Part shown: positions 1-36,621 of the stretch, piece after piece | How positions within the stretch are numbered: the first letter of the stretch is position 1 | How the letters are laid out: every line of letters starts with the position of its first letter | From: Halorubrum saccharovorum DSM 1137 | GTDB taxonomy: Archaea; Halobacteriota; Halobacteria; Halobacteriales; Haloferacaceae | Length of the DNA: 36,621 nucleotides | Assembly (NCBI RefSeq): GCF_000337915.1 | Contig: NZ_AOJE01000025.1 | Span: forward strand, 45,648 to 82,268 | Direction: 5' to 3' | Position numbers and translations under genes: made by a program | Notes under the pieces: generated by a model | The model's database searches: none | What the model was told of the DNA's origin: nothing | Seen by the model: only the letters and a program-made list of their open reading frames with translations

Positions 1-38
1 CTCACTCATCGAAATCCCGTTGAAATCACACCCTCGAT

Positions 39-460
39 TCCCATGGGATCACCGACCCCCCACATTTTGTTTTTAGACGGGGTCGCGCTCAGAAACTCGT
101 CACCCCTCACACCGACCACCAGATCCAGTAGCTCCAGTACAAATCCATGGAATCCCATGGGATCACCAATACACACGTTCACCACCACTTCACTCCATTC
201 ACACGCCGAAATCTCGTCTGAAACACCCCTCGATTTCCATGGGATCACCGACCCCCCACATTTTGTTTTTAGACGGGGTCGCGCTCAATACTCAGTGAGA
301 TTCACGGGGAACAACTCACCCCATGAGATCCCATGGGATCACCAATACACACGTCCACAGCCACCTCACCACTGTCACGCGCCGGAAACTCGTCTGAAAC
401 ACCCCTTGATTCCCATGGGATCACCGACCCCCCACATTTTGTTTTTAGACGGGGTCGCGC
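39..460 (+). repeat. Left repeat array: five palindromes and three hairpin boxes
   Basis: Palindromes centred on CCATGG lie at 39-48, 153-162, 235-244, 329-338 and 411-420. Those at 39, 235 and 411 are each followed 4 bp later by a nearly identical 36-bp box (53-88, 249-284, 425-460). Each box reads CGACCCC, then an AT-rich middle with ATTTTGTTTTTAGA, then GGGGTCGCGC, so its ends can pair as a stem. The palindromes at 153 and 329 are instead followed by CACCAATACACACG. The two classes alternate, and the 153/235 and 329/411 pairs are both 82 bp apart. Confidence 0.9.
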
Positions 461-561
461 GATATGACTCAACCCCCCTCGCTCAACAACTCAGCGAAGT
501 CGGCGGCAGCTGTCGCAGGGCTGTCGCTGTCACGACCCTGCTGTACTACTCGCGGGCAACT

Positions 562-628
562 GTTATGCTTACTATTAATAAAAAAATTAAAAAATAGAAT
601 AGATAGTTAATATAATGGTTATACACAG
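562..628. other. AT-rich core, candidate unwinding element
   Basis: This is a run of almost pure A and T, with runs such as AAAAAAATTAAAAAATAG, lying between the left and right repeat arrays. Nothing else in the window is as AT-rich. Its central position between inverted repeats suits a duplex-unwinding element. A promoter cluster is possible, but no gene starts next to it. Confidence 0.55.
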
Positions 629-736
629 AAACCCTTAAGTAGATATGTCCCGTACATTACCGTAGAGGGTCTTACCGACAGACCTACCGCACGGAGTGGG
701 GTAGGGTCGTCCCTCGACCCCCTCCGCCTTTTCCTC

Positions 737-1162
737 GCGCCCCCCGCTAAAAACAAAATGTGGGGGTGCGAGATCCCATGGGATTTCGGGGACGTGAAAC
801 TGCTTATTTTGGGGGTAGAACGTCGAACACACGTCACAGTACGGAGTACCGTGATCCCATGGGATTCCATGGATTGAGGTGTTTCGACTATTCACCGAGA
901 GTATTTTGAGCGAGATATGAACCGTGATCCAGTGACTTTGGCCGAGATTGAGTTACATCACGAGATCCGTCTGTGAGGTGCGCGCGACATCAGTCACTGC
1001 GTCACTGATCAGGGGGTGTTCGTGTTGAGCGCGCGACCCCCGCTAAAAACAAAATGTGGGGGGTCGGTGATCCCATGGGATTACGGGGTCGTGAATCTGG
1101 TTATTCTCGGGGTAGACCCGTGTTTCTATGCCGCAAGTGGGGAGTACGGCAATCCCATGGAA
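737..1162 (-). repeat. Right repeat array: inverted palindromes and two hairpin boxes
   Basis: These are inverted copies of the left array. Hairpin boxes lie at 737-770 and 1031-1066 and read GCTAAAAACAAAATGTGGGG through their middles. Each is followed by a palindrome (774-783, 1071-1080). A second palindrome follows at 855-864 and 1153-1162, that is 81 and 82 bp further on. The 855 copy also carries the extra TTCCATGGAT arm seen at 143-152 on the left. The arms of the boxes have drifted (CGCCCCC against GGGGTGCG; CGACCCCC against GGGGGGTCG) but can still mostly pair. Confidence 0.88.
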
Positions 1163-1166
1163 TTTC

Positions 1167-1225
1167 CACTGGAGTCACTGGACCCACTGGAGCGGGGGGT
1201 ACCACTGGATCTGGTGGTTCACTGG
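1167..1225 (+). repeat. CACTGG iterons upstream of the 1301 gene
   Basis: Five CACTGG cores start at 1167, 1176, 1185, 1203 and 1220, with spacings of 9, 9, 18 and 17 bp. A GGTGGTT motif is repeated at 1213 and 1230. They end about 45 bp before the TATA box of the next gene. Short regularly spaced direct repeats like these are typical operators of ribbon-helix-helix proteins and typical plasmid iterons. The next gene encodes an N-terminal ribbon-helix-helix, so autoregulation is a reasonable inference. Confidence 0.6.
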
Positions 1226-1268
1226 ATCCGGTGGTTAATTTCACCTGAAATCCGCAACTCAACAAGGC

Positions 1269-1275
1269 ATATAAG
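1269..1275 (+). promoter_or_regulatory. TATA box of the ribbon-helix-helix protein gene
   Basis: ATATAAG lies 26-32 bp before the ATG at 1301, the spacing expected for a leaderless haloarchaeal transcript. There is no Shine-Dalgarno sequence before the ATG, which agrees with leaderless translation. Confidence 0.65.
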
Positions 1276-1300
1276 GGGCGCGATCTGACACCGAAATACG

Positions 1301-2743
1301 ATGACCTCAATCCAAACTACAGTCGATGACGACATCGCGGACGCATTTACTCAATGGGCCGAAGAGAATTACAAAAGTAAAGCCGCTGCACTCCGCGATT
1401 ACATCAAAAAAGCCCCAAAAGGCGAATCCGTTCACAGCGCCACAACAAACGAAGACCTCGAAGACCAGATCGAAGACCTCCGCGACACGATCGAATCTGG
1501 GTCGATCAACGTTCAGAATCAGACTCATCAGAATCAGGAACAGAACAGTGCTGAATCCGAAAATGAAGACGTGGATCTGATCGAGATGTACGACCCGGAT
1601 GTTGACGCAGAGGAGTTGCCTGACGACCTCACCCCGGAACACGACGATGAATCGTGCGTGCGCAAAGACATCCTCGAATCTGTAGTCAAAAAGTGGGAGG
1701 AAACCGGTGAAGTCCCCGAGCTGAATCCGACGCACATCAGCACGGATCCCCGTCCGCAAGGCGGTGACACACCCGTTGCGCTCGGCATCGGGATTATTCA
1801 GCACCGATTCGAGAACACGATCCAGCACTCCTCGATTGTGGACGTGTTAGCGTCTGATAACGGTGGATTAGGGTACACGAAGCAGTACGTCCGGGAAAAC
1901 GGGCACGCTCACGACATTGCAGGCACTATGGTGCCTGTCCCCGGCGAGGATGGCGTGTACATCGTGGATGACGACGTTAAGTCAGCCGCACTCACCCAAA
2001 CCGAACACGAAATCGAAACTGAAGTACAGGCGCTCGAAAATGCGGATGATTGGCGGTCGTTCGATGCGTCGATTCGGAAGCTGGATGACCTCCTGAAAGA
2101 CCTCCGGACGATTAAGCAGAACATGGGTGTGACGAGTCAGATCAGCGAGGACGATGTTAATGACGACATCATAGCTGCTGGCCGTGATCTCAGCGAAGAC
2201 CTGTTCTTCGACGCGCTCGCGGACGCTGAAGGCGTTGTTGAGGAGTTTGAGGAGCGGTTAGAAGAGATGCGTGACGCAGATACGTATCCGGAGTACGTGG
2301 CTGCTGACCCCGACTATAACCGTGTAATCAACGCTAAGGCCACGGTCCAAAAGCCGGGCGATCATGATGACCCATACGGTGCGTTATCGCAAGACGATCT
2401 CAGCGCCGCTGACGACGTACAAGACCGGTTTGAGGAGGTCAGAGGGCAAATCAAGAGAGTTCGGTATCACAAACAGGGCATGATTGAGGAATCCGAAAAA
2501 CGCCGCGTTGAGTACCGCGAACTGGGTGTTCAGAACCTCGTGGACATCGCGATGGAAACAGAGGATCTGAGTGTCGCTGAATCGGCAGTGAACGCTATTG
2601 ACGACCTACACGCCTGCAAACACAGCACTACACGACAGACGTATGCTGATCTAACGATTGAGGTGGATTACCAGTCGATGCGCAGTAAACTCACCCGTAA
2701 TTTCCGGCAGTTAGAGAGCTGTGATTGGGGTCTTTGGGGTTAG
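1301..2743 (+). CDS. Ribbon-helix-helix / coiled-coil protein, candidate replicon protein
   Basis: I do not recognise the family of this 480-residue acidic protein. Residues 4-38 look like a ribbon-helix-helix DNA-binding domain: a short strand (IQTTVDDD), then two helices including AEENYKSKAAALRDYIKKA. Residues 40-115 are a polar, acidic linker. Residues 155-225 could be a winged-helix-like unit (GYTKQYVREN, then a hairpin around GVYIVDD). Residues 232-275, 300-325 and 370-410 are charged helices likely to form coiled coils. There is no Walker A motif, no HUH rolling-circle motif and no primase or recombinase signature. It starts leaderless behind its TATA box and CACTGG iterons, with the palindrome array further upstream. 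Its lower GC and mixed third positions differ from the chromosomal genes to the right. By position I infer an initiator, partition or copy-control protein of an integrated plasmid. Confidence 0.8.
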   Translation: MTSIQTTVDDDIADAFTQWAEENYKSKAAALRDYIKKAPKGESVHSATTNEDLEDQIEDLRDTIESGSINVQNQTHQNQEQNSAESENEDVDLIEMYDPDVDAEELPDDLTPEHDDESCVRKDILESVVKKWEETGEVPELNPTHISTDPRPQGGDTPVALGIGIIQHRFENTIQHSSIVDVLASDNGGLGYTKQYVRENGHAHDIAGTMVPVPGEDGVYIVDDDVKSAALTQTEHEIETEVQALENADDWRSFDASIRKLDDLLKDLRTIKQNMGVTSQISEDDVNDDIIAAGRDLSEDLFFDALADAEGVVEEFEERLEEMRDADTYPEYVAADPDYNRVINAKATVQKPGDHDDPYGALSQDDLSAADDVQDRFEEVRGQIKRVRYHKQGMIEESEKRRVEYRELGVQNLVDIAMETEDLSVAESAVNAIDDLHACKHSTTRQTYADLTIEVDYQSMRSKLTRNFRQLESCDWGLWG

Positions 2744-2939
2744 GTTTCTCAGTTCTCTGTTGTTAGTTCTCTTTCTGTTTTTCGTTCCCGTGACTGCGAA
2801 CAGACTCACGCAGTCACTGGGTTCGAGTTCGGTTTCGGATCTCGATGAGATTGAGGACATGGCAGACGATGCTGTGGAGGCCGTTGAGGACCATGCTGAG
2901 GGGAACCGTGACGATGTTGTTGGTGGTGTTGAGGCGTAG
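2721..2939 (+). CDS. Possible small secreted or membrane-anchored acidic protein
   Basis: A 72-codon frame with a GTG start overlaps the end of the preceding gene by 23 bp. Residues 8-24 are strongly hydrophobic (FLSSLLLVLFLFFVPVTA), like a signal peptide or one membrane helix. The tail is acidic and protein-like (SDLDEIEDMADDAVEAVEDH). The overlap would suit translational coupling to the 1301 gene. No family is recognised, and the inverted repeat GTGACTGCG/CGCAGTCAC (2790-2817) lies inside it, so the frame may be fortuitous and the DNA may serve as a binding site. Confidence 0.3.
   Translation: MIGVFGVRFLSSLLLVLFLFFVPVTANRLTQSLGSSSVSDLDEIEDMADDAVEAVEDHAEGNRDDVVGGVEA
2790..2817. repeat. Inverted repeat GTGACTGCG / CGCAGTCAC
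   Basis: Two perfect 9-bp arms (2790-2798 and 2809-2817) are separated by 10 bp. The right arm runs into GTCACTGG (2813-2820), the octamer also found at 1174-1181 and 3010-3017 and reversed at 929-936 and 2949-2956. The arm GTGACTGCG recurs at 2952-2960. It may be a protein site of the element or a transcription-end hairpin after the 1301 gene. Confidence 0.5.
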
Positions 2940-3318
2940 GCGGGTCGGCCAGTGACTGCGGGTGGGGTGACGGCGTCCGTCTTTTCTGCGGTGTGCGGTG
3001 AATCGACGAGTCACTGGCCTCGGATGATCGATCCGAATGATGGCCTCGGATGAGCAATCAGAAACGCATCTCGATGGCTCTCCCGATTTACTCGACCCCA
3101 TAGATGCTCAGTTCTTCATCGAACCCGTTCCGTCTCAAAGCGTCACTCGACCCCAAATACTAACATGAATGCCGTTTTGGTTCTTCCCGAATCGACAGAC
3201 GGCGGCGACCGTCGTCACGGAGCGTGACGAAATCACCCCTCGAAATGAACCCGAAATACTACCGATCGCTACGCTGTCCCGTGGTTTGCTATGTATCCGC
3301 ACCAAGAGGGTGTGTGAC
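2940..3318. other. Gene-free end of the accessory block
   Basis: No convincing gene is visible. The stretch holds two more GTCACTGG sites (2949-2956 reversed and 3010-3017) and a 13-bp direct repeat TGGCCTCGGATGA at 3015-3027 and 3041-3053. It runs up to the 3' end of tRNA-Arg. I found no integrase here; if the element has one, it lies to the left of the window or was lost. Confidence 0.5.
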
Positions 3319-3390
3319 GGGCGCGACGGGATTTGAACCCGCGGCATCTTGGTCCGGAACCAAGTGCTCTGTCCGCTGAGCTACGCGCCC
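3319..3390 (-). tRNA. tRNA-Arg (anticodon CCG)
   Basis: Read on the minus strand this is a full 72-nt cloverleaf. The acceptor GGGCGCG pairs with CGCGCCC, the D stem is GCTC/GAGC, the anticodon stem CTTGG/CCAAG encloses the loop TTCCGGA (anticodon CCG), and the T arm is GCGGG-TTCAAAT-CCCGT. No intron and no encoded CCA. Its 3' end faces the low-GC block, which is where integrative elements that target tRNA genes would lie. A TTTAA-like box at about 3417-3421 lies 27-31 bp before the mature 5' end and may be its promoter. Confidence 0.95.
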
Positions 3391-3854
3391 TCACGACCGG
3401 ATATCCGCGGCGAGCGTTTAACGCTTCTGACTGCGGTCGCCCGGATCGGTCGACGGCGGGAAATCGACGCAGTCCGGCTCGGCACTGTCACCCCGGCGAG
3501 ACGCCTTTTGAAGGTGAGATCTCCACTCGAAATCGTCCCCTTCGCCGCCGTGCTGCTGTCACCGGCGATGTTCGACGGCGCGCTCACCGCGATCGACGAG
3601 GAGCGCGCCGGGCTTCTCGCGATGGCGCAGGCGCGTTCGCGCTCTGCGTGAGCGGCGGATTCGCCGACGCATGGGACGCGGCCGAGGCGAGGGATCTGAG
3701 CCGCCGAGGCGATCCGCTTCGACGGGAGGGAAGGCCCAGCGACCCGATGACGGGAGATCGCTCGCAGCCACCTGTGCTCGCCTCTGATTATCCCGTCTGA
3801 TACTCTGAGGGCGCGGGTTTATCCGATCGCACCCGAAGGGGAGACCGAACTAGC
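3391..3854. other. Intergenic stretch without a confident gene
   Basis: Several short overlapping frames exist, but none has a good start, promoter and family. The most protein-like stretch is in the frame ending at 3651 (FDGALTAIDEERAGLLAMA), which I leave uncalled. A TATA-like GGTTTATCC at about 3816-3824 and a purine run GGGGAGA at 3838-3844 near the right end probably serve the histidine kinase gene. Confidence 0.4.
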
Positions 3855-5534
3855 GTGACCCTCCGCCCGACCGATCGTCCGTCGACCGCCCGTCGAGACG
3901 CCCGCGCCGGCGACGACCGCCGGGAGTCCGACGACGGCGGGGAAGACGGCTCCGTCCGCGAGCCGCCAGCCGCGAACGGGGCGGCAGCGACGACCGGGGC
4001 GACGGGGGCGCGCGGTGAGGCTGACGCGGACGAGGATGTCGAGTCGGCCATCCCGGACGCTCCGGGTGCCGACCGCTTCGTCGCGGCCGTCGCGGTCGAC
4101 GGCGAAGTGCTGTTCGCCGGGCCCTCGGTGCCCGCGGTGCTCGGGGTCGAGCGGACGGCCCTCCTCGGGGGAGACCTGCTGGACCACGTCCACCCGAACG
4201 ACCGCGAGCCCGTCGCCGACGCGCTCTCCGCGGTCGCGACCGACCGCGTCGTCACCCACCGGCTCCGTCACGCCAACGGCGGATTCGTCTGGGTCGAGTC
4301 GGTCGTCGACGAGGAGTTGGCCCCCGAGTTCGGCGGGCGCGTCGTCACCGCGCGCCGCGTCGACGCCGAGCAGGCCTTCCCGGAGCGGTTCCGAGAGTTC
4401 TTGGAGTACGGCACGGACCTGGTCACCGTCGTCGACGACGACGGTCGAGTCCGGTACGAGAGCCCGTCGGTCGAGGAGGTGCTCGGCTACGAGCAGGGGT
4501 CGACCGTGGGGCGGTCCCCGCTCGGCTACGTCCACCCCGACGACCGCGAGCGCGTGACGGAGCGGTTCTACCGCGCGCTCAACGACCCCGACGCGACGCC
4601 CACATTGGAGTACCGCTACCGCACCGCCGACGGCGACTGGGTCTGGCTGGAGTCCCGGACCCGGTCGCTGCCGGCCGACGCCGCGGTCGGGCACTTGCTC
4701 ATCAACTCGCGAGACGTGAGCGAGCGGAAGGCGCGCGAGCGCCGCCTCACCGACCGCAACGAGCGGCTGGACCGCTTCGCCAGCATCGTCTCCCACGATC
4801 TCCGAAACCCGCTGTCGGTGATCCGGGGGTCGATGGAGATGGCACGGCTGAAAGGCGACACCGAGCCGCTGGAGCGCGGCGAGCGCGCCGTCGACCGGAT
4901 CGACCAGCTGGTCTCGGAGTTGCTGACGCTCGCCCGACAGGGATCCGGGATCGACGAGCCGACCGAGTTCGCGCTCGGCGCCGTCGCCCGCGAGGCGTGG
5001 GACACCGCCGGGAGCGCGGACGCGAGGCTCGTCGTGGGCGCCGACGCCCGGGTGCGCGGCGACCGCGGTCGCCTGAGACAGGCGTTCGAGAACCTGTTCC
5101 GGAACGCGACGGAACACGCCGCGCCGGACGGCGGAGAAAGCGTTCGACCGACCGACGGGGGCGAGGACGCCCGGCCGACCGACGGCCCGAGCGACGCCCG
5201 GCCGACCGATGGCGACGAGGACGCCCCGCTCACCGTCGTCGTGACCGCGACCGACGGGGGGTTCCTCGTGGCCGACGACGGACCGGGGATCGCCCCGGCG
5301 CACCGCGAGGCGGTCTTCGACCCCGGCTTCACGACCCGCGAGGCCGGGACGGGCTACGGGCTCGACATCGTCCGCGAGGTCGTCGAGTCGCACGGCTGGA
5401 CGGTCGGGCTCCGGGGCGGCGGCGCGGACCCCCCGTGCCCGGACGACGTGGCAGTCCCCGGTGGGGCGTGCTTCGTGGTCCGAGGGCCCGCCCCCCACGC
5501 GGCCGAGGCGGGCGAGCCGTGGATCGACGGGTGA
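3855..5534 (+). CDS. PAS-domain sensor histidine kinase
   Basis: The product is a 559-residue protein with no membrane helix, so a cytoplasmic sensor. Two PAS domains span about 73-175 and 180-290. The second ends in the usual RDVSERKARERRL linker. The HisKA box SHDLRNPL carries the phospho-accepting H314. The ATPase domain follows with N box FENLFRNATEHA (about 411-422), G1 DDGPGIA (474-480), F box FDPGFTT and G2 GTGYGLDIV. An acidic run of three 9-residue repeats (429-455) sits between N box and G1. The start is GTG with a purine-rich stretch before it. There is no response-regulator gene beside it, so it is an orphan kinase, common in haloarchaea; signal and partner are unknown. The low-complexity N-terminus (1-70) leaves the exact start uncertain. 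Confidence 0.9.
   Translation: MTLRPTDRPSTARRDARAGDDRRESDDGGEDGSVREPPAANGAAATTGATGARGEADADEDVESAIPDAPGADRFVAAVAVDGEVLFAGPSVPAVLGVERTALLGGDLLDHVHPNDREPVADALSAVATDRVVTHRLRHANGGFVWVESVVDEELAPEFGGRVVTARRVDAEQAFPERFREFLEYGTDLVTVVDDDGRVRYESPSVEEVLGYEQGSTVGRSPLGYVHPDDRERVTERFYRALNDPDATPTLEYRYRTADGDWVWLESRTRSLPADAAVGHLLINSRDVSERKARERRLTDRNERLDRFASIVSHDLRNPLSVIRGSMEMARLKGDTEPLERGERAVDRIDQLVSELLTLARQGSGIDEPTEFALGAVAREAWDTAGSADARLVVGADARVRGDRGRLRQAFENLFRNATEHAAPDGGESVRPTDGGEDARPTDGPSDARPTDGDEDAPLTVVVTATDGGFLVADDGPGIAPAHREAVFDPGFTTREAGTGYGLDIVREVVESHGWTVGLRGGGADPPCPDDVAVPGGACFVVRGPAPHAAEAGEPWIDG
5139..5219 (+). repeat. 27-bp tandem repeat inside the histidine kinase
   Basis: Three in-frame 27-bp units encode SVRPTDGGE, DARPTDGPS and DARPTDGDE. 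They lengthen the loop between the N box and G1 box of the ATPase domain without breaking the frame. Units two and three are nearly identical, so the expansion looks recent. Confidence 0.85.
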
Positions 5535-5578
5535 CCGCGATCGGCGCGGGCGACACGGGAGCGTCCCGTCCCGTCGCG

Positions 5579-5584
5579 TTTATT
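5579..5584 (+). promoter_or_regulatory. TATA box of rimI
   Basis: TTTATT lies 24-29 bp before the GTG at 5608. This spacing decides for the GTG at 5608 over upstream in-frame starts inside the kinase gene, giving a leaderless message. Confidence 0.55.
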
Positions 5585-5607
5585 CCTCCCGCGCGCCAAT
5601 CCGGCCC

Positions 5608-6081
5608 GTGACCCCCGTGGACGCGACCGTCCGGCCGGTCGAGCGCGCCGACCTCCTCGCCGTGATCCGGATCGAGCGGGCGTGCTTCTCGGACCCGTGG
5701 CCGTACGACGCCTTCGAGCGGCTGCTCGACGAGCCCGCGTTCCTCGTCGCGGAGCGGGAGGGGGCGGTCGTCGGCTACGTCGTCGCGGATTCCACCCCGA
5801 ATCACGGGCGCGACATCGGCCACGTGAAGGACCTCGCGGTCCACCCCGAGGCGCGCGAGGAGGGGATCGGTCGGACGCTGCTTCGGTCCGCGCTCGCGCG
5901 GCTTCGCGCCGTCGGCGTCGCCGTCGTGCGGCTGGAGGTCCGCGAGAGCAACGCGGCCGCGCGCTCGCTGTACGCGGACGAGGGGTTCGACCCGATCCGC
6001 CGCATCTCGAACTACTACCGAGACGGCGAAGACGCGCTCGTGCTCGTCGTCGACCTCGCGGAGTGGGCCGGCGGGGAGTGA
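5608..6081 (+). CDS. rimI: RimI-type N-acetyltransferase
   Basis: The product is a 157-residue GNAT acetyltransferase that uses acetyl-CoA to acetylate protein N-termini; archaeal members act broadly rather than only on ribosomal protein S18. The family order is clear: an N-terminal RPVERADLLAVIRIERACF segment with SDPWPYDAFERLL, the central strand, then motif A with the acetyl-CoA loop REEGIGRTLL, then EVRESNAAARSLYADEGF and YYRDGEDALVL. Length is normal for RimI. A longer frame reaches back to 5461 inside the kinase gene, but its arginine-rich N-terminus is not family-like, and a TATA box sits 24-29 bp before the GTG chosen here. An alternative GTG lies at 5617. Confidence 0.9.
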   Translation: MTPVDATVRPVERADLLAVIRIERACFSDPWPYDAFERLLDEPAFLVAEREGAVVGYVVADSTPNHGRDIGHVKDLAVHPEAREEGIGRTLLRSALARLRAVGVAVVRLEVRESNAAARSLYADEGFDPIRRISNYYRDGEDALVLVVDLAEWAGGE

Positions 6082-6095
6082 CGGCCGCGTTGCTC

Positions 6096-6111
6096 ACGCG
6101 GAGTTCCGCGT
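6096..6111. terminator. Small palindrome after rimI
   Basis: ACGCGGA and TCCGCGT form perfect 7-bp arms with 2 bp between them, 14 bp after the rimI stop and just before the promoter of pepF, followed by TTGACA. It could help end rimI transcripts or be an operator for pepF. Evidence is weak. Confidence 0.3.
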
Positions 6112-6149
6112 TTGACAAGCCTTAGTGCCCCAGGGGCGAATCCCGTGGT

Positions 6150-7949
6150 ATGAGTTCGGTTCCCGAGCGAACGGAGATCGACGAGTCGTACAAGTGGGAC
6201 CTCCAGAGCGTCTACGCGGACGACGAGGAGTGGGAAGACGCGTACGAGGCGGTCTCTGACCGGATCGAGGAGCTCGCGGCGTACGAGGGGCGCGTCACCG
6301 ACGACGCCGGAACCCTCCTCGAACTGCTGGAGCTACGCGAGGAGATCTTCCGTGACCTCCAGCGGGTGACGACGTACGCCCGGCTCCGCAGCGCCGAGGA
6401 CACCCGGAACCAGGAGTATCAGGCGATGTCCGCGAAGGCGTCCTCGCTCGGCTCCGAGGCGTCGAGCGCGATCTCCTACCTCGAGCCGGAGCTCCAGTCG
6501 CTCACGGAGGCGGAGGTCGACTCCTTTATCGACGCCGAGCCGGCCCTCGACGAGTACGAGCACTACCTCGACGACGTGTTGCGGATGAAAGAGCACACAC
6601 GCTCCGCCGAGGTCGAGGAGGTGCTCGCCGATCTGTCCGAGGTCACCGACGCCCCGAGCGAGATCTACTCGATGCTGACGAACGCCGACATGACCTACGG
6701 CGTCGTCGAAGACCCCGACGGCGAGGAGGTCGAGATCACCCAGTCGAACTTCACGAAGCTCCAGAAGAACCCGGACCGGGCGTTCCGCGAGCGCGTCCAC
6801 GAGACGTTCTACGACGAGTGGTCGAGCGTCCGAAACACGGTCGGCACCTCCCTCGAAAAGGCCGTCAGAGAGCACGCGACGAGCGCCGAGATCCGCGGCT
6901 ACGACTCCGCGCGTGCGGCCGCGCTCGACGGCTCGAACGTCCCGGTCGAGGTGTACGACACCCTCGTCGACAGCGTCGACGACAACCTCGACGTGCTCCA
7001 CCGCCACGCGGAGCTGAAAGAGGAGGCGCTCGGCGTCGACCGGCTGGAGAGCCACGATCTGTACATGTCGCTGACGGGCGATCAGGGGCCCGACGTGGAG
7101 TACGAGCAGGCCCGCGAGTGGGTGATCGAGGCGGTCGCGCCGCTGGGCGAGCCGTACCAGGAGCGGATGGCCGAGGGGCTCGACTCGCGGTGGGTGGACG
7201 TGTACGAGAACCGCGGGAAACGCTCGGGCGCGTTCTCCTCGGGCACGTACGACACCCAGCCGTTCATCCTGATGAACTACCAGGACGACATCGCCTCGAT
7301 GTTCACGCTCGCGCACGAGCTCGGCCACTCGATGCACTCCGAGCTGGCCGGCGACGCCCAGCCGTGGCACGACGCGAGCTACGAGATCTTCGTCGCGGAG
7401 ATCGCCTCCACCGTCAACGAGACCCTGCTCACCCACCACCTGCTCGACACGGTCGAGGACGACGCGCTGCGCACCCACGTCCTCGACGAGTACCTCGAAC
7501 GCTTCCGCTCGACGCTGTTCCGGCAGACGATGTTCGCGGCGTTCGAACAGCGGATCCACGAGCGCGTCGAGGCCGGCGAGGCGCTCACCCCCGACGCGTT
7601 CGACGAGATCTACGCCGACCTCAAGGGCGACTACTACGCGCCGGCCGAGCTGACCGGGGGTATCGAGCGCGAGTGGGAGCGCATTCCGCACTTCTACTAC
7701 AACTTCTACGTCTACCAGTACGCGACCGGTATCTCCGCGGCGGCCGCGATCGTCGAGCGCGTCCTCGACGAGGGCGACGAGGCCGCCGCCGACTACCGGG
7801 AGATGCTGAAGGCCGGCGGCTCCGACTACCCCCTCGAGGTCGTCGAACTGGCGGGGATCGACATGGCCTCGCCGGACCCGATCGAGTCGGCCGTCGGGAT
7901 CTACGACGAGTACCTCGACGAGATCGCGGCGCTGCTGGATCTGGAGTAG
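6150..7949 (+). CDS. pepF: Oligoendopeptidase F (M3 family)
   Basis: The product is a 599-residue cytoplasmic zinc metallopeptidase that cuts short peptides, so a role in peptide turnover. The M3 active site is intact: HELGH at 389-393 gives two zinc-binding histidines and the catalytic glutamate E390, and E417 in FVAEIASTVNE is at the right distance for the third zinc ligand. The N-terminal helical part (about 1-200) matches the PepF type, and length is normal (about 600). The late segment HFYYNFYVYQYATGISAA is typical of the substrate-binding region. The ATG is preceded at about 28 bp by a CCTTAG element, so it probably has its own leaderless promoter. The gene is convergent with the TetR gene, 99 bp apart. 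Confidence 0.95.
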   Translation: MSSVPERTEIDESYKWDLQSVYADDEEWEDAYEAVSDRIEELAAYEGRVTDDAGTLLELLELREEIFRDLQRVTTYARLRSAEDTRNQEYQAMSAKASSLGSEASSAISYLEPELQSLTEAEVDSFIDAEPALDEYEHYLDDVLRMKEHTRSAEVEEVLADLSEVTDAPSEIYSMLTNADMTYGVVEDPDGEEVEITQSNFTKLQKNPDRAFRERVHETFYDEWSSVRNTVGTSLEKAVREHATSAEIRGYDSARAAALDGSNVPVEVYDTLVDSVDDNLDVLHRHAELKEEALGVDRLESHDLYMSLTGDQGPDVEYEQAREWVIEAVAPLGEPYQERMAEGLDSRWVDVYENRGKRSGAFSSGTYDTQPFILMNYQDDIASMFTLAHELGHSMHSELAGDAQPWHDASYEIFVAEIASTVNETLLTHHLLDTVEDDALRTHVLDEYLERFRSTLFRQTMFAAFEQRIHERVEAGEALTPDAFDEIYADLKGDYYAPAELTGGIEREWERIPHFYYNFYVYQYATGISAAAAIVERVLDEGDEAAADYREMLKAGGSDYPLEVVELAGIDMASPDPIESAVGIYDEYLDEIAALLDLE

Positions 7950-8048
7950 GTAGTCTCGACCGTCGAGCAACGACGCGTCGACCGCCGCTCTGGGAGGTAC
8001 CCCGATCGGTGAACTGCACCCTCCCGTCGCGGAACTCGGGAACTTCGG

Positions 8049-8666
8049 TCACCCGTCCGCGAAGAGACCGTCGACGATCGTCTCGATCATCGCGTCTTCG
8101 ACCTGCTCGTAGGCGACGTCGTTGTCGGCACCGATCGGGGCGTTTCGCGAACGCGCAGTGAAGACGAGCGACATGAGTAACTGATCGATCAGTTCGGGAT
8201 CGTCGTACCGGAACGCGTCGAGTTCGGCCCACCGCTTAGCGAACGGGAGCTCGGAGTGTCGGGTGTCGGAGCTGATCGGATCATCGGGGACCTTCGCGTC
8301 GGCGATCCGATCTTGGAGCGCGCGTAACTCGCCGTCGACGATCAGCGTGGAGATGAGCGGGTTCGATCGCACTTCACTGAGGGTCGTTTTCAACAACACG
8401 CGCACCTCTTCGCGCGGAGTGTCGACCGCTTTGACGGCTTCGGCGATCTGCGCCTCCAGCGATTCGCGCTCCGCGAGAAGCACCTCGACGTACAGCGCTT
8501 CCTTCGAATCGAAGAACTGGTAGAACGTGCTCGTCCCGATCCCGGCCTCCTCCGTGAGGTCGCTGATCCGCGTGCGTTCGAACCCGAACTGAGTGAACAG
8601 ATCTCTACCGGCCTCGATCAGTTGATTTCGGATACGCTCTCGGTCTCGTTCGGTGAATCTACTCAT
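8049..8666 (-). CDS. TetR-family transcriptional regulator
   Basis: The product is a 205-residue regulator with an N-terminal TetR helix-turn-helix (DLFTQFGFERTRISDLTEEAGIGTSTFYQFFDSK, in two parts around residues 21-54) and a variable helical ligand domain behind it. Start chosen at MSRFTERDRERIR, where TetR proteins usually begin; an upstream in-frame ATG at 8717 would add 17 unrelated residues. It is divergent from a secreted protein and an RND exporter, the usual arrangement of a repressor with the pump it controls. An imperfect palindrome in the intergenic region (8745-8768) is the best operator candidate. The ligand cannot be read from sequence. Confidence 0.9.
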   Translation of the reverse strand: MSRFTERDRERIRNQLIEAGRDLFTQFGFERTRISDLTEEAGIGTSTFYQFFDSKEALYVEVLLAERESLEAQIAEAVKAVDTPREEVRVLLKTTLSEVRSNPLISTLIVDGELRALQDRIADAKVPDDPISSDTRHSELPFAKRWAELDAFRYDDPELIDQLLMSLVFTARSRNAPIGADNDVAYEQVEDAMIETIVDGLFADG

Positions 8667-8744
8667 TATCGTGGTACTCAGACGCTGTCTATCGATCGGT
8701 ATCGGTCCATCGATCATGCGTTACGAATCCAGAAACAAAGAGTT

Positions 8745-8768
8745 TATTCATTTTTGGAACCGTGAATA
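8745..8768. promoter_or_regulatory. Candidate TetR operator
   Basis: TATTCA and TGAATA half-sites are separated by 12 bp of AT-richer DNA between the divergent TetR gene and the exporter operon. It is the clearest dyad in this intergenic region, and a repressor bound here could control both directions. The TTTATT next to it may also act as a TATA box. Confidence 0.45.
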
Positions 8769-8907
8769 GGTATGGAACGGACTCCGAGATTGTCCACCGA
8801 GGTAGGGCCTGTCCGATATCACCGTCGTCAGACGCGCACGCTGACGGGAAACCGATGATGCGCGGACGAGCAGACGGACGCGACGACCGAGCTGGGGGGT
8901 GGTCGGC

Positions 8908-10602
8908 GTGACGCGGACGAAACTTCTCGCCGTGTTCGCCGCGGTACTGATGCTGACGAGCGGGACCGTCGGAGCGGTCGCGGGCACGGCGCACGGGGGC
9001 TCGACCGCCGGCGGGGCGACCGCGGACGCGGCGACCGCGACCCTCGACGGGACGACGGCCGCGGACCCGGCCGCGCGACCCCAGACCGCAGGCGTCATCC
9101 GCGGGTCGCCGGAGCTCTCAGTGACGGCCCCGCGACCGGAAGTCACGCCCGGCCGGACGAACGAAGTGGAACTCCAGATCATCAATGACGGCGACATGGA
9201 CCTCGGCACGCCGGAGACACGGGAAGTGGTCACCACCGCGCGCAACGTCCGCCTGACGGCCGACGGCGGCGACACCCCGTTCACGGTGGAAACGGGCACG
9301 ATCGGGCTCGGTTCCGTGACCGAAACCGCACCCCGTGAGGTGCCGATCGCCGTGAGCGTGCCGAACGGGACCGAGGCGGGGAGCTACGAGCTCGACGTCG
9401 AACTGGAGTACTCCTACACGTACCAACAGTCCGGCGGCGTCACCTACGACCGGACAGAGACGGTCGACGCCGAGGTCGAGTTGGAGGTCACCGAAGACGC
9501 GCGGTTCCGGATCGTCGACGTGACGACCGACGCGCAGATCGGTGACCAGGGAGTGCTCGAGGCCGAGATCAGAAACGTCGGCGCGACCGCCGCGAACGAC
9601 GCGACGGTCGCGTTGGAGTCGTCGAGCGCCGGACTTGGGCTGGGACAGGGAACCTCCGACGCGGCCCTGATCGAATCGATCGCGCCCGGTGAGACGGTCA
9701 CGGTCCCGTACGACGCTTCGTTCGCGGCGACGGCGCCCGAACGGAAATACGCGATCTCCGGGAGCGTCTCCTTCGAGACGCCGGACGGAATTCCCCAGGT
9801 CGACGAGGGGCTTTCCGCCGGTGTGGCGCCACTCGGCGAACAGACGTTCGCCGTCCGCGACGTCGAGTCGAGCCTGCGGGTGGGTGAGGACGGCGAACTA
9901 CGCGGAACGGTGACGAATGACGGACCGGTCGCGGCCAACAACGTCGTCGTCCAGTACGCGGACGAGTCCGGGAGCGTCATTCCGATCGAACGCTCGACCG
10001 CAGTCGGCACGTTGGAGCCGGGCGAGTCGGCCGACTTCACGCTCCCGATCGCGATCGGCGGTGAAGCGGAGGCCGGACTCCGTTCGCTCGGACTCGCGGT
10101 CCAGTACCGCAACGACGGCGGTGAGGCTCGCCTCTACGACGAGGTGGCCGTCGACACCGAGGTCGCGCCGGAGCGGGACCGGTTCACCGTCGCGGTCGAA
10201 AATCGAACCATCGATGCGGGCGGGACACGAACCGTCGAGGTCGCGGTGACGAACAACCTCGAAGAGACCGCGAGCGACGTCGAGGCGCGGCTGTTCGCCG
10301 ACGATCCGCTCGACACGGGCACCACCGACACGGGCTACGTCCAGTCCCTCGAACCGGGTGAAACGACGACGATGACGTTCGAGTTGACCACCACCGGCTC
10401 TGCGACGGCCGGGAGCACCTACCCGATCTCGCTCGACTTCCGGTACGATGACGCAGACGGCGACAGTCATCTCTCGGACACCTACCGCGTTCCGATCGAC
10501 GTGACCGAGAGCGAGGGCGGCGGGATTCCGATCCCCGTGATCGTCGTCGCGCTCCTCGTGATCGGAACCGGCGGACTGGTCCTCTATCGGAGGCGGCAGT
10601 AA
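8908..10602 (+). CDS. Secreted CARDB-like protein with C-terminal membrane anchor
   Basis: The product is 564 residues. It has a Sec-type signal peptide (KLLAVFAAVLMLTSGTVGAVAG), a large acidic extracellular part of repeated beta-sandwich units, and one C-terminal helix (IPIPVIVVALLVIGTGGLVLY) ending in RRRQ, so it faces outward with its tail in the membrane. Segments such as VTNDGPVAANNVVVQY, VGTLEPGESADFTL and VTNNLEETASDVEARLF are typical of CARDB / COG1361 S-layer-like domains. The GTG at 8908 is chosen because GGGGGGTGG lies just before it; the GTG at 8899 is possible. The RND exporter starts 3 bp after its stop, so it is probably an accessory or assembly partner of that pump. The substrate is unknown. 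Confidence 0.85.
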   Translation: MTRTKLLAVFAAVLMLTSGTVGAVAGTAHGGSTAGGATADAATATLDGTTAADPAARPQTAGVIRGSPELSVTAPRPEVTPGRTNEVELQIINDGDMDLGTPETREVVTTARNVRLTADGGDTPFTVETGTIGLGSVTETAPREVPIAVSVPNGTEAGSYELDVELEYSYTYQQSGGVTYDRTETVDAEVELEVTEDARFRIVDVTTDAQIGDQGVLEAEIRNVGATAANDATVALESSSAGLGLGQGTSDAALIESIAPGETVTVPYDASFAATAPERKYAISGSVSFETPDGIPQVDEGLSAGVAPLGEQTFAVRDVESSLRVGEDGELRGTVTNDGPVAANNVVVQYADESGSVIPIERSTAVGTLEPGESADFTLPIAIGGEAEAGLRSLGLAVQYRNDGGEARLYDEVAVDTEVAPERDRFTVAVENRTIDAGGTRTVEVAVTNNLEETASDVEARLFADDPLDTGTTDTGYVQSLEPGETTTMTFELTTTGSATAGSTYPISLDFRYDDADGDSHLSDTYRVPIDVTESEGGGIPIPVIVVALLVIGTGGLVLYRRRQ

Positions 10603-10605
10603 CTG

Positions 10606-13083
10606 ATGTCGGTCGGTGAGCAGATCGAGGCGGGGACGCGGCGGCTCAACGACGCCATCGTCGACAGGCCGCGCCAGGTCATCGTCGCGTTCCTCGTACT
10701 CACCATGGTGTTCGCCGGCGGGATGGGGCTCGTCAGCACCGACACCGGAGCCACCGACGCGTTCACCGAAGGCCTCGACGAACAGGAGGCGCTCGATGCG
10801 GTCAACGAGCAGTTCGACGACCCGTTCGAGCCGAGAAGCGAGTCCACCCAACTCATTCACACCGGCGGGAACGTCCTAACCAAGGAGGCGCTCGTCCGCG
10901 ACATCCGGCTGCTCGAAGAGCTGACGAACCGTGACGACCTCCGGGTGGCGTCGGTTAACGGACCCGCGCCTGTCGTTGCGAGGGCCATCGACCCGTCGGC
11001 GACGACGGTCACCGAGCAGCGGCGCGCACTCGAAGGCGCCACTCCCACTCAGATCCGTCGGGCGGTTCGCGGACTCGAAGGGGAGCCGCAGTTCGGCCGG
11101 GCGCTGTCGACCGATTTCAACCCGACGAGCGCCAGCGCGTCGGCGTCGATCACGGTCGTCTCACACCAGGTCCCTCCGGGCTTTTCCGACGGGAACCTCC
11201 AGGAGATTCAGACGACGATCCAGACGATAACGAACGACTACCCCGGAGACATCCGGGCGTTCGGTATCGGGATCACGAACGCGGAGACGGCGAACGTGAT
11301 CGGCGACTCGCTGACGATCGTGATGCCGGTCGTCGTGCTGCTGCTGTTGCTGTTCCTGGTCGTGGCGTACCGCGACCCGATCGACCTCTCGCTGGGGCTG
11401 TTATCGCTGCTCATGACCGTTATCTGGACGTTCGGATTCCTCGGGTTCTCCGGCATCCCGTTCAGCCAGCAGATGATCTCCGTCCCGGTCCTGCTGCTCG
11501 CGGTCGGCGTCGACTTCGGGATACACATCATCAACCGCTACCGCGAGGAGACCGTCAAGGGCTACGAGGCCGTCGAGGCGATGCGAGAGGCGAACAACCA
11601 GCTCATGATCGCCTTCGTCATCGTCACGGCGACGACGGTCTTCGGGTTCGGCGCGAACGTGATCTCGGATCTCGGACCGATCCGGGACCTGGGGATCGCC
11701 TCCGCGATCGGCATCATATTCACGTTCCTGATCTTCGGGCTGTTCCTGCCGGCGGCGAAGCTCGAGGTCGACAAGCTGCGTGACGCGTACGGGGTTCCCG
11801 AATTCAACTCGGCCCCGATCTCCTCCAGCGACTCCACGCTCGGTCGGCTGCTGACGTTCCCGACGCAGGTCAGTCAGTACGCGCCGATCGCGTTCGTGAT
11901 CGTGTTGCTCGTCACCGGGGGGATGGCCGCGACGTACGGCAGCGGCGTCGACACGTCCTTCGAGACGGAGGACTTCCTTCCGCCCGAAGAACTCCCCGAG
12001 TACGTGACCGCGTTGCCGGAGCCGTTCGCTCCCAGCGAGTACACCGTCACGGAGACGATCACCCTCTTAGAGGACCGCTTCTCGACCAACCAGGATCAGT
12101 CAGTAACGATATACGTCGAGGGCAACTTCCAAGAGGATCACGCGCTGGAGGCGCTCGCTGCCCCGAACGACGATCCACCGTCCACGCTCGCCGTCGGCGA
12201 CGGCGGGAGTGCGCGCCCGACGAGCATCGTCACCGTGATCCGAACGCAGGCCGAACGCGATCCGGAGTTCGCCGAGCTCGTCGCCCGCAACGACGTGAAC
12301 GGGAACGGGATCCCCGACCGCAACCTCGAACGGATATACGACGTGCTGTTCGCCTCGCCGGCCGGCGACCGCGCCGCGCAGTATCTCACGCGGGATCGGC
12401 GAAACGCACAGGTCGATTACGCGATCGACGCGAGCGCGTCGCAGGGCGAGGCCGCCGCCGACGCGCGGCAGTTCTCCGAGAGCTTCCGGCAGGACGCGAC
12501 GGCGACCGGCCAGCTCGTCGTCTTCGACGCCGTGACGGACATCATCTTTAACTCCGCGATCCAAGGGCTCGTCCTCGCGATCGGCCTGACGGGGGTGTTC
12601 CTCGTCGTCTCGTACGGGGTCTTGGAGGGCAAGCCGCTGCTCGGGGTCGTGAACCTCTTCCCCATCCTCATCGCCATCGCGTTCCTGCTCGGAACGATGC
12701 GAGCGCTCGGGATGTCGCTGAACGCGCTGACCGCGACGATCCTCTCCATCTCGATCGGGCTCGGGATCGCGTACTCCGTGCACGCCACGCACCGGTTCGT
12801 CGACGAGTTCAACGAGAACGCGAACGCCTACGAATCGATGATCATCACGTTCTCGGGCACCGGTGGCGCCCTGCTCGGGAGTATGCTCACCACGTCGCTC
12901 GGCACCGGTGCGCTCGGTCTCGCGATCACCCCCGTGCTCGGTGACTTCGGGCTGCTGATGGGGTTGAGCGTCTTGTACTCGTTCATCTTCACCGTCGTCG
13001 CGCTCCCCCCGGCCGTGCTGTTGTGGGAGCGGTATTCCGGCCGGCGGTCGAGCGGCGTTCCGAACGCCGCCGTGACCGAGTAG
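10606..13083 (+). CDS. RND-superfamily (MMPL-type) exporter
   Basis: The product is an 825-residue membrane protein with the RND plan: one helix at about 26-45, a large extracellular loop to about 230, five helices at about 236-385 (VVVLLLLLFLVV, LLSLLMTVIWTFGF and others), a helix at about 425-445, a second extracellular loop, and five more helices at about 645-815. GVDFGIHIINRYREE in the fourth helix is the MMPL motif with the proton-relay aspartate. The second half repeats it only loosely (GIAYSVHATHRFVDEF). It is co-transcribed with the CARDB protein and faces the TetR gene across a shared control region. Such clusters are common in haloarchaea and are presumed to export lipids, pigments or toxic compounds; the real substrate is unknown. 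Confidence 0.92.
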   Translation: MSVGEQIEAGTRRLNDAIVDRPRQVIVAFLVLTMVFAGGMGLVSTDTGATDAFTEGLDEQEALDAVNEQFDDPFEPRSESTQLIHTGGNVLTKEALVRDIRLLEELTNRDDLRVASVNGPAPVVARAIDPSATTVTEQRRALEGATPTQIRRAVRGLEGEPQFGRALSTDFNPTSASASASITVVSHQVPPGFSDGNLQEIQTTIQTITNDYPGDIRAFGIGITNAETANVIGDSLTIVMPVVVLLLLLFLVVAYRDPIDLSLGLLSLLMTVIWTFGFLGFSGIPFSQQMISVPVLLLAVGVDFGIHIINRYREETVKGYEAVEAMREANNQLMIAFVIVTATTVFGFGANVISDLGPIRDLGIASAIGIIFTFLIFGLFLPAAKLEVDKLRDAYGVPEFNSAPISSSDSTLGRLLTFPTQVSQYAPIAFVIVLLVTGGMAATYGSGVDTSFETEDFLPPEELPEYVTALPEPFAPSEYTVTETITLLEDRFSTNQDQSVTIYVEGNFQEDHALEALAAPNDDPPSTLAVGDGGSARPTSIVTVIRTQAERDPEFAELVARNDVNGNGIPDRNLERIYDVLFASPAGDRAAQYLTRDRRNAQVDYAIDASASQGEAAADARQFSESFRQDATATGQLVVFDAVTDIIFNSAIQGLVLAIGLTGVFLVVSYGVLEGKPLLGVVNLFPILIAIAFLLGTMRALGMSLNALTATILSISIGLGIAYSVHATHRFVDEFNENANAYESMIITFSGTGGALLGSMLTTSLGTGALGLAITPVLGDFGLLMGLSVLYSFIFTVVALPPAVLLWERYSGRRSSGVPNAAVTE

Positions 13084-13227
13084 CCCGCTCGGAGGGCGGT
13101 GCCCGGCCTTCGGCGGTCGGCCGCGTCACCCCACACCGCGGGGAGTGAGGATGCGCCGACGGCGAACCGCCCTCGCCGCGGCGCTCCGACGCAACCCTTA
13201 CGCGTCGTGACCCGCTAAACCGGGTAT

Positions 13228-14139
13228 ATGACCGACGAACGCGACGACGACCGCCACGAGTTCTCCGCCGGGCAGGGCGTCGACGCCGACTACGAGGAGT
13301 TCACCCTCGACCCCGAGGAGATCGACGCCGACCCGAACACGGTCGACCCCGTCGACTCCCGCGTGCTCACGGACATCATGGACAAGCGCAACGTCGAGAG
13401 CGACGCCATCGACGTCGAGCGCCTGATCGACGTGGGGCTCTCGTACATGGGGATCAACCGCCACGAGGAGGCGACGGAGACGTTCGAGCGCGCCGCCCGC
13501 TTCGCCGACGAGGACTCGCTGGAGGCCCAGGAGGCGTGGGTGAACAAGGGCGCGGCCCACGCGGAGCTGGAGGAGTTCGACCAGGCGATCGGCGCCTACG
13601 AGGAGGCGCTGCGGATCGACGACGACTCCGAGCACGCCGCGACCGCCGAGACCAACCTCGCGTACGCGCTCTGGGAGTCGGGCCGCGGCGAGCAGGCGCT
13701 CGAACACGCCGAGCGCGCCGTCGAGACCGACCCGCGCTTCGCGGAAGCGTGGTACAACCGCGGGTTCCTGCTGGTGGAGCGCGGGCTCGCCGAGGACGCC
13801 GTCAGCTGCTTCGACAACGCGATCCGGCTCGGCTACCGGAGCGCGGGCGTGTTAGAGGAGAAGGCCCGCGCGCTCGAAGAGGCCGGCGAACACGAGCAAG
13901 CCGAGGAGGTCGCCGACCGCGCCGAGGAGATCCGCCGCGAGGCGGAAGAGCAGATGGTCGAGGAACAGACCGGCCAAGCGCCCGGGCCCGGCGGCCAGGG
14001 TCGTCAGGGCGGACGCCCGGGCGCCGGCGGCCAGCCCGGGGCCGGCGGTCGGGGCGGCCGCGGCGGTCACGGTGGGCGGGGGTCCGGTCGCGAGGAACCG
14101 GAGCGAGAGCTCCAAGGCGAGGGACCAGAGGGGTTCTAG
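13228..14139 (+). CDS. TPR-repeat protein with glycine/arginine-rich tail
   Basis: The product is 303 residues. After an acidic N-terminus (1-60), residues about 65-235 hold tetratricopeptide repeats. The motifs are clear: ALRIDDDSEHAATAETNLAYALWESG, then ALEHAERAVETDPRFAEAWYNRGFLLVERG, then a further repeat. TPRs are protein-binding scaffolds. The tail (about 250-303) is low-complexity, rich in glycine, arginine and proline with GGRGGRGGHGGRGSGRE, resembling RGG-type RNA-binding tails. It is the first gene of a tight operon: its TAG is followed directly by the ATG of the DUF424 gene. The partner is unknown; an RNA or ribosome link is inference from the tail and DUF424. Confidence 0.9.
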   Translation: MTDERDDDRHEFSAGQGVDADYEEFTLDPEEIDADPNTVDPVDSRVLTDIMDKRNVESDAIDVERLIDVGLSYMGINRHEEATETFERAARFADEDSLEAQEAWVNKGAAHAELEEFDQAIGAYEEALRIDDDSEHAATAETNLAYALWESGRGEQALEHAERAVETDPRFAEAWYNRGFLLVERGLAEDAVSCFDNAIRLGYRSAGVLEEKARALEEAGEHEQAEEVADRAEEIRREAEEQMVEEQTGQAPGPGGQGRQGGRPGAGGQPGAGGRGGRGGHGGRGSGREEPERELQGEGPEGF

Positions 14140-14439
14140 ATGCTCCTCCGCGAGCGGGAGACCGCCGAGGGGCGGCTCGTCTCCGTCTGCGACGCCGACT
14201 GTCTCGGCGAGACGTACGACAACGGGCGCGCGACGATCACCGTCAGCGAGGAGTTCTACGGCGGTGACGACGCGGTCGAGGCGACCGCCGAGGAGGTCGT
14301 GGCGGGGCTTCACCGCGCGCAGGTCGCGAACATCGTGGGCACCGAGGCCGTCGGCGTCGCCGTCGAGGCCGGGCTCGTCGACGAGGAGACCGTGCTGGAG
14401 TTCGAGGAGACCCGACACGCACAACTGCTCTGGCTGTGA
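14140..14439 (+). CDS. DUF424 family protein
   Basis: The product is a 99-residue archaeal protein of the DUF424 family, recognised by LLRERETAEGRLVSVCDADC, then GETYDNG with SEEFYGG, and the later AQVANIVGTEAVGVAVEAGL. It starts directly after the stop of the TPR gene without a spacer, so translation is probably coupled. The family is widely conserved in archaea and often lies near translation genes; some members have been discussed as RNA-binding. No catalytic residues are obvious. Confidence 0.85.
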   Translation: MLLRERETAEGRLVSVCDADCLGETYDNGRATITVSEEFYGGDDAVEATAEEVVAGLHRAQVANIVGTEAVGVAVEAGLVDEETVLEFEETRHAQLLWL

Positions 14440-14457
14440 CCGATCGGCGATGACACG

Positions 14458-14769
14458 ATGAAGCGACTGACGAGATCCGAGCTGGCCGAGCGCGTGGGAC
14501 CGCGACCGCCCTCGGACGCGTTCTGGAGCCGCGTGATCGCGGCCGAACGGGGGACGATCAGCGTCGGGCCAGCGGTCGTCGGCGACACCGACCGGCGCGC
14601 GCGGGAGAACCGGCGGCGGCGCGGCGAAGCCGGTGACGACGGCCCCCTCTCTCCGGGCGACATGATCGACGTGGGCGAGGAGTCGTTCGTCGTCGTCGCC
14701 GTCGAGGAGACCGAGCCGGGCGGGCGGCGGTACCGGATCGAGTTGGTCGAGCCGCGCCGGGGCGAGTAG
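14458..14769 (+). CDS. Small hypothetical protein
   Basis: A 103-residue protein I do not recognise. The N-terminus is helical (TRSELAERVGPRPPSDAFWSRVIAAE), the middle is rich in arginine (DRRARENRRRRGEAG), and the C-terminus looks like a small beta barrel (LSPGDMIDVGEESFVVVAVEE, then RRYRIELVEP). It follows the DUF424 gene by 18 bp on the same strand, so it is probably the third gene of that operon. The ATG at 14458 is the only start giving an open frame; the ATG at 14450 runs into a stop after three codons. Confidence 0.7.
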   Translation: MKRLTRSELAERVGPRPPSDAFWSRVIAAERGTISVGPAVVGDTDRRARENRRRRGEAGDDGPLSPGDMIDVGEESFVVVAVEETEPGGRRYRIELVEPRRGE

Positions 14770-14800
14770 GGAGAAGCGAGAAGCGGGACGACCGGCAGCG

Positions 14801-14852
14801 CTACAGCCCGGCGACGTCTTCGATCGCTACAGGTCCGCGACGTCTTCGATCG
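14801..14852. repeat. 26-bp tandem duplication at the aminotransferase 3' end
   Basis: Copies at 14801-14826 and 14827-14852 match at 23 of 26 positions. The second contains the real stop codon and last codons (EDVADL) of the minus-strand aminotransferase. The first is a downstream remnant that would read EDVAGL and stop. Confidence 0.85.
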
Positions 14853-15948
14853 CGTCGGTGAGCTCTTTTACGCTCTCGACGGTGTGTTCGCCCATGTGGC
14901 CGATCCGGAACGTCTCCTCGCCGAGTTGCGAGCCGTAGCCGTTCGAGAACGCCATGTCGTACTCCGCGCTCACTTCCTCGATGGTCGCCGCGACGTCGAT
15001 GCCTTGAGTGTTCTCGATGCAGGCGACCGTCTGCGACTCGTATCCCTCCTCGGGGAACATCGCGAAGTGCTCGTCCGCCCAGTCGTGGACGTACGCCATC
15101 ATCTCGCGGTGGCGCTCGTCGCGGGCCCGGTGGCCCTCGTCGAGCATGTGTTTCATCTGCTTGCGGTACGCTAACATGATCGGGATCGCGGGCGTCGAGT
15201 GGGTCTGTCCCTTGCGGTCGTAGTAGTCGATGGTGCGGCGGAAGCCGCCGTACCACGAGGAGTCGCCCTTCTCGACCTCGCGGTCGTAGGCGTCGTCGCT
15301 GACGACGCAGACCGCGAGCCCCGGCGGCATCGCGAACGCCTTCTGGGTGGACGCGAAGATCACGTCGATACCGTGTTCGTCGATGTCGACGTGATCGCCG
15401 CCGAGCGCGGAGACGGCGTCGACGACGAAGTACGTGTCCGGGTACTCCGCGACCACGTCGCCGATCTCCTCGATCGGGTTGCGGACGCCGGTCGACGACT
15501 CGTTCATCACGGTCGCGACCACGTCGTACTGTTTGTCGGTCGATTCGAGGTGCTCGCGGATGTCCTCGGGTTTGACGGCCTCACCCCACTCGTACTCCAG
15601 CCGGTCCACGTCCTTGCCGAGTCGCTCGGCGACGTTGGCGTGGCGCTCGCTGAAGCTCCCGCAGGTCGGGACCAGGATGTTCTCGTCGACGAGGTTGAGC
15701 GTCGACGCCTCCCAGAACTCGGTGCCGGAGGCGGTGAGGATCACGACCTCGTTGTCGGTGCCGAGGAACGTCTTCGTATCCTCGACGATGGTGGTGTACA
15801 GGTCGGTCATCCGGTCCATCCGGTGGCCGAACATCGGCTCCGCCATCGCCTCGATCACGTCGTCGCGGACCTCGGTCGGGCCGGGGATGTACAGCGTCTT
15901 GTCGTCGTAGTCGTCGCGGTATTCGCGTTTCTCTGTCACGGGATCCAC
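14827..15948 (-). CDS. Class V PLP-dependent aminotransferase (alanine-glyoxylate / serine type)
   Basis: The product is a 373-residue fold-type I enzyme. IPGPTEVRDDVIEAMAEPMFGHR near the N-terminus, given here in parts as IPGPTEV (21-27) and MFGHR (39-43), is typical of the alanine-glyoxylate / serine-pyruvate group. K203 in ASTQKAF is the pyridoxal phosphate lysine, and D177 in YFVVDAVSALGG binds the pyridine nitrogen. TASGTEFWE (72-80) binds the phosphate. The likely reaction is amino transfer between alanine or serine and glyoxylate or pyruvate; the exact substrates are not readable. The GTG at 15948 is used. A second GTG at 15939 sits just behind AGGTGGATCC, a good Shine-Dalgarno match, and may be the true start. 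The gene stands alone on its strand. Confidence 0.9.
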   Translation of the reverse strand: MDPVTEKREYRDDYDDKTLYIPGPTEVRDDVIEAMAEPMFGHRMDRMTDLYTTIVEDTKTFLGTDNEVVILTASGTEFWEASTLNLVDENILVPTCGSFSERHANVAERLGKDVDRLEYEWGEAVKPEDIREHLESTDKQYDVVATVMNESSTGVRNPIEEIGDVVAEYPDTYFVVDAVSALGGDHVDIDEHGIDVIFASTQKAFAMPPGLAVCVVSDDAYDREVEKGDSSWYGGFRRTIDYYDRKGQTHSTPAIPIMLAYRKQMKHMLDEGHRARDERHREMMAYVHDWADEHFAMFPEEGYESQTVACIENTQGIDVAATIEEVSAEYDMAFSNGYGSQLGEETFRIGHMGEHTVESVKELTDAIEDVADL

Positions 15949-16095
15949 CTGATGGATCGTACCGCGTCGCGCTGGGGTATGGACTTTGTGATATGTTCAA
16001 ACGGCGCTCGCGAGATGGTCAAAGGGCTCGATCGTCGCCGCCGCGCAAACCGCCTGTGTCTTCCGGAGACGGTGCCGTTGCCCGGATCAGCCGGG

Positions 16096-16101
16096 TTTAT
16101 A
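16096..16101 (+). promoter_or_regulatory. TATA box upstream of the leader ORF
   Basis: TTTATA lies 24-29 bp before the ATG at 16125 and not before the permease start at 16169. Transcription therefore most likely begins at the small leader ORF. Confidence 0.6.
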
Positions 16102-16124
16102 CGAACAGAGAAGAGAGAAACGGT

Positions 16125-16172
16125 ATGACAGACGCCCGGAGAGTTACAACCGACCGAGGTGGTCCGCCGTGA
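16125..16172 (+). CDS. 15-codon leader ORF overlapping the permease start
   Basis: ATG at 16125 opens a frame [15 protein letters not shown] that stops at TGA 16170-16172. That TGA overlaps the GTG start of the permease in the sequence GTGA. The ATG is placed right for a leaderless transcript from the TATA box at 16096. The permease GTG is preceded by GAGGTGGT (16156-16163), which can act as a Shine-Dalgarno sequence inside the leader ORF. This arrangement suits translational coupling or a regulatory peptide. It could instead be chance, with the ATG never used. Confidence 0.4.
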
Positions 16173-18553
16173 GCGGCGACGAGGAACTCGCGAAGGACCT
16201 CGGACCGCTCGCGGCGCTCACGATCGGGATCGGGACGATGATCGGCGCCGGGATCTTCGTGCTCCCCGGCACCGCGGTCGCCCGCGCCGGCCCGCTCGCG
16301 GCGGCGACGTTCGTCCTCGGCGGCGTGATCGCGCTGTTCACGGCGCTGTCCGCCTCGGAGCTGGGAACTGCCATGCCGAAGTCCGGCGGGGCGTACTTCT
16401 ACGTCAACCGCGCGCTCGGCCCGCTGTTCGGCTCGATCGCGGGGTGGGCGAACTGGCTCGGGCTCGCGTTCGCGTCCGCCTTCTACATGTACGGGTTCGG
16501 CGAGTACGTCAACGCGCTCGTCGGGCTCGGCCCCGTCGGAGTCGGCCCGCTCACGCTGGAGGCGGCGCAGGTGATCGGGCTCGCCGGCGCCCTGCTCTTC
16601 ATCGCGGTCAACTACTTCGGCGCGAAGGAGACGGGCGGGCTCCAGATCGTCATCGTGATGTCCCTCTTGGGCATCCTCGCCGTCTTCACCGTCGTCGGTC
16701 TGCTGAACGCCGACATGGAGTCGCTGCGCCCGCTCGCGCCGCCGGGGACGACGAGCCAAGTGCTCCCGGTGACGGGGATCATCTTCGTCTCGTATCTCGG
16801 GTTCGTGCAGATCACCTCGGTCGCCGAGGAGATCAAGAACCCCGGCCGGAACCTCCCGCTCGCGGTCCTCGGCTCGGTCGTCATCGTCACGGCCGTGTAC
16901 GCGCTGTTCCTCGTCGTGCTGCTCGCGGCGGTCCCGAACGAACTCGTCGCGAACAACGAGACCGCGGTCGTCGACGCCGCCCGATTGCTGTTCGGCAACT
17001 ACGAGGTGTTCGGCTACTCGCTGGGCGCCGTCGGCGCCGGCATGCTCCTGATCGGCGGGCTGCTCGCGACCGCCTCCTCGGCGAACGCGTCGATCCTCTC
17101 GTCGTCCCGGATCAACTTCGCGATGGGTCGCGAGAAGATCGTCACCCCGAAGCTCAACGAGATCCACCAGCGGTTCGGCACGCCCTACAAGTCGATCGCG
17201 CTCACCGGCGCGCTCATCCTCGTGTTCCTCGTCGCCGGCGGCGTCGAGTCGCTGTCGACGATGGGCTCCGTCCTTCACCTCATCGTCTACGGGCTGCTCA
17301 ACCTCGCGCTGATCGTGATGCGCGAGTCGGAGGTCGAGGGGTACGATCCCGACTTCGAGGTCCCCTTCTACCCGATCGTCCCGATAATCGGGACGCTGTC
17401 GTCGTTCGCGCTGATAATCTACATCGACCCGACGATCATCCTGTTCTCGGCCGGGCTCGTCGCCTTCGCCGCGCTCTGGTACCTGCTGTACGCTCGCGGG
17501 AAGGTCGAGTCGCGCGGCGTGTTGGGGACGTGGATCCTCGACCGGTCCGACGAGCTCCCCAAGCCCGCGGTGTCGGCCGCGACCTCCGTCCAGCCGAGCG
17601 GCGACGACTACCGGGTGATGGTGCCGCTCGCGAACCCCGCGACGGAGGAGCACCTGATCACGCTCGCGTCGGCCATCGCGAAGCAGCGGAACGGGACGGT
17701 CGTCGCCGTCAACATCGCGAACGTGCCCGACCAGACCTCGCTGGAGGCGGCCCGCGACCGCGGCGCGCACGAGGCGGCACACGACCTGTTGAGTCAGGCC
17801 CGCGAGGACGCCGAGACGTTCGGCGTCGACGTGGAGACCCACGTCGTCTTATCGCACCGCGTGTTCGAGGAGGTGTTCGACGCCGCGCGCACCTACGGCG
17901 CCGACATGACCGTGATGGGCTGGGGCGAGGACTCCCACGGGGCGCCCGGCCGCGCCGAGTCCGCCGTCGACGAGCTGGCGTACTCGCTCCCCTCTGACTT
18001 CCTCGTGTTCCGCGACCGCGGGTTCGACCCGTCGCGGATCCTCGTGCCGACGGCCGGCGGCCCGGCCTCCGACCTGTCCGGCGCGGTGGCGAAGATGCTC
18101 CAGACGGAGTTCGACGGCGAAGTCACGCTGCTGCACGTCGCCGAGGACGAGGCCGAGGGGCGCGCGTTCCTCTCCGAGTGGGCCGCCGACCACGACCTCT
18201 CGGGCGCGACGCTCCGGATCGAGACCGGCGACGTCGAGACCAGCATCGAGCGCGCCGCTCGCGACGCGACGATGCTCATCATCGGCGCGACCCAGAAGGG
18301 ACTCCTCTCGCGGCTGGTCCGCGGATCGCTCGTGTTGGACGTGCTCAACGAGGTGGAGTGTTCCGTGCTGCTCGCCGAGCCGAAGAGCGACCGCGGCTTC
18401 CTCGACCGGCTGTTCGGCAGCGGCGCGCGGTCGAACGACGTGACCGACGCGACCCCGACGCCCGCCGAGACCGGCGTCGAGCCGGAGCCGTCGACGCCGG
18501 AGATCGACGACTCCGAGAGCGACTCGACGGACGATTCGAAGGACGGCGCCTAA
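16169..18553 (+). CDS. APC-family amino acid permease fused to two universal stress domains
   Basis: The product is 794 residues. Residues 14-455 form about 12 membrane helices of the amino acid-polyamine-cation permease type; the first carries [15 protein letters not shown], the substrate-binding signature. Two universal stress protein domains follow in the cytoplasm (about 480-600 and 622-740). The second keeps the nucleotide loop as [15 protein letters not shown] near the end; the first has lost it. A low-complexity acidic tail (from about 765) closes the protein. Fused permease-USP proteins are known in haloarchaea and are presumed to take up amino acids under control of the USP part. A GTG start with a Shine-Dalgarno sequence lies within a 15-codon leader ORF. 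A related but split pair lies at 29371-31583. It is convergent with trkH, 44 bp apart. Confidence 0.92.
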
Positions 18554-18597
18554 CTGACGAGGCGTGGTCCGAATCCGCCGGACGACTTTCGCCTTCG

Positions 18598-20151
18598 TCA
18601 GGCGGAGCGGTCGAGCCGGCGAACGATCGTTCCGAGCAACACCGCCACCGGGATTATTTCGAGCCGACCGACCCACATGTTGACGATCAGCATCGCCTTC
18701 GCCGTCTCCGGCATGGCCGGCCCGGTGACCCCCGAGTCGAGGCCGACGTTGCTCTGTGCGCTCATCACGTCGAAGATCACGTACTCCAGCGGGTACGTCG
18801 GGGGAAGGACCCGAAGCAGGACGGCGACGCCGATCACGAGGAACGCGATCCACAGCAGGAACACGACCGTCGCCTCGGTGTACTCCCGTTGCGCCTGCGC
18901 CTCGCTGAGGCGTCGGTCGCCGATCTGGAGGTAGCGAATCGCGGCCTGCGGCCGGAACACGTCCTGAATCTGCCAGATCGTTCCCTTGACCAGCGTCACG
19001 ACGCGGATGAGCTTGATCCCGCTCACCGTCGAGCCGGCCGCCGCGCCGGTTAACATTCCGAGGCACGCGAACAGCGTCGGGCCCGCGGTCCAGACGCGTT
19101 CGGTGCCGCCGCCGATCGACGTGCTCCCGAAGCCGGTGTTCGACGTCGCGGAGACGAACTGGAACAGGCTCACCCGGAACGTCTCCTCCAGCGTGGCGTA
19201 CTGGCCGTTCACGTAGAGGATCGCGGTCAACACGAGCGATCCGACGGTGAACCAGATGAACACCCATCGCGTCTGGAGGTCGGTGTAGAAGTTCCGGACC
19301 TCCCCCTTGAAGATCAGGTAGTGGATCGGGAACGCGATGCTCCCCGCGACCATGATCGGGACCGTGGCGTACTCGATCAGCGGGCTGCCGTAGTGGCCGA
19401 TCGAGTCCGCGTGGACGGAGAACCCGCCGGTCGCGATGCCGGTCATTCCGTGGTTGATCGCGTCCCACAGGGGCATCCCCGTGAGGAGGAACAGGGCGAT
19501 CGAGCCGAGCGTGAGGCCGACGAAGATCTTCCAAATCTCGCGGACGGTCGTCACGATGCTGGGATGGATCTTTTCGGAGCGCGCCTCGCTCTCGTACAGT
19601 GTGTACGATCCGCTGCTCCCGCCCGAGCGGCGCAGGATCGCGACCGTCAAGACGATCACGCCGACGCCGCCGACCCACTCGATGAACGACCGCCACCAGT
19701 GGATCGCCCGGGGGAGCTCCTCCTCGACGGCCGCCATCGTGAGCCCGGTCCCGGTGAAGCCGCTCATGCTCTCGAACACCGCGTCAAGCGGATCGAGGAA
19801 CACCGCGGTCGTCGAGTCCATCGGCGGCGTGTTCATCCAGACGGGAAACGGGTTCAGCTGGATCGTCCACGCGATCAGGACGAACGGGAGCCCGCCGAGT
19901 ATCCCAACGAGCGCCCACGCCGTGGCCGCGGTGACCATCGCCTCGCGCTTCTCCGGCGGGTCGGCGCCACGGTACCGCCGGACCAGCCCAGTTCCGATCC
20001 CCGCCATGACGACCGCGGAGACCACGAACGCCGGGACGGTGTAGAACTCGCCGTTGACCGCCGCCACGACGAGCGAGATCAGCATCATCAGCGAGACCGC
20101 CTGGACGATGCGGCCGACGTCGCGGCCGACGGTGTCCGTCTTGACTCTCAT
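18598..20151 (-). CDS. trkH: Trk potassium uptake membrane subunit TrkH
   Basis: The product is a 517-residue potassium channel-like subunit of the Trk/Ktr type. All four pore repeats with their filter glycines are visible: SGFTGTG (130-136), GIATGGFS (238-245), SATSNTGFG (334-342) and SAQSNVGLDSG (464-474). Transmembrane helices pair around each. It imports K+, the main compatible ion of a haloarchaeal cytoplasm. It is the second gene after trkA in a leftward operon with a 46-bp spacer. The start codon is directly preceded by AGGTGATCC, an excellent match to the anti-Shine-Dalgarno end of 16S rRNA, unlike the leaderless genes around it. Confidence 0.95.
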   Translation of the reverse strand: MRVKTDTVGRDVGRIVQAVSLMMLISLVVAAVNGEFYTVPAFVVSAVVMAGIGTGLVRRYRGADPPEKREAMVTAATAWALVGILGGLPFVLIAWTIQLNPFPVWMNTPPMDSTTAVFLDPLDAVFESMSGFTGTGLTMAAVEEELPRAIHWWRSFIEWVGGVGVIVLTVAILRRSGGSSGSYTLYESEARSEKIHPSIVTTVREIWKIFVGLTLGSIALFLLTGMPLWDAINHGMTGIATGGFSVHADSIGHYGSPLIEYATVPIMVAGSIAFPIHYLIFKGEVRNFYTDLQTRWVFIWFTVGSLVLTAILYVNGQYATLEETFRVSLFQFVSATSNTGFGSTSIGGGTERVWTAGPTLFACLGMLTGAAAGSTVSGIKLIRVVTLVKGTIWQIQDVFRPQAAIRYLQIGDRRLSEAQAQREYTEATVVFLLWIAFLVIGVAVLLRVLPPTYPLEYVIFDVMSAQSNVGLDSGVTGPAMPETAKAMLIVNMWVGRLEIIPVAVLLGTIVRRLDRSA

Positions 20152-20160
20152 GGATCACCT
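20152..20160 (-). promoter_or_regulatory. Strong Shine-Dalgarno sequence of trkH
   Basis: Read on the minus strand it is AGGTGATCC directly against the ATG, nine bases matching the haloarchaeal Shine-Dalgarno consensus. It fixes the trkH start and suits internal translation from a trkA-trkH message. Confidence 0.65.
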
Positions 20161-20197
20161 GCGTCGGAGCGGTCTCCCCGCGATACCGGTCGGACGG

Positions 20198-20905
20198 TCA
20201 CAGCCTCACCCCGTTCGAGCCGTTCTCCTGATCCTCGTAGTGGCCGAAGATGTCCGTCACGTCCGGTGTCGCACCGGTTCCGGAGTAGACGGTCAACAGG
20301 TCTCCCGTCTCGATGCGTGTCTGTCCGCGGGGCGTGATCGGCGAGTCCGCGTCCCCCCGTTCGATCGCCACGATGAGCGTCTCGTCACCGAGGAGTCCTT
20401 CCTCGTCGGCCTCGATGAGGGTCTTTCCGGCGATCGGCGCCTCCTCGGCGACCGTGATCTCGAACACCTCGGCGACATCACCGACCCGCATGTAGTCGAC
20501 GATCGAGGGCCGGTCGACGGACCGGAACAGCGACTCCGCGATGAGTCGCTGCGGGTTCTGCATGGTGTTCACGCCGATCTGACGGAACAGATTCATGTGC
20601 TCGGGATTGTGGACGACCGAGACGACGTTGGGTATCTCGAGCTCCTGTGCGAGCAGCGAGACCATCACGTTGGTCGCGTCCTGATCGGTCGTCGTGACGA
20701 TCGCGTCCGCACGGTCGCTCCCGGCGTCGGCGAGGTTCTCTTTGACCGTCGCGTCGGCGTTGAGCACCATACAGTCGTACTCGCTCGCGACCGCGTCCGC
20801 CTTTTCGGGGTCGGTCTCGATGACGACGACTTCGTATCCGGCGCGCGTTGCGATTTCGATGAGCGGCGTTCCGATGTCGCCGGCTCCGACGATGATGATG
20901 TACAT
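20198..20905 (-). CDS. trkA: Trk potassium uptake regulatory subunit TrkA
   Basis: The product is a 235-residue cytosolic gating subunit. The N-terminal RCK/TrkA_N Rossmann domain has GAGDIG (7-12) and an acidic residue at the end of the second strand (VVVIETD), the nucleotide-binding pattern. The C-terminal TrkA_C domain (about 150-220) has VAEVFEITVAEEAPIAGKTL and TPRGQTRIETGDLLTVYSG. The subunit opens or closes TrkH in response to nucleotides. It precedes trkH in the same operon. Length is typical for a single-repeat TrkA. Confidence 0.95.
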   Translation of the reverse strand: MYIIIVGAGDIGTPLIEIATRAGYEVVVIETDPEKADAVASEYDCMVLNADATVKENLADAGSDRADAIVTTTDQDATNVMVSLLAQELEIPNVVSVVHNPEHMNLFRQIGVNTMQNPQRLIAESLFRSVDRPSIVDYMRVGDVAEVFEITVAEEAPIAGKTLIEADEEGLLGDETLIVAIERGDADSPITPRGQTRIETGDLLTVYSGTGATPDVTDIFGHYEDQENGSNGVRL

Positions 20906-21036
20906 GTGTAGCGTTCGTATCCGTGGTCGATCGTTTTCTCAGGCGATTCCCGGGCCGAACCGCGGGCTCACGTCCCGGTCACGGCGGCGGCGGTCGCGAC
21001 CGGCGACCGGACTGTCGATCCGACGAGACGGGTCAG

Positions 21037-21393
21037 TCACCGCCGGTCACCGTCGGATTCGGCCTGAACCTTTCCCAAGTAGTGCCAGCGGTACTGACCG
21101 TCCCAGCCGTCTCTCGCGGGCTCCCAGTTGACCCTGTACACGAACGGCCCGCGTGCCCAACCGGTCTCATTCGGGCGCTCCACGACGGCGATCGTGTACG
21201 CGCCGTGGTCCTCCGTGTAGACGAGCTCCTCGTCGCCCCTGGACTCAATCGCGTCCGTCAGCGACGGATGCTCTCGGAGGAGCTGTTGGGCGTAGTGGAT
21301 GATCTCCCTGAGCTGCGTATCGCTGCAGTCTTCGAGCGCGACGATGACCTCGTCGGAGACGCCGTCCGGGCGATCAGTATCGGGTGATGTCAT
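21037..21393 (-). CDS. Small hypothetical acidic protein
   Basis: A 118-residue protein I cannot assign. It has a short disordered acidic start, a helical segment (VALEDCSDTQLREIIHYA, then QQLLREHPSLTDAIES), and a beta-rich second half with many aromatics (FVYRVNWEPARDGWDGQYRW, HYLGKVQ). No membrane helix or metal motif. The start MTSPDTDRP at 21393 is preferred. A longer frame from the ATG at 21513 would add 40 residues, and since AT-rich DNA lies about 26 bp before that ATG it cannot be excluded. It is divergent from the AsnC-type regulator and reads toward trkA. Confidence 0.65.
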   Translation of the reverse strand: MTSPDTDRPDGVSDEVIVALEDCSDTQLREIIHYAQQLLREHPSLTDAIESRGDEELVYTEDHGAYTIAVVERPNETGWARGPFVYRVNWEPARDGWDGQYRWHYLGKVQAESDGDRR

Positions 21394-21510
21394 GGTGTGA
21401 GTGTGTGGCGGCTGGTTCGATTCCGGCCGCGGCGCCGCCTGAGTTCGATCGGGAAGCGTCACGGCTTCGTTTTTGTCGCGGAACCTGATGCAGCACCTAT
21501 TTCGCTCAGG

Positions 21511-21612
21511 CATAAGTATTTCCTTCTGAATTTTTGAGAAGCAATTCTAGAAGGAGAAATATTTCCTTATGAGAAATCCCCAGTCCCGTGGAGAGCGGCT
21601 ATGAGAAATCCT
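21511..21612. promoter_or_regulatory. AT-rich divergent control region with repeats
   Basis: TATTTCCTTNTGA occurs at 21517-21529 and 21560-21572. A reversed, imperfect partner AGAAGGAGAAATA lies at 21549-21561, so the first copy forms a near-palindrome with it. TATGAGAAATCC is repeated at 21568 and 21600, 32 bp apart. This AT-rich patch between divergent genes is the likely promoter and operator region; the AsnC-type regulator encoded to the right is a natural candidate to bind it. Confidence 0.5.
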
Positions 21613-21638
21613 TTGTGCTGCCCGGTCGTTGTTCGATC

Positions 21639-22388
21639 ATGGGACACCGTATCGATGAGATCGACAAGCGCATCCTCTACTACTTCGGTGTGGACGCGCG
21701 AAACACGGCGACATCGGACATCGCCGCGGAGATGGAGGTCACGCCGGCGACGATCCGAAATCGGATCGACCAGCTCGAAGAGCGAGGGATTCTTCGGGGG
21801 TACCTCGCCGACATCGACTACAAGTCGATCGGCGGGTACGTCACCTACCTGTTCCGGTGTACGGCGCCGATCCCGGACCGGACGCAGCTGGCTCAGTCGG
21901 CGCTGGACGTTTCGGGGGTCGTCAATGTCCAGGAGCTGATGGCGGGCACGGCCAACCTCCTCGTGACGGTGGTCGGTTCGGATACCGAAGACATCAACCA
22001 CGCCGCCGGCGAGCTTGCCGACCTCGGACTAACGATCGAAGACGAGAACGTGATGCAGGGGGAGTACCACAGACCGTACGACCCGTTCGGTCCCGAGAAG
22101 GTTCCGAAGGGGCCGTCGCTGACCGACTTCATGAGCCTCGCGGGAGATGCCGAAGTCGCGGAGTTCACCGTCTCGGAAGGGGCCGAGATCGCGGGCAACA
22201 CCATCGAGCAAGCGGTCGAAGAGGGCCAGCTCTCCCGAGAGACCCACGTGGTCGGCATCGAACGGGAGGGCAACGTGCTCACGCCCAAGGGCGAAACGAC
22301 CTTCCGAGCGGGCGATATCGTCTCGCTGCTCTCGACGGCGCCGTTCGATCAGGACTCGCTGAAGGCGTTCGGGACGCAGGGGGGGTGA
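21639..22388 (+). CDS. AsnC/Lrp-type regulator with TrkA_C domain
   Basis: The product is a 249-residue protein. The N-terminal winged helix is AsnC-like (IDEIDKRILYYFGVDARNTA, then SDIAAEMEVTPATIRNRIDQ and LEERGIL, about 5-52). A middle RAM-like ligand domain follows (VTYLFRCTAPIPDR to VTVVGSDTEDI). The C-terminal domain (about 165-240) is a TrkA_C/RCK_C fold: VAEFTVSEGAEIAGNTIEQA, then VVGIEREGNVLTPKGETTFR and GDIVSLLS. RCK_C domains sense small ligands such as nucleotides, so this may be a regulator of ion transport, a view supported by trkA-trkH nearby. The start at MGHRIDEID matches the family; the frame is open back to 21588. Confidence 0.88.
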   Translation: MGHRIDEIDKRILYYFGVDARNTATSDIAAEMEVTPATIRNRIDQLEERGILRGYLADIDYKSIGGYVTYLFRCTAPIPDRTQLAQSALDVSGVVNVQELMAGTANLLVTVVGSDTEDINHAAGELADLGLTIEDENVMQGEYHRPYDPFGPEKVPKGPSLTDFMSLAGDAEVAEFTVSEGAEIAGNTIEQAVEEGQLSRETHVVGIEREGNVLTPKGETTFRAGDIVSLLSTAPFDQDSLKAFGTQGG

Positions 22389-22421
22389 GATCGGCCGCGA
22401 ACCGATCGCCGACGGTCGGGG

Positions 22422-22679
22422 CTACCCCCAGTGCCAGAAGTGGTCCCCGTCTTCCTCGACGGGCTCGGTCCGCGCCCGCAGGTCTGCGACATCGTCGGCG
22501 GTCGGCTCGTGATCGTCCGGCAGCGACTCCATGCACTCGAAACAGAGGAAGAACTCGGAGCCGTCCGTCAGTTCGAGGGTCATCCCTTGCGTCGACTCGA
22601 ACGCGAAGTTCCACAGGTCGCCGATCCCCCCGGCGATCCTGACGGATCGCTCGCAGACGAAACACGACTCCGAGGCCAT
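22422..22679 (-). CDS. Small zinc-finger protein with two CxxC motifs
   Basis: An 85-residue protein with two CxxC pairs, CFVC near residues 5-8 and CFEC near 40-50, that together can bind one zinc ion. Between them is GGIGDLWNFAFESTQGMTLEL, after them an acidic tail ending in FWHWG. Such tiny zinc-ribbon proteins are numerous in haloarchaea and some have regulatory roles; this one is not assignable. Start MASESCFVC at 22679 is chosen because the upstream extension is basic and not protein-like. It is convergent with the AsnC-type regulator, 33 bp apart. Confidence 0.75.
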   Translation of the reverse strand: MASESCFVCERSVRIAGGIGDLWNFAFESTQGMTLELTDGSEFFLCFECMESLPDDHEPTADDVADLRARTEPVEEDGDHFWHWG

Positions 22680-22745
22680 ACGCGGGCTAGCGGCTCGGAG
22701 CGGTAATGCGTGTCGCCGTGGATACGCTTTCGTTCGCGTGGCTTG

Positions 22746-23099
22746 TTTATAAGTGGTTGTCGGGGATCTTACGATGGACGACGCCAGGGCCCCAGCCGCT
22801 CGGTGATACGCGATCGAAAACTCCGCGGTGAACACCGCCAAAGCCCCAGCCGCGAGGCGGACAGACGCTTGTTGCGCTCCTCGTCACTCGCTGCACTCGT
22901 TCCTACGGTGCTTACGGCGCCTCTGTCCGCCTCGCGGCTACCCCTTTGAGTCCCACCCGCCCCGCACCACAACCGCAGCCTCACGCCTCCCCAGCCTCGT
23001 CAGTCGCCTCCGCTTCGCTCCGGCGACTGACTCCCTCGCGGGCGGTTCGCGCCGCGTTGCGGCGCTCACCGGCGCACCACCGCGCTGATCACTTATAAA
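22746..23099. mobile_element. MITE-like hairpin-rich non-coding repeat
   Basis: A gene-free 354-bp segment bounded by a 10-bp inverted repeat, TTTATAAGTG at 22746-22755 and CACTTATAAA at 23090-23099. Inside are a perfect 18-bp stem (22848-22865 with 22922-22939), a 9-bp stem TCAGTCGCC/GGCGACTGA (23000-23030), a 7-bp stem GCGCCGC/GCGGCGC (23049-23065), and a direct repeat CGCCA..GCCCCAGCCGC (22782 and 22836). From memory, sequences of this kind are abundant between genes in Halorubrum. No target duplication is visible. The outer TTTATAA could also act as a TATA box. Confidence 0.55.
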
Positions 23100-23109
23100 T
23101 CGTCGCCCG

Positions 23110-24282
23110 TCACGCTCCGTCGCTGCCGATTAGGTGCGCGTCTTCGGGATCGAAGCCGACGACGACCTCCCCGGAGAGCGGGTCGCGCGTCCGGACCACG
23201 AGGTCTCGCCCGCCCCAGTCGAGGGTCACGCGGGTCGTCTCGCCGAGGAACTCCGCGCTCTCGACGGTCGCCAGAACCCGGCTCTCTCCCTCGTCGATCC
23301 GCAGGTACTCGGGCCGGACGCAGAAGGTGAGGCGGTCGCCGGGCTCGACACCGACACCTTCGCCGACCGCGACCCGCAGCGTCTCGCCGCCGACGTCGAC
23401 GGCGGCGATTCTGGGGGTGTCGTTGCTCTCGGCGTCGTCCGCACCGCCTCCGTCGCCCGCCTCGCCCCCCTCCACGTCGACCACTCGCCCCGCGAAGACG
23501 TTGTTGTCGCCGACGAACTCGGCGACGAACCGGCTCGACGGCTCTCGGTACACCGTCCGCGGGGGCGCGATCTGCTCCGGCGTCCCGTCGCGCATCACCG
23601 CGACGCGGTCGGAGATCGCCAGCGCCTCCTCCTGGTCGTGGGTGACGTAGACGGTGGTAATCGACAGCTCCGACTGAATCTTCCGGACCTGCACCCGGAG
23701 GCGCTCGCGGAGCCGCGCGTCGAGCGCGCTCATCGGCTCGTCTAAGAGGAGGAGGTCGGGACCGGGCGCCAGCGCGCGCGCCATCGCGACGCGCTGCTGC
23801 TGCCCGCCCGAGAGGCTCTCGGGGTCCCGGTCGGCGGCGTCGGGGAGGTCCACCAGTTCGAGCAGTTCGGCGACGCGCTCGTCGCGCGAGACGCCCTCGG
23901 GCGGGTCCGCGAAGTTGAGCCCGTACCCGACGTTCTCGCCGACGGTCATGTGCGGGAACAGCGCGTAGTTCTGGAAGACGACGCCCACGTCGCGCTCCTC
24001 GGGGGGAACCCCCGCGACCGAGTCGCCGGCGAAGCGAATCTCCCCCGCGGTCGGCTCCTCGAACCCCGCGATCAGCCGGAGCGTCGTCGTCTTCCCGCAG
24101 CCGGAGGGGCCGACCAGCGTGAAGAACTCCCCCTCGCGCACGGCGAGGCTCACGTCGTCGACGGCGGCGGTGTCGCCGTAGCGCTTGGTCACGCCGTCGA
24201 GTTCGACGGCAGGGGGGTCGCCGGTCGAGTCGGCGGTCGGGTCGGCGGACGAAGGAGCCCACTCAGAGCCCACGCGTCTCAC
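23110..24282 (-). CDS. ABC transporter ATPase (thiamine/iron-type importer)
   Basis: The product is a 390-residue ATP-binding subunit that powers import. Walker A is GPSGCGKTT with K64, the Q loop is at Q104, the signature LSGGQQQR at 157-164, Walker B LLLLDEP with the catalytic glutamate at 182, and the H loop histidine at 215. A TOBE-type regulatory domain (about 300-385) follows, split by an acidic linker [17 protein letters not shown]. This is the CysA/PotA/FbpC-like class that works with ThiP-like permeases. The GTG start at 24282 overlaps the end of the permease gene by 20 bp, so translation is coupled. Last gene of a three-gene operon; thiamine is inferred from the binding protein. Confidence 0.92.
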
Positions 24283-26113
24283 CCCCGAGCCGCTCGATGA
24301 CGACGAAGCTGAGCCCGGTGACGACGAGGAGGACGACGCCCATTGCGGTCGCCGGTCCGAGCCGACGCCCGATGAACCGTTCGATGGCGACCGGCATCGT
24401 GTACGCGTCGGCGCCGGTCGCGAGCACCACCGTCGCCGTGAACTCTCCGATCGAGATGGCGAACGCGAACGCCGCGCCCGCGACGACGCCCGGCCACACG
24501 AGGGGGAGCTCCACGTCGCGGATCACCCGCGCCCGCGACGCGCCGAGCGCCCGCGCCGACTCGATCAGCGAGCGGTCGAGCCCCTCCAGTCCGGGCGCGA
24601 CCGTCCGGACCACGAACGGGTAGCCCGCGACCGCGTGCGCGACGACGATGGCGACCGCGCCGGTCGCGGCGAACCGCCACCCCGCGATCTCGACGCCGAA
24701 GACGAGCCCGCGGAGGAGCCCGAGCCCGACGATGATCCCCGAGACGGCGAGCGGCGCCATCGCGGCCGCGTCGACCAGCTTCCGCCCGCGGTACCGCCGC
24801 GTCGTCAACACGGCGACGACGACGCCCATCGGGAGCGCGAGCAGGGTCGCGGCGCTCGCGAACGTCAGCGAGTTGCGGATCGCGGGCCACGGGCGCACCT
24901 GAAACGCCGCCCCCGTCCGCTGGCGGTCGACCAAGAACCGGTAGTGGTCGAGCGTGAGCGCTCCGTCCCCACCCGTGACGCTCGCGAGGGTCATCGAGGC
25001 GATGGGCGCGACGAAGACGAGCCCCGCGACGACGGCGTAGGCGGCGAGGCCGAGCCGGGGCAGGACCTCGCGCGCGGTCGGGGCGCCGGGGAACAGGGAC
25101 TTTCGGGGGAGGGGTCGGACGCCGCGCGAACTGACCGTGTTCCGCGCCTCGTAGCGCAGGTACGCGAGCAGGACGCCCAAGGAGATGACGAGCTCGACGA
25201 TCGCCAGCGCGGCCGCCTCCGCGTAGCTCAGGTCGCGGACGAGCCGGTAGACGAACACCTCGACCGTCGCCAGTTCGAAGCCGCCGAGCGCGAGCACGAT
25301 GGGGAAGGTGCCGAACGTGAACACGAAGGTGAGCGCCGCGCCGGTCAAGACGGCGGGGTACACCTGCGGCGCGACCACGTCGAAGAAGGCCCGGACCGAC
25401 CCCGCGCCGAGGCTCCGGGCGGTCTCGACCGCGCTCGCGTCGACCGACTCCCACGCCGCGGTCGTCACCCGCGCGACGAGCGGCGCGTTGTAAAAGGCGT
25501 GGGCGATCACGATCGCCTCCAGCGTGAACAGGAGGTCGACGGGCGGGAGGCCGAGGAGACCGAGGAGCCCGTTGAGAGTGCCGTTGTCACCGAACGTCGC
25601 GACGAACCCGACCGCGACCATGATCGACGGGAGCACGAACGGGACGATCGTCAGCGACCGCAGGGTGCGCCGCCCCGGGAACTCGAAGCGCGCGAGGAGG
25701 TAGGCGGCCGGGAGCCCCAGGGCGACGCTGGCGACCGTCGAGAGCGCGGCCTGATACGCGGTGAACCCGACGATCCCGAGCCGGCGGTCCGGCCCGAGGA
25801 GGGCGCGCGCGACCGCCAGCGGCGACTCGCCCGAGAACAGTCGAGCGAACTCCCCGAAGTAGAACGGGTCGCGGAACACCTCCGCGAACACGGCGAGGGT
25901 GGGGACGCCGTCGACGACAACCGCTTCGATCAGGACCGTGCCGACCGGGTAGTAGAACGCCGCGACGAGCACGGCGCTCGTGACGACCGCGAGCGCGGTC
26001 AGCAGGCGCCCGCGGAGGCGGTCCGCGACACGGTCGCGAAGGGGTCGCGATCGGTCGGAGTCGGGTGCGCCGTCGGCGTCGGTCGCGCCGTCGGCACCGC
26101 GGCTGGCGTCGGA
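24263..26113 (-). CDS. ABC transporter permease (thiamine/iron-type, fused)
   Basis: The product is a 616-residue membrane subunit with two homologous halves of about six helices each, as in ThiP/FbpB permeases. Each half has the EAA loop that docks to the ATPase: ARSLGAGSVRAFFDVVAPQV in the first, ARALGASRARVIRDVELPLV in the second. Helices include LLTALAVVTSAVLVAAFYYP near the N-terminus. The start is uncertain. GTG at 26113 (used here) lies 10 bp after the stop of the binding-protein gene; GTG at 26167 would overlap it by 44 bp and add 18 low-complexity residues. Confidence 0.9.
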   Translation of the reverse strand, partial: SDASRGADGATDADGAPDSDRSRPLRDRVADRLRGRLLTALAVVTSAVLVAAFYYPVGTVLIEAVVVDGVPTLAVFAEVFRDPFYFGEFARLFSGESPLAVARALLGPDRRLGIVGFTAYQAALSTVASVALGLPAAYLLARFEFPGRRTLRSLTIVPFVLPSIMVAVGFVATFGDNGTLNGLLGLLGLPPVDLLFTLEAIVIAHAFYNAPLVARVTTAAWESVDASAVETARSLGAGSVRAFFDVVAPQVYPAVLTGAALTFVFTFGTFPIVLALGGFELATVEVFVYRLVRDLSYAEAAALAIVELVISLGVLLAYLRYEARNTVSSRGVRPLPRKSLFPGAPTAREVLPRLGLAAYAVVAGLVFVAPIASMTLASVTGGDGALTLDHYRFLVDRQRTGAAFQVRPWPAIRNSLTFASAATLLALPMGVVVAVLTTRRYRGRKLVDAAAMAPLAVSGIIVGLGLLRGLVFGVEIAGWRFAATGAVAIVVAHAVAGYPFVVRTVAPGLEGLDRSLIESARALGASRARVIRDVELPLVWPGVVAGAAFAFAISIGEFTATVVLATGADAYTMPVAIERFIGRRLGPATAMGVVLLVVTGLSFVVIERLGGETRGL

Positions 26114-26123
26114 CACGCCGCCG

Positions 26124-27422
26124 TCAGTTCCCGGCGAACTGCCGCTCCCAGTCTTCGACCCACTCACTGACCGAGCCTTGGAGCTCGTCGTACGTGAACG
26201 TCACCGGTTCGGAGGGCTCCTGGGCCAGTTCGGCGTAGTCCTCGGGGAGCTCGGCGGTGTCGGTCGCGGGGAACGCGACGTTGCGCTCGGCGATCACGCC
26301 CTGCACGTCCGGCTCCAGCATGAACGACATGAACTCGCGGGCGAGTTCGGGCTCGGCGGCGTCGGCGAAGACGGCCATCCCCTCCGGGTTGGCGTACGCC
26401 TGATCGTTCAAAAAGCGGATCTGGTGTTTCTCCAGGTCCTGTCCCTCCATGTCCGCGAACACCTGGTCGGTGGAGTAGGAGACGACCATCGGGGCTTCGC
26501 CCTCGCTCCAGGCGGCGTAGGCGTCGTCCCACGAGCCGAGCACGCGCACGTCGTTCTCCTGTAGTTCCGCCCAGTAGTCGAGGTAGTCGTAGTCGGGGTC
26601 GCCGTCGCCGCCCTCGACCGCGCCGTCCGGCCCGTCTCCGAACCGGTGGACCGTGTGGAGCAGGAACGACCGCCCCGTGGACGAGGCGCCGGGGTTCTGC
26701 GCGATGAGCGCGCCCGCGTGCTCGTCGTCGAGGAGGCCGTCGAACGTCTCCGGCGCCTCGGTCGCGGTGCCGTCGTACACGAGGCTCACGTAGCCGGTGT
26801 CGAAGGGAACGGCGCGGTCGAACGGGTCGAACAGGAGCCCGTCGCGCACGTCGCCGAACCCCGCGACCTCGCCGCGCTCCGCGAACAGGTCGCCGTCGAG
26901 CGTCTCGTCGACGCGCACGAGGTCCTCGGTGGTGAGCCCGACGTAGAGGTCGGCGTCGATCGACACGCCCGAACTGGCGCGCTCGACGTAGTAGTTCACC
27001 TCGTTGTCCGGGGTCGCCCACTCCAGTTCGGCGTCGAACCGCGACTCGAACTCCTCTTTGAGCCACTCGCCCGGGCTCACCGACGGCGCGTCGATGAAGC
27101 TGCTGTAGGTCGCGACCGTCAGCGTGGGCGTCTCCTGGTCGTCGCCGTCATCACCGCCCTCGCCATCGCCACCGTCCTCGCCGTCGGTCCCATCGCCCCC
27201 GCCCGCTCCGTCGCTTCCGTTCGATCCGTCGCTTCCGTCTCCGCCGTCCGTCGGCTCGGCGCTACACCCCGCGAGCGCGACGGCCCCCGCCGCGCCGCCG
27301 AGCGCGAGGAACCGCCGCCGCGTGGAACGCCCGGCGGAGCCGCCCGCGTCGCCACGGGAGTCCGCCTGCCGGTCGTCGAGGGCGTCGCGCCGGTCCGTCT
27401 CGATCGCCTCGTCATCAGTCAT
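26124..27422 (-). CDS. Thiamine-type ABC substrate-binding lipoprotein
   Basis: The product is 432 residues. A Tat signal with TRRRFLALGG (34-43) leads to the lipobox LAGC with C53, so the protein is exported folded and tethered by lipid. A glycine/aspartate linker (58-97) follows. The binding domain resembles the thiamine-binding protein TbpA: TLTVATYSSFIDAPSVSPGE at the start, YSTDQVFADMEGQ, and FLNDQAYANPEGMAVF and NVAFPATDTAELPEDYAEL near the end. Iron- and sulfate-type binding proteins are relatives, so the ligand is probable, not proved. The start MTDDEAIETD at 27422 is leaderless behind a TATA box; an upstream in-frame start at 27473 is not preferred. First gene of the operon, followed by permease and ATPase. 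Confidence 0.88.
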   Translation of the reverse strand: MTDDEAIETDRRDALDDRQADSRGDAGGSAGRSTRRRFLALGGAAGAVALAGCSAEPTDGGDGSDGSNGSDGAGGGDGTDGEDGGDGEGGDDGDDQETPTLTVATYSSFIDAPSVSPGEWLKEEFESRFDAELEWATPDNEVNYYVERASSGVSIDADLYVGLTTEDLVRVDETLDGDLFAERGEVAGFGDVRDGLLFDPFDRAVPFDTGYVSLVYDGTATEAPETFDGLLDDEHAGALIAQNPGASSTGRSFLLHTVHRFGDGPDGAVEGGDGDPDYDYLDYWAELQENDVRVLGSWDDAYAAWSEGEAPMVVSYSTDQVFADMEGQDLEKHQIRFLNDQAYANPEGMAVFADAAEPELAREFMSFMLEPDVQGVIAERNVAFPATDTAELPEDYAELAQEPSEPVTFTYDELQGSVSEWVEDWERQFAGN

Positions 27423-27445
27423 TACCTGGTTGTTGCACCCAGTGG

Positions 27446-27454
27446 TTACATAAG
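27446..27454 (-). promoter_or_regulatory. TATA box of the thiamine-type importer operon
   Basis: On the minus strand the site reads CTTATGTAA, 24-32 bp before the ATG at 27422. It supports that start and a leaderless message for the three-gene operon. Confidence 0.55.
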
Positions 27455-27529
27455 GGATCCGTGTCGGCGGCACCGGAGTCGGCGGTCGGGAGGAGGAGAC
27501 GCGACGCCGCGAGTCGGCCCGATCCGGCG

Positions 27530-27580
27530 CGTATCCGCCGCGTATCTGGCGCGAGTCCCCCGATCCGCTACGTATCCGGC
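27530..27580. repeat. CGTATCYGSC motif, three copies
   Basis: The motif starts at 27530, 27541 and 27571, spacings of 11 and 30 bp, close to one and three helical turns. It lies between the divergent importer operon and the lipoprotein gene. Regularly phased repeats in a divergent promoter suggest a regulator site; no regulator gene is adjacent. Confidence 0.35.
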
Positions 27581-27640
27581 GGTATCACCCCCGGTAGCGC
27601 CGTCGACACCAATTTACCGCGTCCCGACCTTCACGACTTC

Positions 27641-28486
27641 ATGAGCGAGAAGCCGATCGGAGGGGAACCGGCGGGATCGATCGGGAACACGGCCGGCGTC
27701 ACGCGGCGCCGCGTGCTCGCTGGCGGGGGAGCCGTCGCCGTCGCTGGACTGGCGGGCTGTCTGGGCACCCGCAACGGACCGGTGCCGGAGCCGGAGGTGA
27801 CCAGCGACCGGATCGGCGACGGGTGGCGGCTCCTCGACGAGTCGGAGAGCACGGTGTTCGAGCAGTCCTACGGCCCGGTGACGGTGACCGCGCTCGAACA
27901 CACGCGGATCTACGAGTACGTCTCGGTCGCCGAGGCGCTGTCGGAGACGGTCGGCGCGAGCGGGTCGCCGGTCGTCTTCTTCGCCACCCGGATCGACGTC
28001 CGACCGGCGATCGACAGCCTTCCCGCCGGGATCGGGCGGGACCGGCTGATGTCGGAGGTGGAGACGGCCGCGGTCGACGCGTTCCGGTCGCAGCTGAACG
28101 CGAGCGGGATCGAGAACGTCGAGATCGTCGACCGGGGAACGAGCACCGTGGAGACCGGCCACACCGCGACGACGTGGCAACTGGGGGGCGAGTTCACCTT
28201 CGACGGCGAGGTCCCGCTTCCGGACGGGTCGGCGAGGGCGATCAGCGAGACCGTCGAGATCGAGTCGCGGCTGGGCGTCTGGCACGACGGCACCGACGTG
28301 CTCGTCGCCGGCGGCGCGTACCCGGCGGAGCCGCTCACGCAGGTGATCGACGACGCCCTCCCGAACCTGATCGACGCCGAGACCTTCCTCGAAGAGACGG
28401 CCGACGCGGAGGCGAGGGAGGCGCTCGCGACGGAGCCCGGGACCTTCGACGAAGAGGTCTCGGCGCTGCTCGTCTCGGTGGAGTGA
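27641..28486 (+). CDS. Tat-exported lipoprotein, DUF6517-like
   Basis: The product is 281 residues. A Tat signal TRRRVLAGGG (21-30) leads to the lipobox LAGC with C40, so it is anchored at the outside of the cell membrane. The rest is a soluble acidic domain without known catalytic residues, including VTVTALEHTRIYEYVSVAEA and VVFFATRIDVRPAIDSLPAG. It resembles the haloarchaeal DUF6517 lipoproteins, from memory. The ATG at 27641 is preceded at about 26-30 bp by AATTTACC. The frame is open upstream to 27461, but the Tat signal fixes the start. Function is unknown; the shared intergenic region with the importer operon hints at co-regulation. Confidence 0.8.
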   Translation: MSEKPIGGEPAGSIGNTAGVTRRRVLAGGGAVAVAGLAGCLGTRNGPVPEPEVTSDRIGDGWRLLDESESTVFEQSYGPVTVTALEHTRIYEYVSVAEALSETVGASGSPVVFFATRIDVRPAIDSLPAGIGRDRLMSEVETAAVDAFRSQLNASGIENVEIVDRGTSTVETGHTATTWQLGGEFTFDGEVPLPDGSARAISETVEIESRLGVWHDGTDVLVAGGAYPAEPLTQVIDDALPNLIDAETFLEETADAEAREALATEPGTFDEEVSALLVSVE

Positions 28487-28538
28487 GCTCGCGGTCCGCG
28501 GGCGCCCGCCGGAACCGACTCCCGGCCGAACCGACCCG

Positions 28539-28544
28539 TTTAAT
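28539..28544 (+). promoter_or_regulatory. TATA box of hisA
   Basis: TTTAAT lies 25-30 bp before the ATG at 28569, supporting a leaderless hisA transcript. Confidence 0.55.
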
Positions 28545-28568
28545 CCGGGCCCGCGACTGTGTCCCGGT

Positions 28569-29327
28569 ATGAGCGGCTTCCCTTCCTTCGAGGTGATCCC
28601 CGCCGTCGACGTGCAGGACGGCGAGGTCGTCCAGCTGGTCGGCGGCGAGCGCGGCACGGGCAAGCGGTACGGCGATCCGGTCGAGGCCGCCGAGCGCTGG
28701 ATCGAGGCGGGCGCCGAGACGCTCCACCTCGTCGACCTCGACGGCGCGTTCGAGGGCGAGCGCGTCAACGCCGGCGCGATCGAGGCGGTGGTGGAGGCGG
28801 TCGGCGGCGACGATGAGGGCGAGGACGGGGTCGGCCTCCAGCTCGGCGGCGGCATCCGGGGCGCCGAGGGCGCACGCGACCTCCTCGATCTGGGGCTCGA
28901 CCGCGTGATTTTGGGCACCGCGGCGGTAGAGACGCCCGAGATAGTCGCCGAGATCGACGAGACGCATCCCGGCAGCGTCGTCGTCAGCCTCGACGCGAAG
29001 GACGGCGAGGTCGTCGTGAGCGGGTGGACCGAGGGGACCGGTCTCGACCCCGCCGAGGCGGCCGCGCGCTACGAGGAACTGGGCGCGGGCGCGATCCTCT
29101 TCACGAACGTCGACGTGGAAGGGCAGTTAGAGGGGATCGACCGCGAAGCGGTCGCGAGCGTCGTCGACGCGGTGGACATCCCGGTTATCGCGTCCGGCGG
29201 CGTGGCGAGCGTCGACGACGTGGTCGCGCTGAAGGAGGGCGGGGCGGCCGCGGTCGTGGTCGGCACCGCGCTGTACGAGGGCGAGTTCACGCTGCGGGAG
29301 GCGCAGGACGCGGCGGACGGGGCGTGA
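28569..29327 (+). CDS. hisA: HisA phosphoribosylformimino isomerase
   Basis: The product is a 252-residue (beta-alpha)8-barrel enzyme that isomerises ProFAR to PRFAR in histidine synthesis. FEVIPAVDVQDGEVVQLVGG near the N-terminus carries the catalytic D14, and SLDAKDGEVVVSGWTEGTG holds the second catalytic aspartate. The phosphate-binding loops are LGGGIRGAE and VIASGGVASVDDV followed by AAVVVGTALYEG. Length is slightly above the usual 240 because of an acidic loop (GGDDEGEDGVG) near residue 80. Leaderless start at 28569 with a TATA box. hisB lies 2.4 kb downstream, separated by an unrelated leftward permease operon. Convergent with the USP gene. Confidence 0.95.
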   Translation: MSGFPSFEVIPAVDVQDGEVVQLVGGERGTGKRYGDPVEAAERWIEAGAETLHLVDLDGAFEGERVNAGAIEAVVEAVGGDDEGEDGVGLQLGGGIRGAEGARDLLDLGLDRVILGTAAVETPEIVAEIDETHPGSVVVSLDAKDGEVVVSGWTEGTGLDPAEAAARYEELGAGAILFTNVDVEGQLEGIDREAVASVVDAVDIPVIASGGVASVDDVVALKEGGAAAVVVGTALYEGEFTLREAQDAADGA

Positions 29328-29370
29328 GCCCCGAACGCCGCTGAGGCGACGCCCCTCCCCCGCGGCGCGA

Positions 29371-30168
29371 CTACTCTTCCGGGCGCTCGCGCTGGACGAC
29401 GAGCACCGGACCGAGGAAGCGCTCGGCCACCTGTTCCGACGGCATCCCGAAGACGAACGTGGTGACGGACGGGTCCGTCTCGCCCATCACCACCGCGTCG
29501 TGCGACTCGGCCCGGCCGGCGATGGCGTCGATCGGGACGTCCGCGTCCTCGACGAGCGTCTCGATCCTGTCAGGAGCCATCCCGCGCTCGACGAGGTCGG
29601 CTCTCACCCCGTTCAGGAACGACTTCCCGTCGTCGGGGGTCTCGCCGTCGCCGAGGGCGTGGTACAGCGTCACGTCGACGCCCGCGTCGGCGAACAGCCC
29701 GGCGACGAGCCGGGTGTTCCGCCCGACGCCGACCGTCCCGCGGAGCGCGACGAGCACCGACTCCACGCGCTCCGCGCTGTTCGGGACCAACACCGCGAGA
29801 CAGTCGTATTCGTAGATGAGCCGGTCGATCGTCGTCTCCCCGTCGTGGGTGAACACGAGCCGCGTCTCGACGTCGGCGCCGGCCGCGGCGAGGGAGGCAG
29901 CGAACTCGTCGAGCTTCGACATCGCCGTCTCCCCGAACTGCTCGCGCGCCTGCTCGGTCGCCGTCTGATCGGGGAGCACGTGATACCCGAGCAGCACGAC
30001 GCGGGCGTTCGCGAGCAGCTCCGGCGTGCCGGGGGGCGGCGACTCCCCCTCCAACACCTCCAGCGGGACCAACACCGAGGGTCGGGCGCTCTCCGGCCGG
30101 TCCCCGTCCGCGGTCTGTCCGTCGGTTTCGGCCTGTTCCCCGCCGTCGTCCGTGGGTGTCTCGGTCAT
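29371..30168 (-). CDS. Tandem universal stress protein
   Basis: A 265-residue cytoplasmic protein with two USP-like halves. The first (about 30-150) begins SVLVPLEVLEGESPPPG and contains LLGYHVLPDQTATEQAREQF; the second ends with VVMGETDPSVTTFVFGMP and GPVLVVQR. The nucleotide loop of the classic family is not clearly kept. The ATG shares one base with the permease stop (TGATG) and has GGAG 7-10 bp before it, so translation is coupled to the permease gene. By analogy to the fused protein at 16169, this is probably the regulatory partner of that permease. An upstream in-frame start at 30354 lies inside the permease and is rejected. Confidence 0.88.
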   Translation of the reverse strand: MTETPTDDGGEQAETDGQTADGDRPESARPSVLVPLEVLEGESPPPGTPELLANARVVLLGYHVLPDQTATEQAREQFGETAMSKLDEFAASLAAAGADVETRLVFTHDGETTIDRLIYEYDCLAVLVPNSAERVESVLVALRGTVGVGRNTRLVAGLFADAGVDVTLYHALGDGETPDDGKSFLNGVRADLVERGMAPDRIETLVEDADVPIDAIAGRAESHDAVVMGETDPSVTTFVFGMPSEQVAERFLGPVLVVQRERPEE

Positions 30169-31583
30169 CAGAAGTCTCCTTTGAGTTCGACATCGGTCGC
30201 GTAGTACCTGTACCAACCGTACGCGGCGACCATAACCGCGATCCCGACGCCGATCGACGCCAACTGCATGAACGCGATGAGCGCGAAGCTCGCGATCCCG
30301 CCGACGCCGGCGACCGCGAACCCCGCCGGACAGCGGAACGACGGGTCGTACCACGGTGGGTCCTCCCGGCGGAGCCGGATCAGCGCGACGCAGATCAGTC
30401 CGTACATCACGAGGTGGAGGAACGACGCGACCTCCGCGAGCAGCTCCACCTGTCCCGTCGCGGCCAGCACGACGATCGGACCGCCGGCGAGCCCGAGCGC
30501 GACGTGCGGGGTGCCGTACGCGAGGTTGAGCCGGCTCGCGACCCCGGGAATGACCCCGTCGCGGCTCACCGCGTACACCGCCCGGGAGGCGCTGAGGATC
30601 GAGGCATTCGCGCTGGAGAAAGTCGCCAACAGCCCGGCGATGACGATCGCCAGCGCGCCCGGGAACCCGATGAACGCCCGCGCGACCTCGACCATCGCGG
30701 TCTCGCCGAACTCGCCGAGGCGACCGCTGCCGAACGCGCTCGTCGCGACGAAGATCGTGACGACGTAGAAGACCCCGACGAGGAGCACGGAGCCGACCAT
30801 CGCCAGCGGCAGGTTCCGACTCGGCTCCCTGATGTCGCCGGCGACGGTCGCGACCTGCGCGAACCCGAGGTAGGAGGTGAACACGAGCGCCGCCGTCTGG
30901 AGGACCGGCAGCGCGCCGCCAGGCGGGAAGAAGCGCTCCGGCGTGCTCTCGGCCCCGAACACGCCGAGCGCGTCGAGGGAGCCGTAGCTCAGGAAGAGCG
31001 TGAGAATGACCAGGAGGAGGATCACGATCGCGTTCTGGAGCGCCGCGGTGTTCTCGGTCCCGAAGAGGCTGAGGACCGTGAGCCCGACGCCGAAGGCGAC
31101 CCCCAGGGGAACCGCCGGATCGATCGGGAGCGCGATCCCCGCTTCGAGGAACACCTGCCCCGCGTAGCTCCCCAGGCCGACGAGGTAGAACGCGGAGGCG
31201 AACACCAGCCCGAGCCAGAGCCCGATCCCGACGACCGCGCCGGCGGCGGTGCCGAGCCCGCGCGAGATGAAGAAGTACCCGCCGCCGCTGCGCGGCATGG
31301 CGGTGGCGAGCTCCGACGCCGGCAGCGCGACGAGGAGCGCGACGACCGCCCCGATCGCGAACGAGAGCGCCGCCGCCGGGCCGGCGTTCTCGGCCGCCAG
31401 CCCGGGGAACACGAAGATCCCCGCGCCGATCATCGTCCCCACGCCGATCGCGAGGCCGCCGACGAGCCCGATCGTCCGTTCGAGCTCCCCTTCGCCGGTG
31501 TCGGCGTCGACGACGTCGGCGAGCGCGTCGGGGACCTCGACGTCGGGAGGCTCGGTGACGTCAGAGGGTTCGGATCCGTCCAT
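30168..31583 (-). CDS. APC-family amino acid permease
   Basis: A 471-residue membrane protein with about 12 helices of the amino acid-polyamine-cation type. The first helix holds [20 protein letters not shown], the family substrate motif. [16 protein letters not shown] follows the second helix. It is closely similar in plan to the permease half of the fused protein at 16169 (both have SSANASILS before a late helix). Start at [12 protein letters not shown] (31583), leaderless or short leader, with ATATTTG at about 31612-31618; the open frame extends to 31778 but has no promoter there. It shares a divergent region with hisB and is coupled to the USP gene behind it. Confidence 0.9.
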
Positions 31584-31713
31584 ACCGTGTGGAGGTGACT
31601 CACGGACGTGACAAATATCCCCCGCCAATCCGGGGGGCGGTCGGAATCTCCGGGCGGGTGCCACGACCCCGCCCACCCGCAACCCACTTACGAATCGCCC
31701 GCGAGGAGCCGGT

Positions 31714-32310
31714 ATGAGCGACCACGAGCGCGCGGCCGCCGTCTCGCGGGAGACCGGTGAGACGACGATCGACCTCACCCTCGCGATCGACGGCGACGGC
31801 GACAGCGAGGTCTCGACCGGGATCGGCTTTTACGATCACATGCTGGCGTCGTTCGCCAAGCACGGCCTCTTCGACCTCACCGTCGACTGCGACGGCGACC
31901 TCGACATCGACGACCACCACACGGTCGAGGACGTGGCGATCTGCCTCGGCGAGGCGTTCGACGAGGCGCTCGGCGACAAGCGGGCCATTCGGCGGTACGC
32001 CGACCGGCGGGTCCCCCTCGACGAGGCGGTCGCGAGCGTCGTCGTCGACGTGGCCGGCCGGCCGTACTACGAGTTCGAGGGGGAGTTCTCTCAGGAGTCG
32101 GTCGGGGAGTTCACGAGCGTCATGGCCGACCACTTCGCGATGTCGCTGGCCCACAACGCCGGCCTGACGCTCCACGCCGCGATCGAGACGGGAGACAACG
32201 CCCACCACGAGGTCGAGGCGCTGTTCAAGTCTCTCGCGCGCGCGCTCGACGACGCGACGCGGCTCGACGGGCGCCGCAGCGACACGCCGAGCACGAAGGG
32301 CGAGCTGTAG
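31714..32310 (+). CDS. hisB: HisB imidazoleglycerol-phosphate dehydratase
   Basis: The product is a 198-residue enzyme that removes water from imidazoleglycerol phosphate in histidine synthesis. The metal-binding histidine motifs of both halves are present: [16 protein letters not shown] in the first and [18 protein letters not shown] in the second, with [14 protein letters not shown] and [16 protein letters not shown]. These bind the two manganese ions. Length is normal for the monofunctional enzyme, without the phosphatase half found in enterobacteria. ATG at 31714. It is divergent from the permease operon by 130 bp and is followed by hel308. Confidence 0.95.
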
Positions 32311-32367
32311 GCGGAGCCGGCGCGAGGAGCGCCCGCGGCGATCCCCGCCACCGCCCCGTTCCGACGA

Positions 32368-32373
32368 TTTAAA
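32368..32373 (+). promoter_or_regulatory. TATA box of hel308
   Basis: TTTAAA within the palindrome CGATTTAAATCG (32365-32376) lies 26-31 bp before the ATG at 32399. It supports a leaderless transcript for the hel308-cgi121 pair. Confidence 0.6.
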
Positions 32374-32398
32374 TCGGGTCGGGACCCACCCTCCGATA

Positions 32399-34855
32399 AT
32401 GCAACCGAGTTCGCTCTCCGGGCTCCCCGCGGGCGTCGGCGAGGCGCTCGAAGCGGAGGGCGTCGCCGAGCTGTACCCGCCTCAGGAGGCCGCCGTCGAG
32501 GCCGGCGTCGCCGACGGCGAGAGCCTCGTCGCCGCGGTGCCGACCGCCTCCGGGAAGACGCTGATCGCCGAGCTCGCCATGCTCTCGGCGGTCGAGCGCG
32601 GCGGGAAGGCCCTCTACATCGTCCCCCTGCGCGCGCTCGCCAGCGAGAAGAAGACCGAGTTCGAGCGCTGGGAGGAGTTCGGCGTCACCGTCGGCGTCTC
32701 CACCGGCAACTACGAGTCCGACGGTGAGTGGCTCGCCACGCGCGACATCATCGTCGCCACCTCGGAGAAGGTCGACTCGCTGATCCGCAACGGGGCGCCG
32801 TGGATCGACGACCTCACCTGCGTCGTGAGCGACGAGGTCCACCTCGTCGACGACCCGAACCGCGGCCCGACCCTCGAAGTGACCCTCGCGAAGCTCCGCA
32901 AGGTGAACCCCGGGCTCCAGACAGTCGCGCTCTCGGCGACCGTCGGCAACGCCGACGTGATCGCCGAGTGGCTCGACGCCGAGCTCGTCGAGTCCGACTG
33001 GCGCCCAATCGACCTCCGGATGGGCGTCCACTTCGGCAACGCGATCGACTTCGCCGACGGGAGCAAGCGGGAGGTCCCCGTCGAGCGCGGCGAGGACCAG
33101 ACCGCGCGGCTCGTCGCCGACGCGCTCGACACCGAGGAGGACGGGCAGGGCGGCTCCTCGCTCGTCTTCGTCAACTCCCGGCGCAACGCCGAGTCCTCCG
33201 CCCGGAAGCTCACCGACGTGACCGGCCCCCGGCTCACCGACGACGAGCGCGATCAACTCCGCGAGCTCGCCGAGGAGATCCGGTCCGGCTCCGACACCGA
33301 CACCGCCTCTGACCTCGCGGACGCCGTCGAGCAGGGGTCGGCGTTCCACCACGCGGGGCTCCGGAGCGAGGACCGCGCTCGCGTCGAGGACGCGTTCCGC
33401 GACCGGCTGATCAAGTGCATCTCCGCGACGCCCACCTTGGCCGCCGGGGTCAACACCCCCGCCCGCCGGGTGATCGTCCGCGACTGGCGCCGGTACGACG
33501 GGGAGTTCGGCGGGATGAAACCACTCGACGTGCTGGAGGTCCACCAGATGTGCGGGCGCGCGGGCCGTCCCGGGCTCGATCCGTACGGCGAGGCCGTGCT
33601 GCTCGCGAACGACGCCGACACGAAAGAGGAGCTGTTCGAGCGCTACCTCTGGGCCGACCCCGAGCCGGTCCGCTCGAAGCTCGCCGCCGAGCCCGCGCTC
33701 CGGACGCACGTCCTCGCCACCGTCGCCTCCGGCTTCGCCTCCACGCGCGACGGGCTCCTCTCGTTCCTCGACAACACCCTCTACGCGACCCAGACCGACG
33801 ACGAGGGGCGGCTCGCGGCCGTCACCGACACCGTCCTCGACTACCTCGCCGTCAACGAGTTCGTCGAGCGCGACCGCGACGGCGGGAGAGAGAGCCTGAC
33901 CGCGACCGGCATCGGCCACACCGTCTCGCGGCTCTACCTCGACCCGATGAGCGCGGCCGAGATGATCGACGGGCTCCGGTCGGTCGCTCGGGACGCCGCG
34001 GGCGCGGCCGCGAGCGATGAGGGAGGAGCCGGCGAGTTCGTCCGGACCGGCGGCGACGACGGCGACGAGCCCGGGTTCGGGACGTACACGCGGCCCGGCG
34101 AGGACGGCGAAGAGAGCGAGGAGGGGGAGACGCCCGACGGCTCCGACACCTCGCCCCCCGAAGTCACCCCTCTCGGCCTCTATCACCTCGTCAGCCGCAC
34201 CCCCGACATGTACGAGCTCTACCTGAAGTCGGGGGACCGCGAGGAGTACACCGAGCTCTGCTACGAGCGCGAGTCGGAGTTCCTCGGCGACGTGCCCTCC
34301 GAGTACGAGGACGTGCGCTTCGAGGACTGGCTCGCGTCGCTGAAGACGGCCCGCCTGCTGGAGGACTGGGCGAACGAGGTGGACGAGGACCGGATCACGG
34401 AGCGGTACGGCGTCGGCCCCGGCGACATCCGCGGGAAGGTCGACACCGCCGAGTGGCTCCTGCGCGCGGCCGAGACCCTCGCGCGCGACGTGGAGGGCGT
34501 CGGCGGCGACGTCGTCGTCGCGGTCCGCGAGGCTCGGAAGCGCATCGAGTACGGCGTCCGCGAGGAACTGCTCGACCTGGCCGGCGTCCGCAACGTCGGG
34601 CGGAAGCGCGCCCGGCGGCTGTTCGAGGCCGGGATCGAGACCCGCGCCGACCTCCGAGAGGCCGACAAGGCGGTCGTCCTCGGCGCGCTTCGCGGCCGCG
34701 AGCGCACCGCCGAGCGGATTCTCGAACACGCCGGGCGCGAGGACCCATCGATGGACGACGTGCGCCCAGACAAGTCGGCTTCCGCGGCCGCGACCGCCGG
34801 CTCCGCGAGCGACGAGGACGGCGAGGGGCAGGCGAGTCTGGGTGATTTCCGATGA
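32399..34855 (+). CDS. hel308: ATP-dependent DNA helicase Hel308
   Basis: The product is an 818-residue superfamily 2 helicase of the Hel308/Hjm type that unwinds forked DNA and helps restart stalled replication. Motif I is VPTASGKT with K53, motif II DEVH at 145-148, motif III SATVGN from 179, motif IV-like FHHAGL (316-321) and motif [10 protein letters not shown] (385-392). The C-terminus has the helix-hairpin-helix-like [20 protein letters not shown] that grips DNA, and a short tail ASLGDFR, which resembles archaeal PCNA-binding tails (QxxLxxFF), although only loosely. An acidic insertion occupies about 535-590 ([25 protein letters not shown]). Leaderless start. The last codon overlaps the start of cgi121 (ATGA), so the two are coupled. 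Confidence 0.96.
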
Positions 34856-35424
34856 GCGGTGAGTCACGCCGAGCCCCGCCACACCGGCTCGTCGCGGGGA
34901 CCGCCACCATCGACGATCTCGACGCCTTCCTCGCGGCGCTCGACGATATCGCGGGCGAGACGGGCGCAGTCGTGCAGGCGTTCGACGCCGATTTCGTCGT
35001 CTCGGCCGCACACCTCCGGGAGGCGATCCGCCTCGCCGCCCGCGCGATCGCCCGCGGCGAGGCCGTGGCCCGCGATCCGGGCGTCGAGATCATGCTGTAC
35101 GCGGCCGGCAAGCGTCAGATCGACCGCGCGTTCACGCTCGGCGTCTCGGAGGGAGAGCGGCGCGCGGTCGTCCTGGTCGCGGATTTCGGTGCGGTTCCGG
35201 GCGCGGAACGACCGGACGCGGACCTCGACGCGGCCGCCGCGTCGGTGGGAGACCTGCTCGCGTCGACGGCGGCGTTCACCGATGACGACGGCTTCGGGCC
35301 CGCGTTCGACGCGGAGCGGGTCCGGGAGTTCTACGACATCGGCGATCGCGAGATCGCGGCGACCGCCGGCGACCTCCCCGATATCGTCCGCGAACGCGTC
35401 GCACTGCTCGACGTCGAGAAGTAG
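34852..35424 (+). CDS. cgi121: KEOPS complex subunit Cgi121
   Basis: A 190-residue protein of the Cgi121 family, the KEOPS subunit that binds the 3' end of tRNA and helps make the t6A modification. Seen are [40 protein letters not shown], the tRNA-end binding region [20 protein letters not shown], and a C-terminal domain ending in [12 protein letters not shown]. Its ATG overlaps the hel308 stop (ATGA), so it is translated with the helicase. That pairing recurs in haloarchaea as far as I recall. Confidence 0.93.
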
Positions 35425-35590
35425 CGATCGAACCCCTTTGCTTCGATTGGAAAACGCGGTACGTGACGGCGATACCGTTCCAGTAGAAATTTTGACTCCA
35501 ACCGAAACGGAGGGCGAGAATGGGACGCGGCTCCGACGGCGGGCGGATCGGCGAATCGGACGAAAATCGACCGGAGCGAACCGCGAGAAT

Positions 35591-35662
35591 AGTCCATCCT
35601 GGATTCGAACCAGGGTCGTTGCCCCCAGAAGGCAACAGGATTGGCCACTACCCCAATGGACT
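35591..35662 (-). tRNA. tRNA-Gln (anticodon CTG)
   Basis: On the minus strand a full 72-nt cloverleaf: acceptor AGTCCAT/ATGGACT, D arm with GGGTAGTGG, anticodon stem TTGCC/GGCAA with loop TTCTGGG (anticodon CTG), and T arm CCTGG-TTCGAAT-CCAGG. No intron and no encoded CCA. It lies between cgi121 and purO, and no sign of an element is visible at its 3' side (toward 35590). Confidence 0.95.
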
Positions 35663-35823
35663 GTGCGCACTCATCGATAGCCAGTGGGTCTTTGTAAGCG
35701 TTGCGCGTCGCCGGCCCTCTGGTACGCGTTCACAGTCGATCGGAAGCGAATCGGGGGGAGTGTGAGGAGGCGGGGGAGCGGACCCGTGCGAATCCGATCG
35801 CCGAACGTGCGCATATCGATGCG

Positions 35824-35830
35824 CTTTAGC
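35824..35830 (+). promoter_or_regulatory. TATA-like box of purO
   Basis: CTTTAGC lies 24-30 bp before the ATG at 35854, the usual distance for a leaderless start. The match to a TATA box is weak. Confidence 0.4.
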
Positions 35831-35853
35831 CGGTCGGATAGCCACGAACCTGT

Positions 35854-36477
35854 ATGTACGTCGGACGATTCGTCGTCGTCGCTCCCGGTATCGGCGCCTA
35901 CCGCGTCTCCTCGCGCTCGTTCCCGAATCGCCGCGTGACCGATCGGGACGGAACGCTCACCGTCGGCCCGACGCCGGACGCCCCCGAGACGGACAATCCG
36001 TACGTCTCGTACAACTGTGCGCGGGCGGTTCGCACGCCGACCGACGAGCCGCTGGCCGTCGTCGGCAACGGCTCGCACGTCGACCCGATCGCGGAGAAGC
36101 TCGAACTGGGGTACCCCGCTCGCGACGCGCTGGCGACCCCCCTGCTCGCGCTGGATTTCGAGAAAGACGACTACGACACGCCCCGGATCGCCGGCGTCGT
36201 CGGGAGCGAGACCGCCACCATCGGCGTCGTCCGCCGAGACGGGCTCGTGATCGAGGCCGTCGAGGAGCCCACCATCGTCGCCACCTACGAGACGGACAGC
36301 CCCGAGCCGTACGAGTTCGCGGCCGCTGACGCCGAGACGCCCGACGCCGCGGCGGCCGCGACGGAAGTCCTCGGCGCGGATTTCGAGCATCCGGTGTGCG
36401 CCGCCGGGGCGACCGTCGACGGCGACGGCGTGACGCTGGCGTTCGACAACGACGCGGAGTCAGTGGCCCACGACTGA
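35854..36477 (+). CDS. purO: IMP cyclohydrolase PurO (archaeal type)
   Basis: The product is a 207-residue enzyme that closes FAICAR to IMP, the last step of purine synthesis in many archaea. [20 protein letters not shown] with SRSFPNR is the family N-terminus, followed by [15 protein letters not shown] and [20 protein letters not shown], both typical. The core ends near [16 protein letters not shown]. The last codons (VAHD and the stop) lie in a sequence that forms a 10-bp hairpin arm of an IS200/IS605-like end, so the original C-terminus may have been replaced when the element inserted. Leaderless start. Confidence 0.93.
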
Positions 36478-36621
36478 AGTCGTGGGCTTGTCAGTGGACT
36501 CCCCTTCTGCCGCCGAATCGACGCTGGCGGTGAATCCGCCGTTCAGGTTCAGCGTCCCTGACGTCAGCGCACACTGACAGGGTGCGCCTCCACTCGAAGA
36601 CGTCTGCCCCGAGTGGAGACG
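36460..36621 (-). CDS. Partial C-terminal frame of a likely tnpB (IS200/IS605-type), runs off window
   Basis: On the minus strand the frame is open for 53 codons from the window edge to TGA at 36460-36462 and ends in KPTTSVVGH. That ending, encoded by the element's terminal hairpin, is how many haloarchaeal tnpB genes stop as I recall them. Only this low-conservation tail is visible; the RuvC and zinc-finger motifs that would prove TnpB lie outside. The frame overlaps the end of purO by 18 bp tail-to-tail. It could be a decayed copy. Confidence 0.5.
36466..36487. mobile_element. Terminal hairpin of an IS200/IS605-type element
   Basis: GCCCACGACT and AGTCGTGGGC are perfect 10-bp arms around two bases. 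This subterminal palindrome is typical of the right end of haloarchaeal IS1341/IS605 elements, recognised by TnpA as a hairpin and present at the 3' end of the tnpB-associated guide RNA. The element extends right, out of the window; its exact tip on the purO side cannot be fixed. Confidence 0.6.

Follow-up and report, generated by a model that had tools for sequence, protein, structure and literature searches.

Plasmids of the bacterial iteron type carry repeated initiator binding sites that adjoin an AT-rich region and the initiator gene. Arrays of palindromic sites are likewise found with centromere binders of the SegB, ParG and ParR types, proteins with an N-terminal ribbon-helix-helix (RHH) fold. 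RHH proteins are usually repressors or centromere binders, and autoregulation is common among them. In haloarchaea, replication is unexplained for many mobile elements, including some plasmid-vesicle elements (apHPVs) related to pR1SE: the available part of a survey of these elements reports seven with no obvious replication protein (PMC10818511). In the same part of the survey, repeats 25 bp or longer that precede ORF6 or follow ORF25 are noted as potential origins, and two apHPVs are recorded in Halorubrum saccharovorum DSM 1137 (PMC10818511).

Here we describe a locus of this strain in which an array of mirrored repeats precedes the gene for an RHH protein. It lies at the left end of the window, the whole stretch of 36,621 nucleotides of contig C25 (NZ_AOJE01000025.1) that was analysed. 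Inverted repeats around an AT-rich element and an adjacent orc1/cdc6 gene both serve as criteria for an origin of the Orc1/Cdc6-ORB type; the locus has the former and lacks the latter.

A mirrored array of palindromes and boxes

Positions 1-1300 of the window contain modules disposed with mirror symmetry about an AT-rich core, three on the left and two, inverted, on the right (Table 1). Read from the outside towards the core, a module consists of an outer palindrome, an inner palindrome and a T-rich box, with a spacing of 82 bp from the first to the second and of 26 bp from the second to the third. Each extra, box-less palindrome has a box-bearing partner at 81-83 bp, and the box sits about 26 bp inward of its palindrome, the order being mirrored on the right side. 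Within the upstream region, AT content peaks in the core, whose best 60 bp (about 563-623) have 13% GC. The box, CCCCACATTTTGTTTTTAG, occurs in five exact copies in the window against 0.00 expected from 100 shuffles; the palindrome, ATCCCATGGGAT with at most one mismatch, occurs in eight copies against 0.02 expected. Between the array and the gene lie two 17-bp direct repeats, possibly the operator of the adjacent gene, and a TATA-like element whose position would fit a leaderless transcript.

The modules and the enclosed AT-rich stretch had been picked out by an earlier sequence-only reading, and both were confirmed, with all boxes exact. That reading also described a hairpin with a CGACCCC/GGGGTCG stem and a 14-nt loop. 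The stem is indeed present, exact in the left copies only, but the loop measures 19 nt, which is why a literal search for CGACCCC-N14-GGGGTCG gives no match. When up to two mismatches are allowed, the box is found six times in the 3.42-Mb genome, always within C25:45603-46708 (reversed control, 0), and has no copy beyond the array. Repeats scattered away from any homologue of the gene at position 1301, which the reading would have counted against an origin, are thus not what this genome has. Searches with the DNA of window 1-1300 for similarity to plasmids, and with the box and the 480-aa protein in viral contigs and phage records, were without yield.

The window begins immediately after a single N at C25:45647, which is flanked by a perfect 101-bp duplication (the same N and duplication are at L010:1546-1748). 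Probably two contig ends were joined here with their overlap left unmerged. A further forward copy of the box lies left of the window, at C25:45603; since the duplication flanks the N, this fourth left module may be a duplicate created in scaffolding. Tandem 27-bp repeats, CCTACTCTACCTATTACGACTGTTCTG, which contain an N, occur at L010:777-980 (C25:44777-44980), upstream of the array by about 0.7 kb.

Table 1. Features of the locus and its surroundings (window coordinates unless marked C25)
Feature	Position	Strand	Remarks
Left module 1	38..76	+	inner palindrome TTCCCATGGGAT 38-49, box CCCCACATTTTGTTTTTAG 58-76
Left module 2, outer palindrome	152..163		82 bp to next palindrome
Left module 2	234..272	+	palindrome with mismatches, box 254-272
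Left module 3, outer palindrome	328..339		82 bp to next palindrome
Left module 3	410..448	+	palindrome, box 430-448
AT-rich core	562..628		13% GC in best 60 bp; candidate unwinding element
Right module 1, inverted	747..784	-	box 747-765, palindrome 773-784
Right module 1, outer palindrome	854..865		81 bp off
Right module 2, inverted	1043..1081	-	box 1043-1061, palindrome 1070-1081
Right module 2, outer palindrome	1152..1163		82 bp off
Box CCCCACATTTTGTTTTTAG, all copies	58-76, 254-272, 430-448; 747-765, 1043-1061	+ (first three); - (last two)	all exact
Direct repeats, 17 bp x2, CACTGGATCYGGTGGTT	1203..1236	+	weaker third at 1185
TATA-like GCATATAA	1267..1274	+	about 30 bp 5' of ATG
480-aa protein gene	1301..2743	+	RHH N-terminus, YDPD/NPTHIS region, predicted helical C-terminal part; candidate initiator
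attR-like 17-bp repeat of tRNA-Arg 3' end	3317..3333		second copy C25:9730-9746
tRNA-Arg	3318-3390	-	

The adjacent gene and its protein family

The 480-aa protein encoded next to the array has no Pfam or NCBIfam match above cut-off. Its relatives have an RHH N-terminus in common, together with a conserved region marked by YDPD…NPDHV; CopG-type regulators match the family profile weakly. A single-sequence AlphaFold model of the protein was too poor for use (pLDDT 49). The nearest relative, about 33% identical, is HLAC_RS16940 on pHLAC01 of Halorubrum lacusprofundi. Homologues are rare: no small free plasmid carrying one was found, and pR1SE has no family member as judged by tblastn.

The profile finds matches in 23 of 392 genomes of the order, a figure that includes RHH-only matches, which are regarded as another protein. 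The RHH-only matches G336, G209 and G356, which look like a different small protein made of RHH plus a C-terminal domain, were left out of the family count. G403 and G292 match the profile but were not counted either, the contig ends leaving too little sequence upstream of them. A second family is formed by small haloarchaeal proteins that join an RHH N-terminus to a conserved C-terminal domain (L062, L063, L064, L065 and L066).

Arrays upstream of related genes

For each family member, the best spaced inverted repeat in the 1.6 kb upstream was scored. A score of at least 20, a threshold picked after the first scores had been seen, was reached by 9 of 13 members and by 7 of 205 controls, which were tiled windows and not solely upstream regions (Fisher p = 3e-9). 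Removal of the discovery locus leaves 8 of 12 members (p = 3e-8), and among the members that were added once the test was in place the proportion is 4/7 (p = 1e-4). No array was present upstream of four of the 13. In all but one of the nine array-bearing members, the arms enclose the AT-richest 60 bp. At the core, local GC skew switches sign, from negative to positive, in 5/5 loci tested (1.5 kb); the gene lying to the right is a confounder of this change.

In the pHLAC01 array, TTGTACAA palindromes form pairs at a distance of exactly 76 bp and are accompanied by a similar box, CCCCACCTTTGTTTGTTGACGG; one module stands to the left and two to the right of the AT-rich core. G326 belongs to another haloarchaeal family; its array has two plus two boxes with a TTTTGTTTT core, inverted about a core, and palindromes of the TTGGGCCAA type; its box-palindrome distances are wider. 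Thus, the letters of palindrome and box differ from locus to locus while the layout is kept, as expected of a DNA-binding protein and a site array that co-evolve. The hairpin, which the sequence-only reading had treated as the defining element, is kept in neither the pHLAC01 nor the G326 homologue and was rejected as a conserved feature.

Integrases or tRNA att sites are close to several family members. In G359 a tRNA on the opposite strand again comes after the gene, and an integrase lies upstream; a second att copy was not found within 30 kb. A gene for an Mrr-type nuclease is present near the array-bearing member in each of two loci (L154:857-1414 and L155:3775-4287).

An integrated element of the pR1SE type

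The 17-bp repeat at the 3' end of the tRNA-Arg gene has its second copy 338 bp from a tyrosine integrase gene, and GC content between the two copies is below that of the chromosome. The repeats, the integrase and the lower GC therefore place the locus at the end, next to the tRNA, of a roughly 39-kb integrated element. A tblastn of pR1SE proteins revealed homologues of ORF6 to ORF25, in the same order, on C25:27380-41561. The apHPV core genes (ORF6-9, 17, 21 and 23-25) are there in the conserved order by which such elements are recognised; a separate match to ORF9 was absent from that interval in the same search. By its gene content, the locus sits in an integrated element of the plasmid-vesicle type (apHPV, pR1SE-like), a setting that the sequence-only reading had missed.

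The element also encodes an additional TATA-binding protein, an Eco57I-type modification enzyme and a resolvase. The gene for the TATA-binding protein (C25:11209-11811; L008:5209-5811) adjoins a restriction-modification gene, and an exact oriC1-ORB-like site, TTCCACGAGAAACAGAGGGG, lies upstream of the Eco57I-type gene at C25:15619-15638. ORF25 has two homologues in this genome, on C25 and C51, and contig C51 carries a second pR1SE-like element (L067) which has an Orc1 gene.

No Orc1 gene was found on C25, all TIGR02928 hits in the genome being on other contigs. Neither MCM nor a recognised Rep was detected among the larger ORFs of the element that were scanned; small ORFs were only partly covered, so a Rep could possibly have been missed there.

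Origin, centromere or operator

An origin is favoured by the AT-rich core between inverted boxes, the outward G-strings, which the host's oriC1 also has, the setting in an integrated element and the absence of any other recognised replication gene. We consider it reasonably probable, from these sequence features, that the locus is the origin and initiator gene of an integrated apHPV-type element that encodes no Orc1 of its own. The binding and melting steps, all of which we infer, would be the following. Dimers of the 480-aa protein would bind the palindrome pairs through the RHH domain, and the T-rich/G-string boxes beside the core would be bound by the central domain of the protein or by a host factor. 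The mirror-symmetric nucleoprotein complex so formed would melt the core, where host MCM and replisome would load in both directions. A role in autoregulation and copy control is possible for the 17-bp repeats before the gene. That the 480-aa protein should itself melt the core and load the helicase is unsupported: it lacks both a Walker A motif and any recognised replication domain.

A partition site is the main rival. The RHH protein would then bind the palindrome pairs and segregate the element with or without a host ATPase. This stays the main rival because RHH proteins often bind centromeres and the 480-aa protein has no ATPase motif of an initiator; the RHH N-terminus (the family profile matches the RHH of NikR with E = 0.0011), the long helical C-terminal part and the palindrome arrays at fixed spacing would all suit a centromere. 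Such a site, however, needs no strongly AT-rich core between inverted boxes, yet the core is conserved in 8/9 arrays, and no ParA-like Pfam match was obtained among the scanned ORFs of the element (small ORFs partly covered) or near the G326 homologue. We regard a partition site as unlikely, and an origin as the likelier role of the gene-array module.

Alternatively, the boxes might be ORBs of an unusual kind, recognised by an Orc1 paralogue of the host, with the adjacent protein only a regulator. The host genome has many Orc1 genes, and the A-rich stretch and G-string, the outward polarity and the inverted layout match haloarchaeal origins; at the host's oriC1 the G-strings also point outward and the AT minimum also falls between ORBs. 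However, on a matrix that covers the oriC1 family only, a host ORB scores 32.3 and the box -3.0, while the best score in the array is 6.2 and shuffled sequences reach 13.3. The box was thus rejected as an oriC1 ORB. Since it occurs nowhere else in the genome, no copy lies beside any host orc1 gene, and C25 itself has no Orc1. A divergent Orc1/Cdc6-type origin seems quite improbable.

Slightly more doubtful still is an operator or enhancer that controls transcription of the adjacent gene and its neighbours and has no part in replication: RHH proteins commonly autoregulate, the palindromes are upstream of the gene and the 17-bp repeats are near the promoter, but the array exceeds 1.1 kb, its mirror symmetry has the AT-rich core and not the promoter as axis, and its core-centred layout recurs in divergent loci. 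An initiator of the HUH/Rep-Arvir type was rejected, the HUH motif not being conserved across the family and DUF7845 giving no match, as was a vesicle-packaging signal: the genome that contains pHLAC01 has the module and no match to the vesicle ATPase, and the module is therefore separable from vesicle packaging.

Returning to the origin, the sequence-only reading had held that the box is not an ORB and the adjacent gene not Orc1, and both statements were borne out, the former against the oriC1 matrix. Its view of the repeats as origin-like in layout, and possibly as part of an undescribed haloarchaeal replicon family, gains support from the comparison with eight other loci, as far as sequence can tell. 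Whether such a family exists in the full form that we envisage is, in our judgement, evenly balanced. It would be an Orc1-independent archaeal replicon family with an RHH initiator bearing a new YDPD/NPDHV domain and with palindrome pairs and T-rich boxes in mirror image on the two sides of an AT-rich core; the palindromes would diverge together with the protein, and integrative and plasmid-vesicle elements would have spread it across several haloarchaeal families.

Comparison with known systems

The available part of the apHPV survey describes no such gene-array module (PMC10818511). Being compact and of clear geometry, the module offers a directly testable candidate and a possible new vector origin; it is also a case of DNA sites that diverge under a fixed layout.

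With RHH centromere binders of the SegB, ParG and ParR types the locus shares the N-terminal fold and the arrays of palindromic sites; it differs in that no ParA/SegA partner was found and that an AT-rich core lies within the array. Bacterial iteron plasmids of the RepA/Pi type similarly have repeated sites beside an AT-rich region and an initiator gene, whereas the sites described here form mirror-inverted pairs, not tandem iterons, and the protein has no RepA/Rep_3 domain. Rep-Arvir/HUH rolling-circle initiators resemble the system as initiators of archaeal mobile elements with a nearby cis element (PMC13107129); beyond the missing motif and domain mentioned above, they are set apart from it by the lack of a conserved hairpin. 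The element has the vesicle gene set of pR1SE and other apHPV plasmids, but pR1SE, according to the available part of the survey, has predicted RepH and Cdc6/Orc1 proteins (PMC10818511). Haloarchaeal Orc1/Cdc6-ORB origins (oriC1 and others; PMC3528665) are alike in their inverted repeats, outward G-strings, AT-rich core and adjoining gene for a DNA-binding protein. In contrast to these origins, the locus has no orc1/cdc6 on its contig and a box unlike the oriC1 ORB; it has, instead, an RHH protein and additional palindrome pairs at fixed spacing.

Follow-up and report, generated by a model that had tools for sequence, protein, structure and literature searches.

The window analyzed here, a 36,621-nucleotide stretch of the Halorubrum saccharovorum DSM 1137 draft genome (C25:45648-82268), carries near its left end a gene for a 480-residue protein that is probably the replication initiator of a mobile pR1SE-like plasmid-vesicle plasmid (apHPV) integrated at a tRNA-Arg gene, with window 1-1250 as its origin (Table 1). 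We observe the gene itself, its order of domains, an upstream repeat array that is symmetric around an AT-rich core, the recurrence of such an array upstream of distant relatives, and a location within an integrated apHPV. An earlier note on this DNA had singled out the protein as the leading candidate for a new initiation or partition factor, and our analysis supports this view, while without bench data it remains a candidate. We favor initiation over partition because of the melting-core layout, the Orc/Cdc6-like position of the gene, and the absence of ParA from the element. How replication starts in many haloarchaeal plasmids, viruses, and integrated elements is unexplained, and 7 of 41 apHPVs have no recognized replication protein (PMC10818511). 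A protein family from which the origin can be predicted would identify initiator and origin jointly for many unannotated elements, would supply a compact shuttle-vector replicon, and would show that an Orc-like origin layout can be served by a non-AAA+ protein.

Table 1. Features of the putative origin, the proposed initiator gene, and the integration site, in window coordinates.
Feature	Position	Strand	Basis
Left-arm palindromes, ATCCCATGGGAT and near copies (starts 38, 152, 234, 318, 328, 410)	38-421	.	Mismatch search
T-element CCCCACATTTTGTTTTTAG, left arm, copy 1	58-76	+	
T-element, left arm, copy 2	254-272	+	
T-element, left arm, copy 3	430-448	+	
Candidate unwinding element: 60-bp AT-rich core (87% AT)	564-623	.	
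T-element, right arm, copy 1 (inverted)	747-765	-	
Right-arm palindromes (starts 773, 854, 1070, 1152)	773-1163	.	Mismatch search
T-element, right arm, copy 2 (inverted)	1043-1061	-	
Three 17-bp repeats CACTGGATCtGGTGGTT, candidate operators	1185-1236	+	Family D6
TATA-like CATATAA, 27-33 bp before ATG	1268-1274	+	Read from sequence
Proposed replication initiator gene, 480 aa	1301-2743	+	ATG open reading frame; family relatives
RHH domain, residues 1-45	1301-1435	+	Profile A6 vs CopG/NikR RHH chains; AlphaFold helices 10-37
Acidic linker, residues 46-95, 30% D/E	1436-1585	+	Composition
Conserved core, residues 96-235 (Y97-D-P motif, "LNPTH..TDPRPQG", HTH-like helices)	1586-2005	+	Alignments; model
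C-terminal helical part, residues 236-480	2006-2740	+	Low-confidence prediction
Right attachment repeat ACGGGCGCGACGGGATT, 17 bp, tRNA 3' end	3317-3333	+	Matches C25:9730-9746
tRNA-Arg(CCG), integration site	3318-3390	-	

The open reading frame recognized in the earlier note is a genuine gene, retained by relatives at 22-34% identity, and its product is acidic (pI 4.25, with Asp and Glu accounting for 23% of residues). The spacing of the TATA-like element from the ATG, as read from the sequence, suggests a leaderless transcript. An N-terminal ribbon-helix-helix (RHH) domain had been claimed by eye, and the family profile A6 bears this out, matching CopG/NikR RHH structures among PDB sequences over positions 1-69 (6iya, E = 0.0015, the best; 7etr, 0.0024; NikR, 0.017; CopG, 0.13), so that membership of the RHH superfamily is met at the level of this domain; the AlphaFold model has two helices within residues 10-37. 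The acidic linker is likewise confirmed, with just 2% K/R beside its D/E content. The conserved core is harder to place. A possible winged helix had been suggested, and winged-helix proteins do recur among the top matches of the model, but the assignment is a guess that remains unproven because no match is significant (Foldseek E at least 0.81, best Z 4.1), and fold searches of the PDB and of viral models returned no significant match to the protein. The predicted model of residues 1-260 has a mean pLDDT of 77, with blocks from residue 91 onward mostly at 81-93, and a secondary-structure order of H-E-H-H-H-E. As for the long coiled coils, a helical conformation is indeed predicted for the last 245 residues, but at low confidence, and the coiled coil rests on a poor model; an early prediction from three rows (pLDDT 44) was used for rough helix content only. 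A coding-like stretch in another frame lies 3' of the gene (window 2745-2940, ending ...SVSDLDEIEDMADDAVEAVEDHAEGNRDDVVGGVEA*) and may be a remnant C-terminus or a small gene.

Walker A is absent from the protein and so is HUH, both as originally read, the single HAH (residue 202) not being conserved among relatives. There is no nuclease, ATPase, or primase motif, and therefore no DNA nicking or ATP use by known chemistry; this counts against the initiator reading, as does a core fold without a significant match. A confident match to a known family with another role had been named as grounds for refutation, and none emerged. Direct scans with Pfam, NCBIfam, and PHROGs gave only one weak PHROG match, in the RHH region, and no Pfam, NCBIfam, RepH, Orc/Cdc6, or HUH family matches the protein. 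Membership of RepH, which could not be judged by eye, can now be set aside: the two proteins have no sequence similarity (BLASTP E = 1.0), RepH matches phrog_17376 at 4e-46 and HVO_A0261_N weakly while the 480-residue protein matches neither, and profile A6 has no match on pR1SE, a plasmid that does carry RepH. Orc1/Cdc6 identity is excluded by the absent Walker A and the lack of a Cdc6 Pfam match, and an HUH rolling-circle Rep is excluded as well. The Pfam scan gave no match to DUF7845 of Rep-Arvir (the presence of this model in the library is unconfirmed), and the protein has no KHYYM. We found no description of such a replicon or protein in the libraries or open-licence literature searched, although an account in a subscription journal could be missed.

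The protein belongs to a widespread, unnamed haloarchaeal family, for which iterative profile searches recovered about 17 divergent relatives across the Halobacteria. The closest is WP_012660207.1 (789 aa) of Hrr. lacusprofundi pHLAC01, at 34% over residues 100-257; a third member was found in genome G326, and these three proteins form a strongly supported clade (100/99) in which the array is always present. Iterated profiles added members first in G359, G276, and G342 and afterwards in G198, G249, G292, G195, G145, G332, G402, G241, G187, and G033, recovered only the C-terminal part of one in G403, and brought in, at E = 2.4e-14, WP_276257161.1, which is encoded on a circular Halomontanus rarus apHPV. 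Past G326, the first matches had only weak support (per-genome E = 3e-5 to 2e-4), and with a later profile most new members had E values between 8e-22 and 5e-8. Membership of the remote relatives is supported because the RHH domain, the Y-D-P and INPDHV motifs, and the HTH-like helices occur in a common order; the least certain rows are the most distant (G187, G033, G241). No relatives emerged when genome and viral contigs were scanned with peptide patterns, which is explained by the low identity and does not prove absence from viruses, and tblastn against phages found none either. Relatives, too, occupy integrated elements: integrases lie near the members in G359, G249, and G195, and tRNAs beside those in G359 and G145. 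Two relatives (L032:5550-6872 and L069:5127-7176) directly adjoin tRNA genes (tRNA-Val and tRNA-Gln), as though the module habitually lands at an attachment site.

The palindrome array beside the window gene, also described in the earlier note, is real and far exceeds chance expectation. Allowing up to 2 mismatches, ATCCCATGGGAT has 11 matches in the window (10 of them inside the array) against 0.6 expected, and its exact sites in the 3.42-Mb genome number five, all within the array. Five copies each of CCCACATTTTGTTTTTAG and, in window 1-1250, of the T-element compare with 0 expected. Three T-elements left of the core point right and two right of it point left, and the array is therefore mirror-symmetric around the AT core. 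The "phased operators" correspond to the three 17-bp repeats, which are present, while their operator role is only a candidate one. A GC-rich, hairpin-capable stretch (window 660-735, GGGTCGtcccTCGACCC) sits between the core and the right arm and has no match in Rfam, which identified the tRNA alone. Directly before the window, at C25:45647, the scaffold has a gap of one N whose flanks overlap by 101 bp, because of which one more array unit may exist, and the linkage of the array to the upstream element spans this gap, a caveat against our preferred explanation. Single Ns at C25:41999, 42233, 44871, and 45647 are scaffold joins with flanking overlaps of 51-115 bp and probably represent unmerged contig ends.

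That homologs sit beside repeats holds for 11 of the 16 testable members, the window one included, and fails for the other five, which thereby fulfill the refuting condition named in the earlier note (homologs lacking repeats beside them). We aligned the upstream kilobase of each member to its own reverse complement, with shuffles and downstream regions as controls, and two long opposed arms scored 24-107 in these 11 (window, 58; pHLAC01, 49; G326, 24; the other eight, 76, 33, 107, 70, 41, 35, 24, and 53), compared with shuffle maxima of 15-21 and downstream regions that gave no arm signal in the same test (12-18). The AT maximum of the upstream kilobase falls between the arms in 10 of the 11 array-bearing members, with an inter-arm gap of 15-50% of the upstream kilobase, and counts of exact 11-mers reach at least 13 in 7 members versus 1 of 1,573 background windows. 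Neither RHH-only proteins without the core nor pNRC100 repH have an excess of upstream inverted arms. Arms are absent upstream in G342, G198, G402, G241, and Halomontanus, and tree labels give no sign that array loss clusters. The Halomontanus gene (L080:41842-43083, NZ_CP119801.1), annotated as a hypothetical protein, is beside a Cdc6 gene and has instead, on its downstream side, a borderline pair of inverted arms around an AT-rich center. Both the array missing in 5 of 16 relatives and the Cdc6 gene on the Halomontanus plasmid count against the initiator reading.

The window gene occupies the right-hand end of a segment of low GC content (52-54%, vs about 70% in the flanking chromosome) that stops at the tRNA-Arg(CCG). 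A tyrosine recombinase (Phage_integrase, E = 4e-8; C25:10084-11091) is encoded just inside the distant copy of the attachment repeat, and from the paired ACGGGCGCGACGGGATT repeats and this recombinase we conclude that gene and array make up one end of an integrated element of 39 kb. Between integrase and array are an S8 peptidase (Peptidase_S8, E = 3.5e-37) and a 789-aa ATPase that matches ORF25 of pR1SE (tblastn, 36.9% over 97%) and of 13 other haloarchaeal plasmids, and by these two genes the element qualifies as an apHPV. The ORF25 ATPase and S8 peptidase are core genes of apHPVs, which are thought to spread in self-encoded vesicles, and two apHPVs have been reported from this strain (PMC10818511). 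The C25 element shares with pR1SE and other apHPVs these genes and a conserved gene order, but it is integrated at a tRNA gene and is without the MCM, Cdc6, or RepH genes that most apHPVs are reported to have (PMC10818511). Searches of the element for MCM, Cdc6_C, and ParA-type AAA_31 gave no match, and no Orc/Cdc6 gene adjoins the array, there being no Cdc6_C match on contig C25. A second, divergent apHPV in the same genome (C51:14420-20982), with an ATPase 41% identical, has a Cdc6 gene nearby, and by gene content the two elements, though related, seem to differ in their replication modules. In pR1SE and the C51 apHPV the Orc/Cdc6 gene follows the ORF25 ATPase at a downstream distance of about 3-4 kb, and in the C25 element the RHH gene begins 5.4 kb downstream; the C51 cdc6 enters this comparison by gene position only, with no arm score. 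The simplest reading is that one replication module has been replaced by another. Segments of pR1SE (L006:1-1458) and of pHLAC01 (L078:46121-48129) have WP_049933966.1 and an ISH3 element in common, next to the pHLAC01 relative, and pR1SE therefore has the neighborhood DNA and not the relative itself.

In characterized haloarchaeal origins, an AT-rich unwinding element is flanked by inverted repeats and located next to the gene for the initiator (PMC3119063, PMC3528665). The window meets this ORB-type layout with its inverted repeats, AT-rich element, and adjacent gene, and as in orc1/cdc6-adjacent ORB origins the core lies beside the gene for the protein presumed to bind there, though there are no Orc/Cdc6-binding data. 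The protein itself differs from Orc/Cdc6 in not being AAA+ and in its RHH N-terminus. RepH (Halobacterium pNRC100; pR1SE ORF1) is a further parallel: it acts in plasmid replication, the role proposed here, and about 650 bp upstream of the gene there is an AT-rich stretch, but it lacks both similarity and upstream arms, as described above. Whether the family constitutes an unnamed initiator class, with an RHH domain and an HTH-like core but no ATPase or nuclease, that adopted an Orc-type layout and is interchangeable with Orc/Cdc6 across mobile elements of the Halobacteria is a proposition that we consider evenly balanced.

If the protein is an initiator, RHH dimers and the HTH-like core would bind palindromes and T-elements in both opposed arms, and the helical C-terminus could bridge the bound arms, straining and opening the AT-rich core. 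Host replication proteins would then be loaded, the MCM helicase being encoded elsewhere in the genome. Protein bound to the arm and 17-bp repeats by the leaderless promoter may in addition limit its own synthesis. DNA binding, melting, helicase loading, and autoregulation are all inferred, since the evidence is entirely comparative and there are no functional data.

Several proteins that bind plasmid centromeres contact DNA through an RHH fold, and ParG/Omega-type proteins are short. The protein could thus be imagined to bind the array as a centromere for segregation, as ParG or Omega would, and both the profile-supported RHH domain and repeat arrays beside the gene suit this function. We regard partition as unlikely: neither the element nor contig C25 has a ParA-type ATPase match, an AT-rich core amid opposed arms is the layout of an origin, and 480 residues is long for such a protein. 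CopG and NikR have the same N-terminal domain, but the window protein is ten times longer than CopG, with an additional conserved core and helical C-terminus. It is similarly improbable that it is only an autoregulated transcription factor or copy-control repressor, with the arms as mere operators and replication left to host Orc1/Cdc6 or another element protein. In this case the RHH domain, the 17-bp repeats and right arm abutting the promoter, and nine or more Cdc6 genes in the rest of the genome that could work in trans would all be accounted for, but an operator needs no arms 300-800 bp upstream that are mirror-symmetric about an AT core. The arms might also be imagined as ORBs of the host. 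Rolling-circle initiation in which Y97 nicks DNA at the array is very improbable, for although Y97 is the sole column invariant across all 16 aligned members and tyrosine-dependent initiators unrecognizable by sequence were recently found in haloarchaeal viruses (Rep-Arvir, PMC13107129), it sits in Y-D-P at the edge of the acidic linker, no metal-binding histidines are conserved, and the predicted model is mostly helical and neither RRM- nor TBP-like. Rep-Arvir, of SNJ2-like viruses, is also an unrecognized haloarchaeal initiator on integrated elements, but its catalytic Tyr is in KHYYM and its hairpin is downstream, whereas the array here is upstream, symmetric, and AT-centered (PMC13107129).

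An initiator with its own repeats would also make co-divergence of the two testable. The arm repeat sequences vary from member to member, and the palindromes of the window (ATCCCATGGGAT) and of pHLAC01 (TTGTACAA) differ. The window T-element nevertheless aligns to the pHLAC01 arms on both sides and in the same orientation, with scores of 14 and 12 against a background maximum of 13 in 29,782 windows. Retention of the T-element with a changed palindrome suggests, by inference, two DNA-binding modules, of which one is conserved and the other evolves fast.
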